Below, piece by piece: positions 1-64,000 of a DNA stretch of 64,000 bases. Position numbers and translations under genes: made by a program. The notes beneath the pieces are model-generated. The model made no database searches. It saw only the letters and a list, made by a program, of their open reading frames with translations, and was not told the DNA's origin. This DNA is from Winogradskyella sp. J14-2. Lineage in GTDB: Bacteria > Bacteroidota > Bacteroidia > Flavobacteriales > Flavobacteriaceae. The first letter of the stretch is position 1, and every line of letters begins with the position of its first letter. The DNA is taken from the NCBI RefSeq assembly GCF_001971725.1, contig NZ_CP019388.1, positions 1,178,001 to 1,242,000 of the forward strand, read 5' to 3'.

Positions 1-761
1 CTTTCGAAAAGACTTTCTCTCTGCACCAGCAAAGCAATTAAATCTATACTATGCGTTTGCACATAAGCGTTTACGACATGATGCATAGACGCGTTGTTAA
101 CAACATGATACTTGTAGTTAAAACCGATCAAATATGTTTCTAAATATTGTTGGTCTTTAAGTTCCTCTGTTGAAACTTCATTGTTTGGTTTTATCCTTAA
201 AATATGGAGCTTTTTAGAGTGTGTTTTTGCAAAGGTTAGTAGATTCGAAAACGCATTACCATTAATAGAATTATTTAAATCCAATGGTAATAAAATTTCT
301 TCTGCAGGCCTATACTCAAAATTCTCAGGGATTACGAGTGTTGGGCAAGCAACCTTTCTAATAACGTTTATAGTATTACTGCCAAATATAACCTCTTTAG
401 CTCCAGTAGCACCATTGGTTCCCATAACGATTAGATCGATGGCTCTAGAGGCTACCACCTGATTAATTGAATCTACAAACACATCATGGTCTATAAGCAT
501 TTCAAAATTATAAGCTTCATAACGAGATAACGCTTCTAAATCTGTAACGATATTTTTTAATTTGTTCTTGGGCGTTTTAACTAGTGAATCGTAAATGCTT
601 TTATTACCTGTGGTCATTAAATCATCCGTTAAAAATGAATTGGCAACTTCAACATGCAATACGATAAAATTACAATTAGTGCCACTGAACAACTTTAAAG
701 CAAAGTGTAGAGCATTTATAGAATTTTTTGAAAAATCAGTAAGCAAAAGTATATTTTTCAT
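1..761 (-). CDS. Universal stress protein (UspA family), C-terminus cut by window edge
   Basis: Reading from an ATG at 761 gives 253 codons with no stop, beginning MKNILLLTDFSKNSINAL, the usual first beta strand and helix of a Usp domain. A classical nucleotide-binding signature follows near residues 119-135: GTNG, nine residues, then GS, matching the G2xG9xG(S/T) pattern of ATP-binding UspA proteins, with the CPTLVIPE strand after it. A second, weaker Usp-like half begins at about residue 150 (EEILLPLDL), so this is probably a tandem two-domain protein of about 270-280 residues. Such proteins are cytoplasmic and respond to stress or starvation; the specific role cannot be told. The gene runs out of the window at its 3' end, and no neighbour is visible on that side. 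Confidence 0.88.
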   Translation of the reverse strand, partial: MKNILLLTDFSKNSINALHFALKLFSGTNCNFIVLHVEVANSFLTDDLMTTGNKSIYDSLVKTPKNKLKNIVTDLEALSRYEAYNFEMLIDHDVFVDSINQVVASRAIDLIVMGTNGATGAKEVIFGSNTINVIRKVACPTLVIPENFEYRPAEEILLPLDLNNSINGNAFSNLLTFAKTHSKKLHILRIKPNNEVSTEELKDQQYLETYLIGFNYKYHVVNNASMHHVVNAYVQTHSIDLIALLVQRESLFE

Positions 762-953
762 ACATTAAAAGTAGTAATCATTATCTAGACTAAGCATGAT
801 TTTAGTCATCCTTTTGGTTATCTTTTTAGTATTAGAAACTTCTCATTTTTATTAAAATGGAAGTCATCTTAACAAACCAAATTAACAATACCATTAGTTT
901 TCATTTTATTTAATGTTTAAAATCACTAATTGTTTTTTTACTTGTGATTAAAT

Positions 954-983
954 AAAAAAATAAAGCTCCAAAATTGGAGCTTT
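954..983 (-). terminator. Intrinsic terminator of the 1060-7222 operon
   Basis: The perfect inverted repeat AAAGCTCC/GGAGCTTT at 962-983 is followed on the minus strand by a run of U (A-run at 954-960 on plus). It lies 76 bases past the stop of the surface-protein gene at 1060 and closes the minus-strand transcription unit. The remaining DNA between 762 and 1059 is AT-rich and shows no other feature. Confidence 0.8.
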
Positions 984-1059
984 ATAACTAACACAAAAAT
1001 TAAAATTGCAATGAAGAATTTTAATGTGCTTTTTGAAGCTTAAATAAGCTTAAAACGAT

Positions 1060-2520
1060 TTACTTAATAGTTAAGTTTAACGAAAATACAGTTATGGATG
1101 TTGTTCCTGATCCTGTTAGCCGTTGTCCCCAAATTTCAATATAATCATTTGGTGCAAGCTCAACAGTTCCTGATATTGAGTTACTAGATATGTCTGATGT
1201 ATTGTTTACACGCATAAGCGTATTTGTTTCTGTCAATGTTGTAGAGCCGTTTTTTCTAATAAAAAAGGCGTAAAAATCGCCAACGCCAGAGTTGCCTCTA
1301 ATAGATAATGCTGCATTGAGCTGAAATGTTCTCGTTTTTTTTCCGGTATACGTTATTCTATTGTCTTGAGTTGACATTGTTCTTAAAGCATTTACTAAAG
1401 TTGTGGTATTAGAATTACTGTTTCCTCTTAAGTTTAACGGACTGTTATTAGTAACCGATTGAACAAAACCTGTTGTGATAGTGCCATCGTAGTAGATGTT
1501 ACCACCACTAACCTCGTCTGATTCTACTGGTATTCCTGGGCAATTCACATTCCACGAATTATTAAAATTATATCCTGTATATGTACCTACCGTATATCCA
1601 TCTACATACTGGCTACTGGTACCAGAAAAACTCACGCCAGTAAGAACAGCATTTAGTACTGTTGGGCTATTACTAACATCGATACCTTTTGCAGATCCAT
1701 TGACAACCATAAACCCACCTTGTTTTTGTATAAACTCAAAAGTACCTGTGTACGTTTCGTAAGTACCAGAGTTATTGGATTGCCATCCTGTATTGCTAAT
1801 TAAAAGATCAGTAATATCTGTATATGTAAGGCCATTAGCGTTATTTAAAAATTGTACGATACTAAAAAACACCAATTTATAGCCTGCAATAGCACCAACT
1901 GCATTAGAGTTTGCAATAACAGCATCTCTTACAATAAGATTTTGGGAAGTTGTACCGTTAAGTCCAAAAACAGTACCTCCTGGAGCAGAAAGCGTTACAT
2001 TTTTTAGCACACCTCCTTTTGTACTAGAAAACATGGTGCCACCTGTTTTAATTAAAACATCCTCGTAGGTGTCCATACCAGAAACAATGGCATTATTAAG
2101 ATTAATAGGATAAGCTAGGTTTATAGTTCCGTTAATTTCATAAAAAGTGTTTTCATCTAAAAGATACTCTGCACCACCACCATTGGTTAGCTCATCGCTT
2201 AAGTCGGTTACAGATTTAATTAATTTATGATTATTTCTGACTTTAGAATCAATCTTAGTCCATTGACTGGCATCATAGAAATAGAAGGCATTATCTGTTG
2301 TATCAAATACCAATAAGCCGTTTGCAGGGCTTGTAATGGCCAATCGTTGAACACTAGTCATTCTTGGTGCTAGTAATCCTTTTGATGTAGAATTAATATC
2401 GAGCATCGAAGATGCATCTGGTGTTAAAGTTCCGATACCAACTTGTGCCATAGCACTATAGCTGGTTAACATCAAAACTAAACATGTAATTAAAATTAGT
2501 TTAGAATTAAGCTTTTTCAT
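1060..2520 (-). CDS. Secreted surface protein with VGIGT N-terminal motif
   Basis: This 486-residue protein has a signal peptide ([26 protein letters not shown] is the region, cleavage near residue 26). A block common in Bacteroidota surface and tail-fibre-like proteins follows, with [16 protein letters not shown] at about 27-42 and GLLAPRMT near 49-56. The middle (about 100-330) is rich in Gly, Thr, Asn and Val, consistent with repetitive beta structure. The last 130 residues resemble a compact beta-sandwich trimer head; that part is inference from composition only. No T9SS C-terminal sorting domain is visible, which is odd next to a T9SS cargo gene two bases upstream. No enzyme motif is seen. 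It may be an adhesin or the partner of the preceding protein; the function is unknown. Confidence 0.8.
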
Positions 2521-2522
2521 AA

Positions 2523-4475
2523 TTAGTAGGTTAAAATTTTTGTAGTTATTTGGGTGTTTTCTGTTTTTAATAAAATGATATATACGCCTTCTTTTTCTGC
2601 AAATGGAATACTGATTCTTTCACTATCATTTATACCATTTACCTTTGTTAAAAGCAATTGTCCTAACGCATTATAAATTTCTATTTTATCGATAGTTGCG
2701 CGTTGGTAGTTATAAATTTCAATAGCATCTACACCATTATAGTACACCTTGGGTTTAGACATAGTATTCTCTTCTACATCTAAAGTATTCATTGGCAGAA
2801 ACGCTAGTGTATAGCGATCATAGAAATCCCCTTGTTGTGGATTAAATTCATAATTAGCGACTGTTAAATCGTACTCAGTATTCGTATAATTGTCTCGCAG
2901 AAATATAGGATGATCAAAGTTCTCAAAGGTATCTATCATTATACTGTGAGTACCTGTTTCGGAAACTTTTAGTGCAAGATCAAATTCCATTTGCTCGTTA
3001 AAATCTCCAACACCTTGAATGGCAAATGGACTGTTGATATCATCTTCTATTACAAAGAATAAATCATCTTCCCTTAATCCATTTATTAGAGCATCATAAC
3101 CATGGTTGTAATTCTCGTTTGCCTGTGAGTTGGGCATGAAGCCCAATAATAACTGTCTATGAAAACCTTCAGGATCTTCGTAACCAATTCTTATGTATTT
3201 ATTTGTATTGGTCATACTCTCGCTATTTCTATAGAATGTGGTTTCTGAAGCGCTTTCGGTTTTAAAAATTCTTTGGGCATTATTAAACTGAATTGTACCA
3301 GAGTTTGAAGCTTGAACAAAAAAGCCCTGACCTACGGATACGTATTGAGAAGGGGCTGTTACTGTCCCTGAATTACCGATTCCGCTTATTAAAGACGATG
3401 CTACAGATGGTGTTACACCGCCTGTGAGGTTTCTTACGGCATAACCACCCAGATAATCTGTTAAATAGTGTGAGTTAGACCCTCCATCTACCCAAAAGTA
3501 AAGCGCATTAACAACACTAGCATTGTCAGTTAAAAATTGCTGAGCATCTAATGCTGATGGATACGGATTACCTAATAAAGCACTTTCACCAGAGTTTATA
3601 CTAAAACTGTAATCACCATTGTTTGCATCACCATAGAATACGTAATTCTGTTGAGATGCAGATGCACCAGTACCTTTCATTGTAAACCCTTGTCCTGGGC
3701 TGAGGACTGAATTTTCATCTATAGACAACCAATCTGCATACGTTCCGTTACCCATAGCATATGTGTAAAGCCAATATTTGTTAATGGTAAGTGGTGTAGT
3801 AACATTTCCGCTGCCATCGGTAACAGATGGTAAACCATTGTAAGGAAATCCATTGTTAAAACCTACAGGTTGCGGACTGAATGGATTAAGGCTGGCATCT
3901 GTACCATCAAAAACACACGTAGAAATAGAGAAATCTCCTGTGCGATTTACTGGTGAAGACCAATAATTAAATCTGTGAACCGAACTATCACCTTGTTGAT
4001 CTATAAGTAATTTTCCAGATCCAATGGTGTTGATGTCTAATCCTGAGTTAGCCTGAATTAGTTGTGACTCACCCAAAAGTCTTAGATCACCATTTTTAAT
4101 ATGTAGAGAATTCCCAAGATGTAATCCTATTGCATCTGCAATAGACAATCCTTTTGCTGATGGTGATGTTATATCAACCTCTAAATTGTAAAAGTTGATT
4201 TGATTTGTTGACCCTGTAATTTCTTGATTATCGTTGGTAATACTCTTAAAAAATGTTGTCCCACCATTGGAAGTCGTAGTACCATTATTTACAAAATTTG
4301 AACTGAGATAAAGATTACCATCAGAATTATGATTCCCTGAATTCTCATAATTAGACGTGAAGCTTACTTCTGTACCTGAAACAATTTTAAAATCGCCGAG
4401 ATTACTTATTTGCGCCAAAACCTGCTCTTGAAATAATAGCAAGAGCATTATTACTATAGTAGTTTTTTTTGTCAT
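2523..4475 (-). CDS. T9SS type A sorting-domain surface protein
   Basis: The protein is 650 residues from the ATG at 4475. A longer reading would start at a TTG at 4493, but the ATG gives a clean signal peptide ([18 protein letters not shown], then VLAQ). The central part, about 60-420, is Gly/Ser/Asn-rich with [17 protein letters not shown] and similar segments typical of large flavobacterial surface proteins. The last 80-90 residues form a type A T9SS C-terminal domain: [12 protein letters not shown], then GVYIILLKT, ending in TTKILTY. It should therefore be exported by the type IX machinery whose core, gldKLMN, lies at 20874-25550. It sits 14 bases after the response regulator and two bases before another surface protein, so it is probably co-transcribed with the sensor genes. 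No catalytic domain is recognised. Confidence 0.88.
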
Positions 4476-4489
4476 ATCTAAAGTTTTCT

Positions 4490-4924
4490 TCAAGATGTTT
4501 TCTTATACTGCATGTTGCTCAAGTGTTCTTCGTACACCTTAGCAAACTTTTCTACTGTTAACGGTTTACACAAATAACCAGCACATAGCGTATTATTTTT
4601 AGCTTTGGATATGTCTTCTGCATACAGTGATGAGGTTAACATATAAATTTTAAATTTTGTGCTTTGTCCATTAAAATGTCTTTCTACCTTTTTTAAAAAT
4701 TCAAAACCATCCATTTGTGGCATATTTATATCTACCAGTATCAGTTCTGGTACAGCCAATACATCGGACCCACAGTCTTTATGGCATAATTGAAGAAAGT
4801 AAAGTGCAGAATCACCATTAGTAAAACTTCTGGTTTTTATCTCTGGATTATATTTTTCAATAATCTTTTTTGTAACAAATAGATCGATCTTATTGTCGTC
4901 TACGATCATAACGTTTTTAATCAT
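4490..4924 (-). CDS. Stand-alone response regulator receiver protein (CheY-like)
   Basis: This 144-residue protein is one receiver domain and nothing else. The acidic pocket is D9-D10, the phospho-acceptor is D65 in LILVDINMPQMDG, the switch threonine is T97 in MLTSS, and the conserved lysine is K120 in CKPL. There is no DNA-binding or enzymatic output domain, so it must act by protein contact or as a phosphorelay intermediate. Its start overlaps the end of the histidine kinase gene by eight bases, which makes that kinase its likely phosphodonor. The gene is followed after 14 bases by a T9SS cargo gene. Similar single-domain regulators of the Rcp1 type pair with PAS kinases in other bacteria. 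Confidence 0.93.
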   Translation of the reverse strand: MIKNVMIVDDNKIDLFVTKKIIEKYNPEIKTRSFTNGDSALYFLQLCHKDCGSDVLAVPELILVDINMPQMDGFEFLKKVERHFNGQSTKFKIYMLTSSLYAEDISKAKNNTLCAGYLCKPLTVEKFAKVYEEHLSNMQYKKTS

Positions 4925-6782
4925 TTTGTTTATGTTTTTGTTGATTTGGGATTGCTATTTTAAAGGTGGTGCCAACACCTAATTGGCTATCTACCGTAAT
5001 AGAGCCTTGCAAGTCTTCTACAATACATTTTACGATATATAGGCCAAGTCCGGTGCCTTGTTTACCTTCGTTACTTGCTCTATGGTAGATGTCAAAAACT
5101 TTATCTTTATTTTTATCACTTATACCAACACCATTGTCTGATACGATTAGTTGTACCTGATTATTTATCTGTTTTACATCGATATTAATTTTGGGACAAA
5201 AATCATCACTTGGTGCTTTACTGTAAATGATGGCATTTTGAATGAGGTTCTGTAATATTGAACAAAACAATTCTCTGTTTGATAAAAATCTTTTGGTCTG
5301 CTCAATTTCAATGTGAAAATCGATATGCTCGTAATTATCTAGCCCACTTAACATTTTTAATACTTTGTTAATTTCCTTTTCAAAGTCTATGATGTTAAGT
5401 TCATTTTTCTTTTCAGAAATAGAGGCAGCAAAGGCGAGATTATTAAATAGAAGTTTTCCTTGGTCTAATGTAGTACTGAGCATTTCTAAAAGCTCTTTGG
5501 TAATGTCATCTATATCTTCATGTTTTATTAACTCAATAAGGCCTTCTGCAGAGGATATAGGAGCTTTTAAATCGTGTGCAGAACGGTATAAAAATAACTC
5601 TAGATCTTTGGTTTTTTGTATTAAACGTTTTTCTAGCTTTTTTCGCTTAGAAACATCAAGCATTATAGCCGAGAAATAACGATCCTTGCCACAATACCAT
5701 TCGTGAATCGTCAGTTCTACCGGAAACTCTTCACCATTTTTTTTAAACCCAACTAGTTCAGTGGTTTCACCTCTTGTATGACCACCTGTAGTTTCTTTAA
5801 TTTTTAAGAGTTCTTTTATGCCTTCTTCTAGATACTTTTTGGAAATGAGCATAGTCAAAGACCTGCCTATAACCTCAGACTCCGTATAACCAAATGCTAG
5901 CTGTGCTCCCTTATTCCATTCTTTTATAGTACCATCTTCATCAGTGACAATGATGATACCAAACTCACACGACTTTAAAACAGCTTTATATTTGGTTTCG
6001 ATGTCCTTAAGTCGCTTCAAAATTCTTACATCTTTTGTTTTTACCTCTGTAGTTATATTAGCATGCGTAACTTCGCCAGACTTGTTAAATACGGGTTCTA
6101 TATATGAAATGTAAAGCTGATTACCAGAACTACTGGCACATGATGTAAATTGAAAATCTAAAGGCATTTTATTAGAAAAGACTTCCTTTATTTTAGACCT
6201 GATAGCATCGTGATAATCCTTATCCAAGAAATCATATACGTAAGATCCCACAATACTATCGTAGTCTTTACTTATTTCGTTATCCGTTGCTCTTAAGATT
6301 TTTGCTCTACTATTGATGGCTATAGTTATGTCACTAATATTTTTAATTGCAACTTTATTTTCCCTTACTCTTGTGTCAGAAATATTTTGAAGCTCGTAAT
6401 AGTCTGTAATGTTTTCGTAAATAGAAATATATTTCTGATTATCGTTTTGGGATTGCATAGGGTATATTGCCGTTTCTAACCAAAGATTCTTACAATCCTT
6501 AGATTTATGGCACAAAACACCCTTCCAAGAATGACCGTTATTTATGGCACTCCACAATTCTTTATATACCTTATCAGTACTTAGATGAGACTTTAAAATA
6601 TCGTTTCCGTACCCAAGGATAGAATTTTTTGGTTTACCGATAAGATTGCAGTAATTATCGTTTGCATAAATTACACGACCCACATTATCTGTAATGGTAA
6701 ATGTTAGATGCATCCCTAGCACCTTTAAAACCTCAAGACTAATTTCTTCGAATTTTATTTTTTCAAGTTTTTGTACTTTCAT
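4917..6782 (-). CDS. PAS-domain sensor histidine kinase
   Basis: The protein has 621 residues and no membrane segment, so it is probably cytoplasmic. Three PAS units are visible: about 15-130 (ITDNVGRVIYANDNYCNLIG), about 140-245, and about 265-385 (DEDGTIKEWNKGAQLAFGYTESE is its core region, with the PAC-like tail DRYFSAIMLDVSKRKK). A HisKA helix pair follows with phospho-accepting H403 in SAHDLKAP. The HATPase domain at about 500-612 carries the N box (LIQNAIIYS), G1 (DNGVGI) and G2 (GTGLGLYIVK). It overlaps the upstream STAS-like gene by four bases (ATGA) and the receiver gene downstream by eight, so the three are translated as a unit. The ligand is unknown; PAS domains often bind haem, flavin or small metabolites. 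Confidence 0.94.
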   Translation of the reverse strand: MKVQKLEKIKFEEISLEVLKVLGMHLTFTITDNVGRVIYANDNYCNLIGKPKNSILGYGNDILKSHLSTDKVYKELWSAINNGHSWKGVLCHKSKDCKNLWLETAIYPMQSQNDNQKYISIYENITDYYELQNISDTRVRENKVAIKNISDITIAINSRAKILRATDNEISKDYDSIVGSYVYDFLDKDYHDAIRSKIKEVFSNKMPLDFQFTSCASSSGNQLYISYIEPVFNKSGEVTHANITTEVKTKDVRILKRLKDIETKYKAVLKSCEFGIIIVTDEDGTIKEWNKGAQLAFGYTESEVIGRSLTMLISKKYLEEGIKELLKIKETTGGHTRGETTELVGFKKNGEEFPVELTIHEWYCGKDRYFSAIMLDVSKRKKLEKRLIQKTKDLELFLYRSAHDLKAPISSAEGLIELIKHEDIDDITKELLEMLSTTLDQGKLLFNNLAFAASISEKKNELNIIDFEKEINKVLKMLSGLDNYEHIDFHIEIEQTKRFLSNRELFCSILQNLIQNAIIYSKAPSDDFCPKINIDVKQINNQVQLIVSDNGVGISDKNKDKVFDIYHRASNEGKQGTGLGLYIVKCIVEDLQGSITVDSQLGVGTTFKIAIPNQQKHKQND

Positions 6783-7222
6783 TTTCCTGTATCGTTATCC
6801 TCTGCACAATACTCCATTGCTTTATTTACATCTTCAAAAATTCTAAATGGTTTGTGAGGTTCATAAATTCTTTTAAAAGCGAGCACGAGCAGTTTACTTT
6901 GTAATGTATTTATTACAAATGCTTGGCGTGTTGTATTTTGTTGAAAGGCTTCATTATTGCTGATTAATTTAACCGCCTCTACGGAAAAACTTCCTACTAC
7001 GTTTCTCAGATCTACGACCATAGGAACACTTCTACCCTCAGTAAGTTGTTTTATGGTTTTTAGATAATTGACAACATCCTTTTCCATCAATTTATAGCTC
7101 ATACTTGTATTCAAAAATTGACAAAACAGAATCCCTTCATCGATCCATAGTCTTACGGTTTCAAAATCATAAATTGTTGTAATTGGCACGTGTAAATTAT
7201 TTGTTGCACTTTCCTTTACCAA
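6779..7222 (-). CDS. STAS-like (SpoIIAA-type) small protein, first gene of the sensor operon
   Basis: This is a 147-residue soluble protein. The pattern of a short strand (ETVRLWIDEGILFCQF), a helix, a strand with PMVVDLRNV, a helix and a final strand (QAFVINT) resembles the STAS/SpoIIAA-like proteins that Bacteroidota place beside PAS histidine kinases. No phosphorylatable serine can be assigned with confidence. The first possible codon is a TTG at 7222, because no in-frame ATG lies upstream; the start is therefore uncertain. The stop overlaps the kinase ATG by four bases. In other systems such domains act as partner-switch or regulatory modules, so a role in gating the kinase is an inference from position. 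Confidence 0.7.
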   Translation of the reverse strand: MVKESATNNLHVPITTIYDFETVRLWIDEGILFCQFLNTSMSYKLMEKDVVNYLKTIKQLTEGRSVPMVVDLRNVVGSFSVEAVKLISNNEAFQQNTTRQAFVINTLQSKLLVLAFKRIYEPHKPFRIFEDVNKAMEYCAEDNDTGK

Positions 7223-7296
7223 TGCTATGCCAAGGACAAATTTTTAATACAAAAGAGATGTAATACATTGATTCTCTTATATTTATTTTTTTATCT

Positions 7297-7329
7297 AAAA
7301 AAAAGAAGCCCACGATTTAGCGTGGGCTT
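7297..7329 (-). terminator. Intrinsic terminator after the PAS-GAF sigma-54 activator
   Basis: AAGCCCACG and CGTGGGCTT (7306-7329) form a nine-base-pair stem with a six-base loop. On the minus strand it is followed by a U-run (A-run 7297-7304). It lies 37 bases past the stop of the activator gene and separates that gene from the STAS-kinase operon. Confidence 0.88.
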
Positions 7330-7365
7330 ATAGTTTTGAAAAGTATTATTTACGAAATACCGTGA

Positions 7366-9738
7366 TTAGGATTTGGCGACTCCTAGCTTTTTCATCCTGT
7401 CTCTTAGCGTACTTGGTTTTATATCTAAAGCTTCGGCTGCACCATTAGAGCCTTCAATTTTCCAATTACACTTTTTTAATACTTGCTTAATATGTAAGCG
7501 TTGTACCTCGTTTAGACTTAATGTTGACAAATCAACTGGGTTTTCTTTATTGGACGTGGCAAATCCTGGAACAACCAGAGCGTTTTTATTACTTAAAATT
7601 ACAGCGCGTTCAATAAGGTTTTCTAGCTCGCGTATGTTGCCAGGCCAATCGTAGTTGTAGAGTGCATCTCTGGTTTCTTGTGATATAAATTTAATAGTCT
7701 TTCCATATTTTTTACAAAATTTATTGACGAAATGTTCGATTAAAATAGGTATATCCTCCTGCCGTTCTCTAAGAGGTGGTACATGAATAGGAAATACATT
7801 AATTCTGTAATATAAGTCTTCTCTAAACCGTTTAAGCTTAACATCTTCTTTTAAGTTTCTGTTCGTGGCCGAAATTATTCTAATATCTACCTTATGCACT
7901 TTTGAGTCTCCAATAGGCTCAATCTCAAACTCTTGTATTGCTCTAAGTAGTTTAGGTTGCATTTCTAATGGTAATTCTCCTATTTCGTCTAAAAAGAGTG
8001 TGCCACCATCTGCAAGCTTGAATTTTCCGTCCTTATCACTAAATGCTCCTGTAAATGATCCTTTTTTATGCCCAAATAGTTCACTCTCTATTAACTCTCT
8101 TGGTATTGCAGCGCAATTTACCTTTATAAGTGGTTTCTCTTTTCTATCACTATTGTTATGAATAGCTCTGGCAATTAATTCTTTACCTGTACCTGTTTCG
8201 CCATAAATAAAGACTGTAGCGTCGGTATCAGCTACGCGCTCTACATCGGTTAATACATTACTAAATAGTGCACTGCCATAAACCATATCTTCATAATTAA
8301 ATACCAGATCAATCTCTTCTCTCAGATATACATTTTGACGTTCTAAATCGTTCTTTAAACTATTTAGTTCTGCTAGTGATGATTTTAATTTTTTGTTAGT
8401 ATGCTCTAGTTCTTCTTGTACTTTTCTACGATGGTTATGTTCTAAGGCTAAGGAAATAACACTTGCTACTGTGGTTACAAATTGTTCTTCTTCTGGTGTC
8501 CAGTGACGCTTTTGCTCCATTTGCTCAAAACATATAACTCCAAAGGGTTGTTCTGATCCCATTATAAAAGCATCTAGCATGGAGCGTATATTAAACTTAT
8601 TTAAATAATTTTTTTTGTAATCTTCGTTAATGGCATCATTAGTTGCGACGTCAACTACCATTACTATTTTTTGTTCATATAACTTATCAAAATAATTGGG
8701 ATAATTTTCTGTCTTTAGTACGGCATTATTTAAGAATTCTTCTTGCTCTGAATGGTATGCTTTTATGCATTCTATTTTTGTTTGATTATCGCTAAATTTC
8801 CAAACGCTCACGCGGTTTACCTCAAGTACATTTGAAGAGATCAATGTGACCTCTTTTAAAAACTCGTCAATATTTTCGTCCTTTAGATTGATTAACTTTA
8901 AAATGGAGTTTTTCTTTTCTGTGGCTTTTTTTGATTTGGCAATCAATGAGTTTTGATACTTTACTTGTTCTGAAATATCGACAGCCGTAGATGCATAGCC
9001 AAGTAACTTATTATTCTCGTCCAAAATTTCTGTTGTAGAAATACGAACTTGTAAGCGCTCACCATTAACTCTTTTAAAGGTAAGTTGGCCTCTACTAGAT
9101 CCACCAGATAAAAACGCTGTAAAGTATTGCTTAATGTTGTCGTATTCTTCGAGTGGCCAGTGCGGAAAAGGTGCTTTCTTACCAATAACATCTTTTTCTA
9201 CATAACCTGTTAATTCCTTAAAGGCTTTATTAATTCTTATACACTTTAGGTCTTTGTCGAGTATAAAAACGGCCTCATAAACGCTTTCTAAGAGACGGTT
9301 AGAAAAATTTGTTAATACTTTGAGCTCTTTGGTTAATTTTACAAGGTCACCAATATCTACAATTGATGTAAGTACTAGTTTGGTATTTTCATTTTCTAAT
9401 AATTGAAATGTAGCAAGCCCGTATGCTTTATTTCCATTTTTATTATAAATTTCTATTTTGCGAGATCTTATTAAAGCAGACTCACTGAGCATCTCTTGTA
9501 AGTTCTCTAAATTAGAGGGGTTAATAATATTTAATTCTACACCTGTCTTACCTAAAACTTCTGAGCGTTTGTAACCTGTAAAGTTCTCCCATGATTCATT
9601 GACATCTACTATGGCACCACTATCAAACTCAGATAATGCCTTGGCGGCTGGACTAGACTTAAATATCTCTAAAAAATAGTCCTCTTCTAAATCTTGCGGT
9701 TTTACTTTAGGTGGCTTATTTTTTTGTAGATCTTTCAT
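7366..9738 (-). CDS. PAS-PAS-GAF sigma-54-dependent transcriptional activator
   Basis: The protein is 790 residues from the ATG at 9738; the longer reading to 9777 would need a TTG start. Order of domains: PAS at about 15-130 (FTGYKRSEVLGKTG), PAS at about 145-265 (LTGYVEKDVIGK), GAF at about 290-435, a coiled coil at about 440-480, an AAA+ sigma-54 interaction domain at about 485-715, and a Fis-type helix-turn-helix at about 745-785 (STLRDRMKKLG). Walker A is GETGTGKE near residue 510, and Walker B is GGTLFLDEIGEL. The sigma-54 contact loop reads GSFTGA rather than the usual GAFTGA. There is no receiver domain, so it is likely switched by a ligand on PAS or GAF. It is monocistronic, with its own terminator. 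The target promoter is not identifiable here. Confidence 0.93.
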   Translation of the reverse strand: MKDLQKNKPPKVKPQDLEEDYFLEIFKSSPAAKALSEFDSGAIVDVNESWENFTGYKRSEVLGKTGVELNIINPSNLENLQEMLSESALIRSRKIEIYNKNGNKAYGLATFQLLENENTKLVLTSIVDIGDLVKLTKELKVLTNFSNRLLESVYEAVFILDKDLKCIRINKAFKELTGYVEKDVIGKKAPFPHWPLEEYDNIKQYFTAFLSGGSSRGQLTFKRVNGERLQVRISTTEILDENNKLLGYASTAVDISEQVKYQNSLIAKSKKATEKKNSILKLINLKDENIDEFLKEVTLISSNVLEVNRVSVWKFSDNQTKIECIKAYHSEQEEFLNNAVLKTENYPNYFDKLYEQKIVMVVDVATNDAINEDYKKNYLNKFNIRSMLDAFIMGSEQPFGVICFEQMEQKRHWTPEEEQFVTTVASVISLALEHNHRRKVQEELEHTNKKLKSSLAELNSLKNDLERQNVYLREEIDLVFNYEDMVYGSALFSNVLTDVERVADTDATVFIYGETGTGKELIARAIHNNSDRKEKPLIKVNCAAIPRELIESELFGHKKGSFTGAFSDKDGKFKLADGGTLFLDEIGELPLEMQPKLLRAIQEFEIEPIGDSKVHKVDIRIISATNRNLKEDVKLKRFREDLYYRINVFPIHVPPLRERQEDIPILIEHFVNKFCKKYGKTIKFISQETRDALYNYDWPGNIRELENLIERAVILSNKNALVVPGFATSNKENPVDLSTLSLNEVQRLHIKQVLKKCNWKIEGSNGAAEALDIKPSTLRDRMKKLGVAKS

Positions 9739-10086
9739 GTTAGGTTGGTTTAATGGGCAAAAAATTTTTTGGTACAATTAATATCTAATAACTGTAGAAT
9801 TTATATCCTATTTAATTTACAAATTTTTTTTTAATTGGATGTTTTACAGGCTAGTAATTACAATTGCAAGTGAAAAATTTGGCGACATTTAGCAGTTCGC
9901 ATATGGAATATATACTCTAACTTTTGTTACTTGTGGCATCATAAAATTGCCGAAAGAAATAATTGAATACTGGCCCGATAATATATAATAAAGAAAAACG
10001 CATGTCTTTCTCATTTATTAATTTACAGGATTAGATATTATAAATCATGGTATTATTTTGAATGCTAACATACAGAATAAGACAGC
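9739..10086. other. Gene-free stretch between the activator gene and the tRNA terminator
   Basis: This 348-base AT-rich stretch contains no coding region that I can support. It presumably carries the promoter of the sigma-54 activator on the minus strand, but no clear TTTG/TAnnTTTG pair is visible upstream of 9738. One sigma-54-like sequence on the plus strand (9934-9950) has the wrong spacing and was rejected. Confidence 0.5.
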
Positions 10087-10115
10087 AAAAAAGCCAAACA
10101 CAAAAAGTGTTTGGC
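10087..10115 (-). terminator. Intrinsic terminator after the initiator tRNA
   Basis: GCCAAACAC and GTGTTTGGC (10093-10115) make a perfect nine-base-pair stem with a five-base loop, followed on the minus strand by UUUUUU (A-run 10087-10092). It lies six bases beyond the tRNA 3' end, so the tRNA appears to be transcribed alone. Confidence 0.92.
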
Positions 10116-10120
10116 CTTAG

Positions 10121-10193
<73 letters not shown>

Positions 10194-10204
10194 ATATTGG
10201 ACTG

Positions 10205-10234
10205 CAAATATACAACGCTTTTTAGTTTTAGCAA
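10205..10234 (-). promoter_or_regulatory. Promoter of the initiator tRNA
   Basis: On the minus strand a TTG (10234-10232) is followed after 19 bases by TATATTTG (10212-10205), an exact match to the Bacteroidota -7 element TAnnTTTG. The tRNA 5' end lies 11 bases downstream. Confidence 0.8.
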
Positions 10235-10245
10235 GTTTTTATACT

Positions 10246-10278
10246 AAAAAAAAAGTGCTCATTTTATTTGAACACTTT
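10246..10278 (-). terminator. Intrinsic terminator after the leucine-rich-repeat gene
   Basis: On the minus strand, AAAAAGTGTTC pairs with GAGCACTTTTT (one G-U pair) around a loop of about nine bases. It runs into a U-run corresponding to the A-run at 10246-10254. The stop codon of the gene is at 10310, about 30 bases upstream. Confidence 0.8.
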
Positions 10279-10309
10279 TTCTAACTCATTTATCTGGCAA
10301 AAAATAATA

Positions 10310-11152
10310 TTAATCGTCATCCTCTTCAGAATCTAATGTTGCTAGCGCACCTTTCATGTTTACTTCGTCTAAATCAAAGTCAACAATATTTGGCAATTTA
10401 TCTTTTAAAGCCGCATAATTTCCTTTAAAACCATTGTTGCTAAGCAACAGTGTTTTAAGGTTAGTCAATTGAGCCAATTCGTTTGGTAAATTGCCATAAA
10501 ATGCATTATTAGATAATACTAACTCTTCTAACTGAGTTAACTCCCCTATTGAGCTCGGTAAGGTTCCTAAAAAACTATTATCAAACAAACTTAATATTCT
10601 TAGAGATTTTAGATTAGTAATGCCGTTGGGTAGCGTTCCTATAAGTTGGTTGCTACTTAAAATTAGAATTTCAAGTTTGCTAAGGTTTCCTATTGAATTT
10701 GGGATTTCTCCAGAAAAATTATTATTGTAAAGCTCTAAAATTCTTAAATTTTTTAAATGACCGATATCTGTTGGAATGGATCCTGATAAATTATTAGAGA
10801 ACAACTGAAGCGTCTCTAAATTAATCATATCCGTTAGTGCTTCTGGTAGGACGCCTTCTAACTTATTAAAGGCTAAGTTTAATTTTTTAAGAGAAGATAA
10901 ACCAGCTATTTCACTCGGCAGATTACCTTTTAGATTATTAAAGCTTAGATCAATAGCAACTATTTCATCATTCTCAATAGTGACACCATACCACTCTGTT
11001 ACTGGCTGGTCCAAATCCCAAGACGTATTCCAAGAATCGCCATTAGTTGAATTGTAAAGTGCTACTAATGCATCTTTTTGACTTTGAGAAACGTTGGCAA
11101 ACGTAAAAACAGGAAGCAAACAACATAGCAGCGTTAATTTTAAAGTTTTCAT
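10310..11152 (-). CDS. Secreted leucine-rich-repeat protein
   Basis: The protein is 280 residues from the ATG at 11152. A longer frame extends to 11239, but that extension overlaps a strong promoter at 11189-11220, and the shorter form begins with a good signal peptide (MKTLKLTLLCCLLPVF, then TFAN). After a plant-type LRR cap (QKDALVALYNSTNGDSW) come about seven repeats of the form LxxLxxLxLxxNxLxGxLPxxI, at roughly residues 65-255. The tail is acidic (DSEEDDD). No lipobox and no T9SS sorting domain is seen, so it may remain periplasmic or be released. LRR proteins usually bind other proteins; the ligand is unknown. It is monocistronic. Confidence 0.9.
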   Translation of the reverse strand: MKTLKLTLLCCLLPVFTFANVSQSQKDALVALYNSTNGDSWNTSWDLDQPVTEWYGVTIENDEIVAIDLSFNNLKGNLPSEIAGLSSLKKLNLAFNKLEGVLPEALTDMINLETLQLFSNNLSGSIPTDIGHLKNLRILELYNNNFSGEIPNSIGNLSKLEILILSSNQLIGTLPNGITNLKSLRILSLFDNSFLGTLPSSIGELTQLEELVLSNNAFYGNLPNELAQLTNLKTLLLSNNGFKGNYAALKDKLPNIVDFDLDEVNMKGALATLDSEEDDD

Positions 11153-11188
11153 AATAGCTAGATTTTGTGGAGGGGCACATAAACTATT

Positions 11189-11220
11189 CAAATGTAGACA
11201 CTTATACTTTAAACTGCAAA
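11189..11220 (-). promoter_or_regulatory. Promoter of the leucine-rich-repeat gene
   Basis: On the minus strand TTTG (11220-11217) is separated by 20 bases from TACATTTG (11196-11189). Both elements match the Bacteroidota consensus exactly. The ATG at 11152 is 37 bases downstream, which decides the start of that gene. Confidence 0.82.
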
Positions 11221-11282
11221 TTTTTTCGACGAACTGCATATTCAGATTCGTAAAACACTAATTTATAGCGTGTTAAAAATAT

Positions 11283-11465
11283 CTACTGTTCTAAGTTTTC
11301 GGCCTGAAAATCAACTATTTGTTGTGCTTCTGTAACTACAGAAATTTGTATTGGATTACAGCAAATTTCGCAATCTTCAACGTAGCTCTGCTGTTTTTGA
11401 GACACATCTACAAGCATAGATATTTGTTCCCAACAATAAGGACATTGAAAAAAATATTCTTCCAT
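11283..11465 (-). CDS. CPXCG-motif cysteine-rich small protein
   Basis: This is a 60-residue protein of the CPXCG cysteine-rich family. Two CxxC pairs are visible, CPYC at residues 8-11 and CEIC near 32-35 followed by a further C-N-P, giving a probable zinc ribbon. Family members are short and soluble, and their function is not established. The gene starts 13 bases after the outer-membrane channel gene of the RND operon and points the same way, so it is probably the last gene of that operon. Whether it takes part in efflux or its regulation is unknown. Confidence 0.82.
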   Translation of the reverse strand: MEEYFFQCPYCWEQISMLVDVSQKQQSYVEDCEICCNPIQISVVTEAQQIVDFQAENLEQ

Positions 11466-11478
11466 TTGTATACGGTTT

Positions 11479-12795
11479 TTAAAACTGAACGTTGAGTAAT
11501 TCTCCGCTAATTTGAAGTAAAGTTAGCTCTGCCAATTTAGCGTCGTACTTAGCTTGGCTTCTGCTTAATTCTGAATTTAATAAATTAATTTGCGCTTGCC
11601 TAAACTCTATTGAATTAACTTGACCTATTTTGAATTTTTCTTGAGTTCTCTCAAAGTTGTTCTGTGCAGTAATGATGTTCTTCTCTTGAATGTTATAAAT
11701 ATTTAACTTGTTCATATAATCATCCCAAGCGTTATTGAAGTCGCGCTCAATACTCAATAATATATTTTCTTTTTGAAGCTGTTGCGTTTCAAGGTTAATT
11801 TTAGCATTTCTTACCCTATTAATCGTTGCACCACCATCAAAGAGATTCCAACTTAAATTTAACCCGCCAGATAATCCTGTGTTTGTTAATACAGCTACGA
11901 AGGCAGCTGCATTATTATTGTTGGTATTCCATCCATATGTGCCAGTGAGACCAATTGTTGGTAAATAAGCAGACTTACCAGAACTAATATCTAACTTACT
12001 AATTTCAATATTCTTTTCTGTTTGAAGTAAAGCGGTATTACGTTTTTTTGCTTGTTGGTACAAACTATCTTTTTGAAACTGTAATGTAAAATCTACTTTT
12101 GTTTCTACGTTATAATCTTCTGTGAATGTTTCACCTAAAACCAATTTTAAATCTCGCTTGGCATTTTTTAGTTGTTGCTTTATGTTGATGATATTTATGC
12201 TGTCATTATTAATGTCTACTTCAGCATTTAATACTTCGAGTTTGGTATTTTGTCCATACTCAAACTGATATTCTGCCCTTACTAATCTGTCTTTGGTAAC
12301 TTTTAGAGTTTCTTGTAGAGTTTTTAAGTTATCAGACAATTGTGCCACATTATAATAGACCGAGAACATCTGAATAATTGTATTTTCAATAGTTTCTCTT
12401 GCTTGTAACTCTGTTAATTGATATTGCTCTTTTAAACGCTTGTAATTATAACGTCTTCCTAAGCCATCAAACAACGTGTAATTAACGGTAACACCTGCAT
12501 TATACCGAGAACTTTCGGCACCATTTAAAATGGTGCTTTCTCCGTTGGCAAATTCAGCTTCCGTATTATCTAAATTGTATGTAGCACCTGCATTACCCGT
12601 TACTGTTGGTAAATACCCAGAATTTAAAATACTTGTATTATTTTCTGCTATGGTAACCTCATTTTTGGCAATCTGTACTCCATAATTATGCTCTAAAGCC
12701 TTAGAAACTGCTTCCTCTTTTGTTAAAATATTTTGAGCCTGTAGATTTACACTACATAAAACTGCCAAGATTATATAGACTTTTTTAGTGCTCAT
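11479..12795 (-). CDS. TolC-family outer-membrane efflux channel
   Basis: This 438-residue protein starts with a signal peptide (MSTKKVYIILAVLCSVN, cleavage after LQAQ). Two OEP repeats follow: one at about 25-215 with ALEHNYGVQIAKNEVTIAENN, and one at about 235-435 with a matching helical hairpin (ERTQEKFKIGQVNSIEFRQAQ is the region). The length and internal duplication fit TolC-type trimeric channels. Its start overlaps the RND pump gene by 11 bases, so it is the outer-membrane partner of the tripartite system encoded here. The substrate is not predictable. Confidence 0.94.
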   Translation of the reverse strand: MSTKKVYIILAVLCSVNLQAQNILTKEEAVSKALEHNYGVQIAKNEVTIAENNTSILNSGYLPTVTGNAGATYNLDNTEAEFANGESTILNGAESSRYNAGVTVNYTLFDGLGRRYNYKRLKEQYQLTELQARETIENTIIQMFSVYYNVAQLSDNLKTLQETLKVTKDRLVRAEYQFEYGQNTKLEVLNAEVDINNDSINIINIKQQLKNAKRDLKLVLGETFTEDYNVETKVDFTLQFQKDSLYQQAKKRNTALLQTEKNIEISKLDISSGKSAYLPTIGLTGTYGWNTNNNNAAAFVAVLTNTGLSGGLNLSWNLFDGGATINRVRNAKINLETQQLQKENILLSIERDFNNAWDDYMNKLNIYNIQEKNIITAQNNFERTQEKFKIGQVNSIEFRQAQINLLNSELSRSQAKYDAKLAELTLLQISGELLNVQF

Positions 12796-15700
12796 TACCT
12801 TCTTTTTGTTCTTTTATTGCTCGTTCTACTTCTTCTTTTGTAATGGCTTTACCTGTTGCCAACCATTTTGTGTTTTTCTTGATATTATTACTGAATGACA
12901 AGAATAGTGGCAATACTAATAATGTTAAAATAGTAGCATAGGCAATACCAAACGAAATAGAAATTGCCATGGGTTTTAAAAATTGTGCTTGCCTACTCTT
13001 TTCTAATAACAGTGGTGCCAAACCGGCAATTGTTGTTAATGATGTTAGAAAAATTGCTCTAAAACGCGATTTACCAGCTTCGGAAAGTGCATCGTCAAAA
13101 CACATTCCTTCTTTTAGATTGCTGTTAAATTTTCCAATAAGTACCAATCCGTCGTTGACCATAATTCCTATTAAAGCTATAATTCCTAAAAGGGATAATA
13201 TGTTAACCGGAAAACCTAACAACCAATGTCCCCAAGCCACAGCTGTGAGACTAAAGGGAATTAGAAGTATTAACAATAAAGGTTGAGAGTAACTTCTAAA
13301 GGTGAATGCAATTGTAATATAGATTAAGATTAAAATAGGGATTCCGGCAGCTTTTAAAGAAGTATTCAATTTATTAGCTTCTCTACTTTGTCCTTCAAAA
13401 GACGCATTAATGGTTGGATATTTAGATTGTAACTCTGGTATAAAATTCTCTTGAATATCTTCTAAAATATCTGTATTACTTGTACTTGGGTCTTTTAAAT
13501 CAGCGTAGACTTGGATTTCGCGTTTACCTTCTAAGTGATTAATGGCTACGTCACCACGCTCAATACTATAGGTGGCTATATCTTTTAGCGTTACACGCTC
13601 ACCTGTTGGTGTTACAATGCGCATATCATCTAAATCGTTTATGGAGCTGCGGTTGTTTTTATCGTAGCGTACCCAAACTCTAATTTCGTCTTGTCCGCGT
13701 TGGAAACGTTGCGCCTGAACACCAAAAAACCCTGAACGTACCTGTGCCATAACGGTTCTTAAATCTAGACCCAATAAGTAGGCACTTTCCTTAAGCTGTA
13801 ATCGTATTTCTTTAATTCCTGCAGGATCGTTATCTCCAATATCCTTCAATAAAGGGTTAGACTGTAAATAGTTTTTTAAAGCGTCCTTAGATGCTTTTAA
13901 CTCTTCAATATTGTTACTTAATAACGATACTGAAACCGGATTACCACCAAAGTTTCCTCCACTACCATAAATCAAACGTTCTGTACCAATAACTGGACCA
14001 ACCAATTCTTCTAATCGTTTTGTAATTAAAAAAGATTGTATTTCATCTGGGCGTTCCTCACCTGGTAATAAATTGATTCTTAGGTTGGCAGAAGAACTAC
14101 TGTTTATAGATACAATAGTATTTTCAAACAATTGTTTTCCTGTGCCTTTTAGATACTTTTCGGTAAGTTCTTCATTAACGATAAATGATTTTTCTTCAAT
14201 CATAGAAATGATAGAATCCGTAACTCTAACATTTGTACCTGCAGGCATTACCAATTCTATGTTTGCAGAATCACTAGCTATTCTCGGAAAAAGCGTTACA
14301 CCAATAATACCACCACCAAGGGAGCCAAATGTAAGTACTAAAAGCGCCACAAAAATACCTAGTGCCAATAACTTAAATTCCATTACAAACCGTAATGTTG
14401 GCGCATAAACTCTATCTCTTAAATAAGACATAAAACGATCGCCAGATCTATTTAACCCTCTCATAAAAGCAAAAAAACCATTAGACGATTTTTTGCTGTG
14501 CAACTCTTCTTTTTTAATTCGTAATGCTTTTGAATGTGCTAAATGGGCAGGAAGAATAATTAACGCTTCAATAAGCGATACCACCAACGTTAAAATTACA
14601 ATAACCGACACCTCACTAAAGAACTCTCCAATTCTACTTTCTAAAAAGAAAAATAATGAAAACGCTAAAACCGTTGTTGTAATTGCAGAAACCACAGGTG
14701 GAATAACTTCTAAAGTACCATCTATTGCGGCTTGTATAGGTTTCTTTCCTTTTTCGTAATGCTGGTAGATATTCTCCGCAATAACAATACCATCATCTAC
14801 CAAAATACCAATAACGATAATCATACCAAAGAGTGATAATACGTTGATAGTCACATCGAACTGACCTGCAAAGATGAACATGCCCAAAAATGAAATAGGC
14901 AAACCAAAGGCTACCCACAATGCCAGCCTGGTATTAAGAAAAATGGATAAAAACACTAAAACCAACAACATACCTACAATGGCGTTTTCTGTAAGTAATT
15001 GCGTTCTTTGATTTAGTGTAATTGATAAATCCCTAACAACACTAAGATGTACGTTAGAGTATTTTTGATTGTATTCTTCAATATACTCTTTTACTTTATC
15101 CGCAGAACTTATTAAATCCTCGTTATTAGTACTAGTTATGGAGATGTTAACTGCTAATTCCTGATTGAAATAAGTTGCATTTGGTGTTTCAGAAAAACGA
15201 TCTCTTATAATTGCTACATCTTTAAGACGAACCACCCTACCATCTGTAGACGCTTTTACTATAATATTAGATAGTTCCTTTCCGTAGTACTCTCTATTAT
15301 TGGCTCTAATTAGATATTCTTCGGCAACGGTCTTGACATTGCCACCAGTTACCAGAATGTTTGAATTGCCTACTGCAGTAGCAACATCATTAAATGTGAG
15401 GTTATAAGCCAGCAAATCGATTTCATTAACTGCAATTTCTATTTCTTCATCTGGAAATCCAGAAATTTCAATTTGAGAAATTCCATCTATGGCTCTTAAA
15501 TCGGTTTCTACTTGCCTAGCCAATTGCTTTAATGTAGATAAAGGGATATTCTTTCCGCTAATAGCAAAAGAAATGGTTTCTCTTATGGCTTCTTGTTTAG
15601 ACACAACTAAAGGCTCCATACCTGTTGGGAATGATGGTACACGATCTACAGCATTCTTAACTTCGAGCAACATAAAATCTAGATTTTCACCTTTTTCGAT

Positions 15701-15985
15701 TTCAACGGTTATTGTTCCGCTGTTTTCTCTAGATGTTGAAGTTACTCTATCAATGCCTTTAAGGCCTTTTAGGTTATCTTCAATTTGAAGCACAATGCCT
15801 TCTTCTATTTCTTGTGGCGAAGCACCAGGATAGGTAATAGCAACATTGATTATTTTTGATTCTACAAGTGGGAAAAACGAAGATTTTAGAGATAATGCGC
15901 CAATAATACCAAAAACAAAAAACGCAAGAATGAAAACGTTTACAGCAACGTGATAACTTATAAAATATTCAATAATCTTTCTCAT
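12785..15985 (-). CDS. RND-family efflux pump, inner-membrane component
   Basis: The 1066-residue protein has the standard RND layout: a membrane helix at about 12-32, a first periplasmic porter and docking region (about 40-325), a block of helices (about 330-530), a second periplasmic loop (about 560-860), and a final helix block (about 865-1030). The proton-relay motif VDDGIVIAEN with paired aspartates lies in the fourth helix, near residue 400. It overlaps the adaptor gene upstream and the channel gene downstream, so the order is adaptor, pump, channel. It exports small molecules with the proton gradient. It is closest to the HAE1/AcrB-like group, but the substrate cannot be inferred. Confidence 0.95.
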   Translation of the reverse strand: MRKIIEYFISYHVAVNVFILAFFVFGIIGALSLKSSFFPLVESKIINVAITYPGASPQEIEEGIVLQIEDNLKGLKGIDRVTSTSRENSGTITVEIEKGENLDFMLLEVKNAVDRVPSFPTGMEPLVVSKQEAIRETISFAISGKNIPLSTLKQLARQVETDLRAIDGISQIEISGFPDEEIEIAVNEIDLLAYNLTFNDVATAVGNSNILVTGGNVKTVAEEYLIRANNREYYGKELSNIIVKASTDGRVVRLKDVAIIRDRFSETPNATYFNQELAVNISITSTNNEDLISSADKVKEYIEEYNQKYSNVHLSVVRDLSITLNQRTQLLTENAIVGMLLVLVFLSIFLNTRLALWVAFGLPISFLGMFIFAGQFDVTINVLSLFGMIIVIGILVDDGIVIAENIYQHYEKGKKPIQAAIDGTLEVIPPVVSAITTTVLAFSLFFFLESRIGEFFSEVSVIVILTLVVSLIEALIILPAHLAHSKALRIKKEELHSKKSSNGFFAFMRGLNRSGDRFMSYLRDRVYAPTLRFVMEFKLLALGIFVALLVLTFGSLGGGIIGVTLFPRIASDSANIELVMPAGTNVRVTDSIISMIEEKSFIVNEELTEKYLKGTGKQLFENTIVSINSSSSANLRINLLPGEERPDEIQSFLITKRLEELVGPVIGTERLIYGSGGNFGGNPVSVSLLSNNIEELKASKDALKNYLQSNPLLKDIGDNDPAGIKEIRLQLKESAYLLGLDLRTVMAQVRSGFFGVQAQRFQRGQDEIRVWVRYDKNNRSSINDLDDMRIVTPTGERVTLKDIATYSIERGDVAINHLEGKREIQVYADLKDPSTSNTDILEDIQENFIPELQSKYPTINASFEGQSREANKLNTSLKAAGIPILILIYITIAFTFRSYSQPLLLILLIPFSLTAVAWGHWLLGFPVNILSLLGIIALIGIMVNDGLVLIGKFNSNLKEGMCFDDALSEAGKSRFRAIFLTSLTTIAGLAPLLLEKSRQAQFLKPMAISISFGIAYATILTLLVLPLFLSFSNNIKKNTKWLATGKAITKEEVERAIKEQKEGNEH

Positions 15986-17109
15986 TACTTATCAGTATCG
16001 GTTGCTGCGGCTTTAACTTGCATACCAGCATAGGCTCCAGGTACTGGCTTTTTTAGTATAACCGTTCCGTTTGGTACGTTTTTTAAGACCACCTTTTTAT
16101 CAGAAAAATGTGCTGGCTTTACAGCAATTACATCTAAAATACTGTCTTTTATAACATAGATTTCTTCACTATCTAAAAGTAAATTTCTATCAACCTCAAT
16201 AGCGTCCTCAACGTTTTCAGCATCTAGTCTGGCTTCCAGATACATGCCTTCTTTTAGATCTTTATGCTCAACATCGACAAACGCAGTAATGGTTTGGGTT
16301 GTTGCATCAATACTTCCGTTAACTCGAGCTACGACTCCTTTATAGGTTTTTGTATTTTCTAAATTACTTAACTCTACTTTAGCGCCTTCTTTTATAACGT
16401 CTGCATACGATTTACTTACAGCGACCTGCATCTCATAAACCGATGGATTAATAAATTCTCCAAGCTTTTGACCACTTCTAATGAGCGTCCCCTCTGTTAC
16501 TAAGGCTTCTGTTAAAATCCCTGTAAAAGGTGCTGTTATTCTATATTTAGCTAAGCGTTGTTCTAGATTTTTAACGTTGTAATAAGCGCTTACGATACCA
16601 CGACCTGTGATAAAGTAGTTTTCTTTTTCGCTAGATATTTTAGGTAATTGCGGTGTACTTTTGTTTAAATCGAAGTTATTAAGATAGGTTTGCCATTTAA
16701 GATATACGTCTTTAAAATCTAGTCTTAAATCTGGCATAATAGCAGCAATACTGTTGTACAAATTACTTTTTGCCGATTGTACGCTTGCATAATACTCTGA
16801 GGCATCTAGGCTAATAAGTGTTTCACCTCTGTAAAATTTTTGGCCTGGTTTAAAAAGCTTAGCTCCAGATTTAAAAACACCTTGCACTTCAGAATACAAT
16901 TCTACACGCTCCTTGGCGATGAGATTACCGTTAGCAGAAATTATTATTGGGACTGTAGTATTTTTAACGGTATCTACCAAAACGGTTTTAACCACTTTTG
17001 GCACTACAGGTTTTGGTTTATTTTTATTGGCTATAAGATAGTTTGCAGAAAGAAATGCGCCTACAATTAAAGCAACGCCTAAAATTGAAAGAATTATTTT
17101 TCTGGTCAT
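15985..17109 (-). CDS. RND efflux periplasmic adaptor (membrane fusion protein)
   Basis: This is a 374-residue HlyD/AcrA-type adaptor. An N-terminal membrane anchor (IILSILGVALIVGAFLSANYL, about 4-24) is followed by a lipoyl-like half motif (GNLIAKERVELYSEVQG, about 60-76). A short helical hairpin lies at about 105-190, a second lipoyl half at about 190-220 (RITAPFTGILTEALV), and a beta-barrel domain at about 230-300. It bridges the pump and the TolC-type channel encoded next. It is the first gene of the operon; the last base of its stop is the first base of the pump start region, so translation is coupled. Confidence 0.94.
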   Translation of the reverse strand: MTRKIILSILGVALIVGAFLSANYLIANKNKPKPVVPKVVKTVLVDTVKNTTVPIIISANGNLIAKERVELYSEVQGVFKSGAKLFKPGQKFYRGETLISLDASEYYASVQSAKSNLYNSIAAIMPDLRLDFKDVYLKWQTYLNNFDLNKSTPQLPKISSEKENYFITGRGIVSAYYNVKNLEQRLAKYRITAPFTGILTEALVTEGTLIRSGQKLGEFINPSVYEMQVAVSKSYADVIKEGAKVELSNLENTKTYKGVVARVNGSIDATTQTITAFVDVEHKDLKEGMYLEARLDAENVEDAIEVDRNLLLDSEEIYVIKDSILDVIAVKPAHFSDKKVVLKNVPNGTVILKKPVPGAYAGMQVKAAATDTDK

Positions 17110-17134
17110 AATAATGATGGTGGTAAATAATCTA

Positions 17135-17142
17135 CAAATTTA
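17135..17142 (-). promoter_or_regulatory. Possible -7 element of the RND operon
   Basis: TAAATTTG on the minus strand matches TAnnTTTG and lies 26 bases upstream of the adaptor ATG at 17109. No convincing -33 TTTG is present at the expected distance, so this is a weaker call. Confidence 0.5.
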
Positions 17143-17247
17143 CTTTTATGTTATGCGTTAAGTCGTTAAAATAATCTTAATGTTAACTCAAAAGCTTACA
17201 ACAACATCTTTTTATGAGAGAAGCGTTTTTGGTAATAAGGTTTAAGT

Positions 17248-19155
17248 TTAAGCTAGTGCCTCTATTTGAAGTGTTATATCTTCCCAATCTTCCATTAACT
17301 GAGCTAATTCCTTTTTATTGCTTTGATAAGTATCGAAGAATTTTGGATCTGACGCTGTTTTATCATAGTCGGTTTCTAGTTTAAAGTCATCTTCTTTAAT
17401 GGCATTTTCTAGTTGGTTGATTTTAGCTTCAATATTACTAAGTTTATTGTTTAGTGCTTTTATTTTTTTCTGGTCTTTATAGCTTTTTTTATTGCTTTCC
17501 TTAGGCTTATCTTCAATAATGGTGCGTTTTTCGGCTTCTCTAAGGTTTTCGATATTACGTTGTTCTAAATAATAATCGATATCGCCAAGGTATTCTTTTA
17601 TGTTTTGGTCTTTAAACTCGTAAACGGTTTGTGTTAACCCTTGAAGAAAATCTCTATCGTGAGAGACCAAAATTAGCGTGCCTTCGAACTTTTTGAGTGC
17701 CTCTTTTAATACGTTTTTAGACTTAATATCCAAGTGGTTGGTAGGCTCGTCCATTATTAAGACATTTAATGGTTGAAGCAATAATTTTGCTAATGCCAAG
17801 CGGTTACGCTCACCACCAGATAAAACTCTAACGTATTTTTCTACCTCTTCACCCCTAAACAAGAATGCACCCAAAATATCTCGTACTTTAGAACGATTGG
17901 TTTCATTAGCAGCATCAATCATGGTATCTAAAACGGTTTTATTTCCGTCTAAATATTCTGCTTGGTTCTGCGCAAAATAGCCTATCTGCACGTTATGACC
18001 TATATTCACCTTGCCATCGTGGTTTAATTCACCAACGATGATTTTTGCTAATGTAGATTTTCCTTGACCATTCTGGCCGACAAATGCTGTTTTTACATCT
18101 CTCGGTATAGTTAGATTCACATTATTTAAAACCTGTAGGTCGCCATAATGCTTTGATACATTTTCAATCTCAACAACGACCTTTCCTGGTGCTATAGACA
18201 CAGGGAAATTTAAAGTCATTACACTGTTATCATCCTCATCAACCTCAATACGTTCAATTCTATCAAGCTTTTTAATTAACGATTGTGCCATTGTTGCCTT
18301 TGAGGCTTTGGCTCTAAACTTTTCAATTAGTTTTTCGGTTTGCTGTATTTGCTTTTCCTGATTTTTTTGTGCTGCCAATTGCTGCACTTTCATTTCCTTT
18401 CTTAACTCAAGGAATTTTGTGTAAGGTTTGTTGTAATCGTAGATTCTTCCTAATGAAATTTCAATTGTTCTGTTGGTTACATTATCTAAAAACATTTTAT
18501 CATGCGATACAATTACAACTGCACCTGGGTATGTTTTTAGGAAGTTTTCTAACCAGATAATAGATTCTATATCTAAGTGGTTTGTAGGCTCATCTAACAG
18601 TAGTAAATCGTTATTTTGAAGCAATAGTTTAGCAAGTTCAATACGCATTCTCCAACCGCCAGAAAAGGTATCTGTTAACTTATTGAAATCTTCACGCTTA
18701 AAACCTAAACCTTGAAGAATTTTTTCGGTTTCGCCTTGATAATTATAACCACCTAATATTTCGTATTGGTGTTGAATGTCATTCAAATCAATCATTAATT
18801 GGTTATAAGCTTCGCTTTCGTAATCTGTGCGCTCTGCTAATTGAGTATTAATGTTTTCTAGCTTCGCTTCACACGCTTTAATCTGTTTAAAAGCTTCATA
18901 AGATTCTTCTAAAACGGTTTTACCAAAATCGAAATCGATGTCTTGTTTAAGGAAGCCAATTTTTAAGTCTTTATCTGCTGCAATTTGTCCAGAATCTGAT
19001 TCTTGTTCTTTGGCTAAAATTCTTAGCATTGTAGATTTACCAGCTCCATTTTTACCAATTAAACCAATGCGATCTCCAGCGCCAAGTTTAAATGTAATAT
19101 CTTCAAACAAGTATTCTCCTTGAAATGATATGGATAGATTATGGATGTTTAACAT
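17248..19155 (-). CDS. ABC-F family ATPase (YheS/Uup-like)
   Basis: The 635-residue protein has two ABC domains and no membrane segment. The first has Walker A GKNGAGKST near residue 34, signature FSGGW and Walker B LLLLDEPTNHLD. The second has GQNGQGKST near 365, LSGGERNR and LIMDEPTNHLD. A charged linker of about 80 residues (240-320) joins them, as in ABC-F translation factors, and a lysine-rich coiled coil occupies the last 90 residues. Length and C-terminal coil match the YheS/Uup branch. Members act on ribosomes rather than as transporters; some protect against antibiotics, but no resistance role can be claimed here. The gene is divergent from the DUF983 gene at 19267. Confidence 0.92.
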   Translation of the reverse strand: MLNIHNLSISFQGEYLFEDITFKLGAGDRIGLIGKNGAGKSTMLRILAKEQESDSGQIAADKDLKIGFLKQDIDFDFGKTVLEESYEAFKQIKACEAKLENINTQLAERTDYESEAYNQLMIDLNDIQHQYEILGGYNYQGETEKILQGLGFKREDFNKLTDTFSGGWRMRIELAKLLLQNNDLLLLDEPTNHLDIESIIWLENFLKTYPGAVVIVSHDKMFLDNVTNRTIEISLGRIYDYNKPYTKFLELRKEMKVQQLAAQKNQEKQIQQTEKLIEKFRAKASKATMAQSLIKKLDRIERIEVDEDDNSVMTLNFPVSIAPGKVVVEIENVSKHYGDLQVLNNVNLTIPRDVKTAFVGQNGQGKSTLAKIIVGELNHDGKVNIGHNVQIGYFAQNQAEYLDGNKTVLDTMIDAANETNRSKVRDILGAFLFRGEEVEKYVRVLSGGERNRLALAKLLLQPLNVLIMDEPTNHLDIKSKNVLKEALKKFEGTLILVSHDRDFLQGLTQTVYEFKDQNIKEYLGDIDYYLEQRNIENLREAEKRTIIEDKPKESNKKSYKDQKKIKALNNKLSNIEAKINQLENAIKEDDFKLETDYDKTASDPKFFDTYQSNKKELAQLMEDWEDITLQIEALA

Positions 19156-19222
19156 AATTAAATTTCATAAGAACAACTGTGTTAAATGTTACAATTGTTA
19201 CAATGGTTGAAAGGCAATAATT

Positions 19223-19230
19223 TATCTTTG
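19223..19230 (+). promoter_or_regulatory. Possible -7 element of the DUF983 gene
   Basis: TATCTTTG on the plus strand is a perfect TAnnTTTG and lies 36 bases before the ATG at 19267. TTG triplets occur upstream at 19195 and 19207, but neither is at the usual distance. Confidence 0.55.
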
Positions 19231-19266
19231 TAAGCCTTAAAAAACGTAAAAGTAAAGGATTTAGTC

Positions 19267-19674
19267 ATGATACGAAAAGGAATGAAATTATATAGTATAC
19301 TTTTTGGTGTTTGCCCAAAATGTCATCAAGAATCTATGTATGTAAATACAAATCCTTATGTGATTTCTAAGGTTATAAAAATGCATGATCACTGTTCTCA
19401 TTGCAATACTAAATACCAGATGGAACCTTCTTTTTTTTATGGATCTATGTATGTGAGTTATGGTGTAGGTATTGCTTTTGCGGTTGCTGCGTTTATAACA
19501 ACTTACATAATCTTTGAAACCTCAATTACAACAGCATTTATTAGTATTGTACTAACCTTAGCGCTCTTATTTCCTGTGATTATGAGACTTTCTAGAAATA
19601 TTTGGATTAATATTTTTATGAAATACGATAAAGAGTTGGCTCACAATGTTGCAAAGTCGCAAAGCAAAGATTAG
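19267..19674 (+). CDS. DUF983 family membrane protein
   Basis: This 135-residue protein has an N-terminal zinc-ribbon-like portion with two CxxC motifs (CPKC at about 18-21 and CSHC near 44-47). The family motif EPSFFYGSMYVSYG follows. Two hydrophobic segments lie at about 67-90 and 96-113. DUF983 proteins are small inner-membrane proteins of unknown function. The gene is divergent from the ABC-F gene and convergent with the FAD oxidoreductase gene, with heptamer repeats lying between the two stops. Confidence 0.88.
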   Translation: MIRKGMKLYSILFGVCPKCHQESMYVNTNPYVISKVIKMHDHCSHCNTKYQMEPSFFYGSMYVSYGVGIAFAVAAFITTYIIFETSITTAFISIVLTLALLFPVIMRLSRNIWINIFMKYDKELAHNVAKSQSKD

Positions 19675-19706
19675 TTATCTAGCCGCGATTAATCACGAAA
19701 GCAGCG

Positions 19707-19731
19707 TACTGTCTACTGTCTACTGTCTACT
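19707..19731. repeat. Heptamer tandem repeat (TACTGTC)
   Basis: Three full copies of TACTGTC and a partial TACT lie in the gap between the stop of the DUF983 gene and the stop of the convergent FAD oxidoreductase gene, overlapping the latter's stop codon. A second seven-base repeat with a different unit lies in an equivalent position at 48485-48532. Confidence 0.9.
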
Positions 19732-20773
19732 AAGCAAACCTATCGATGTTAATCTCTAAATCTAAAGGCTCGTTATTTTCTATAAAATGGTAAAGCTTAT
19801 CGGCCACATAAGGTGCGATCATAACACCTCTAGTACCCAATCCGTTTAATACGTATAAATTTTGATGTTCAGGATGTCTTCCGACCAAAGGCCTTCTATC
19901 TCTTACCGTTGGACGTATACCTGCTAAGTGTTGAACGACTTCAAAATCACATCTTAAAAACGTCTTAAGTTTAGAAATAAGTTCTTGTTTACCCTCTTCT
20001 GTAGGTTGGTTGGTTTTATCTGCCCAATTATAGGTTGCTCCAACAGCATATAAGTCATTTTCTATAGGAATAATGAAGACCGAAGACTTTACTCCGTAGT
20101 CAATATTAAGTTTTGGTGCTTTAATAATTAAAACTTCACCTTTTGTGCCATTTAAAGGAATTTGATTGAAGTAAGGGTTTTTCTTTACACCAAAACCTTC
20201 TGCAAAAACTATTTGTTGAGTTTCTATATCACCATATATCAGACTATAAGGTAAAACTTGTAGTTTTTCATAGATAAAACTAGATTCATTAAGACTTTTA
20301 ATTTGTTTTAGATAATCCTTGTAAGCGTCTATGAGTGCATTAGTATCTAAGCGACCTGCGTGTAGCACCTCACCAAATCCAAATGGTGCGTCTATAGCGT
20401 CATTATTATTTTTAACTAATTCTGTTGAAAGAAATGGTTCTAGTTTCGGTTTGTCGGAAGCACTAAACCATAGGTTTTGCTCTTCAATTGAAGAAAATCT
20501 TCTAAGAATTCTAAGTTTATAGTCAATTTTTATACTTAAATCTTGTTCAATTTTATTGTAAACAGGCAATGCAATATCTAACTGCTCTTTTGCCTTCCAA
20601 ACCTCTGAAAACCGTTTTAAAATTACAGGGTTATATAAACCTGCAGCCACAATAGATGACTGCTGTGAACCATCATCAAAAACAATAAATGATTTATTGT
20701 TAGTTCGTAGCTGCTCACAAAAGGCGATACTAGCTAAACCACAACCTACTATGATATAATCAACTTGTTTCAC
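19730..20773 (-). CDS. FAD-dependent oxidoreductase (DAO family)
   Basis: The protein has 347 residues from a GTG at 20773. A longer frame to 20836 begins inside the gldN terminator hairpin and adds no recognisable sequence, whereas the GTG reading starts just before the dinucleotide-binding strand (KQVDYIIVGCGLASI). A second conserved block near the end reads GLGTRGVMIAPYVADKL, as in amino-acid oxidase/glycine oxidase-like proteins. PNLYVLNG-type text (HQNLYVLNGLG) precedes it. No membrane segment or signal is seen. The substrate is unknown; amine or amino-acid oxidation is the family's usual chemistry. It is convergent with the DUF983 gene. Confidence 0.85.
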   Translation of the reverse strand: MKQVDYIIVGCGLASIAFCEQLRTNNKSFIVFDDGSQQSSIVAAGLYNPVILKRFSEVWKAKEQLDIALPVYNKIEQDLSIKIDYKLRILRRFSSIEEQNLWFSASDKPKLEPFLSTELVKNNNDAIDAPFGFGEVLHAGRLDTNALIDAYKDYLKQIKSLNESSFIYEKLQVLPYSLIYGDIETQQIVFAEGFGVKKNPYFNQIPLNGTKGEVLIIKAPKLNIDYGVKSSVFIIPIENDLYAVGATYNWADKTNQPTEEGKQELISKLKTFLRCDFEVVQHLAGIRPTVRDRRPLVGRHPEHQNLYVLNGLGTRGVMIAPYVADKLYHFIENNEPLDLEINIDRFA

Positions 20774-20823
20774 ATTTGCGAAATTATCAAAAAGATCCTT
20801 GCCCACGCAGTAATGATAGAAAT

Positions 20824-20854
20824 AAAAAACGCCCACTTAATAAGTGAGCGTTTT
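20824..20854 (-). terminator. Intrinsic terminator of the gldKLMN operon
   Basis: On the minus strand AACGCTCACTT pairs with AAGTGGGCGTT (one mismatch), followed by a U-run (A-run 20824-20829). It lies 20 bases beyond the gldN stop and closes the gliding operon. Confidence 0.87.
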
Positions 20855-20873
20855 CTTTTATATTTTAGAGTTA

Positions 20874-21782
20874 TTAGTAACTCCACATATCTTGTTCAAA
20901 ATCTCTGATCTTATCTTTGATACGCTCAGATTCTAATAATTGCATTAACGCATTATCTGCAACATACTCCTTAACTTCTCTGTCTCCATAAACATTCTCT
21001 TCCTTATAGATGATTCCGTGGAAACGTCTACTATTGAGTAAGTGGTCGAAAGAAATTGGAGAAGCACTATTATCATTGTTGAATGCTTTAGCTTCGTGTA
21101 AAATATCTCTTACCTCTGGGAAGAATACCCAAAACATAGGAATTGGTGCTTTTTGACTTTCGTCTTCAGAATCTATAAAGTTAACATCTGGTGCTGCTGG
21201 TGCAATACCAAGAATACGATATTTCAACTCTCCTTGACGCTTATCAAAATACCATAGCCCTTTAATTAAATAAGAACTGATATCTGCTGGTTCAATGTTT
21301 CTTTCTATAACATATTCTTCTGGGACTTCGTCTTCGCCTACACCATAGGTATTCATGTATTCAATACCTGCATCTGTTATTTTTCTCATTTTTAGAGCAG
21401 CTTCAATATCCTTAAGCGTACGCTCCTCTGTAAAATAAGAATCACCATAAATCCTGGAAATCATACCACTTTCGATATTTTCCATTAAAACCTTATATAA
21501 AGACTTACGATCATCCCCAAGATTTCCTTCTACAGGGAAGTATAACGGGAAATTTACACGCTCGTCTAGTACAACTTTTTCCCAAATCATTTTTGAGAAT
21601 AAGATGTCTCTATCACCTACATAACCATACTCTAGAGGCTCATCGTTATCTAAAAGCAATTCAGCTTCAGTCTTCATACCTATTTCTTCAGGTATTTTTG
21701 CGTTTAGGATATTAGCCTGAGCTATAGCACTATTTGCAGCTAAAACCATTAATCCAGTATATATAAAGCTTTTAAATTTCAT
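20874..21782 (-). CDS. gldN: GldN, type IX secretion/gliding core protein
   Basis: The protein has 302 residues and a signal peptide (MKFKSFIYTGLMVLAANS, then AIAQ). It is mostly acidic and soluble, with stretches typical of GldN/PorN (DRDILFSKMIWEKVVLDERVN is the region at about 57-77, and FFPEVRDILHEA). In the T9SS, GldN binds the GldK ring in the periplasm next to the outer membrane. It is the last gene of gldK-L-M-N, 60 bases after gldM, and is followed by a strong terminator. Identity rests on gene order and sequence together. Confidence 0.95.
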   Translation of the reverse strand: MKFKSFIYTGLMVLAANSAIAQANILNAKIPEEIGMKTEAELLLDNDEPLEYGYVGDRDILFSKMIWEKVVLDERVNFPLYFPVEGNLGDDRKSLYKVLMENIESGMISRIYGDSYFTEERTLKDIEAALKMRKITDAGIEYMNTYGVGEDEVPEEYVIERNIEPADISSYLIKGLWYFDKRQGELKYRILGIAPAAPDVNFIDSEDESQKAPIPMFWVFFPEVRDILHEAKAFNNDNSASPISFDHLLNSRRFHGIIYKEENVYGDREVKEYVADNALMQLLESERIKDKIRDFEQDMWSY

Positions 21783-21842
21783 CTTATTGTTATTTGGGTT
21801 TCTTTCTTTTTTAACGTTGCTAAAACTAATTAATTGTTTCTG

Positions 21843-23429
21843 CTAGTTACTTGTAACTTCAACAATTACTGGTGAAACGTTTTTTAGCCTGTACGTTGTG
21901 TTACCTTGGATTCTTGCCTTAATATCAAAAATTGTAATATTATCGCCTCGTCTCGCTTTTTGAATAGCAGACTTAGCTTGAGCATTCATTTTTGTACCCA
22001 CAACACTAATTGTAGGCTGACCAGGAACTCTCATTTTAAACGAAGTTACCTCGATTGGTAAATCGAATACAAAATCGTCTAATTTTGCAGCAACAGTACC
22101 TATCTCTACATTACGCTTTGGTAACTTTACTACACCTGTTTGCCCTGCTATTACACCTGTTGGCGCAGGAATATCTTTAATTCTAAAGGTTTTTCGATCG
22201 CTTACTTTTGAGCCATCATCTAAAGTACCTGTAACGTTTATAGTTACCTCACTACCAGTTCCCGGATTCATAACATACTTACCTGCACCACTTACTGGTT
22301 TTAATCCTATACCACTAGCTTGTACTTTGTTATCTGCAATACCAGCGAATGAAATAGTCATTGGATTGGCAACTCCACGATAGACAACATTCATCTTATC
22401 TGCAGAAATTGTAGCAGAATTTGGTCTTGGTACGACTACGTACTTTCCACTAAAGTTAATCGGCAATTCTTCACCTTTTTCTAAGAAAGTAAATTGTCCA
22501 TTAATATCATGCTCACCAACGTTACCTACTGTAAATTCTATTCTAGCAGCTCCGGTTGAGTCTATTGCACCTTCTCTGTTCATATCTAAATCAGTATCAC
22601 CAACCTTAAGCTTTGTTGGAGTTACGTTAGCATACTTACCTAAAACTACAGATCCAGTAAACTTTTCACCAGCAAAAAATGCATTCTTATCTGGTATAAC
22701 GATAGCTGTATAGTTTTTTAAAGATGTAGCTTCATCAACTGTATTTCCTAAAAACACATTGTATAAATTTGCTTCAGTTGCTTTGATATCGTTTTGCATT
22801 GCTGTAAGCTTAGTGTAAGAAGCTACAGCTGGAAATCCTTTAAAATTATAATCTAACCAGGTTTGTTTTTTACCGTCATTATTTTGAACGTCTGCAGTAC
22901 TAAAACGACGCTCTAAGTTTTCTTTTGCTGGATTGTAAGCTACATCATCGCCTAACAGCTGCTTAATATCTGCTTTGTACTTATTAATTCTGTCTACGAA
23001 TGCTTGTCCTTCTTTAGTCATACGATCTCCTGTAAACCAATACTCGTCTAAAGCATCGCCTTTGTCCATTTCTTCGGCCGGTAATTCGCCTTCTTCTTTA
23101 AATTTCTCAGCGTAATTTCCCTTATTTAAAATCATTGCCTTTTGGGACTCTAAATAGCTGAAAAACTCGTTGGATATAGAGCTCACTTTCTGAGCATTAT
23201 TGTAAGCCACTCCAAAGTCTTTTGGCTTCTCACTAGCTTGTTTCTCTAAGCCTTTTAAAAGGGTCGTGTTTGATGCAACCGCTAGTTCATTTGCATTTTC
23301 AAATTTTGTATTAAATAAACTGAAAGCAGATAATATCTCTTTACTTGTTGTCATCGCAATCATAGCGATAAACACCAAGTACATTAAGTTAATCATTTTC
23401 TGTCTTGCAGATAATTTTCCTCCTGCCAT
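21843..23429 (-). CDS. gldM: GldM, type IX secretion motor shaft protein
   Basis: The protein has 528 residues. Its N-terminus MAGGKLSARQKMINLMYLVF carries the single membrane helix (about 13-31) that assembles with GldL to form the proton-driven motor. A helical region of about 35-220 is followed by beta-rich domains (about 225-520) that span the periplasm and reach the GldK-GldN ring. The length and the opening sequence are characteristic of GldM/PorM. The gene is 50 bases after gldL and 60 before gldN in the same operon. Confidence 0.97.
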   Translation of the reverse strand: MAGGKLSARQKMINLMYLVFIAMIAMTTSKEILSAFSLFNTKFENANELAVASNTTLLKGLEKQASEKPKDFGVAYNNAQKVSSISNEFFSYLESQKAMILNKGNYAEKFKEEGELPAEEMDKGDALDEYWFTGDRMTKEGQAFVDRINKYKADIKQLLGDDVAYNPAKENLERRFSTADVQNNDGKKQTWLDYNFKGFPAVASYTKLTAMQNDIKATEANLYNVFLGNTVDEATSLKNYTAIVIPDKNAFFAGEKFTGSVVLGKYANVTPTKLKVGDTDLDMNREGAIDSTGAARIEFTVGNVGEHDINGQFTFLEKGEELPINFSGKYVVVPRPNSATISADKMNVVYRGVANPMTISFAGIADNKVQASGIGLKPVSGAGKYVMNPGTGSEVTINVTGTLDDGSKVSDRKTFRIKDIPAPTGVIAGQTGVVKLPKRNVEIGTVAAKLDDFVFDLPIEVTSFKMRVPGQPTISVVGTKMNAQAKSAIQKARRGDNITIFDIKARIQGNTTYRLKNVSPVIVEVTSN

Positions 23430-23479
23430 TGTAAATTAGTTTTTAAATGTTAATTAATTAAATTGGTTATAAAAACTAA

Positions 23480-24112
23480 TTAGTTTTTGTTCATTGCAGA
23501 TAGCATTCCGCCATACACACCATTTAATGATGAAAGGTTTGATGCTAAAGAGGCCATTTGCTCTTTTAACTTTTGCGCATTCTCTACAGCTTCTTCATTT
23601 ATTGCAGCTTGACGATTTGCACTTTCCATTTGCACTTTGTACAGACTGTTTAAAGACTCCATTTGAGCTGCTGCTAGAGATAATTCTTCGCCATATTTCT
23701 TTTGCGCTGCAATAGAATCTACTGTTGGGCTAATACCTTTGGCTGCACCTTCAAAGTTTTTAATGCTATTTCCCAAACTTGCCATTAATTCACCATCAAT
23801 TTTAGCTTCTTTTAATAAGTTATCTAATTTTTTTGATAATAATCCTTCAGCATCTTTTGGCTCTTCTTTTTTCTTTTTCCCTAAAGATTGACCACCTGCT
23901 AATTCTGGGTATACTAAAGACCAATCTAAATCAGCTTGTTGTCTTTCAAAAGCTGAGTAAGTAAATACCAAGGCTTCAACAACCATACCAATCGTTAGGA
24001 TTAAAGAGCCGTAAGGCCAGTGCTGGATTTTAAATAATGCTCCAACAATTACAATTGCTGCTCCCAATCCGTAGACCATGTTTGTTACTGTGATTTTACC
24101 TTTCTGTGCCAT
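23480..24112 (-). CDS. gldL: GldL, type IX secretion motor membrane protein
   Basis: The protein has 210 residues. Two membrane helices lie at about 10-28 and 34-55 (GLGAAIVIVGALFKIQHWPYG bridges them), followed by a cytoplasmic helical tail from about 80 to 210. This matches GldL/PorL, which together with GldM forms the rotary motor powering gliding and type IX secretion. A glutamate in the second helix (VVEALVFTYSAF) corresponds to the position thought to carry protons. The gene lies between gldK and gldM with short gaps, typical of the family's order. Confidence 0.97.
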   Translation of the reverse strand: MAQKGKITVTNMVYGLGAAIVIVGALFKIQHWPYGSLILTIGMVVEALVFTYSAFERQQADLDWSLVYPELAGGQSLGKKKKEEPKDAEGLLSKKLDNLLKEAKIDGELMASLGNSIKNFEGAAKGISPTVDSIAAQKKYGEELSLAAAQMESLNSLYKVQMESANRQAAINEEAVENAQKLKEQMASLASNLSSLNGVYGGMLSAMNKN

Positions 24113-24197
24113 AATTTGTTTAGTTTTTTTAGTTTAAGTTAATGGATGATAACTTAAGTAGGTTAATTTAATTTGGGTTATTGTTTTTTAGTTTAGT

Positions 24198-25550
24198 TTA
24201 GTTCGTCGCTGCATTTTTAGTTACTTCAGTACCCATGTAGTCTTGTACTGTTCTAAAACCGATATAACTTCGAGCTGAGTCCGCATACTCATAATCTCTA
24301 GAACTTACCTGTAAGAAATAAGCAACATCTTTCCAAGATCCACCTCTTACAACCTTACGAGAATTTTGAGGATCATTTACATTTGGATTTATAGTTGACA
24401 TGTATTCGTATGAAGCAGGATCGTAAGAACCATTTACCCACTCTGACACATTGCCCGCCATGTTGTACAAATTAAAGTCATTTGGATCATAAGCATCTGC
24501 TTCTACAGTATATAATGCTTGGTCAGCTGCATAATCACCTCTTAATGGTTTAAAGTTTGCCATAAAGCAACCTCTATCATTTTTAGTGTAAGGTCCACCC
24601 CACGGATATGAAGCTCCTTGTAAACCTCCACGAGCAGCATATTCCCATTCCGCTTCGGATGGTAATCTATAAGAATTTACTGGCTGCTTTCCTTTGCTCT
24701 TTTGATAACTATTATGCTTTAAGGTTCTCCATTGGCAAAATGCTTGGGCTTGTTTCCAAGACACACCTACAACTGGATATCCGTCGTATGCAGAGTGCCA
24801 GAAATAGTCATTATGCATCGGCTCATTGTAAGAATAAGCAAAATCTCTAATCCAAGCTGTAGTATCTGGATACACCTCAACCTCTTCTTGTTCTATTACT
24901 TCAGAGCGTTTAAGGCTTCTATCTTTTGCAGCCTTGGCAATGTCCATATATGTATATTGAAATTTAAACTGTTTTACATCCCAAGTTCTCTGTCCGTTAT
25001 AAGACTCTTCTAATGGCAAATACATACCATCCATAACCTCGGCATATAGCTCATCTGGATATTCATCAGTATCGTAAATCAATTCTACATCATGGTTTAT
25101 CTTTCGTTGTTCGTTACCATAAGTATTTAGCATATAGCTTTCATAGGCATTAAGATTGGCTGGATCTGAATCTAAATATGCAAACTCGCCAATATCTCCA
25201 TTACCTGGTGTTTTACCTTCTAAATCTGCCATTTCAGCAAGTTTAAGCCTCAAAATAGAATCTCTTACCCAAAATACAAATTGTCTGTACTCGCTATTTG
25301 TAATCTCAGTTTCGTCCATGTAAAATGCACGTACAGTAGCAGTTTTTGTAGGAGCATCTTGAACACCGGCAATATCGTCATCTGATTTACCCATTATAAA
25401 AGCCCCTCCAGGAACTAAAGTCATACCATAAGGCTTTTCTGGGTGCCATTTTTTACCACTAACACCTACTAATTGTCCGCGGTCTCCAGAATTACAACTG
25501 GCAACCAAAACCAATACAGTGGTAAGTAAAATAAATCTCTTAATATTCAT
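24198..25550 (-). CDS. gldK: GldK, type IX secretion outer-membrane lipoprotein
   Basis: The protein has 450 residues and a lipoprotein signal (LVASC, cysteine at about 19). Most of it is a formylglycine-generating-enzyme/sulfatase-modifying fold: GMTLVPGGAFIMGKSDD at about 43-59, YRLPSEAEWEYAARGG near 293-308, NMAGNVSEWV, VVRGGSWKD and YIGFR. In GldK the fold is structural rather than enzymatic; with GldN it forms the ring under the outer membrane. It is the first gene of gldK-L-M-N and has its own promoter at 25593-25623. Confidence 0.97.
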   Translation of the reverse strand: MNIKRFILLTTVLVLVASCNSGDRGQLVGVSGKKWHPEKPYGMTLVPGGAFIMGKSDDDIAGVQDAPTKTATVRAFYMDETEITNSEYRQFVFWVRDSILRLKLAEMADLEGKTPGNGDIGEFAYLDSDPANLNAYESYMLNTYGNEQRKINHDVELIYDTDEYPDELYAEVMDGMYLPLEESYNGQRTWDVKQFKFQYTYMDIAKAAKDRSLKRSEVIEQEEVEVYPDTTAWIRDFAYSYNEPMHNDYFWHSAYDGYPVVGVSWKQAQAFCQWRTLKHNSYQKSKGKQPVNSYRLPSEAEWEYAARGGLQGASYPWGGPYTKNDRGCFMANFKPLRGDYAADQALYTVEADAYDPNDFNLYNMAGNVSEWVNGSYDPASYEYMSTINPNVNDPQNSRKVVRGGSWKDVAYFLQVSSRDYEYADSARSYIGFRTVQDYMGTEVTKNAATN

Positions 25551-25592
25551 AGTAACTCGAGGTTAAATTAGTCGTCTTAAAATTTAAGGTCG

Positions 25593-25623
25593 TAAACATA
25601 TTTATATATTTTCTAAAAAACAA
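25593..25623 (-). promoter_or_regulatory. Promoter of gldKLMN
   Basis: On the minus strand TTG (25623-25621) is separated by 20 bases from TATGTTTA (25600-25593), one mismatch from TAnnTTTG. It lies 43 bases before the gldK ATG in a 160-base gap. Confidence 0.6.
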
Positions 25624-25710
25624 CTTTTTTCGATTTTTTTTTGCATTTCGTCCTTAAAAAATGCATTTCGTCGATATATAAAATGTTAAATTATCGATTA
25701 AGTGTTCTTT

Positions 25711-26877
25711 TTAAAAGCTGTTCTTCCTATAGGCTTTATACCAACGTTCTGGTAGTTCACCCTGAGTAGCAAGCAGATAATCAGCATGCATGCATGGTAA
25801 TAACGTATGCTTTTTTAATTTATTATTAACATCTGGTAAAAAAGGAATTTCTATCCACCAACGCCCTGTTTTTAAACTTTTAAAGAATATGAGTTCATCA
25901 TCTTCTACTAAGACATTATACTTCTGAAACTCTTTTTCATTATTAAAATTATCATCTTTAACCCTACAGTTAACGCCTTCTACAAAATACCAAATCATTT
26001 GCGCAATTAGCATTGAGGAAGATGAGTCGTTTTTGGAGTTGCTGTATTCATAAATACCAAAAGAAGAGACCTTGTTACTTATGCCTGCATAGCGTGTAAT
26101 GGCACAAATTTCCTTTCCAGAAAACCCATTGGGTGAATATTTTAGGTTATCACTTACCTCAGCAGCTCTTATAGACTTTAGATCAATAGAAACTATATGA
26201 GCATCTCTTAATAATGGTTCTACTTTGTGTATATCAGCAGATATTTCGCCTAAACGATACGACTCAAAGTATAACTTCTCCATAAGGTCTATTTCTTCTT
26301 GTGAATTAAAGTAGGTTTGATATCCTATAGTAGAATAGTTAAAGAGGTTATATGGCTCTTCTACAATAATTTTACCAACATAACTATTATTTCTTATAGG
26401 CAGATTTGCATCGCCCAGATCAAAATTGGTATCTACATTAACAACGTTAACCATTGGCATTAAACTATCGTAAGCGCGGTAATTGGCATAAGTTAAGTCT
26501 TGGCTTCCACCGAGTATAATTGGTATGATATTTTTTTCAACTAAAACCGAAATCGCAGTGCGGATGGCATAATAGGTATCTTCTACAGATTCGCCAGGTA
26601 ATATATCTCCCAGGTCTGCAATAGCTGTACTCCAATTTCCGGGAAATAGAGTGTAGAGGGTTTTTCTTATTGAATCGAAATTAATATGCGCTCCTATATA
26701 ATTAACATCGTTTCGATTTTCTAAAACTCCGATGAGGGCTAATTGTACATCGTCTAAATCGGGAATACCATTTTGCTTTGAATGAATTTTGATTTTTTTT
26801 CCGAGCGCTTGCTGCGCTAGTAGTTCTGAGTGAGCTAAAACCGCGTCTGAAACAGGCGTTAAAAAATTAAAATTCAT
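25711..26877 (-). CDS. Ureohydrolase (arginase/formimidoylglutamase) fold protein, probably non-catalytic
   Basis: The 388-residue protein aligns by motif with the arginase superfamily, but the metal site is damaged. The GGDHS motif reads GGSQD (G123-D127), so the histidine is Q126. The DAHxD motif reads DTNFD (D149-D153), so its histidine is N151. The SxDxDxxDP motif reads SIDLKSIR, so the second aspartate is K234. Three of the six usual manganese ligands are thus replaced. D149, D153 and D232 remain. It follows topA after six bases and ends 160 bases before gldK. Automatic annotation would call it arginase or formimidoylglutamase; I think it is a pseudoenzyme with a structural or regulatory role. 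Confidence 0.82.
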   Translation of the reverse strand: MNFNFLTPVSDAVLAHSELLAQQALGKKIKIHSKQNGIPDLDDVQLALIGVLENRNDVNYIGAHINFDSIRKTLYTLFPGNWSTAIADLGDILPGESVEDTYYAIRTAISVLVEKNIIPIILGGSQDLTYANYRAYDSLMPMVNVVNVDTNFDLGDANLPIRNNSYVGKIIVEEPYNLFNYSTIGYQTYFNSQEEIDLMEKLYFESYRLGEISADIHKVEPLLRDAHIVSIDLKSIRAAEVSDNLKYSPNGFSGKEICAITRYAGISNKVSSFGIYEYSNSKNDSSSSMLIAQMIWYFVEGVNCRVKDDNFNNEKEFQKYNVLVEDDELIFFKSLKTGRWWIEIPFLPDVNNKLKKHTLLPCMHADYLLATQGELPERWYKAYRKNSF

Positions 26878-26883
26878 ACAGTA

Positions 26884-29391
26884 TTACTTCTTTTTAGTGG
26901 TCGTTTTTTTCTTTGTGGTTTTTTTGGTTTTCTTTTTTGGCGCATTTTTCTCTAGAATAGCTTTTGCCTCTTCTAAGGTCATATCAGAAACATCTACGGT
27001 CTTAGCTAATTCTACTTTTTGCTTACCTTTTATAACATTGTGTCTTCCCCAACGTGCTTTTTCTACTCTAATGCCTTCCTCTTCCCAAACATGAATAAGT
27101 TTATCTTTTTCTTTTTGGATTTTATCCTCAATCAAAGTTACAATGTCTTGTTCAGATAAATTATCCCAATCGTATTTTTTATTCACATTTATAAACATGT
27201 TGTTCCATTTAATAAATGGACCAAAACGCCCTTTGCCTTTTGTAACTTCTAAACCTTCATACGTGTAGATAGGAGCGTCTGCCTTTTCTTTCTCTTTAAT
27301 ATATACTAGGGCTTCATCTAATTCTACACTTAATGGATCGACTCCCTGAGGTAAGGATACAAACTTTTTACCATATCTTACATATGGACCATAACGGCCG
27401 ACATTAACCTCAACTTCATCGTCTTTATAGTGCCCTAAAGCCTTTGGAAGCTTAAATAAATCCATAGCCTCTTCGTAGGTAATGGTATTAAGCTGCTGAT
27501 CTGGCAATAAGCTTGCAAACTGTGGTTTCTCTTCTTCATCTACTGTACCTATTTGAACCATAGGACCAAATTTACCTAAACGCACACTTACTTGGCGTCC
27601 TGTTTTGGGATCTGTACCAAGAATACGTTCGCCTGTTTCGCGCTCAGCATTTTCCCTAACATCTTCAACCTGAGGATGAAAACCTTTATAAAAATCTTTC
27701 ATCATTGCTTTCCAGTCTTCTTTACCTTCTGCAATGTCATCAAAACTCTCTTCTACTCTTGCTGTAAAATTGTAATCTAAAATACTTTCAAAATGATTTA
27801 CCAAAAAGTCAGTAACAATAAAACCAACATCTGTTGGCACTAATTTACCTTTGTTAGAACCTACTTTTTCTGTAAGCTCCTTTTCTTTAATATTTTGGTC
27901 TGAAAGGACTAATTGTTTGTAGGCTCTTTCATCTCCTTCGTGAGTCCCTTTTTCTATGTAATTTCTATTCTGAATTGTAGAAATTGTTGGTGCGTATGTG
28001 GATGGTCTACCAATACCTAATTCTTCTAATTGCTTAACCAAAGATGCTTCTGTAAATCTTGAAGGAGGTCTGGTAAAACGTTGTGTTGCTGTTATATAGT
28101 TGTTAGCTAATTCCTCGCCTACTTTTAAATCTGGCAAAATACCATCTTGTTCAGCGTCTTCATCATCAGTACCTTCTAGGTATACTTTTAAAAATCCATC
28201 AAAGGTTATGATTTCTCCATTAGCAGAGAATTGCTCACTTACTTTATTAGAACTATTAATTTGAATTTTTAAGTTAGTGCGCTCTAGTTTAGCTTCACTC
28301 ATTTGCGATGCAATGGCACGTTTCCAAATTAAATCGTAAAGTCGTGCTTGATCACGTTCTACATTTACTGAATGGTTAGAAAAATCTGTTGGCCTTATTG
28401 CTTCGTGAGCCTCTTGAGCACCCTTAGATTTTCCTTTGTAATTTCTTGGTTTGCTATATTCAGATCCATAAGCCGATGTAATCTCTTTCTCAGCGCCTTG
28501 TCTTGCCTCATCAGACAGATTAACACTATCTGTTCTCATATAAGTTATAAGACCGGCTTCGTATAAACGCTGTGCATTGCTCATGGTTCTACTTACTGAG
28601 AAGCCCAATTTTCTGGATGCTTCCTGCTGCAAGGTAGATGTTGTAAAAGGTGCAGCTGGTGATTTTTTTGCTGGTTTTTTTTGTAGGTCGGCTACTTGAT
28701 AAGTCGCTGCTTTATTATTATTTAAAAATTCTAAAGCCTCTTCTTCTGAACCAAAATTCTTAGGCAATTTAGCTTTAAATGATTTTCCATCTTCTGATGT
28801 AAACTCTGCATCTACTCTGTAGGATGCTTCAGCATTAAAGTTTTGTATTTCGCGCTCGCGCTCAACGATAAGCCTTACAGATACAGATTGTACTCTACCT
28901 GCAGATAAACCTCCTTTAACTTTTCGCCATAAAACTGGCGACAACTCGTAACCTACAATACGGTCTAAAACACGCCTTGCTTGCTGCGCATCTACTAAGT
29001 TATAATCAATAGCTCTAGGGTTTTCAATAGCTTTATTTATTGCACTTTTTGTAATCTCATGAAAAACAATACGCTTCGTTTTTTCCTTATCTAAATCTAG
29101 TGCTTCTGCCAAATGCCATGCTATGGCTTCTCCTTCTCGATCTTCATCACTTGCTAGCCAAACTGTTTCTGCTTTTTTTGCTAAGGCTTTTAGTTTTTTT
29201 ACAACATCGCGCTTGTCTTTTGAGACCTTGTAGTTCGGTTCAAAATCTCCATCTACATCGACTCCTAGTTCTTTGGACGGTAAATCTGAAATATGCCCAA
29301 AACTTGACTCAACCTTATAATCTTTTCCTAAAAATTTCTCTATTGTTTTTGCCTTTGCAGGTGACTCGACAATGACTAGATTCTTCGACAT
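26884..29391 (-). CDS. topA: DNA topoisomerase I
   Basis: The 835-residue type IA topoisomerase opens with the Toprim domain (NLVIVESPAKAKTIEKFLG, then SFGHISDLP, and EDREGEAIAWH near 80-90). The catalytic tyrosine is Y284 in LITYMRTDS. RPSTYAPTIS lies near residue 455. The C-terminal part carries three topoisomerase C-terminal repeats (GKFGPMVQIG, GRYGPYVRYG and GRFGPFIKW) in place of zinc fingers, and ends in a lysine-rich tail. It relaxes negative supercoils. The start ATG at 29391 follows a promoter-like sequence at 29412-29438. The next gene begins six bases after its stop. Confidence 0.97.
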   Translation of the reverse strand: MSKNLVIVESPAKAKTIEKFLGKDYKVESSFGHISDLPSKELGVDVDGDFEPNYKVSKDKRDVVKKLKALAKKAETVWLASDEDREGEAIAWHLAEALDLDKEKTKRIVFHEITKSAINKAIENPRAIDYNLVDAQQARRVLDRIVGYELSPVLWRKVKGGLSAGRVQSVSVRLIVEREREIQNFNAEASYRVDAEFTSEDGKSFKAKLPKNFGSEEEALEFLNNNKAATYQVADLQKKPAKKSPAAPFTTSTLQQEASRKLGFSVSRTMSNAQRLYEAGLITYMRTDSVNLSDEARQGAEKEITSAYGSEYSKPRNYKGKSKGAQEAHEAIRPTDFSNHSVNVERDQARLYDLIWKRAIASQMSEAKLERTNLKIQINSSNKVSEQFSANGEIITFDGFLKVYLEGTDDEDAEQDGILPDLKVGEELANNYITATQRFTRPPSRFTEASLVKQLEELGIGRPSTYAPTISTIQNRNYIEKGTHEGDERAYKQLVLSDQNIKEKELTEKVGSNKGKLVPTDVGFIVTDFLVNHFESILDYNFTARVEESFDDIAEGKEDWKAMMKDFYKGFHPQVEDVRENAERETGERILGTDPKTGRQVSVRLGKFGPMVQIGTVDEEEKPQFASLLPDQQLNTITYEEAMDLFKLPKALGHYKDDEVEVNVGRYGPYVRYGKKFVSLPQGVDPLSVELDEALVYIKEKEKADAPIYTYEGLEVTKGKGRFGPFIKWNNMFINVNKKYDWDNLSEQDIVTLIEDKIQKEKDKLIHVWEEEGIRVEKARWGRHNVIKGKQKVELAKTVDVSDMTLEEAKAILEKNAPKKKTKKTTKKKTTTKKK

Positions 29392-29411
29392 TCTTTATTT
29401 TTTTGAGGTTA

Positions 29412-29438
29412 CAAATGTATGCGAAAATAAATTTACAA
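29412..29438 (-). promoter_or_regulatory. Promoter of topA
   Basis: On the minus strand TTG (29438-29436), 16 bases, then TACATTTG (29419-29412), an exact TAnnTTTG. It lies 20 bases before the topA start. The spacing is a little short for the class. Confidence 0.6.
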
Positions 29439-29495
29439 TCCTAATTTGGCATTAAATAGCCCTATTTTTCGTGTGCTTGTTTGGCACACAAAACT

Positions 29496-29522
29496 AAAAA
29501 AGCCTTGTGAGAACAAGACTTT
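29496..29522 (-). terminator. Probable terminator after the 29542-29985 lipoprotein gene
   Basis: On the minus strand AAGTCTTGT and ACAAGGCTT form an imperfect stem (one mismatched step) with a four-base loop, followed by UUUUU (A-run 29496-29501). It is about 20 bases after the stop codon. Confidence 0.68.
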
Positions 29523-29541
29523 AATTTTCTAATCTATTTTT

Positions 29542-29985
29542 CTAATAACTATAAGTAATAGGATCTGGGTAATTATCTATATTTATTATTATTTCATTCT
29601 CGCCTTCAATCTGTAATGTAGATAAATCAAAAGAGGTTGTTCTGCTGATCTCAGCGAGACAAGATTCATCGTTAATTAAAAAGAATTTAACAAACCGCTC
29701 TGGCGGATTAGATTCTTCTATCTCACCAGAATCCATTAATTGCATGGTCCACGTACTGCCGTCACATGCCGTAGCTGTTGCACTAACTATTAAACAATCC
29801 TCGTTAAGGGTAACATTATTAATTACATGAGGGCTGGTTGCAGCATTTTCGTACGAAAAACCATCAATCAATGCAAAACTTACACAGTCAGACTGCGGAA
29901 GAGATGTAGAATCATCATCTTCACATTGCATGTTTAAGAATAAGGTGACTACTAATAACAACATTATTAATTTAGTAAATTTCAT
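29542..29985 (-). CDS. Small lipoprotein of unknown function
   Basis: The 147-residue protein is read from the ATG at 29985; another ATG at 30012 would add nine residues in front of the signal. The signal MKFTKLIMLLLVVTLFLNMQC has a lipobox-like LNMQC followed by acidic EDDD, so it is probably an outer-membrane or periplasmic lipoprotein. The mature part is about 125 residues, acidic and beta-rich, with four cysteines (in SDCVSF, EDCLIV, TACDG and ESCLAE) that could form disulfides. I do not recognise a family. It lies alone between topA and the divergent miaB, with a terminator of its own. Confidence 0.72.
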   Translation of the reverse strand: MKFTKLIMLLLVVTLFLNMQCEDDDSTSLPQSDCVSFALIDGFSYENAATSPHVINNVTLNEDCLIVSATATACDGSTWTMQLMDSGEIEESNPPERFVKFFLINDESCLAEISRTTSFDLSTLQIEGENEIIINIDNYPDPITYSY

Positions 29986-30098
29986 ATGTTTGATTTTTAG
30001 ATAAGATGACATTAATAAAAAGGGTTGCGTTAAAAAATAGAAAATTTCGTAAAAATAATAATTTGAAGCAATTATAAATTACTTTTTACAACTGCCAC

Positions 30099-30131
30099 TT
30101 TGTCATAATCTATAAAATAATACTATCTTTG
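30099..30131 (+). promoter_or_regulatory. Promoter of miaB
   Basis: TTTG (30099-30102), 21 bases, then TATCTTTG (30124-30131): both elements match the Bacteroidota consensus. The miaB ATG lies 48 bases downstream. Confidence 0.82.
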
Positions 30132-30179
30132 CATGTTTGTTGACTTCTAAAAGTATCCCTAGCAAGGGTTTTAAAAAGT

Positions 30180-31628
30180 ATGGAGAAAATAATTGATGAA
30201 AATAAACAAGGTGATGCCTTGATTTTAGAACACAAAGATGGCAACACAAAAAAGCTTTTTATTGAAAGTTATGGCTGCCAAATGAATTTTAGCGATAGCG
30301 AAATCGTAGCTTCTATCTTGTCTGAACAAGGATATAATACAACGCAAAACCTCGAGGATGCAGATTTAGTCTTGGTAAACACGTGCTCAATTAGAGACAA
30401 AGCCGAGCAAACTGTTAGAAAACGCCTTAAATATTACGACAGAATTAAGGGCAAAAACCCAAAGATGAAAGTTGGCGTTTTGGGTTGTATGGCTGAGCGT
30501 CTAAAAACAAAATTCTTAGAAGAAGAAAAAATTGTTGATTTGGTGGTTGGGCCTGATGCTTACAAGGATATACCTAATTTACTTAGCGAAGTAGAAGAAG
30601 GTAGAGAAGCCATTAATGTTATTTTATCTAAGGAGGAAACTTATGGAGATATTTCGCCTGTGCGTCTTAACAGTAATGGTGTTAGTGCGTTTGTGTCAAT
30701 TACACGTGGTTGCGATAACATGTGTACATTTTGCGTAGTCCCTTTTACCAGAGGAAGAGAGCGTAGTAGAGACCCTCAAAGCATCATTGAAGAAGTAAAC
30801 GATTTATGGAATAAAGGCTATAAAGAAGTTACGCTTTTAGGACAAAACGTTGATAGCTATTTATGGTACGGAGGTGGACTTAAAAAGGATTTTGAGAAAG
30901 CTTCAGAATTACAAAAAGCTACAGCTGTAAATTTTGCCAATCTTCTTGAACTTTGTGCCAAAGCACAGCCAAAGATGCGTTTTAGATTCTCTACATCTAA
31001 TCCTCAGGATATGACATTAGATGTTATTGAAACTATGGCCAAGTATGAAAACATTTGTAATTACATACACTTACCTGTACAGAGCGGAAGCAACCGTATT
31101 CTTAAAGAAATGAATCGTTTGCACACGCGCGAAGAATATTTTGAACTCATCGATAATATTCGACGCATCATACCAGATGTAGCCATTAGTCAAGATATGA
31201 TTGCTGGTTTCCCAACCGAAACAGAAGAAGATCATCAAGATACTTTAACCTTAATGGACTATGTAAAATACGATTACGGTTTTATGTTTGCGTACTCTGA
31301 GCGTCCTGGCACACTTGCGGGCAGAAAAATGGAAGATGACGTACCTGCTGATGTTAAACAAAGACGCCTTAACGAAATACAAGCCTTACAACGTAGACAT
31401 AGCTTATACAGAACCCAGCAGCATGTTGGTAAAGTAGAAGAAATTCTTATTGAAAAGTCTTCTAAAAAATCAGACCAACACTGGTCTGGTAGAAACAGTC
31501 AGAATATGGTTGCAGTGTTTCCAAAAGAACATTATAAACCTGGTGATTTCGTAATGGTGAAAATTTTAGACTGTACAAGCGCTACACTTATTGGTGAAGC
31601 TGTAGGCTATTCAAAAAACAACTCTTAA
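30180..31628 (+). CDS. miaB: tRNA-2-methylthio-N6-dimethylallyladenosine synthase MiaB
   Basis: The 482-residue radical-SAM methylthiotransferase adds the methylthio group to i6A37 of tRNAs reading UNN codons. The N-terminal UPF0004 domain supplies three auxiliary cluster ligands, C33 (ESYGCQMN), C69 (NTCSIRD) and C103 (LGCMAER). The radical-SAM cluster ligands are C178, C182 and C185 in [15 protein letters not shown] domain closes the protein at about 415-478. The next gene starts 11 bases after its stop. In related flavobacteria miaB sits ahead of the sigma-54 activator found here at 33790; two secreted-protein genes intervene in this genome. Confidence 0.97.
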
Positions 31629-31639
31629 TCAATCTAAAA

Positions 31640-32587
31640 ATGAAGAAAATCTTATTACTATTTTGTGCATTTACCTTAGTAACAGCCTGTGAAAACGAGC
31701 CATTAGATCCTGCCTTCAGTGGAGGTGAAAATAATGGTGGCGGAAATGGCAGCTCTAATGATCTAACATTAAGTAAATACGAATTAGATATTACACTTAA
31801 TACGTCTTTATTTGGATTCCCTTTTGAAACCATAGTAAAAACAGATTACTTCTTAGAAGAAAACTCTTTAGGTTATGGTGAAATCGAAACAACAGCTACA
31901 GTTTTAGGTGAAACACAAACTGTTACAGAAACACAAACTGTTGAAACAAATTCTGACGGACAAGTAATAAGTTTTTTGTCTATAAATAGTTTAGGACAGA
32001 CTACTAATACTACTTCAATAACATATGATGGCAACAATATTTCAAATATTACTTACAATTATTTTGAAGATGATGAAGAGGACTACGAATACAACTTTTC
32101 TTATAATGGTAACACCATAACAAGAACAGAAGTTGGTACTACAATAAGCACTGTTTTTACATTGGATGAGAACAATAGATTTTTCAAAAAAGAGTCTTTT
32201 GACGATGACAACCTTATATTATCAGAAACCGTAACGTTTAATGAAGATGGTAATTGCGCAACTAGTATTACCACAGGCGATAACAATCTAAACATCACAT
32301 ATAGTTACGACAATTTTGAAAATCCGATACCAAACCAGATATATAACCTAGGGAATATGCTTTCTATTTTAAATGACGATTATGAGGATACTTTAGGAGA
32401 TGCTCTATCTCATGATTTCGCTTCTAAAAATTGTATAGCAACAAGCATTAACGGAGAACTTTACAATTTCGATGTAACTTATGACAACTCTAATAGAATA
32501 AGTACAAGAGCCTATGAAATTTCAATAGAAGAAGATGGGGTTTCACTCACGACTGGGTTCAATGAAATTTTTACATACGCTAATTAA
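31640..32587 (+). CDS. Lipoprotein with YD-like beta repeats
   Basis: The 315-residue protein starts with a lipoprotein signal (MKKILLLFCAFTLVTAC, cysteine at 17) and a Gly/Asn-rich spacer. From about 50 onward it consists of short beta repeats with alternating polar turns, such as TNTTSITYDGNNISNITYNY, resembling the YD-like repeat lipoproteins common in Bacteroidota. It is strongly acidic. No catalytic motif is seen. It follows miaB after 11 bases and precedes another secreted protein of similar style, so the two may form a pair. The function is unknown. Confidence 0.75.
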   Translation: MKKILLLFCAFTLVTACENEPLDPAFSGGENNGGGNGSSNDLTLSKYELDITLNTSLFGFPFETIVKTDYFLEENSLGYGEIETTATVLGETQTVTETQTVETNSDGQVISFLSINSLGQTTNTTSITYDGNNISNITYNYFEDDEEDYEYNFSYNGNTITRTEVGTTISTVFTLDENNRFFKKESFDDDNLILSETVTFNEDGNCATSITTGDNNLNITYSYDNFENPIPNQIYNLGNMLSILNDDYEDTLGDALSHDFASKNCIATSINGELYNFDVTYDNSNRISTRAYEISIEEDGVSLTTGFNEIFTYAN

Positions 32588-32611
32588 AATATCATGTTAT
32601 AATAATTGACA

Positions 32612-33688
32612 ATGAAGTCCTTTTGTGCTCTGTTTTTTTTAGTAATTTTTCAAAATATTTCATCTCAAAATTTTGATAAGCTTACCAATCTCAAAATTTA
32701 TGAATCATTAAGTTATGATGAATTCATCATTGATGGAGGAAAAGTTACTTCTAGTTCAAATCTCTCTCATTTTAAAGATAGTTTAAACCCTGAATTAACT
32801 AATCAAACGAATTATAAATACAATAATCACGGAAAAATTTCCCATCTAGAATTTAAAGAGTTTAATATTTATCAAAACACAAAATATGATGCTTCTTTCC
32901 ATTATAAAAAAGACAAGATAAATCTAATAAAACTCTATTATTCTCATCGAGAGAACGAGGAAAGTTATTACAGAATGGATATAGACTATAATAAAAATAG
33001 CATTATTGTTAATATATCTGAATACCCAGATACTACATCAAGAAGAAAAATAAAATTTCAAATTGAGCTAGACCATAAGAAGCAAATTAAACAGATTAAA
33101 AAAACTTATAGTTCAAAACATAGTAATTACGACACTGAAAATGTCTGGATACAAATTTGGAATTTTGAATATAATCTTGGTAATATAAAAACACAAGAAA
33201 GGATAAATTATAGATTTTCAGAAGGGAGTAATAATGTTACTTTTTCTTATGATCAATCAAATTATGAGTATGATAAAAATAAAAATGTATTAAATCATTT
33301 ATTCAACAATAACAAAATTGAGATATTACTCTATAATATTTTGTTTGATGAATTAGCATCTTTCAACGTATTTGGATATAATCTTAATTCATATAATTTA
33401 AATCTCGAAAGATACCCTTATTACTTAAGTCAAAACAACATAGTCAAACATCACTATAACAATAGCTTTAGAAAAGGATTAAACGATTATCTTAATGATG
33501 AAGATTTAGCTTTAATATCAAATTTGTCAACTAAACAACTAATAAATTACAATACAAATTATAATAAAGACAAAAGTGTTGAATCTAAAGAAGTATCTGT
33601 AGAGAATTTCAACTCAACTTCAGATTGGCCTGAAGATTTAGGCTCTTCTAACAATATTATTCGTTATAAGTATGAATACAAAAATTAA
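32612..33688 (+). CDS. Secreted protein of unknown function, Asn/Tyr/Lys-rich
   Basis: The 358-residue protein is read from the ATG at 32612; a TTG six bases upstream is less likely. The signal peptide is MKSFCALFFLVIFQNI followed by SSQ. The mature protein is unusually rich in Asn, Tyr, Lys and Ser and contains repeated strands such as NYKYNNHGKISHLEF and FSYDQSNYEYDKNKN, similar in style to the preceding YD-like lipoprotein. The DNA is more AT-rich than that of the neighbours, with many AAA, AAT and TAT codons. I do not recognise a family. No sorting domain or lipobox is seen. Confidence 0.7.
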   Translation: MKSFCALFFLVIFQNISSQNFDKLTNLKIYESLSYDEFIIDGGKVTSSSNLSHFKDSLNPELTNQTNYKYNNHGKISHLEFKEFNIYQNTKYDASFHYKKDKINLIKLYYSHRENEESYYRMDIDYNKNSIIVNISEYPDTTSRRKIKFQIELDHKKQIKQIKKTYSSKHSNYDTENVWIQIWNFEYNLGNIKTQERINYRFSEGSNNVTFSYDQSNYEYDKNKNVLNHLFNNNKIEILLYNILFDELASFNVFGYNLNSYNLNLERYPYYLSQNNIVKHHYNNSFRKGLNDYLNDEDLALISNLSTKQLINYNTNYNKDKSVESKEVSVENFNSTSDWPEDLGSSNNIIRYKYEYKN

Positions 33689-33789
33689 AACTTACTTAAA
33701 CGCAATAAATTTAAGGTTTAGCAAAAACATTTTAATGAATTTTTTATTTATAAATAACAAAATATTAAATTAAAGGATATAAAAAACTA

Positions 33790-35055
33790 ATGGAATCCAT
33801 ACAAGCCATAAAACAACGCTTCGGCATTATAGGAAACGATCCTAAGCTTAATCGTGCCATAGAAAAAGCAATTCAAGTGGCAGCTACAGATATTTCTGTG
33901 CTTGTCACTGGAGAAAGTGGTGTTGGTAAAGAAAGTATTCCTAAAATTATACATCAACTCTCTCACAGAAAACACGGCAAATACATTGCAGTAAACTGTG
34001 GTGCTATACCAGAAGGTACGATTGACAGTGAGTTGTTTGGTCACGAAAAAGGTGCGTTTACAGGTGCCACACAAACACGTTCTGGTTATTTTGAAGTCGC
34101 TGATGGTGGAACCATCTTTTTAGATGAAGTTGGTGAATTACCATTAACAACCCAAGTACGTTTGCTTCGTGTTTTAGAAAATGGTGAGTTTATTAAAGTA
34201 GGTTCTAGTAAAGTTCAAAAAACCAATGTAAGAATCGTAGCGGCTACAAACGTTAACATGTTTGAAGCCATTAAAAAAGAAAAATTTAGAGAAGACCTTT
34301 ACTATCGTTTAAGCACCATAGAAATTAATCTTCCAGCCTTACGAGAGCGTAAGGAGGACATTCATATTCTTTTTAGAAAATTTGCCAGCGATTTTGCACT
34401 AAAATATAAAATGCCAACTGTGAAGTTAACGGATGATGCCGTAGCATTGCTCTTAAAATACCGTTGGAATGGTAACATTCGTCAATTACGAAATGTTGCT
34501 GAGCAGGTTTCAGTTTTAGAACACAATCGTACTATCGATGCTGTAACACTTCAAAATTATTTACCAAATACAGGAAGCACACTTCCGGCAGTGGTAAACT
34601 CTTCAAAGTCCGACAGCGATTTTAGTAGCGAAAGAGAAATACTTTATAAGGTATTATTCGATATGAAAAGCGATTTGAATGATCTTAAAAAGCTAACCAT
34701 GGAGCTAATGAAATCGGGAAGCGTTTCTGATGTGCAAAAAGATAACGAGCATCTCATCCAAAAAATCTATGGCAACGACACAGATGATGATTTTGAGAAT
34801 GCTATTGAAGATTTAGAAGTGCTATCCATACCCGAACACGCAGAGATTAACGAGCCAGCGTCTACGGATCTTGAGGATAAGTATCATTTTGCCGAAGAGA
34901 TTGAAGAAGAAGAAACCTTATCTTTACAAGATAAGGAATTGGAGCTCATTAAAAAATCTCTGGAGCGCCATAATGGTAAGCGCAAATTGGCTGCTGCCGA
35001 ATTGGGAATAAGCGAGCGTACACTTTATAGAAAAATAAAGCAATACGATCTTTAA
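33790..35055 (+). CDS. Sigma-54-dependent activator without a sensor domain
   Basis: The 421-residue protein begins directly with the AAA+ domain. Walker A is GESGVGKES (41-49), the sigma-54 contact loop is a canonical GAFTGA (88-93), and Walker B is GGTIFLDEVGEL (about 106-117). A variable acidic linker spans about 265-375, with a helix rich in Glu and Lys. A Fis-type helix-turn-helix lies at 385-421 (AAAELGISERTLYRKIKQ). No receiver, PAS or GAF domain is present, so control must be by abundance or a partner protein. It precedes lptE by 64 bases and is followed by the TPR gene, secG and groESL. In related flavobacteria this order recurs (recalled, not checked). Confidence 0.93.
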   Translation: MESIQAIKQRFGIIGNDPKLNRAIEKAIQVAATDISVLVTGESGVGKESIPKIIHQLSHRKHGKYIAVNCGAIPEGTIDSELFGHEKGAFTGATQTRSGYFEVADGGTIFLDEVGELPLTTQVRLLRVLENGEFIKVGSSKVQKTNVRIVAATNVNMFEAIKKEKFREDLYYRLSTIEINLPALRERKEDIHILFRKFASDFALKYKMPTVKLTDDAVALLLKYRWNGNIRQLRNVAEQVSVLEHNRTIDAVTLQNYLPNTGSTLPAVVNSSKSDSDFSSEREILYKVLFDMKSDLNDLKKLTMELMKSGSVSDVQKDNEHLIQKIYGNDTDDDFENAIEDLEVLSIPEHAEINEPASTDLEDKYHFAEEIEEEETLSLQDKELELIKKSLERHNGKRKLAAAELGISERTLYRKIKQYDL

Positions 35056-35119
35056 GAAAAGATTAAGATAACAAAAGCACTATTTAATTAGGTTAAGGCG
35101 TTCAGACAAAAAACACTAC

Positions 35120-35623
35120 ATGAAATTATTTAAATACATAAGCACCTTGTTTCTTATAATATCCCTATTTGGTTGTGGTATATATTCATTTACGGGAGCA
35201 GATACTGGAGACGCAAAGACATTTCAGGTCAACTTTTTTCAGAATAATGCTGAACTTGTTGAGCCAGGTTTAGACATAGACTTCACAAATGCTTTGCAAG
35301 ACTTAATTCAAAATCAAACAAGTCTAAATCTTGTAAATACGGGTGGAGATTTACTATTTGAAGGTGAAATTGTAGAATACAGAATTGCACCAATGACCGC
35401 TACCTCAGATAGTAGAGCAGCCCAAAACCGTTTAACCATTAGTGTCAACGTTCGCTACTTTAATAGCTTAGATTCAGAAAAAGATTTTGAAACACGTTTT
35501 TCTTTTTTTAGAGATTATGGTGCCGACGAACAATTAATAGGTGCATTTAAAGACGAAGTACATGCCTTTATTTTTGAGCGCCTTACACAAGACATTTTTA
35601 ATGCGTCTTTAGCCAATTGGTAA
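35120..35623 (+). CDS. lptE: LPS-assembly lipoprotein LptE
   Basis: The 167-residue lipoprotein has a lipobox LFGC (cysteine at 19) followed by GIYSFTGAD, the opening typical of flavobacterial LptE. A compact alpha-beta domain follows (FQVNFFQNNAELVEPGLD, then LLFEGEIVEYRIAPM, and NVRYFNS). LptE plugs the LptD barrel and helps deliver lipopolysaccharide to the outer leaflet. The gene lies between the sigma-54 activator and a TPR protein, with a three-base gap to the latter. The assignment rests on the N-terminal pattern and gene order; sequence conservation in this family is low. Confidence 0.85.
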   Translation: MKLFKYISTLFLIISLFGCGIYSFTGADTGDAKTFQVNFFQNNAELVEPGLDIDFTNALQDLIQNQTSLNLVNTGGDLLFEGEIVEYRIAPMTATSDSRAAQNRLTISVNVRYFNSLDSEKDFETRFSFFRDYGADEQLIGAFKDEVHAFIFERLTQDIFNASLANW

Positions 35624-35626
35624 CAT

Positions 35627-36550
35627 ATGCAAATTAATGAATTAACATATCTACTTCAGCATCCTGAAGCTGTTACAGCTGCGCAAACCGATGCGCTTAT
35701 GGCTAAAATTAATGAGCATCCTTACTTTCAACCACTACGTGCCCTATACTTAAAAGGCCTTAAACAAAAAGAAAGCTACAAGTATAATAATGCACTTAAG
35801 GTCACTGCCGCACATACCGCAGACAGAAGTGTTTTGTTCGATTATATCACTTCAGAAGTGTTTAACCAAAATGAAATTTCTAATCAAATCAAACAAAACT
35901 TAGAATACATTAAATCTATAGACGTTAATGAAGTTGACGATATTTCAGTTAACAAAAGCGTGACTATTGATGATGCATTAAAAGAACACATTAAAGCAAC
36001 CGAAGGTGTTTTAGATCCAAACCTATTTGAAGCTAAACCGACTAAGATCTTAAAAGTAGAAACTCCTAAAATTGAAGATTCCATCATTGCGGTTGACGTT
36101 AAAAACATAACACCAGAAGAAAAACTAAATATTGGCAAACCACTAGAGTTTGATAAAAACGAAAGCCACTCTTTTACCGAGTGGCTAAAAATCACAAGTT
36201 TTAAACCTATTGAAAGAACAACCAAAGCTAAAATTTTAAATACTCAGAAAGAGGATACAACACAACCATTAGCCAATAAACTAGATCTTATTGATAAGTT
36301 TATTAGCGAAAATCCTAAGATAAAACCCGTTACAAGTAACACACCAAAACCCAAGTTGGTAAACAATGATAATGACGTTTCTGACAGCTTAATGACAGAA
36401 ACTTTAGCAAGAATTTATCTAGAACAAAAAAACTATGATAAGGCCATTCAATCTTATAAAATTTTAAGTTTGAAATATCCAGAAAAAAGTAGTTTCTTTG
36501 CAGACCAAATAAAATTGGTAGAAGAATTAAAAGATAATAACACAATATAA
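35627..36550 (+). CDS. TPR-containing protein
   Basis: The 307-residue protein has no signal peptide or membrane segment. The N-terminal 95 residues are helical (INELTYLLQHPEAVTAAQTD is the opening region). A Lys/Glu/Thr-rich low-complexity segment extends from about 120 to 250, and a C-terminal TPR motif reads LARIYLEQKNYDKAIQSYKI (about 265-284). It is soluble and probably a scaffold. It starts three bases after lptE and ends one base before secG, so the three are one unit. Its role in export or LPS transport is inference from position. Confidence 0.85.
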   Translation: MQINELTYLLQHPEAVTAAQTDALMAKINEHPYFQPLRALYLKGLKQKESYKYNNALKVTAAHTADRSVLFDYITSEVFNQNEISNQIKQNLEYIKSIDVNEVDDISVNKSVTIDDALKEHIKATEGVLDPNLFEAKPTKILKVETPKIEDSIIAVDVKNITPEEKLNIGKPLEFDKNESHSFTEWLKITSFKPIERTTKAKILNTQKEDTTQPLANKLDLIDKFISENPKIKPVTSNTPKPKLVNNDNDVSDSLMTETLARIYLEQKNYDKAIQSYKILSLKYPEKSSFFADQIKLVEELKDNNTI

Positions 36551-36551
36551 A

Positions 36552-36899
36552 ATGAGTGCATTTACAATATTTTTAGTTTTAATAGTAATCGTTGCATTTT
36601 TATTAGTCGTAGTAATTATGGTACAAAACCCTAAAGGCGGAGGTTTGTCATCTTCTTTTGGTGGTGGTGGCACACAACAATTAGGTGGTGTTAAGAAAAC
36701 AGGAGACTTCTTAGACAAGAGTACGTGGTTTTTAGGAGCGGCATTAATTGTATTAATCCTTGCCTCTAACCTTACTATTGATTCTGGTAACAATGTAGAT
36801 TCTAAAGCTTTAGATGAAACCGAAGCTACAGAAATGCCAATTTCTAATCCGTCTAGTACAGAAGATGCTTCTACAACAAACGATACTGAAGGGAAGTAA
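36552..36899 (+). CDS. secG: Protein translocase subunit SecG
   Basis: The 115-residue protein has two membrane helices (about 3-22, FTIFLVLIVIVAFLLVVVIM, and about 55-75). The short cytoplasmic loop between them is glycine-rich (GGGLSSSFGGGGTQQLGG), which is the diagnostic SecG loop. A polar Thr/Ser/Asp-rich tail of 40 residues follows. SecG accompanies SecYE in protein export across the inner membrane. It directly follows the TPR gene, and a strong terminator lies 22 bases after its stop. Confidence 0.95.
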   Translation: MSAFTIFLVLIVIVAFLLVVVIMVQNPKGGGLSSSFGGGGTQQLGGVKKTGDFLDKSTWFLGAALIVLILASNLTIDSGNNVDSKALDETEATEMPISNPSSTEDASTTNDTEGK

Positions 36900-36920
36900 T
36901 ACTTCTCTCGTACAATAATG

Positions 36921-36952
36921 AAAAGCCAACTTTAAAAGTTGGCTTTTTTTAT
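36921..36952 (+). terminator. Intrinsic terminator after secG
   Basis: AAGCCAACTTT and AAAGTTGGCTT form an eleven-pair stem with a short loop, followed by TTTTTTT. It closes the lptE-TPR-secG transcription unit ahead of groES. Confidence 0.92.
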
Positions 36953-36983
36953 ATCTGTAAATTCCAACAGTAATATCTGAAAG

Positions 36984-37015
36984 TTTGTCAGTCTTATTGT
37001 ATTGGCATAATTTTC
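36984..37015 (+). promoter_or_regulatory. Promoter of groES-groEL
   Basis: TTTG (36984-36987), 20 bases, then TAATTTTC (37008-37015), one mismatch from TAnnTTTG. The groES ATG lies 52 bases downstream. No CIRCE inverted repeat (TTAGCACTC/GAGTGCTAA) is visible in this interval. Confidence 0.62.
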
Positions 37016-37067
37016 GAATAATAGGATAGCATATTAACAAATTTTAAATAACTAAAACATATAACAA

Positions 37068-37343
37068 ATGGGCTTAAACATTAAACCTTTAGCAGACCGC
37101 GTTCTTGTAGAACCGATGGAAGCTGAAACCAAAACAGCTTCTGGTATTATTATTCCAGATAACGCCAAAGAAAAACCGCAAAAGGGAACTGTTGTTGCTA
37201 TTGGCAATGGCAAAAAAGATGAACCTTTAACTGTAAAAGTTGGTGATACTGTACTTTACGGAAAGTATGGTGGTACAGACCTTAAACTTGAAGGAAAAGA
37301 CTATTTAATGATGCGCGAAAGCGACATATTGGCGATTATTTAA
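37068..37343 (+). CDS. groES: Co-chaperonin GroES
   Basis: The 91-residue protein is a full-length GroES. It opens with [12 protein letters not shown], has the mobile loop [18 protein letters not shown] (about 20-37) that docks onto GroEL, and ends with [13 protein letters not shown]. It caps the GroEL cage during protein folding. The gene is followed after 113 bases by groEL; the interval contains an imperfect inverted repeat but no terminator. Confidence 0.98.
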
Positions 37344-37403
37344 TTCGCCTTTAGCAATAGGCTCGTAACCTCTTGCTAATTCATCAAAAGAAAAAATAAA
37401 AAC

Positions 37404-39088
<1,685 letters not shown>

Positions 39089-39157
39089 TCGGTAGCATAG
39101 ATGAACTACAACTCAACTTTCTGCATATAACTTTTGCGGTAAAGTGTATTAGAAATA

Positions 39158-39190
39158 AAGCCTTTGATTTTCATCAAAGGCTTTTATTTT
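39158..39190 (+). terminator. Intrinsic terminator after groEL
   Basis: AAAGCCTTTGA and TCAAAGGCTTT form an eleven-pair stem with a six-base loop, followed by a T-rich run (TTTATTTT). Confidence 0.9.
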
Positions 39191-39240
39191 GTGGAAACCT
39201 AATGAGTAAGCTAAACTCTAAGACTTAGTTTTAGGCATAT

Positions 39241-39585
39241 CTAATTGCTAAATACAACCGATCCGTTTTTGCTGAGTTCAAACGTTTCGCCTTTACCACG
39301 TAATTCGTAAGTATCGTTTTTGTACCACATTCCTGAAGCAGGACGCTGATCTTTTAACTGAAATGTTTCAGAATCAAAGGTTACGGTTACCATGCCTTCT
39401 TCATTGTTAAATTCTAAATGCATCGTATTGCCATTGGCGTCTTTGTAGGTCTTTTTTACGGTTTCATTTGTAGTAACGGTTTCGGTTGTAGCATTAGCAT
39501 CCTTTTGCGTTTCGGATGATTCTTTACAAGAAAACGATGCTGTAATCAATATCACAGCTGTAATTTTTAAGAGGATTGATTTCAT
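39241..39585 (-). CDS. MliC-like lysozyme-inhibitor lipoprotein
   Basis: The 114-residue protein has a lipoprotein signal with the cysteine at 20 (TASFSCKESS). A Thr/Glu-rich spacer follows. From about 45 onward it resembles the MliC domain: GNTMHLEFNN, then ASGMWYKNDTYELRGKGETF, corresponding to the family's SGxRY and WxKGdxA signature. MliC proteins inhibit C-type lysozymes in the periplasm. The tryptophan seen in many members is replaced here by arginine, so the assignment is a good match in layout but not certain. The gene is convergent with groEL. Confidence 0.72.
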   Translation of the reverse strand: MKSILLKITAVILITASFSCKESSETQKDANATTETVTTNETVKKTYKDANGNTMHLEFNNEEGMVTVTFDSETFQLKDQRPASGMWYKNDTYELRGKGETFELSKNGSVVFSN

Positions 39586-39675
39586 TGGTTGTTATGTTAT
39601 GATTTTACTTTTTTTAAATAAATGCGTTATAGTGGTTTAATATGATATGTTTAATGCGTGTTGTGTTAAGGGACG

Positions 39676-41394
39676 TTATTCACGTTCAAAAATCAGCTTA
39701 CCTTCTTTTATAGTTTTAAGCACTTCAATATCCTTAATGGCATCAACCTCAACTTTTAAAGGGTTGTCTGTAAGCACCACCAAATCTGCCAATTTACCTT
39801 CTTCTAAGGTTCCTTTTTTATCGTCTTCCCAATGCTGGTAAGCACTCCATTCGGTAAGGCATTTCATGGCTTCGTAAGGTGTTAAGCGCTCATCTGCACC
39901 AATCGTTTTACCACTTCGAGACGTGCGGCTTACGGCTGTCCAAACCATGCGCATTAAATTTGGAAGCGCCACAGGTGCATCGGTATGGATGGTGATTTTT
40001 AGGCCTTTATCTAAAGCAGTCCGTGTAGGGCTTATGCCTTGTACCAAGTCTTCACCAATGAGCTGCGTATGCCAATCTCCCCAATAAAACGTATGCAAAG
40101 GAAACAATGACGCTATGACATTAAGTGGTTTTAAGGAATCTAATTGATCTTTCCTAACATACTGGCCATGAATAAGTACGTTTCGTAAATCTTTTGAGCC
40201 ATATTCTTTTTCGGCCATTTGTAAGCCTTTTATCATTTGGTCCACAGCAGCATCACCATTGGCATGGCTTAAAATTTGCCAATCATTTTTATAAGCCATT
40301 TTATAGACGTCTGCTACATCATTATCGTCCGGGATTGCCGGATAGCCTTTATAATCTTTTGATGCTCCATCTGGAGGTAATAAATACGGAGTTGTTCTCC
40401 AAGCAGTTCTACCTTGAGGCGAACCGTCTAATGTCATTTTTATGCCACCAATTCTGTAATGGTTATTATAAGATTTAGAATACCATTTACTGTTAAGATA
40501 GTCTGATTTGGTATGATCTACATAAGAAACAATATCAATATCAAACAAACCCTTTTCAGCAAAAGCGGCTAAAAGCTCGTGCTGTTCCATGGCTTTTCCT
40601 TCTTGGGCTGTGGTGTAGCCGTAGCTTTTTGCCATTTCTAAACCAGCCTTGGCTTGCATGGCCATTTTTTCGGGTGTTTTTGGAGTTATGGCTTGTGCCA
40701 TATATGGAATTGCTGCCATTTCCTCTAATACACCATTTGGTTCCCTGCTATTTGGCATACGTCTAACTACACCTCCTTCAGGATCTGGCATATCTGCTGT
40801 AATACCAACCATTTCTAGCCCTTTACTGTTCATAACACAAAAATGACCCGAAATGTGTAATATTAATATAGGATGCGTTGTTGATACTTTATCTAAATCT
40901 TCTTTGGTAGGAAATCGTTGTTCTTCTAGTTGCGAGTCGTCAAAACCCAAACCGTAAATCCAACCTGTTAACTCAATATTTTCGGGTGTTGCCCAAGTTT
41001 TTAGTTCGTTTATTAAACCTTCTATATTTTTAACCTTTCCGTCTGGCGGAGGCAAAAGGTTAGCTCCAGAAGCTTGAGGCCCAAAACCGAAGAAATGCGC
41101 ATGGGCATCAATAAAGCCAGGAAACATCGTTTTTCCCTTAAGATCTATCACCTTAGTACTATCGCCTTGCAATTCTAAAACGGCATCTTTTTTCCCAACC
41201 TTTTGAATAAGGCCATCTTTTACTGCTATGGCTTCTACATACTGAGGTTTTTCACCTACCATAGTTATGATATCTCCATTATAGTAAATGGTATTTGCAG
41301 CACTATCTGAGGCTGCTTTTTCTGCATTTGGCTTGCAACTTACTAAAGCCAAAAGTGAACTAACAAAAATGAAATAAATTGAATTTTTAAACAT
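39676..41394 (-). CDS. Amidohydrolase-3 family lipoprotein (YtcJ-like)
   Basis: The 572-residue protein has a lipoprotein signal (LLALVSC, cysteine at 20). The metal-dependent hydrolase fold follows: IYYNGDIITM at about 36-45, PGFIDAHAHFFGFG near 92-105 (first metal histidines), a later ILSHANGD, and IHTDAPVALPNLMRMVW. The final part (GTLEEGKLADLVVLTDNPLKV) is the usual composite beta-sandwich end. Substrates of this family include amides and cyclic ureides, and the specific one is unknown. The anchored, extra-cytoplasmic location is unusual for the family. It begins six bases after the M20 peptidase gene, so the two are one operon. Confidence 0.9.
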   Translation of the reverse strand: MFKNSIYFIFVSSLLALVSCKPNAEKAASDSAANTIYYNGDIITMVGEKPQYVEAIAVKDGLIQKVGKKDAVLELQGDSTKVIDLKGKTMFPGFIDAHAHFFGFGPQASGANLLPPPDGKVKNIEGLINELKTWATPENIELTGWIYGLGFDDSQLEEQRFPTKEDLDKVSTTHPILILHISGHFCVMNSKGLEMVGITADMPDPEGGVVRRMPNSREPNGVLEEMAAIPYMAQAITPKTPEKMAMQAKAGLEMAKSYGYTTAQEGKAMEQHELLAAFAEKGLFDIDIVSYVDHTKSDYLNSKWYSKSYNNHYRIGGIKMTLDGSPQGRTAWRTTPYLLPPDGASKDYKGYPAIPDDNDVADVYKMAYKNDWQILSHANGDAAVDQMIKGLQMAEKEYGSKDLRNVLIHGQYVRKDQLDSLKPLNVIASLFPLHTFYWGDWHTQLIGEDLVQGISPTRTALDKGLKITIHTDAPVALPNLMRMVWTAVSRTSRSGKTIGADERLTPYEAMKCLTEWSAYQHWEDDKKGTLEEGKLADLVVLTDNPLKVEVDAIKDIEVLKTIKEGKLIFERE

Positions 41395-41400
41395 TGAATT

Positions 41401-42738
41401 TTAATTTTTATTAAAAATAGTCAAAACTGCCGTAACAGCAACTTTAGAACCGTAAGGTATTGCTGCTAAATCTATTTCAAAATTTCCGTTGTGGTTTGCA
41501 AATGGCAATGTTCCTTTTTTCATGGCCTCCTCAAAACGCTTCGGTTCTGCAACACCAACGTTTATAAAAACACAATCGTTTTTTTCGTTTTCTATAACCA
41601 AGTGATGCAAATCTTCAGATCCCATTACAGATGGTAGAACAGTTTCATCCAAAACCATTTTTTTATCCTTCACTAAAGGGTAAAGTGCTTCCCTAACAGT
41701 TTCGGTTAATTTTGGTTCGTTTTCTAGTGGATATGACCAACCCTTCATGGTCATTGTTGGCATTTTATCTTCGGGTAAACCATAGGCAACAGCAATACTT
41801 TTGTTTATGCGTTTTATACCTTCAATCATAAGGTTTCTGTCCTTTTCGCTAAACCATCTCAAATTAATTTTTAAAAGTGCCTCTTCTGGGATAACATTAT
41901 TATCTTTTCCTGCTTCAATAGCACCTACGGTTAATACTGCCGAATTTTTTGGATCAATAGCTCTACTAACAATAGCTTGGTATTGCATAATAGCCGATGC
42001 TGCCATAAGGATGGGATCTTTGGTGAGTTGTGGATTAGATCCGTGACCACCAACACCATAAAAAGTAACATCGAGCTGATCTGTCCCTGCCATTCTTATA
42101 CCTGAGGCTGCTGCAACAACACCTACAGGAAATGGCATGGCATGAATACCAAATAAGTAATCTGGTTTTGGAATACCATGTTTAGTGTAAAGGCCATCCT
42201 TAACCATGGCTTGAGCTCCCAAAATCAGTTCTTCTGCTGGTTGTGCAATAAATATAATCGTGCCTTTCCACATGGTTTTATGCTCTGCCATAAACTTGGC
42301 CGTTGACATTAACCAAGTGGTGTGAGAGTCGTGTCCGCAAGCATGCGCTACTGGTGTTTCGCTTCCATCCTCTTTTTTTGCAATAACCGTGCTTTTGTAT
42401 GGTAAATCTGTTAATTCCTTTACTGCATTAGCATCCATATCTGCCCTATACATAACTATTGGACCTTCTCCATTTTTCATTACACCTGCAACTCCTGTTT
42501 TAGCGATGCCTTCTGTAACTTTATAACCATAAGATTTTAGCTCTTTAGCTACAATAGCTGCGGTTTTTACTTCAGAAAAACCAAGCTCAGGGTTTTGATG
42601 GATCTCTTTAAAAATTTTTACAAATTTTTCGTTATTTTTTTCTACTGCCTCAGAGATAACCTCAGAATTTATTTGAGCAGTTAATAACATGGATTGCGTA
42701 AAAATAGCGATAACGATAAGTACGACATTCTTTTTCAT
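41401..42738 (-). CDS. M20-family metal-dependent amidohydrolase
   Basis: The 445-residue protein has a signal peptide (MKKNVVLIVIAIFTQSMLL, then TAQ), so it is exported. It is of the M20D group (IAA-amino-acid/N-acyl amino-acid amidohydrolase). Visible motifs are NPELGFSEVKTA, MYRADMDANAVKE, AHACGHDSHTTW, AQPAEELILGAQAM and GIHAMPFPVG. The insert of about 130 residues is the dimerisation domain. Close relatives hydrolyse N-acyl amino acids or hippurate. It is the first gene of a pair with the amidohydrolase lipoprotein, suggesting use of amide-bearing compounds in the periplasm. Confidence 0.93.
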   Translation of the reverse strand: MKKNVVLIVIAIFTQSMLLTAQINSEVISEAVEKNNEKFVKIFKEIHQNPELGFSEVKTAAIVAKELKSYGYKVTEGIAKTGVAGVMKNGEGPIVMYRADMDANAVKELTDLPYKSTVIAKKEDGSETPVAHACGHDSHTTWLMSTAKFMAEHKTMWKGTIIFIAQPAEELILGAQAMVKDGLYTKHGIPKPDYLFGIHAMPFPVGVVAAASGIRMAGTDQLDVTFYGVGGHGSNPQLTKDPILMAASAIMQYQAIVSRAIDPKNSAVLTVGAIEAGKDNNVIPEEALLKINLRWFSEKDRNLMIEGIKRINKSIAVAYGLPEDKMPTMTMKGWSYPLENEPKLTETVREALYPLVKDKKMVLDETVLPSVMGSEDLHHLVIENEKNDCVFINVGVAEPKRFEEAMKKGTLPFANHNGNFEIDLAAIPYGSKVAVTAVLTIFNKN

Positions 42739-42830
42739 AAATAGTTAAAGTTGTTATAGTTTATAATTTTTTTTTAACAATCTGTAATAGAGACAAATGT
42801 CGAAGAAAATTTTTACAATGACAAGTTCAC

Positions 42831-42879
42831 AAAAAAAGGTTTTCGCAAAAATTTACATTCTTGAACGAAAAACCTTTTT
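42831..42879 (-). terminator. Intrinsic terminator after the HMA protein gene (metal cluster)
   Basis: On the minus strand AAAAAGGTTTTTCG pairs with CGAAAACCTTTTT (one bulged base) around a loop of about 20 bases, and is followed by a U-run (A-run 42831-42837). It ends the 46901-42955 cluster. Nothing else is seen between 42739 and 42954. Confidence 0.75.
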
Positions 42880-42954
42880 AATATTCAGTTTCAACTTTTG
42901 AAAACAAATTAATAGAATATATGTAGCGTAATTATATTGGCTTAACTCACCATG

Positions 42955-43341
42955 TTAATTGTTTCCACTAGTTGTTTTCTCCCCTTCATGATCCTTAACC
43001 ACATCCTTATCGCGATATTTGCAGCATGGATGTACGGAATTATAAGCTTCTTCCGTTGCTTTAATCGCTTTGGTATCATGACCCACGGACGCAATTTTTT
43101 TAGCAATTTTTTCTAAATCGGTTTTGCGCTCATCGTAAATGAGTTTTAGCTCGTGCGTATCAACATTCCAAACGGCAGATTTTACTCCTTTGGTTCTAAT
43201 GGCTGCTTTTTCTATGCGTTCTTTGCACATACCGCAAACTCCATCTACTTCCATAGAGGCTTTAGCATTTTTGTTTTGGGCAAAGGTTGCTGTGGTCAGC
43301 ACTACTGTAAAAATTAAAATTAGTTTTTTCATTCTATTCAT
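42955..43341 (-). CDS. Exported heavy-metal-associated (HMA) domain protein
   Basis: The 128-residue protein has a signal peptide (MNRMKKLILIFTVVLTTAT, then FAQ). An HMA domain follows, with the metal-binding CxxC written CGMC (VDGVCGMCKERIEKAA), then the usual beta-alpha fold up to about residue 97. The tail has a second Cys-pair, HPCCKYRD, and an acidic end. A start at the inner ATG at 43332 is also possible. It is exported, so it likely binds copper or a similar metal in the periplasm. It is the last gene of the metal cluster that also encodes a TonB-dependent receptor. Confidence 0.9.
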   Translation of the reverse strand: MNRMKKLILIFTVVLTTATFAQNKNAKASMEVDGVCGMCKERIEKAAIRTKGVKSAVWNVDTHELKLIYDERKTDLEKIAKKIASVGHDTKAIKATEEAYNSVHPCCKYRDKDVVKDHEGEKTTSGNN

Positions 43342-43452
43342 AACCCTTTTTAAAGGAAAGGGGATTCATTTTTTAATAATTAAACTTCGTTTTATTTTTA
43401 TTTGTTTGTTTTTAGTTTTTATCTATCAGATTCCTGATTTTACCAGAATTGG

Positions 43453-45687
43453 TTATTTTATTTTATAACGCAACCCAGCATAATACATGCTTCCAAAAAT
43501 TGGCCCATATACAAAGTTACTATCAAAATTTGAACCAAATGGATTTTCTGCACTTAATATTGGACGCGATTGTCTCACATTGGTCACGTTTTCTCCACCT
43601 AAATACATTTCGAATTTAGGCGAAAACACTTTAGTGACCTGTAAATTTAAAGTAGCCAATGTTGGCGAATAGGCATCTAACTGAAATTCTGGCGGACTTA
43701 ATGCCGTATTTGGAAAACGTTGCGAATCTAGCCAGTTGTACGTGGCATCAAATTTCCATTGCGCTCCGTTTTCCTGTACATCAGTTTCGTACGATGCGTT
43801 GGCAAACACACGATGTTGTGGAATAAATGGTTTTTCTAACAAACCCGATCGGTATTGCGTTTTTACATCGTAATATTTGTAAGCTGTACGTAAATCGAAG
43901 CCTTCAAAAGCATTATAATTAAATTCAAACTGAAAACTATTCGCATAACTATCGCCTTCAAGATTGTAAAAATTAATTTCAAAAGGGTTTTCCCAATCTA
44001 CCACTACCTGATTTTGAAAATCGGTACGGTAAAAATCGAACGTAATGTCTGCTTTTCGTCCAAATAAATTGAAACCTTGCAGATAACTAATGCCGTAATT
44101 CCAGGCAATTTCAGGATCTAGGCCGTAAATTTTTCCACCAGCATTGGCAATATTAATTTGTCTTGAGCTGGCAAACAGGTTCTGGGTTTCGGCAAAAATA
44201 TTGGCACTTCGCTTACCTCTTCCAACAGAAAAACGCCATGCCGACTTTTCCCAAGGCGTATAACGCACGTGCAATCTTGGTGTTATAAAAAAGCCAAATC
44301 TATTGTGCTGATCGGCACGCAAACCTGCTGTTAAAGTGAGTTTGTCTAAATTATCGTAAGCATATTCAAAAAAAGCACCGACAGAGTTTTCGGTACGCTC
44401 ATAAATGTCGGTGTTTACTAGCTCATCGTAATGGTCGTAAGTGAAACTCATTCCGGTTTTAATTTTGTGGCGCGAATCTGAAATAATACTATTGTATACC
44501 AAATTAGAATAAAAACTATTATGCTCAATATCATAAAGATTAAGACCAAAATAAGAATCTTGCTTGTGGTGGCTAAACGAGGTTTGAAACCCTAAACTTT
44601 GATACGGAATCTCAGGATTTACATAGCCCAATTTTGTATTGACTTCGAAACGCTCTGTATTAATTTCGCTGCCCCAAGCATTGGTGGTAAATTTATCAGT
44701 ATCTGGATTAAAGTTTACCTGTCCTGACTGTTTTTCGTCATTCAAATAGCGCAGATTAATAAAGCTCACAATTCCTTTTTCGCCATTGGTATATTGCCAA
44801 CGGTTCATTACATTAATTTGATTATACAAAGGCATATCCAAAAAGCCATCATCATTTACATCGTGTTTTTGCTGGTGCGTGTTGCCATGAATGTACAAAC
44901 CTGTGCTCCACTTGTCCGATACTTTTGTATTGAGATGTGTATTGAGCTCAAAGCGCTCGTTAGAAGCAGCATACAAATTAACATAAACTTTATTGTCTGT
45001 GGTAGGCTTTACCAACTCTGTGTTAATTTGGCCAGCAATACTCTCAAAACCGTTAACTACACTACCAGATCCTTTGGTAATTTGAATACTTTCTACCCAA
45101 GTACCAGGAATAAAACTGAGTCCATAAGCTTGAGATGCACCACGTATGGCAGGAATATTTTCGGTCGTAATTAAAATATAGGGCGAATCTAAACCGAGCA
45201 TTTTAATCTGTCTCGTACCCGAAACGGCATCGGCAAAATTGACGTCGATGGACGGATTGGTTTCAAAACTCTCGGATAGATTACAGCATGCTGCTTTTAG
45301 CAATTCCTCACTACTTACTGTCATGGTATTGGTAGCCTTTAAAAACGACCTTGATGTTGCTTGTTTTCTTACTGTAACAGTAACCGCATCTAACTCGTCT
45401 GAAGGCTGTAAGACATGCCTTATATAACTATTTTTTGTTACAATTAATGTATCTGTTTTAAAACCAACATAACTAATAACCAATTTATTGAAGGAAAATT
45501 TATATGGTAAGGAAAAGGTACCGTCATCATTAGTTATTGACCCTACTGATGAGCCCAACCAATACACATTGGCGCCTGGCAAAGGCATTTCCTTACCTGT
45601 ACTTGTTTCTAAAACCACACCCTCTAACGTGTCTTGCGAAAACAAAAACAACGGGCCAACCATAAAAATTATAAATAACTTCTTCAT
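43453..45687 (-). CDS. TonB-dependent outer-membrane receptor, probable metal uptake
   Basis: The 744-residue protein starts with a signal peptide (MKKLFIIFMVGPLFLF). A CarboxypepD_reg-like domain follows (GVVLETSTGKEMPLPGANVYW). The plug domain is at about 105-230, and a 22-strand barrel ends in FGSMYYAGLRYKIK. The plug contains a Cys-Cys pair in KAACCNLSESFETN, a block that I associate with receptors found next to HMA and copper genes in Bacteroidota. It transports a TonB-dependent ligand, most likely a metal or metallophore. It starts two bases after the HMA-MauE gene, so the two are co-transcribed. Confidence 0.92.
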   Translation of the reverse strand: MKKLFIIFMVGPLFLFSQDTLEGVVLETSTGKEMPLPGANVYWLGSSVGSITNDDGTFSLPYKFSFNKLVISYVGFKTDTLIVTKNSYIRHVLQPSDELDAVTVTVRKQATSRSFLKATNTMTVSSEELLKAACCNLSESFETNPSIDVNFADAVSGTRQIKMLGLDSPYILITTENIPAIRGASQAYGLSFIPGTWVESIQITKGSGSVVNGFESIAGQINTELVKPTTDNKVYVNLYAASNERFELNTHLNTKVSDKWSTGLYIHGNTHQQKHDVNDDGFLDMPLYNQINVMNRWQYTNGEKGIVSFINLRYLNDEKQSGQVNFNPDTDKFTTNAWGSEINTERFEVNTKLGYVNPEIPYQSLGFQTSFSHHKQDSYFGLNLYDIEHNSFYSNLVYNSIISDSRHKIKTGMSFTYDHYDELVNTDIYERTENSVGAFFEYAYDNLDKLTLTAGLRADQHNRFGFFITPRLHVRYTPWEKSAWRFSVGRGKRSANIFAETQNLFASSRQINIANAGGKIYGLDPEIAWNYGISYLQGFNLFGRKADITFDFYRTDFQNQVVVDWENPFEINFYNLEGDSYANSFQFEFNYNAFEGFDLRTAYKYYDVKTQYRSGLLEKPFIPQHRVFANASYETDVQENGAQWKFDATYNWLDSQRFPNTALSPPEFQLDAYSPTLATLNLQVTKVFSPKFEMYLGGENVTNVRQSRPILSAENPFGSNFDSNFVYGPIFGSMYYAGLRYKIK

Positions 45688-45689
45688 AA

Positions 45690-46415
45690 TTATATGGTTT
45701 TAAACAGCATTATAAAAGCCATTATAATCATTATGCTGTTTTCTATAAATGTAGCCTTGGTCATTGGTAATTTTAAGGCAGTTCCTAAACATGCACACTG
45801 AATCGATTTTTTATCGAGTAGGGTTTTGGTTACTCCAAACGTAGTAATGCCCAAAACGATTAAGGTGCTTATAAGAGCTATGTTAACTTGAAATCGCATT
45901 AAAAACATAAGTCCCAAGGCGACCTCTATAAACGGATACACCCAACCATAAGCTGGCAGTGCTTTGGCCAAAGGATCGTACATTTTAAAACTTTGCGGAA
46001 AACCTTTTAAGTCTAACAGCTTAAAAAAACTAAAGATAATATAGAAAAGGCCCATAAAATCTAGCATAAAACCATCGGTATTCCATGGTTTTATGTTTAG
46101 CAATATTGAGGCGATAATAATATAAACAAAAATTAGAAATAGCGGAAATAATTGTTTTAATTCACTCTTCTTTTCATTATAAGGCTGAGTAGTGCCAATA
46201 ACATTTTTAGTATTTTGCTCTGTAATAGTGTATTTCTCTGAAAGCGCATTTTGAAGTGTACTTTCCTCAATGTAGTTTTTCATTGTTATGGTTGCGGTGC
46301 TGTTGCTGAGGTCTACATCGACCTTATCCACATCTTGCAATGCAGATAAGGCTTTTTTAACAGAAACCTTACAACCGTTACAGGTCATTCCTGTAACATT
46401 ATATGTATGTATCAT
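45690..46415 (-). CDS. HMA domain fused to a MauE/DoxX-like membrane domain
   Basis: The 241-residue protein opens with an HMA domain whose metal site is GMTCNGC (residues 9-15), running to about 70. Four membrane helices (at about 88-110, 115-135, 155-175 and 180-205) follow, and a last one lies near 222-240. The four-helix part matches the MauE/DoxX-like pattern (PFIEVALGLMFLMRF). Near the end CACLG provides another Cys pair. The fusion suggests that a metal is delivered to a membrane redox or transport step. The gene overlaps nothing but sits two bases ahead of the TonB receptor. Confidence 0.88.
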   Translation of the reverse strand: MIHTYNVTGMTCNGCKVSVKKALSALQDVDKVDVDLSNSTATITMKNYIEESTLQNALSEKYTITEQNTKNVIGTTQPYNEKKSELKQLFPLFLIFVYIIIASILLNIKPWNTDGFMLDFMGLFYIIFSFFKLLDLKGFPQSFKMYDPLAKALPAYGWVYPFIEVALGLMFLMRFQVNIALISTLIVLGITTFGVTKTLLDKKSIQCACLGTALKLPMTKATFIENSIMIIMAFIMLFKTI

Positions 46416-46487
46416 GATTTATTTAATTTAAAATTATCGTCAGTTAGTATTCTCAACGAATACAAAATCTTAAAAATTTTAAATTAT

Positions 46488-46901
46488 TTAAATAAGGAAA
46501 GTTTCGTCCAAAAGGTGTATGTCTTTCACTATTTCGGGAGGCGAATAACCACTGTTTGGTATGGTTTTTTTAGATGAACCTTTAAGAAGACTGATATAAC
46601 TGCAACAATACGCAACTAGTATTTTCTTTTGTATGTTAGGCAAATCATCGGATGTACTTCTTTTTAGTTCATCTTGTCCCTTAATAACGTCCGTTTCATC
46701 CTTACAGCATGATTTTTTTGCAATTTCTGATTGATGCGTGCTTTGCATCTCCATATTACATTTTTTTACTTTGGTAAAAACTGCAACGTCTATTAAAGTA
46801 TCTCCACAAAAATGTTTTTCTATGGCCAAAGAAAGCGTAGAAAATAACACTAAAAAAGATAGTGTTACGGCTATGGTTCTATTTAGAAATAAACATTTCA
46901 T
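46488..46901 (-). CDS. HYC_CC_PP-type cysteine-rich membrane-anchored protein
   Basis: The 137-residue protein has an N-terminal hydrophobic segment (about 10-26). Cysteine motifs follow: HFCGD (about 31-35), KKC, KSCCKDE (about 64-70) and, later, YCCSY. The end carries YSPPEIVKD. These three motifs, HxC, CC and PP, define the HYC_CC_PP family that Bacteroidota place with HMA and TonB genes. Its function is not established; a metal-binding or metal-sensing role is the usual guess. It is the first gene of this cluster and is followed after 72 bases by the HMA-MauE gene. Confidence 0.82.
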   Translation of the reverse strand: MKCLFLNRTIAVTLSFLVLFSTLSLAIEKHFCGDTLIDVAVFTKVKKCNMEMQSTHQSEIAKKSCCKDETDVIKGQDELKRSTSDDLPNIQKKILVAYCCSYISLLKGSSKKTIPNSGYSPPEIVKDIHLLDETFLI

Positions 46902-46950
46902 GCTACAAAGTTACAAAATCGATACAAACAGAAATAATTTTATAAAAGTC

Positions 46951-47379
46951 TTAACGGTTAAGGTTATGATAATAAAATGCCGGTAATAGAAAAATTAAGC
47001 CAATTGGTTGAATTAAGAATCGCCTGATATTAAAAAACAAATAGTAGTCTTCTTGTTTTGGGTTAATCACAAAATATAAAAAGGGAACTATCAGCAACAC
47101 ATAAGCGACTATGTATAACATGGCTGAAAATTTTATCATCACTTTATCATAAAAAATTAGGTACAAAATCCCTAGTGATACCAACGTATTGAGTAAAAAC
47201 CTAAGACTAGTAAAAACTACCAATTTAGCAACTTCGCGTCTTGGATTGTCTAAGTAAAGATAATCGTTTTCAAAAAAGGTAAGGTAAGGGTCGTAAAACA
47301 AGTAATCTTCAAAAGCTCTTATTGCTACTAAAACCAAGAACAACAAAACAACGCATATGTACCGAGTTAATTTAGGCAT
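46951..47379 (-). CDS. Exosortase F system-associated membrane protein
   Basis: The 142-residue protein has four predicted membrane helices (about 6-23, 50-75, 80-105 and 115-137), with a loop containing YLDNPRREVAK. It matches the small hydrophobic proteins found immediately after exosortase F in flavobacteria. The gene overlaps the exosortase by eight bases, which supports a functional pair. No catalytic residues are seen. It may position the substrate or stabilise the exosortase. Confidence 0.85.
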   Translation of the reverse strand: MPKLTRYICVVLLFLVLVAIRAFEDYLFYDPYLTFFENDYLYLDNPRREVAKLVVFTSLRFLLNTLVSLGILYLIFYDKVMIKFSAMLYIVAYVLLIVPFLYFVINPKQEDYYLFFNIRRFLIQPIGLIFLLPAFYYHNLNR

Positions 47380-47923
47380 TGGCTTTTACAGATTTAGAAA
47401 AACGATTAACCCAAAACATCCAAAGCAAGAACACTGTTCCATAAATTAGCATAGGAAAAATTATATTATGCAACACTTCTTTCCTCCAAGGATAATGGTA
47501 CAAGCCTGCAGATAAAATAACAATTCGTATTAGATTAAAAGCATACACAATAATACTGCCTGCAAAGCAGTAAAAAAATGTTGATTTAAATTTTCCTGCA
47601 AAGGCAACAATAAACGATAAAAACAAAATAATAATGCTCACTGCATTACAGCCTTCTATAACTCTGGCTACAAATTTTCCGTCAATAATTACCTTCATCG
47701 AAGCCTCATGAGGATGCGGTATAACTTTAGCCTCATAACCAATACTATTCAGCAAGGAGTTTGTCTGTCTAGCGACCAAGTTTGTCATATAATCTGGATA
47801 GTATTTAGAACCATCAGATAAATTAAGGTATAAATAATAACCTACTGTTAATACTCCATAAACCACTAAAAAGGTAATAATGAATCTTATAACCAGTTTA
47901 TATTTCGTTAAGAGTTCTTTCAA
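47372..47923 (-). CDS. xrtF: Exosortase family protein XrtF
   Basis: The 183-residue integral membrane protein carries the exosortase/archaeosortase triad: C92 in VIEGCNAVSI, R133 in FNLIRIVI and H152 in LHNIIFP. Membrane helices lie at about 10-32, 92-110, 113-137 and 153-175. This enzyme cleaves a C-terminal sorting signal on an exported substrate. The only start is a TTG at 47923, as no ATG precedes the signal anchor. No protein with a matching exosortase sorting signal is visible in this window. The gene is divergent from the GAF gene at 48015. Confidence 0.9.
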   Translation of the reverse strand: MKELLTKYKLVIRFIITFLVVYGVLTVGYYLYLNLSDGSKYYPDYMTNLVARQTNSLLNSIGYEAKVIPHPHEASMKVIIDGKFVARVIEGCNAVSIIILFLSFIVAFAGKFKSTFFYCFAGSIIVYAFNLIRIVILSAGLYHYPWRKEVLHNIIFPMLIYGTVFLLWMFWVNRFSKSVKANA

Positions 47924-47991
47924 ATGAAAATTATTTATTAGAGTGCTGTTAAATTTATGAAAACCCTAATTTAAAATTCAAGCTTTTAGAT

Positions 47992-47999
47992 ATTTTTGC
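47992..47999 (+). promoter_or_regulatory. Possible -7 element of the GAF gene
   Basis: TATTTTTG matches TAnnTTTG and lies 15 bases before the ATG at 48015. No clean -33 TTTG is seen at the expected distance. Confidence 0.45.
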
Positions 48000-48014
48000 C
48001 AAAAATTTGCAATT

Positions 48015-48488
48015 ATGACTTTTGAAACCCTAAAACCCGAAGTAAAATCAATAGTATCTAATACTAACTTTACTAAAAACGAGCGTCTATTAAAAATTTG
48101 CGAGCTTCTCGAAGCCAATGTAAACTATTACAATTGGGTTGGTTTCTATTTTAAAAATGGTGATAAACACGAATTAAAACTAGGGCCTTATGTTGGTGAG
48201 CCAACAGATCACACCATAATCCCTTTTGGAAAAGGCATTTGCGGACAAGTTGCTGTAAGTAATAAAAACTTTGTAGTGCCAGATGTGTCTGCGCAAGACA
48301 ATTATATAGCTTGTAGCATTACTGTAAAAGCTGAAATTGTAATTCCAATTTTTGTGAATGGAGAAAATATTGGGCAAATAGATATAGACTCTAATACTCC
48401 AGATCCTTTTACAGAGGATGATGAGCGTTTTTTAGAGTTTGTTTGCAAAGAAGTGGCTCGTCTAATCAATGATACCACTAACTACTAA
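48015..48488 (+). CDS. GAF-domain protein related to free-methionine-(R)-sulfoxide reductase
   Basis: The 157-residue single GAF domain matches the fRMsr family, with LLKICELLEANVNYYNWVGFY, then GKGICGQVA and YIACSITVKAEIVIPIF. C76 and C100 sit where the second recycling and the catalytic cysteines are found in characterised members. The first recycling cysteine is replaced by H66. The enzyme reduces free methionine sulfoxide using thioredoxin; loss of one cysteine may change recycling, not necessarily activity. It is cytoplasmic. It is divergent from xrtF and convergent with the ABC permease. Confidence 0.85.
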   Translation: MTFETLKPEVKSIVSNTNFTKNERLLKICELLEANVNYYNWVGFYFKNGDKHELKLGPYVGEPTDHTIIPFGKGICGQVAVSNKNFVVPDVSAQDNYIACSITVKAEIVIPIFVNGENIGQIDIDSNTPDPFTEDDERFLEFVCKEVARLINDTTNY

Positions 48489-48532
48489 CTTCTAACTTCT
48501 AACTTCTAACTTCTAACTTCTAACTTCTAACT
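48485..48532. repeat. Heptamer tandem repeat (CTAACTT)
   Basis: Six perfect copies of CTAACTT plus a six-base partial copy begin at the stop codon of the GAF gene and fill most of the gap to the stop of the convergent permease gene. Its period equals that of the repeat at 19707-19731, but the unit sequence differs. Confidence 0.95.
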
Positions 48533-48538
48533 AAAATA

Positions 48539-49792
48539 CTACATTCCTGTTCTAATGGCCTCAACAGGATCTAGTCGAGATGCCGAAATCGCAGGTATTA
48601 CTCCAGATATTAATCCTATAAACGTAGAAAGGGCAAAACCAAGGAACATGTTGCCAAAAGACAGCACAAACTCAAAGTCTTCACCTACTACTCCATTCAT
48701 AATTAAGGAGGTGATATAAACAAGAAAAAGACCAATTAAACCACCTACAACCGCTAAAATTACAGCTTCGAATAAAAATTGAAATAAAATAAAACGGTTT
48801 TTGGCTCCTAAAGATTTTTGAATTCCAATTAGGTTTGTTCGCTCTTTTACGCTTACAAACATAATATTTGCAATACCAAAACCACCAACTAAAAGTGAAA
48901 ACCCGCTTATTACCCATCCAACAAGATTAAGCGTACCAATAATAGCATCTACAAAAGACACCAAACCAGATAATTTGTTAATAAAAAAATCATCATCTTC
49001 ATCGGCTTTTAGCCCTCTGTAGGCTCTAAATTTTTGCTTTAATACACTCTCAAAAGCACCAATGTCAACACCTTTTTTTGGTTTTATAACTACTGCGCCT
49101 GGTAAACCATCTACACCTCCATTTCTAAATTGTCTCACAAAATTTGCAGGCACAAAACCTTTTACATCTGGCGAGTCACCGAATCCAGAGCCATATTTTT
49201 CTAGCACACCTATAACCGTTAATTTTCTACCGTAAACTCGCACCACTTTTCCAATTGGGTTAGACTGGCCAAACAGATTCTCAGCTAATTCGTAACCAAT
49301 AACAATAACAGGTGCACCTGTATCTGACTCTAGTTCTGAATAAAAACGTCCTTTGTCAATTTTTAAATCATCTATAGTATATATACCATGAGAGATGGGT
49401 GTAATTTCAATATTAGTCAGTGTTTCTGCTTGATATCGTATGGTTTCTCTTCCTCCAAAAATCACATAGGCAGACTCTTCAATGTCTGGTATATTACGTC
49501 TTACAAACTCATAATCATCATACTCTGTTTGCGGAAAGTTATCACGTTTCCAACGTGGCACATCAGTCGGCCCAAACGAATACTTAGTGAGGTACATGGT
49601 GTTTTTATCAAGACCAGATAGGTTTTCCTTAATGTTTTTATCTAATGAATCTACGGCAGCTAAAACAGCAATAATAGAGAAGATACCAACTGTAACGCCC
49701 AAAAGTGACAAAAAGGTACGCAACTTATTATTTCTGAGAGCATTTAACGCGAACGAAAAACTCTCTTTAAAAACTCTAAAATAGACAAGCAT
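48539..49792 (-). CDS. ABC transporter permease (MacB/FtsX type)
   Basis: The 417-residue protein has an N-terminal membrane helix (FLSLLGVTVGIFSIIAVLAAVDSL, about 27-50). A large periplasmic MacB-PCD domain follows (about 55-270), then three helices near 285-310, 335-365 and 380-405. The ending SRLDPVEAIRTGM is the standard FtsX-family tail. Such permeases work with a LolD/MacB-like ATPase, which is not adjacent here. The substrate may be a lipoprotein, peptide or small molecule. It is convergent with the GAF gene and divergent from purH. Confidence 0.93.
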   Translation of the reverse strand: MLVYFRVFKESFSFALNALRNNKLRTFLSLLGVTVGIFSIIAVLAAVDSLDKNIKENLSGLDKNTMYLTKYSFGPTDVPRWKRDNFPQTEYDDYEFVRRNIPDIEESAYVIFGGRETIRYQAETLTNIEITPISHGIYTIDDLKIDKGRFYSELESDTGAPVIVIGYELAENLFGQSNPIGKVVRVYGRKLTVIGVLEKYGSGFGDSPDVKGFVPANFVRQFRNGGVDGLPGAVVIKPKKGVDIGAFESVLKQKFRAYRGLKADEDDDFFINKLSGLVSFVDAIIGTLNLVGWVISGFSLLVGGFGIANIMFVSVKERTNLIGIQKSLGAKNRFILFQFLFEAVILAVVGGLIGLFLVYITSLIMNGVVGEDFEFVLSFGNMFLGFALSTFIGLISGVIPAISASRLDPVEAIRTGM

Positions 49793-49901
49793 GTGTTGGT
49801 TGTTTTAAAACAATTTAAAGATAGGACGTTTTCAACAATTTATTGTTACAAAAAACTTAAAGAAACTAATATAACCTCTAAGTTTATACTATTGTTTATT
49901 T

Positions 49902-49909
49902 TATTTTTG
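49902..49909 (+). promoter_or_regulatory. Possible -7 element of purH
   Basis: TATTTTTG is an exact TAnnTTTG and lies 26 bases before the purH ATG. The -33 element is not clear. No PurR-type or riboswitch structure is seen in this gap. Confidence 0.5.
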
Positions 49910-49935
49910 CAGCATCAAAATCACATCACAACATT

Positions 49936-51465
49936 ATGAGCAACAAAACCATAGCTTCGGCACTAATTTCGGTATTTAGTAAAGACGGATTAGAACCCAT
50001 TGTAAAAAAATTAAACGATCTCAACGTAACCATTTATTCAACTGGTGGAACGGAAAAATTCATCAAAGATTTAGGTGTCAATGTAGTACCTGTAGAAGAT
50101 GTTACGTCTTACCCTTCAATTTTGGGTGGTCGTGTTAAAACATTACATCCAAAAGTTTTTGGTGGTATTTTAAATCGTCAAAATCACGAAGGTGACGTTG
50201 CCGAACTTGCAGAATTTGAAATACCGCAAATAGATTTGGTCATTGTTGACTTATACCCTTTTGAAAAAACGGTAGCATCTGGAGCAAGCAATCAAGATAT
50301 TATTGAAAAAATTGATATTGGAGGTATTTCACTTATAAGAGCTGCCGCTAAAAACTATGCAGACGTTACTTGTGTTTCTTCTGTTAATGATTATGCCGAA
50401 TTTTTAGAGTTGTTAGAAACTAAAAATGGAGAAACATCTGAAGAAGACCGTAAGCGTTTTGCAACGAAAGCGTTTAATATATCTTCACATTATGACTCGG
50501 CTATTTTTAACTATTTCAATACAGATGAAAAAGAAACCGTTTTAAAAATCAGTGAAACAAAAGGAAAAGCACTACGCTATGGCGAAAACCCACACCAAAA
50601 AGGATTTTTCTTTGGTGATTTTGATGCGATGTTTACAAAACTTCATGGTAAAGAATTAAGCTACAACAACCTTTTAGACGTTGATGCTGCTGTAAATCTT
50701 ATCTTAGAATTTAAAGATGAAGATCCTACTTTCGCTATTTTAAAACACAATAATGCTTGTGGTTTTGCGCAAAGAGACACCATTTATAAAGCCTATGTAG
50801 ATGCTCTGGCTGGTGACCCTGTTTCTGCTTTTGGAGGTATTTTAATCTCAAATACAGAAATTGATAAAGCAACTGCAGAAGAAATTCATAAGTTATTCTG
50901 TGAGGTTGTTATTGCACCTTCATTTAGTGACGATGCTTTAGAGATTTTAAAAGGAAAGAAAAACAGAATTCTTTTAGTATTAAATGATACAGAGCTATCT
51001 GAAAAAACTGTTAGAACATGTTTAAATGGTATTTTAGTTCAAGACAAGGATAACAAAACTGACAGTTTTGAAGACTTAAAAACAGCGACAACAAAAGCAC
51101 CATCAGCAGCAGAACAAGAAGACTTAATTTTTGCTTCTAAACTTTGTAAGCATACTAAATCTAACACCATAGTTCTTGCTAAAAACAAACAACTGCTAGC
51201 AAGTGGAACTGGGCAAACCAGTCGTGTAGATGCCTTAAATCAAGCCATTCATAAAGCAAAATCTTTCAACTTTGATTTAGAAGGTGCCGTTATGGCAAGT
51301 GATGCATTTTTTCCTTTTCCAGATTGTGTAGAGATTGCAGACAACGCTGGTATTACTGCTGTAATTCAACCTGGAGGTTCAATAAAAGACGAATTAAGTA
51401 TCAATTATTGCAACAAAAATAATATTGCTATGGTCTTTACCGGAACACGTCATTTTAAACATTAA
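49936..51465 (+). CDS. purH: Bifunctional AICAR formyltransferase/IMP cyclohydrolase
   Basis: The 509-residue protein carries out the last two steps of IMP synthesis. The N-terminal MGS-like cyclohydrolase domain (about 1-145) opens with ASALISVFSKDGLEP and includes STGGTEKFI and HPKVFGGIL. The AICAR formyltransferase part covers about 146-509, with RYGENPHQKG, LKHNNACGFA, SDAFFPFPD and AVIQPGGS. Its length is close to E. coli PurH (529). It is monocistronic, with mreB 113 bases downstream and its own upstream -7-like element. Confidence 0.97.
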   Translation: MSNKTIASALISVFSKDGLEPIVKKLNDLNVTIYSTGGTEKFIKDLGVNVVPVEDVTSYPSILGGRVKTLHPKVFGGILNRQNHEGDVAELAEFEIPQIDLVIVDLYPFEKTVASGASNQDIIEKIDIGGISLIRAAAKNYADVTCVSSVNDYAEFLELLETKNGETSEEDRKRFATKAFNISSHYDSAIFNYFNTDEKETVLKISETKGKALRYGENPHQKGFFFGDFDAMFTKLHGKELSYNNLLDVDAAVNLILEFKDEDPTFAILKHNNACGFAQRDTIYKAYVDALAGDPVSAFGGILISNTEIDKATAEEIHKLFCEVVIAPSFSDDALEILKGKKNRILLVLNDTELSEKTVRTCLNGILVQDKDNKTDSFEDLKTATTKAPSAAEQEDLIFASKLCKHTKSNTIVLAKNKQLLASGTGQTSRVDALNQAIHKAKSFNFDLEGAVMASDAFFPFPDCVEIADNAGITAVIQPGGSIKDELSINYCNKNNIAMVFTGTRHFKH

Positions 51466-51517
51466 AAAATATATTGAGTTAAAACATCTATAAGGGCAGA
51501 AATACCGTATAATTTAT

Positions 51518-51547
51518 TACATTTACGCATGGTCATAAGCTTATGAC
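51518..51547 (+). promoter_or_regulatory. Possible control region of the mre operon: -7-like element and 16-base palindrome
   Basis: TACATTTA (51518-51525) is one base from TAnnTTTG. Seven bases later comes the perfect palindrome GTCATAAGCTTATGAC (51532-51547), at or just past the expected transcript start and 31 bases before the mreB ATG. It could be a protein-binding site; it is loop-less and not followed by a T-run, so it is not a terminator. Confidence 0.4.
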
Positions 51548-51578
51548 AAGAATAACCCAAATAATATTATAAACGCGC

Positions 51579-52607
51579 ATGGGATTTTTTGATTTCCTAA
51601 CGGAAGAAATAGCCATAGATTTAGGAACCGCAAACACACTAATTATACACAATGACAAAGTTGTTGTAGATAACCCTTCTATAGTAGCAAGAGACCGTAT
51701 TAGCAATAAGATAATTGCTGTTGGTAAAGAAGCCAACATGATGCAAGGTAAAACACACGAAAACATTAAAACAATTAGACCGCTAAAAGACGGAGTAATT
51801 GCAGATTTTGATGCCTCTGAGCAAATGATAAGTATGTTTATAAAAAACATACCTGCGCTTAAGAAAAAGTTTTTTAATCCTGCATTACGTATGGTTGTTT
51901 GTATACCTTCTGGTATTACTGAGGTTGAAATGCGAGCGGTAAAAGAATCTTGTGAGCGTGTTAATGGTAAAGAAGTATATCTTATCCATGAACCTATGGC
52001 AGCAGCAATTGGTATTGGTGTAGACATTATGCAACCAAAAGGTAATATGATTGTAGATATTGGTGGTGGTACTACCGAAATTGCAGTTATAGCATTAGGC
52101 GGTATCGTCTGCGATAAATCTGTAAAAGTCGCTGGTGATGTATTTACCAATGATATTATCTATTACATGCGTACGCAGCATAACTTGTATGTTGGAGATA
52201 GAACTGCTGAAAAAATTAAAATTCAAATTGGTGCTGCTACCGAAGATTTAGAATTACCACCAGAAGACATGAGTGTGCAAGGGCGTGACCTTTTAACAGG
52301 TAAGCCAAAACAGGTTCAAATTTCATATAGAGAGATTGCTAAAGCATTAGATAAATCCATCTTAAGAATAGAAGATTCTGTAATGGAAACGCTATCACAA
52401 ACACCTCCCGAATTGGCAGCTGATATATACAACACAGGTATTTATCTTGCTGGTGGAGGTTCTATGTTACGAGGATTAGACAAGCGTCTATCACAAAAAA
52501 CAGACTTACCAGTTTATATCGCAGAAGATCCCTTAAGAGCAGTAGTAAGAGGTACAGGTATTGTACTAAAAAACTTAGCTAAATACAAAAGCGTATTGAT
52601 AAAGTAA
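51579..52607 (+). CDS. mreB: Rod-shape protein MreB
   Basis: The 342-residue bacterial actin has phosphate-1 DLGTANTLI near 16-24, phosphate-2 MIVDIGGGTTEIAV near 161-174, and the adenosine motif AGGGSMLRG near 289-297. It forms membrane-bound filaments that guide lateral wall synthesis. It is the first gene of mreB-mreC-mreD-mrdA-rodA, with 11 bases to mreC. Its presence indicates rod-shaped cells. Confidence 0.98.
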   Translation: MGFFDFLTEEIAIDLGTANTLIIHNDKVVVDNPSIVARDRISNKIIAVGKEANMMQGKTHENIKTIRPLKDGVIADFDASEQMISMFIKNIPALKKKFFNPALRMVVCIPSGITEVEMRAVKESCERVNGKEVYLIHEPMAAAIGIGVDIMQPKGNMIVDIGGGTTEIAVIALGGIVCDKSVKVAGDVFTNDIIYYMRTQHNLYVGDRTAEKIKIQIGAATEDLELPPEDMSVQGRDLLTGKPKQVQISYREIAKALDKSILRIEDSVMETLSQTPPELAADIYNTGIYLAGGGSMLRGLDKRLSQKTDLPVYIAEDPLRAVVRGTGIVLKNLAKYKSVLIK

Positions 52608-52618
52608 AAGGCAAATAA

Positions 52619-53440
52619 ATGCAACAAATCATTAATTTTGTTATTAGAAACAAAACCTTTCTGTTGTTTTTATTGCTTTTTAGTATAGGTTTAGCACTTA
52701 CTATCCAATCACATTCTTACCATAGAAGCAAATTTATAAACTCTGCGAACGCTTTATCTGGTGGTGTTTACGGCACTGTAAATTCAATAGACAAATACTT
52801 TGATTTAGAGCAAGAAAATAAAATCCTAGCAGAAGAGAATAGACGTTTAAGAGAACAACTTTTTAATTCTGTAAACTCGGAAAGCAATACCGTTATTGAC
52901 ACTTTAATTTATAAGGAAAATTACAGAATAACTATAGCAGATGTTTATAAAAACAGTTACTCCTTAACTAATAACTATCTCACAATTAATAAAGGCAAGA
53001 ATGATAGCATAAAGCAAGATCTTGGAGTAATCACATCAAGAGGAATAGTAGGCATTATTAATAATACTTCAAAAAATTATGCCACTGTCCTTTCTATTTT
53101 AAGCAAAAAAAGTAGAATTAACGCTAAATTAAAAAACTCAAACCACATAGGCTCATTAACCTGGAACGGAAAGTCCCCAGAATTTGTGCAACTCATAGAC
53201 GTATCTAAGTTTGCACCTGTAAAAAAAGGTGACACCATTGTTACAGGTGGGCAATCTTCTATTTTCCCAAAAGGAATCAATATAGGACGTATTGAAAATT
53301 TTGAAACTGACATTAGCGGAGACACTTACACCATACAAGTAAAATTGTTCAATGACATGACTAATATAGGAACAATTTATATTCTAGAAAACCGAGATAG
53401 AAATGAAATTTTAAACCTGCAAAACAACAGTAATGAGTAG
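52619..53440 (+). CDS. mreC: Rod-shape-determining protein MreC
   Basis: The 273-residue protein has one N-terminal membrane helix (about 13-31), a coiled coil (LEQENKILAEENRRLREQL, about 63-81), and the periplasmic two-barrel domain (about 105-265, with SRGIVGIINNTSKNYATV and GDTIVTGGQSSIFPKG). It links MreB filaments to the wall synthases. Its end overlaps mreD by eight bases. Confidence 0.96.
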   Translation: MQQIINFVIRNKTFLLFLLLFSIGLALTIQSHSYHRSKFINSANALSGGVYGTVNSIDKYFDLEQENKILAEENRRLREQLFNSVNSESNTVIDTLIYKENYRITIADVYKNSYSLTNNYLTINKGKNDSIKQDLGVITSRGIVGIINNTSKNYATVLSILSKKSRINAKLKNSNHIGSLTWNGKSPEFVQLIDVSKFAPVKKGDTIVTGGQSSIFPKGINIGRIENFETDISGDTYTIQVKLFNDMTNIGTIYILENRDRNEILNLQNNSNE

Positions 53441-53939
53441 TGTTCTTGGTGTAAATAGTATTCGTTTTGTTGTATTGCTTTTAGTACAGGTCATTATATG
53501 TAGTCATATAAATTTTTTAGGTTACATCAATCCTTATGTATATATTATTTTCATCTTTCTATTTCCTATAAGAGAAGAACGCCTCATATTGCTCATAACC
53601 AGTTTTCTTTTAGGCATGTTAGTAGACATGTTCTTAGATTCTGGTGGTGTACATGCTGCTGCATCAGTGCTTTTAGCATATGCAAGACCGATTTTCTTAA
53701 AAACCTCATTTGGTATGCTCTACGAACATCAAAGCATTAAATTTAGCAATACCGAACTTGGAAGTTTAATCACGTACATCACACTTGGTACTTTAACCCA
53801 TCACCTCATTCTATTTTCGCTTGAAGTTTTTAACATCTCTAGCACACTTTTAATCTTGAAAAAAACGTTATTCTCTAGTATTTTTACTATAATACTTTGT
53901 ATCCTGATTGTAATGCTATTTAGTCGAAACAAAAAATGA
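53433..53939 (+). CDS. mreD: Rod-shape-determining protein MreD
   Basis: The 168-residue protein is almost wholly hydrophobic, with five or six membrane helices. It has LINPYVYIIFIFLFP-like text (GYINPYVYIIFIFLFPIREE region) and LGMLVDMFLDSGGVHAAAS, the recognisable MreD core. It overlaps mreC by eight bases and mrdA by four (ATGA), so the genes are translationally coupled. Confidence 0.93.
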   Translation: MSSVLGVNSIRFVVLLLVQVIICSHINFLGYINPYVYIIFIFLFPIREERLILLITSFLLGMLVDMFLDSGGVHAAASVLLAYARPIFLKTSFGMLYEHQSIKFSNTELGSLITYITLGTLTHHLILFSLEVFNISSTLLILKKTLFSSIFTIILCILIVMLFSRNKK

Positions 53940-55873
53940 GAAAACTTTTACTCCTAACAGCTGTTATCCTTGTTGGTCTTATTTTTATAGCGCGTCTATT
54001 TTATCTACAAGTGTATGGCGGCTACGACTATAATATTTTTGAAGATACGGCTATTAAGCCAGAATACACCTACCCAAAACGCGGTTACGTCTACGATAGA
54101 AATGGAAAATTGCTAGTGGCCAATCAACCATCCTACGATGTTATGGTTATTCCGCGTGAGGTAGAGCCGCTAGATTCTCTCGAACTTATCGAGTTTTGTA
54201 ATCTCTTAAAAATAACCAAAGAAGATTATGATAAAAAATTAGAACGTGCCAAAAACTACTCGCCGAGACTACCATCTCCTTTTGTACCACAGCTATCAAA
54301 GTCCGACTATGCTGTATTACAAGAAAAAATGAGAAAATATGTAGGTTTTTATATCCAAAAACGATCCCTAAGGTCTTATCAAACCACAATCGGCGCCAAC
54401 GTTTTAGGTGACATTGGTGAAGTTAATAGAAGTATTATAAAACAACAACCTTATTACAGATTAGGAGATTTAATCGGTAAACAAGGAGTTGAGCAATCTT
54501 ACGAAGAAATACTTCGTGGAACAAAAGGGATAAAATTTATTCAAAAAGACAGATTCAATAAAAATATTGGAGCTTTTCGAGAAGGACAATTAGACACCTT
54601 ACCAGTACCAGGCAAAGACATTACAATTACTATAGATTCAGAATTACAGGCTTATGGTGAACTTCTCATGAAACATAAGCGAGGTGGTATTGTTGCTATA
54701 GAACCCAGTAGTGGCGAAATTTTGGCCATGGTTACAGGGCCTAGTTATAACCCAAATCTTTTGGTTGGAAGAAACCGATCTAAAAATTATACAAAACTGC
54801 ACTATGACAGTATTGCAAAGCCTTTGTTTGATAGAGGCCTACTAGCGCAGTATCCTCCTGGTTCGCCGTTTAAGGTTATTAATGCACTTATAGGCTTACA
54901 AGAGGGTGTAGTGGATGAGCACGATAAATTTAGCTGTAGAATGGGCTATTATTATGGTGGCAGACGTTTAACGGGCTGCCATCACCATAGAAGTCCGGTT
55001 GACATGAATATGGGAATAGCTCAATCTTGCAATGCCTATTTTGTAAATGTATACAGACGTATTATTGATAAATACGATGATGCAGGTGAGGGTATGAATA
55101 AATGGGCAAAACACGCAAAAAGTTTTGGCCTAGGTGATTTTTTAAATAACGACTTATCAGTGGGTAGACCAGGCCGAATACCAGATGGTAATTATTACGA
55201 CAGAGCTTATGGTGATAATCGTTGGGGTTCTACATATATAGTATCTAATGCTATTGGTCAAGGTGAAGTTGAAGCTACACCAATTCAGTTAGCCAATATG
55301 GCTGCTGCTATAGGAAATCGTGGCTATTATTACACGCCACACATTATTAAAAGTATTGAAGGTGATACTATTCCTTCAAAATTTACAACTCCTAAGTACA
55401 CCTCTGTAGATAAAAAACATTTTGAACCTGTAATTGAAGGCATGTTCGATGTTTATAACGATGGCACTGCCAAAGCTTTAAAAGTTGATGGAATTGAAAT
55501 CTGTGGAAAAACTGGTACTGCCGAAAATTTTGCGATAATTGATGGTAAAAAAACCCAATTAACGGATCATTCTATTTTTGTTGCTTTTGCCCCTAAAGAT
55601 AATCCTAAAATCGCCATTGCTGTTTTTGTTGAAAACGGATATTGGGGAAGTCGTTTTGCAGGGCGAATGGCCAGTTTAATGATTGAAAAATATATTAAAG
55701 GCAATATCACAAGAACCGATTTAGAAAATTGGATACTAACACATAGTCTTGAGAATGAATATGCAAAGCCTTTGTCTGGTAAGCCCTTTAAAATAAATGG
55801 AGAAACAACACTTCAGGTTATAGATAATTATGCTATGGAGTCCGAGAACGATGAGACCTTAAAAAGTAATTAA
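53936..55873 (+). CDS. mrdA: Penicillin-binding protein 2
   Basis: The 645-residue class B transpeptidase has one N-terminal membrane helix (about 4-22). The dimerisation domain opens with KRGYVYDRNGKLLVANQPSYDV. The catalytic motifs are SPFK (SxxK, in QYPPGSPFK), SCN (SxN, in AQSCNAYF) and KTGT (in CGKTGTAEN). It cross-links peptidoglycan during elongation with RodA. A cysteine in the SxN motif position is normal. Its stop overlaps the rodA start by one base (TAATG). Confidence 0.97.
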   Translation: MRKLLLLTAVILVGLIFIARLFYLQVYGGYDYNIFEDTAIKPEYTYPKRGYVYDRNGKLLVANQPSYDVMVIPREVEPLDSLELIEFCNLLKITKEDYDKKLERAKNYSPRLPSPFVPQLSKSDYAVLQEKMRKYVGFYIQKRSLRSYQTTIGANVLGDIGEVNRSIIKQQPYYRLGDLIGKQGVEQSYEEILRGTKGIKFIQKDRFNKNIGAFREGQLDTLPVPGKDITITIDSELQAYGELLMKHKRGGIVAIEPSSGEILAMVTGPSYNPNLLVGRNRSKNYTKLHYDSIAKPLFDRGLLAQYPPGSPFKVINALIGLQEGVVDEHDKFSCRMGYYYGGRRLTGCHHHRSPVDMNMGIAQSCNAYFVNVYRRIIDKYDDAGEGMNKWAKHAKSFGLGDFLNNDLSVGRPGRIPDGNYYDRAYGDNRWGSTYIVSNAIGQGEVEATPIQLANMAAAIGNRGYYYTPHIIKSIEGDTIPSKFTTPKYTSVDKKHFEPVIEGMFDVYNDGTAKALKVDGIEICGKTGTAENFAIIDGKKTQLTDHSIFVAFAPKDNPKIAIAVFVENGYWGSRFAGRMASLMIEKYIKGNITRTDLENWILTHSLENEYAKPLSGKPFKINGETTLQVIDNYAMESENDETLKSN

Positions 55874-57153
55874 TGCTAAGAGAAAACCAAAGACGTTTTA
55901 AATTTGATTGGATAACCATAATCCTTTTTCTTCTATTGGTTGGCTTTGGCTATGTTAATATTTTATCAGCTTCTCATGATGGTGAGGTAACGAGTTACTT
56001 CAACATGTCAGAACTGTATGGAAAACAACTGATTTTTATTGGGTTAACTTTTGTTATCATCCTTCTAATTTTATCGCTTGAGGCTAAGTTTTATGAACGG
56101 TTCTCTAGTATCATCTATTTGGCAGCTATTTTATCGTTACTTGGTCTTTTTGTGTTTGGCAAAGATGTTAATGGTGCACGTTCTTGGTATGGTATAGGCA
56201 GTATGACCATCCAACCCAGTGAATTTGCCAAATTTGCTACGGCCCTAGCCGTTGCAAAGTACATAAGCGATATACAAACTAACATGAAAACCTTAAAGGA
56301 TCAAATTCGTGTTGCTGCTATAATATTTATTCCCGCTTTACTAATTTTATTGCAAAATGATGCAGGTAGCACTATAGTTTATTTAGCTTTTTTCTTTGTG
56401 TTTTACAGAGAGGGCCTACAGCAAATCTATTTGGTAATTGTTATTTCACTTATCGTATTAGCTGTGCTTTCTTTAAAATTTGGTATTATAGCCACCACCA
56501 TAGTGGCATTAATCGTACTCACAATACGTTATTTTTTTAGAAAAAAGAAACGCGCTTCAAAACTTCAATATGTCCTTGTTTTATGTATTGCTGTTGCATT
56601 TGCCTATGGTGTAAAACTATTTTATGAGCACGGATTACAAACACATCAACAAAACAGAATTAGTCTTTGGTTACGTCTAGAAAAAGATCCTGTAAAGCTC
56701 GAACGAATGAGAAAAGCTGAGGCTTATAACCTCATTCAATCAGAAGAGGCTATAAGCTCTGGTGGGTTAACGGGAAAAGGATTTTTTGAAGGTACTCGAA
56801 CTACTGGGAAGTTTGTTCCTGAACAAGAAACAGATTATATATTTAGTACTGTTGGCGAAGAATGGGGTTTTTTGGGCAGTAGCGCTGTTGTACTTTTATT
56901 TGTTTTTCTGATCGTACGAGTTTTATATCTGGCCGAAGCTCAAAAATCGCAATTTAGTCGTGTATACGGTTACAGTGTTGCTTCAATCCTCTTTATTCAT
57001 TTTACCATAAACATTGGTATGGTAATGGGCTTAATACCAACAGTTGGCATACCACTTCCTTTCTTTAGTTATGGCGGCTCTGGCCTTTGGGGATTTACTA
57101 TATTATTGTTTATTTTTATTAAACTTGATAGCAATAAAATAAACGAGTGGTAA
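55873..57153 (+). CDS. rodA: Rod-shape-determining protein RodA
   Basis: The 426-residue SEDS-family glycosyltransferase has about ten membrane helices. Conserved blocks include GARSWYGIGSMTIQPSEFAK (about 107-126), FVPEQETDYIFSTVGEEWGFLG, and a late GLIPTVGIPLPFFSYGGSGL. It polymerises glycan strands together with PBP2. It is the last gene of the mre operon, starting within the last codon of mrdA. No terminator is apparent immediately downstream. Confidence 0.97.
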   Translation: MLRENQRRFKFDWITIILFLLLVGFGYVNILSASHDGEVTSYFNMSELYGKQLIFIGLTFVIILLILSLEAKFYERFSSIIYLAAILSLLGLFVFGKDVNGARSWYGIGSMTIQPSEFAKFATALAVAKYISDIQTNMKTLKDQIRVAAIIFIPALLILLQNDAGSTIVYLAFFFVFYREGLQQIYLVIVISLIVLAVLSLKFGIIATTIVALIVLTIRYFFRKKKRASKLQYVLVLCIAVAFAYGVKLFYEHGLQTHQQNRISLWLRLEKDPVKLERMRKAEAYNLIQSEEAISSGGLTGKGFFEGTRTTGKFVPEQETDYIFSTVGEEWGFLGSSAVVLLFVFLIVRVLYLAEAQKSQFSRVYGYSVASILFIHFTINIGMVMGLIPTVGIPLPFFSYGGSGLWGFTILLFIFIKLDSNKINEW

Positions 57154-57267
57154 AAAAGACACCTAGTAAAGATAAACTACTATAATACTAACCAAATTTT
57201 ACGCTCTATTTTTCTGTAATCTAAGCACAATAATCACAGAAACTATTTAGTTAGTATGTAACAACCT

Positions 57268-57378
57268 ATGAAAAAATTTACCAATATAGTGTATCTGTTA
57301 CTGGTGTCTTTAACTTTTATTACATCCTCGTTGCAACTGGCTGACTCTATTACCTGGGCAACCGTTCCTTTTTTGTAA
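57268..57378 (+). CDS. Possible small membrane or secreted peptide (36 residues)
   Basis: A short frame opens MKKFTNIVYLLLVSL, has one hydrophobic stretch, and ends ATVPFL. It lies in the 252-base gap between the convergent rodA and isocitrate dehydrogenase genes. It looks like a signal peptide or single-helix protein, or the remains of a longer gene. There is no recognisable promoter and no homology that I can name. Nothing else is seen in this gap. Confidence 0.3.
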   Translation: MKKFTNIVYLLLVSLTFITSSLQLADSITWATVPFL

Positions 57379-57405
57379 AACAACTAGAAGACAAAAATCT
57401 TTTAC

Positions 57406-58842
57406 TTATTGCCCTTGACCTAAAGAATAGCCTCTTATACCATCAAACGTATATAAGTTCTCTGTTTTGATAGCATCTATACCATGATCTATAGCTGACT
57501 GTAAAATGTCTACAATTTTTATTTTAGGCAATTCTTCCCCTTCTTTTGCAATATATCTACATCGCCAATGATCCGTACAAAATGTTTCCTTAAAACCATT
57601 AGGCCAAACCTTAATACCTCTATTGGTAATCATAGATAACTCTAACGCATCGTTATTAAGTTTTTGGAGTTTCTCTGCGAGAATGTCTGCGTCATATCCA
57701 TGCCAATCTACAAACAAGTCTACACCAACAACCTTTTTGTTTTTAGAAGGCTTTCTTTGATACTTTGGTAATATTAGTGGTGTATTGTCTTTAAAAGAAA
57801 CCTCTGGTAATTGCGTTGGTTTATTACCTAAATTATCAATAACCGCTTCTGCAAATGCTTTTGTACCTACACGTTTTGTACTCATTACAGAGTCGTAAAT
57901 ATCGTTAGTATGCACACCGTCTTCTATAGTACGTAACCAAGCATTCTGAATTTTCTCGGCTACTGAATTTTGCCCTACATGATTTAACATCATTACGGCA
58001 CCATTTATTAACCCAGAAGGGTTTGCAATATCTTTGCCTGCAATATCTGGTGCAGAGCCATGGATAGCTTCAAACATGGCACATTCTTGTCCTATGTTTG
58101 CAGAGCCTGCTAAACCAACTGAACCTGTTATTTGCGCTGCAATGTCTGACATGACATCTCCATAAAGATTAGGCATCACAATAACATCAAAATCTTCTGG
58201 TGAGTCTGCTAGCAATGCTGCTCCTATATCTACGATCCAGTGTTCATTTATGATATCTGGATATCGTGCTGCTACCTCATCGAAAACTTTATGAAATAAA
58301 CCGTCGGTTTGCTTCATAATATTATCTTTTGTAAAACAGGTTACTTTTTTTCTGCCGTATTTTTTTGCATACTCAAATGCGTAGGTTACGATTTTCTCGC
58401 AACCTGGGCGGCTAATGAGCTTTAAACACTGCACAACTTCATCTGTTTGCTGGTGTTCTATACCAGCATATAAATCTTCTTCGTTCTCTCTTATAATAAC
58501 TACATCCATTTCTGGGTGTTTTGTAGTTACAAATGGATGCAAACTACGACACGGTCTTACATTAGAATACAATCCTAAGGTCTTACGCATGGTTACATTT
58601 AAGCTTTTATAACCACCGCCTTGAGGTGTTGTTATTGGCGCTTTTAACAACACTTTGTTTTTTCTAATAGACTCCCAAGCTTCGTTTGATATCCCAGTAG
58701 AATTACCAGATAAATATACTTTTTCTCCTACTTCAATTTCCTCGAAAGTTAGATCTGCTCCCGCAGCGTTTAGGATATTGAGGGTTGCATCCATAATTTC
58801 AGGACCAATACCATCACCTTTTGCTAGTGCTATTTTTATCAT
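57406..58842 (-). CDS. icd: Isocitrate dehydrogenase (Thermus-type, extended C-terminus)
   Basis: The 478-residue protein belongs to the isocitrate/isopropylmalate dehydrogenase family. It opens with IALAKGDGIGPEIM, has substrate-site text RENEEDLYAGIEH near 119-131, and ends with an extra domain of about 130 residues, as in the long homodimeric enzymes of the Thermus type. The coenzyme motif is HGSAPDIAG with D266-I267. NADP enzymes such as E. coli Icd have Lys-Tyr at these positions, so NAD is the more likely coenzyme. It oxidises isocitrate to 2-oxoglutarate in the citrate cycle. Automatic annotation probably says NADP-dependent. Confidence 0.9.
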   Translation of the reverse strand: MIKIALAKGDGIGPEIMDATLNILNAAGADLTFEEIEVGEKVYLSGNSTGISNEAWESIRKNKVLLKAPITTPQGGGYKSLNVTMRKTLGLYSNVRPCRSLHPFVTTKHPEMDVVIIRENEEDLYAGIEHQQTDEVVQCLKLISRPGCEKIVTYAFEYAKKYGRKKVTCFTKDNIMKQTDGLFHKVFDEVAARYPDIINEHWIVDIGAALLADSPEDFDVIVMPNLYGDVMSDIAAQITGSVGLAGSANIGQECAMFEAIHGSAPDIAGKDIANPSGLINGAVMMLNHVGQNSVAEKIQNAWLRTIEDGVHTNDIYDSVMSTKRVGTKAFAEAVIDNLGNKPTQLPEVSFKDNTPLILPKYQRKPSKNKKVVGVDLFVDWHGYDADILAEKLQKLNNDALELSMITNRGIKVWPNGFKETFCTDHWRCRYIAKEGEELPKIKIVDILQSAIDHGIDAIKTENLYTFDGIRGYSLGQGQ

Positions 58843-58868
58843 AATTGTGTTTAGTTATTAATACACTG

Positions 58869-58876
58869 CAAAGATG
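58869..58876 (-). promoter_or_regulatory. Weak -7-like element of the isocitrate dehydrogenase gene
   Basis: CATCTTTG on the minus strand is one base from TAnnTTTG and lies 27 bases before the ATG at 58842. No -33 TTTG is present, so confidence is low. Confidence 0.3.
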
Positions 58877-58948
58877 ACATTCCTTTTTTATATATTTTTA
58901 TATATGTTTAATATAGTATACATAAAAATTATTTATGTATTCTTTCGT

Positions 58949-58997
58949 AAAAAAGACCCATACTACATAAATTGAATTTTTGCAGACATAGGTCTTT
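58949..58997 (-). terminator. Probable terminator after valS
   Basis: On the minus strand AAAGACCTAT pairs with ATGGGTCTTT (one G-U) around a loop of about 26 bases, followed by a U-run (A-run 58949-58954). It lies just past the valS stop at 59019. Confidence 0.7.
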
Positions 58998-59018
58998 ATC
59001 TTTTTTAAGAAACTTTAA

Positions 59019-61652
59019 CTATTTGAAACTGTCTAAACTCGCTTTAATCGTTTCAATTTTAGCAAGAGCATCAGCTTCTTTTTTCTTTTCTGAGACCACA
59101 ACTTGCTCTGGCGCATTGTTTACGAAGCGCTCATTTGATAGCTTCTTTTGTACGGATTTTAAGAATCCTTCTGTATAATTTAACTCTTCGGTTAACTTTT
59201 TAATTTCAGCCTCAACATCTATACTACCTTCCATTGGAATGAAGTATTCATTAGATTTTACTCTAAAAGTCAACGCGCCATCAATAGGTTTGTTTACATA
59301 ATCAAAGCTACATAGATTACCCATTTTAGCAATAACCTCATCGAACGAGGTCTCGGCGTTTTCATTATTTACAACTGAGAATCCAATAGCGTCTTTAAAA
59401 GCAATATTCTTTTGTTTTCTAATGTTTCTGATACCAGAAATTACATCAGATGCAAAATCGAACTGAGAAATTAATGCTTCATTCGCCTCTTTTTGAGCTG
59501 GCCATTTTGCTATGATTAAGGCTTCTTCTGGTGTTCTTGATTTTATAGATTGCCATATTTCTTCAGTGATAAATGGCATAAATGGATGCATAATTTTTAA
59601 GTTGTCTTCAAATAGTGCGATTAACTTATAGTATGTTTTTGCATCAATTGGCTCACCATAAGCTGGTTTTACAATCTCTAGTAACCATCCGCAGAAATCA
59701 TCAAAAATCAATTTGTAAATGGCCATTAATGCATCGCTAAGGCGGTATTTACTAAAATGGTCCTCAATCTCTACTAATACTTTTTGGAATTTAGCCTGGT
59801 ACCACTCTAAACCAATTTTGCTAGATTGTGGTTGCTCTATTTTATCGGACACTTCCCAAAGTGTTGTTAGATAAAAGGCATTCCAAACTTTATTTCCGAA
59901 ACCTTTACCTTGTTGGCATAAAGCTTCGTCAAACAACAAATCGTTACCTGCTGCGGAACTCAATAGCAAGCCCACTCTCACACCATCTGCACCATATTCT
60001 TCAATAAGTTTTAAAGCATCTGGTGAGTTGCCAAGCGACTTTGACATTTTTCGTCTTTGCTTGTCTCTTACCAATCCTGTGAGGTAGACGTTTTCAAATG
60101 GTCTCTGATCTTTGTACTCGTAACCAGCAATAATCATACGCGCTACCCAAAAGAATAGAATGTCTGGACCTGTTACCAAATCATTGGTTGGGTAATAGTA
60201 TTTTATATCTTGGTTTTCTGGATTTCGTATTCCATCAAAAACACTTATTGGCCATAACCAAGATGAAAACCATGTGTCTAGTGCGTCAGTTTCTTGCTTT
60301 AAGTCTGAAGTTTGAAGCTCGAAGTTTGAAGTTCTTTCCTTGGCCAACTCAAGCGCTTCTTCAATGCTTTCGGCAACTACAAAATCTTCTTTCCCGTCGC
60401 CATAGTAATACGCAGGAATTTGTTGTCCCCAAAGCAATTGGCGCGAAATATTCCAATCTCTGATATTCTCCATCCAGTGACGGTACGTATTTTCAAACTT
60501 CTTTGGAAATAATTTCACCTCACCATTGGTAAGAACAGCATCTAAAGCTGGTTTTGCTAGGTCTTCCATTTTTAAGAACCATTGGTCGCTTAAACGCGGC
60601 TCTATAATCGCTTTTGTACGCTCAGAAATGCCAACACGATTTGTGTAATCTTCAATTTTTTCAATTTGCCCTAGAGATTCTAGCTCCTTAACAATAGCTT
60701 TTCGAACAGCGAAACGATCCTGTCCTTCGTAATGCATTCCATAACTGTTCAAGGTAGCATCTTCGTTAAAGATATCTATGACTTCTAGATTATGCTTATC
60801 GCCTAAGACTTTATCATTCTCATCGTGTGCTGGTGTTACTTTTAAACAACCCGTACCAAATTCTACATCTACATAATCATCTTCAATAATTGGAATTACA
60901 CGTTTACAAATCGGTACAATTGCTTTTTTACCTTTAAGATTTTGATGTCTTGGATCGTTTGGGTTAATACAAATTGCTGAGTCACCTAAAATAGTTTCTG
61001 GTCGTGTTGTTGCAATCGTTAAAGTTTCATCGGAACCTTCAATTTTATAGTTTACATAGTAAAGCTTTCCTTGTTTTTCAACATACTCTACTTCTTCATC
61101 AGACAATGTTGTTTTAGCTTCTGGATCCCAATTTACCATTCTGTAACCACGGTAAATTAAGCCTTTGTTGTACAAATCTACAAACACCTTTATTACGGCT
61201 TCAGACATATCATCATCCATTGTAAATTTGGTTCTATCCCAATCGCAAGAACATCCTAATTTCTTTAATTGCTCAAGGATAACTCCGCCATATTCATGCG
61301 TCCAATCCCATGCATGTTTTAGAAATTCGTCACGTGTTAAATCATTTTTATCTATGCCTTGCTCTTTTAACTTGGCAACAACTTTAGCTTCTGTAGCAAT
61401 AGATGCGTGATCTGTACCAGGAACCCAACATGCATTTTTACCCAACAAACGCGCACGACGAATTAGCACATCTTGAATGGTATTATTGAGCATGTGTCCC
61501 ATATGTAAAACGCCTGTAACGTTTGGTGGCGGAATTACTATGGTGTAAGGCTCCCTATTATCTGGAGTAGAATGAAAATACTTGTGCTGCATCCAGTAGT
61601 TGTACCATTTTTTTTCTACTGACAATGCATTATATTTTGATGAAATTTCCAT
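59019..61652 (-). CDS. valS: Valyl-tRNA synthetase
   Basis: The 877-residue class I synthetase has the HIGH motif as HMGH ([15 protein letters not shown], about 41-55) and the KMSKS motif intact ([11 protein letters not shown], near 540). An editing domain lies between them (about 195-345), and GTDHASIA is seen near 79-86. The C-terminal coiled arm that binds the tRNA elbow covers about 810-877. It charges tRNA-Val. It is monocistronic with a terminator, and its promoter -7 element (TACTTTTG) is at 61682-61689. Confidence 0.98.
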
Positions 61653-61681
61653 ATTTGGTATCGTTTTTGCTAAGTAACTGA

Positions 61682-61710
61682 CAAAAGTACTTATATTTAT
61701 TTTTTTGAAA
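61682..61710 (-). promoter_or_regulatory. Promoter of valS
   Basis: TACTTTTG on the minus strand (61689-61682) matches TAnnTTTG and lies 30 bases before the ATG. The -33 candidate is TTTC at 61710-61707, with 17-base spacing. Confidence 0.55.
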
Positions 61711-61782
61711 AATTATTACCTTGGTTAATATATATGTAATGCTTTAAATTCTGTTAAATAGCGTGCATTATATCTAATTAAT

Positions 61783-61813
61783 TTTGATGGGAATTAAAAA
61801 GTAAGTAGTTTTG
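61783..61813 (+). promoter_or_regulatory. Promoter of the DUF1573 gene
   Basis: TTTG (61783-61786), 19 bases, then TAGTTTTG (61806-61813): both elements match the Bacteroidota consensus. The ATG follows 23 bases later. This is among the clearest promoters in the window. Confidence 0.8.
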
Positions 61814-61836
61814 ATAGTATCAATTTAAAAATTTAA

Positions 61837-62268
61837 ATGATGAAAAATTTTATAGCCATTCTATTTGTAGGTTTAATAAGTTTTGGATCTTTTGGCCAGG
61901 AGAAGAAAGTAGCTAAGATAGAATTTAAAACCACAGTCATTGATTACGGAACTATTGAAAAAGGTGCCGACGGTGTAAGAACATTTGAGTTTACCAACAC
62001 AGGAAATGCTCCTTTAGTAATATCTAATGTAAAATCTACTTGCGGTTGTACAGTACCTAAAAAACCTAAAGAACCAATTATGCCAGGCGAAACAGGTGAA
62101 ATTGAAGTAAAGTATGACACAAAGAGAGTTAATCCAATTAGAAAAACCATTACAGTGTTTTCTAACGCTGAAACTCCAACAGTTGCTTTAAAAATAAAAG
62201 GTCTCGTTGTAGATCCTGACAAGACGAGTGTTTTAGAAAAAAAAGAAAAAAGTATGATTGAGCAATAA
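61837..62268 (+). CDS. DUF1573 secreted protein
   Basis: The 143-residue protein has a signal peptide (MMKNFIAILFVGLISFGSF, then GQ; the second ATG is equally possible). An immunoglobulin-like DUF1573 domain follows, with YGTIEKGADGVRTFEFTNTG and the conserved Cys-x-Cys strand STCGCTVPKKP, then PGETGEIEVKYDTKR. Such domains are common in Bacteroidota exported proteins, and their function is unknown. It is convergent with the aspartyl protease gene, and a shared hairpin lies between the stops. Confidence 0.93.
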   Translation: MMKNFIAILFVGLISFGSFGQEKKVAKIEFKTTVIDYGTIEKGADGVRTFEFTNTGNAPLVISNVKSTCGCTVPKKPKEPIMPGETGEIEVKYDTKRVNPIRKTITVFSNAETPTVALKIKGLVVDPDKTSVLEKKEKSMIEQ

Positions 62269-62288
62269 ACTCAACTTTCTATAAATTT

Positions 62289-62315
62289 AATAAGCCCTCA
62301 ATTTGAGGGCTTATT
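62289..62315. terminator. Bidirectional terminator hairpin overlapping the aspartyl protease 3' end
   Basis: AATAAGCCCTCAA and TTGAGGGCTTATT form a near-perfect palindrome. On the plus strand it is followed by a T-rich run (TTATTTCTTTTT), ending the DUF1573 transcript. It includes the last codons and stop of the convergent gene (stop at 62298-62300), so the hairpin is partly coding on the minus strand. Confidence 0.85.
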
Positions 62316-63653
62316 TCTTTTTAAAGCGTTATCTAGCTTAAACCTATAGTTCTTCACAGCTCCATAACGCTCAACTTTTAGCCTTACAAGTTTACCTGTT
62401 TCGCCAAACAAAATTTCGTTTATTTGGTTTAGCTTCATGTTGTAGACTTCCTTACCATTAATACCTAATACAATATCACCAACCCTTAGACCAGATGCGT
62501 ATGCATTAGAAGATTGGCGTAATTCTACTATTCTATACATTGGCTTTAGCAACATTCTATGACTTATAGATACATCTATCTTTACAACATTAGGATTGTA
62601 TGTATCACTATAACCATCTGTTGAAGGAAGCTCTACGCGTTCATTTACAAACATGCTACCATTATACTCTAACACAATACCACTGTTATTGTAGACAAAT
62701 GGTTTTTTAAAATAACTATTCTTTTTAAAATGCATCTTTTTATTAGTATAGTCTATATACATATTAAAACGCTTTAAGATATCACCACCTACGCTACCAT
62801 TTCTATCTTTATAAACTTTGGTAATATCTACAGATGCAGAATCTGGGTAAGCAACATTTACATTATCGAGATGAGTATCACTCAATAAAAACTTATTAAT
62901 CTTAGACCTTTTACCATACACTGATCCGCTTAACCCCTTACCCAAATAGTCTCTAAAAAAAAGTGAATCATAGGTTTGTAACCCTTTCGCTTTATCTTCA
63001 AATAGCCATAGCGCATCGCTGCTTCCTGTATCAATGAGAAGTTTCACCTTTTTCTCAGTACCGTTTTGGTTAATCTTTGCATCTAAATAAGGCCTTTTAT
63101 CGTAAATCTCTATTGGAATGGTTTGCCACCTTTTTGATGCTTTTGGTTTAAAAAACTCAGGCTTATGTAGTCGAATATATTTTGAATTGTAATTAATCTC
63201 TACCACAAAATCCTTAAACACATCAAACCCAATTATGCCATGAACAGCAACACCAAGCCTTGACGTAAAATTTATATCTGCATCAAAAACCACGTACAGA
63301 TCTTGACTACTACCAATAGCATCTCCGATTTTAAACCTATTGTAGGTCGATTTTAGCGCTTCAATTTTTCCGTCTGCACCTAAGCCATGTAAGTAAAAAG
63401 TTTTAGTGTTTTTTAAATCGATAGAATCATTGGGTGAAAGATTAAACAGTATTGGTTTACTAACTCCTGTATCTAAAACAAAAGATAATTCGATACCATT
63501 AATCTCTACAGGCACCACAATAAGATTAGCTGCAAATTCGAAATTAATTTTCTGGCTTACCTTCTCTTTTAAGAAGAACTGACCTTGAGCGCCAATAAAC
63601 CAGACGTTTACACAAATTTGCAGCACTAGTAAATGTAAACAGGATCTTTTCAA
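62298..63653 (-). CDS. Secreted two-lobed aspartyl protease with C-terminal PDZ domain
   Basis: The 451-residue protein has a signal peptide (about 1-25) from a TTG start; no usable ATG exists in this frame upstream. Two retropepsin-like lobes are visible. The first has DTG at 61-63 (SFVLDTGVSKPILF) and HGIIGFD near 139; the second has DTGSS at 208-212 and VGGDILKRF. Each DTG is followed by the hydrophobic-hydrophobic-Gly element of clan AA proteases, so two half-sites are on one chain. A PDZ domain (about 370-450) ends it (YASGLRVGDIVLGINGKEVY). It is probably a periplasmic protease; the substrate is unknown. Confidence 0.9.
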   Translation of the reverse strand: MKRSCLHLLVLQICVNVWFIGAQGQFFLKEKVSQKINFEFAANLIVVPVEINGIELSFVLDTGVSKPILFNLSPNDSIDLKNTKTFYLHGLGADGKIEALKSTYNRFKIGDAIGSSQDLYVVFDADINFTSRLGVAVHGIIGFDVFKDFVVEINYNSKYIRLHKPEFFKPKASKRWQTIPIEIYDKRPYLDAKINQNGTEKKVKLLIDTGSSDALWLFEDKAKGLQTYDSLFFRDYLGKGLSGSVYGKRSKINKFLLSDTHLDNVNVAYPDSASVDITKVYKDRNGSVGGDILKRFNMYIDYTNKKMHFKKNSYFKKPFVYNNSGIVLEYNGSMFVNERVELPSTDGYSDTYNPNVVKIDVSISHRMLLKPMYRIVELRQSSNAYASGLRVGDIVLGINGKEVYNMKLNQINEILFGETGKLVRLKVERYGAVKNYRFKLDNALKRNKPSN

Positions 63654-63766
63654 GACATGTTAGATTTTATGGAATTTACAAATCTTTAACCAACCACATA
63701 TTTTTGACGTTATTTTTTGTAGAAACTTTAAGAAATTTCGGAACTTAGCACTCTAATTATTTTATC

Positions 63767-64000
63767 ATGCCAAAAATTTCCGAGAAAGGTATTAATATGC
63801 CAGAGTCGCCCATTAGAAAATTGGTGCCATATGCTGAAGAAGCGCACAAACAAGGAAAAACCGTTTACTATTTAAATATAGGACAACCAGATATTAAAAC
63901 GCCTACTATTGCCTTAGATGCTGTTAAAGTGCACTCTTTAGATATCCTAGCCTATTCTAGATCTGAAGGCTCTGAGGAGTACAGAAAGAAAATTGCAAAG
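63767..64000 (+). CDS. Class I/II aminotransferase, C-terminus beyond the window
   Basis: The first 78 codons are present. They begin MPKISEKGINMPESPIRKL and continue through NIGQPDIKTP and YSRSEGSEEYRKKIAK, the N-terminal strands of a pyridoxal-phosphate aminotransferase of the aspartate aminotransferase (type I) fold. The PLP lysine lies beyond the window. The precise substrate, aspartate or another amino acid, cannot be told. It is divergent from the aspartyl protease gene. Confidence 0.88.
   Translation, partial: MPKISEKGINMPESPIRKLVPYAEEAHKQGKTVYYLNIGQPDIKTPTIALDAVKVHSLDILAYSRSEGSEEYRKKIAK

Follow-up and report, generated by a model that had tools for sequence, protein, structure and literature searches.

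A ureohydrolase-fold family of Bacteroidia that has lost canonical metal ligands and is often encoded between topA and gldKLMN

What does a gene of ureohydrolase descent do between topA, a housekeeping gene, and the genes for the gliding and type IX secretion (T9SS) machinery? The question is raised by a stretch of 64,000 nucleotides from Winogradskyella sp. J14-2 (contig NZ_CP019388.1, positions 1,178,001 to 1,242,000), which we refer to as the window. Its minus strand carries, in this order, topA, a gap of 6 nt (26878-26883), the gene in question, a gap of 160 nt, and then gldK, gldL, gldM and gldN (Table 1). A sequence-only reading of the window had described this arrangement correctly. It had further proposed that three of six manganese ligands are replaced in the encoded protein, and that the protein may serve gliding, type IX secretion or supercoiling-linked control and not the breakdown of arginine or formimidoylglutamate. 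The closest named relatives of the protein are from Winogradskyella.

Table 1. Features of the topA-gldN region, in window coordinates
Feature	Positions	Strand	Remarks
topA, type I DNA topoisomerase	26884..29391	minus	Upstream partner; probable shared transcription unit
Ureohydrolase-fold pseudoenzyme gene	25711..26877	minus	388 aa; ATG start at 26877
Codon Q126	26500..26502	minus	Canonical His ligand position, by alignment
D149-T-N151-F-D153	26419..26433	minus	Remnant of canonical D-x-H-x-D, N151 in place of the His ligand, by alignment
D232-L-K234	26176..26184	minus	Remnant of D-x-D motif, K234 in place of the Asp ligand, by alignment
C-terminal extension	25714..25959	minus	Residues 307-388; family-specific; invariant F331, W340, C362
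Promoter-like site TTG-N20-TATGTTTA	25593..25623	minus	73 nt upstream of the ATG of gldK
gldK, T9SS ring lipoprotein (neighbour)	24198..25550	minus	TIGR03525 595 bits, cut-off 350
gldL	23480-24112	minus	Within the gldL-gldM-gldN stretch 20874..24112
gldM	21843-23429	minus	
gldN	20874-21782	minus	

The protein belongs to the ureohydrolase superfamily by fold: it matched the Pfam Arginase model PF00491 with 47.5 bits (cut-off 22), and residues 20-306 of its AlphaFold2 model (pLDDT 93.5) superimposed on the formiminoglutamase of T. cruzi (2a0m) with a Z of 34.1 and 2.3 Å over 278 residues. With solved formimidoylglutamases in general (HutG; B. subtilis 3m1r, T. cruzi 2a0m/4mxr) the fold is common over residues 15-306, at Z 32-34. 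It reached the cut-off of no NCBIfam enzyme model, however. The hutG model TIGR01227 was the best-scoring equivalog even so, at 59.3 bits against a cut-off of 229, and the agmatinase SpeB model TIGR01230 gave 17.9 bits against a cut-off of 174. The protein also differs from HutG in an 80-residue C-terminal extension, which lies outside the coverage of the solved relatives listed. The Foldseek and VIA lists for the whole model were dominated by the catalytic domain. Folded alone, the extension reached a pLDDT of only 74.7 and found no match below E 0.001 in a search of the PDB; at that pLDDT the absent match does not argue for a new fold. The same genome encodes two further ureohydrolases (L001 and L002), each with all six ligands intact. 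L001 is the genome's agmatinase (236 bits, cut-off 174) and adjoins a decarboxylase-like gene. The two lie at C1:1460475 and C1:578686, more than 250 kb from the pseudoenzyme gene at C1:1203714.

We then compared the metal-binding positions. Alignment with nine canonical paralogues, which read HDHDDD in nine of nine cases, gave Q126, D149, N151, D153, D232 and K234 for the window protein, so three ligands are replaced and D149, D153 and D232 are left, exactly as had been read from the letters. The loss runs through the whole family. We collected 193 orthologues (80 close relatives and 113 diverse ones) with a threshold of 200 bits on a profile made from relatives of the window protein; the nine canonical paralogues score 56-162 bits on it. 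Three canonical ligands were kept in 155 orthologues, four in 13, two in 14, one in 8 and none in 3. Five or six ligands were found in none of the 193, and the window protein has three of the six; the counter-example named by the earlier reading, intact ligands combined with identical synteny, was looked for among the orthologues and not found. These counts include L198 (205 bits), which stands outside alignment A1, and leave out L201-L203, very divergent or partial sequences of families f66 and f77 that scored 117-173 bits.

Among the 113 diverse orthologues, Q stands at position 126 in 80 cases and H in 13; at position 151, 67 have R or K and 3 have H; at position 234, 60 have S and 6 have D. 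With N151 and K234, the window protein thus shows the local form. Excerpts of PMC6988801 identify H151 and D234 as ligands of the second metal. With both replaced, the binuclear cluster should be abolished, and on this sequence evidence the pseudoenzyme should have no binuclear metal site. The aspartates D149, D153 and D232 are all kept in 89 of the 113, in which the first site might still hold one metal ion. All three are lost in eight (L151-L154, L156, L163, L190 and L194) that are still members of the family, so that the function of the family can hardly depend on a metal there, although single positions are alignment-dependent in such divergent rows. The ligand string of L151-L154 (family f5) is NSISND or NSVSND, and gldK is not adjacent to these genes.

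Could the protein still be an enzyme? It might use a mononuclear metal site (Q126, D149, D153, D232), as the retained aspartates would allow, or a new metal-free site with C362, E220 and R224. Several of the invariant residues of the family (R71, G90, E220, R224, G251, W296, F331, W340 and C362, the last three in the C-terminal extension) are of catalytic type. Position 126 can also vary in an active enzyme: variation there alone is tolerated in the arginase of Z. mobilis, which has Cys (PMC6988801, in excerpt), and PDB titles name a solved structure of T. cruzi formiminoglutamase with the substitution N114H, so that the wild type has Asn at what is presumably the equivalent position. Against this, the second-metal ligands H151 and D234 are replaced in nearly all members, and the three aspartates are gone altogether in the eight noted above. 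A protein with comparable substitutions, the arginase-like protein of T. brucei, has no binuclear manganese cluster according to the titles of PDB entries 4rhi, 4rhk and 4rhm and of their paper (Hai et al. 2015). Its R151 and S226, named in the PDB titles, resemble R/K151 and S234 of the family if the positions are indeed equivalent; it is eukaryotic, unlike the window protein. We regard a retained or new catalytic activity as improbable.

A precedent for what such a protein may do is MetCb, the metal-free subunit of the metformin hydrolase MetCaCb, which excerpts of PMC11271267 describe as having lost five of six ligands and as working as a binder. Both are pseudoenzymes of the ureohydrolase family. 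MetCb, as described there, pairs with an active sister, MetCa, whereas the window gene has no ureohydrolase nearby. The precedent and the loss of H151 and D234 together lead us to read the protein as being, more likely than not, a metal-free binding protein.

Is the ligand loss a sign of decay? The family was matched in 276 of the 295 sampled genomes of the class (Bacteroidia), six of these matches being weaker than E 1e-20 and possibly fragments or divergent (G207, G241, G243, G285, G322 and G343), and in 115 of 148 genomes of the order, one of which (G013) is really a canonical paralogue, L157. When a 96-sequence profile was run on 392 genomes of the phylum, matches of family strength were confined to the class. 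The best match outside it reached 176 bits over profile positions 27-306. Such outside matches were considered as family members and rejected as ordinary ureohydrolases, given that they score at most 176 bits and that those listed end by about position 320. In a maximum-likelihood tree of 60 proteins, several of them long-branched, the split between canonical enzymes and the family had a support of 100/97 and was present in 100% of 200 bootstrap trees. A true HutG (L170, 260.9 bits) occurs alongside an orthologue in genome G030. Most of the positions whose conservation is specific to the family are found away from the metal-ligand motifs, in the extension and near residues 204-224, 258-265 and 292-305.

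For the Winogradskyella group (25 genomes), dN/dS was 0.047 for the pseudoenzyme gene, 0.049 for topA and 0.042 for gldK, these values being limited to pairs under dS 2 because dS is near saturation. This is one old family under strict purifying selection. Together with the lack of any orthologue with all six ligands among the 193, the dN/dS value means that the ligand loss is neither chance nor decay. The idea of a decaying hutG pseudogene, to which ligand loss could have pointed, is practically negligible in view of a dN/dS like that of topA and gldK, the retention of the gene across the class and the conserved extension. Strong conservation across most of the class, combined with a lost metal site, suggests that the job of the protein is probably other than arginine breakdown. 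In the open-access papers searched, taken by title and the opening lines of the abstract, we found nothing describing the family or the topA-gene-gldK order.

We next considered gene order in 83 family loci, which were chosen to spread over taxonomic families and are not a random sample. topA immediately precedes the gene in 49 of them, and in 47 gldK follows downstream on the same strand at no more than 3 kb, a conserved linkage to gldKLMN. For the 73 loci flanked by 2.5 kb or more on each side, both neighbours were present in 40, topA only in 3, gldK only in 3 and neither in 27; the link to topA is therefore not universal. Of 80 close named relatives, 78 showed the order topA-gene-gldK, and in the remaining two the contig is short and stops at the gene. 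The synteny suspected from the window alone thus holds in close relatives and, with or without porP, in a good half of the flanked loci. In most of the 47 loci with gldK a gene of the PorP/SprF family, from which two cluster members were tested, lies between the pseudoenzyme gene and gldK; it is absent in the window. Where topA and gldK are both missing, a gene for an HpnA-like epimerase often adjoins (11 loci; one member tested). This NAD-dependent epimerase gene is the neighbour of the pseudoenzyme gene, on the other strand, in L137, L175, L177, L180, L184, L186, L191-L194, L198, L214 and L216.

Spacing sets the two neighbours apart. The gap between the topA stop and the start of the pseudoenzyme gene has a median of 6 nt and is at most 20 nt in 122 of 157 loci; the gap to gldK has a median of 159 nt in the 97 loci where the two are direct neighbours. 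A relaxed form of the promoter-like site in the window, TTG-N17-22-TAnnTTT[AG] within 200 nt before gldK, occurred in 91 of these 97 loci against 5.3 expected from shuffles, with the qualification that the pattern was picked after reading the window and that the loci are related to each other. The strict form (TTTG) was found in 2 of 97, against 1.2 expected. This layout favours placing topA and the pseudoenzyme gene in one unit and gldKLMN in another, and co-transcription of the gene with topA is suggested.

We asked whether the protein might nevertheless be a cytoplasmic accessory of the T9SS that helps to assemble, stabilise or regulate the GldKLMN motor. This would explain its place before (porP-)gldKLMN, and both the frequent linkage to gldK and the intervening PorP/SprF gene speak for it. 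So does an association with SprA: in the 295 class genomes the gene and SprA occur together in 273, SprA alone in 13, the gene alone in 3 and neither in 6 (Fisher p 2.3e-6), a value that makes no correction for descent and comes from few lineages, namely reduced genomes and family f47. Six of the 13 genomes with SprA only are less than 90% complete or belong to the divergent family f66, and absences in assemblies below 90% were not used; G312 was set aside, as the stretch beside its gldL is partly masked. The six well-assembled genomes G164, G251, G340, G366, G382 and G428 combine SprA and GldM with a porP-gldK cluster, yet the profile matched no member of the family in them. The order set adds further genomes that carry SprA but lack the gene: three from f9, G012, G061 and G112. 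Conversely, G395 (99% complete) carries the gene at 505 bits but neither SprA nor GldM, and its best GldK match (4.5e-27) is at paralogue level. A weaker exception is G205 (95% complete, 130 contigs), whose assembly has topA and the gene side by side but yielded neither SprA nor GldM.

With GldK, SprA and GldM as markers, strict dependence on the T9SS was rejected, as there are exceptions in both directions: the six genomes and G395 indicate that the gene is neither needed for the T9SS everywhere nor lost with it everywhere. The separate promoter-like site of gldK also argues against an accessory role, which we therefore hold to be unlikely. Of the functions suggested from the sequence, then, the exclusion of arginine or formimidoylglutamate breakdown agrees with formimidoylglutamase and agmatinase scores below the cut-offs, but a dedicated role in gliding or type IX secretion is not supported, given the T9SS genomes without the gene, G395, the spacing and the promoter-like site. 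G186 has no SprA match but does match GldM and GldK, and was not counted as free of the T9SS; it is a single contig from the same genus as G395 (family f55, genus g102), a genus that may be losing the T9SS.

The other neighbour offers a regulator coupled to TopA, made together with topoisomerase I and modulating it or reporting a metabolite to the supercoiling machinery. By position and gap, topA is more tightly linked to the gene than any other neighbour, and the two stay adjacent in G205. On the other hand, the neighbourhood of a housekeeping gene may be simple inheritance, adjacency is missing in 34 of the 83 loci (some of them cut by contig ends), and the family is acidic (median pI 5.25) and so not an obvious nucleic-acid binder. 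We consider this role slightly less likely still than one in the T9SS.

The explanation we prefer, with a little better than even confidence, is that a ureohydrolase has been repurposed as a metal-free protein that is made with TopA and binds either another protein or a small ligand. It would have a single origin at the base of the class, in a formimidoylglutamase-like ureohydrolase that lost the second metal site through replacement of H151 and D234, often with a basic residue in place of a metal, and gained the conserved C-terminal extension. The protein would be made from the topA transcription unit, would probably reside in the cytoplasm and would most likely work by binding, through the extension and the family-specific helices. 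Hydrolase activity is not expected of it, and a binding role is what we infer to remain once metal chemistry is removed. More speculatively, and with little confidence, this ancestral and nearly universal pseudo-ureohydrolase of Bacteroidia, with its own C-terminal domain and made with topoisomerase I, might sense a guanidino or amino-acid metabolite or bind TopA, and so link nutrient state or supercoiling to the expression of envelope-motor genes.

The family matters for annotation, as a protein found in 276 of 295 class genomes under selection like that on topA will probably be annotated with enzyme names at odds with its residues. It keeps the ureohydrolase fold and has lost the metal site across a whole class, whereas the cases in the literature, as their excerpts present them, are single lineages. 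It also provides a defined target for choosing among a T9SS, a TopA and a metabolic role.

Two further features of the neighbourhood were observed. A gene for an FAD-dependent oxidoreductase (DAO) lies at 19730-20836 of the window, 37 nt downstream of gldN; a gene of cluster 15, similar to the DAO oxidoreductase, is directly downstream of the pseudoenzyme gene in L185 and follows gldN in L162. On the other side of topA, the window (30180-35623) and many diverse loci share a wider conserved neighbourhood, composed of a gene divergent from topA, which we take to be miaB-like, a sigma-54-type regulator, and a further gene with it that is presumably LptE-like.
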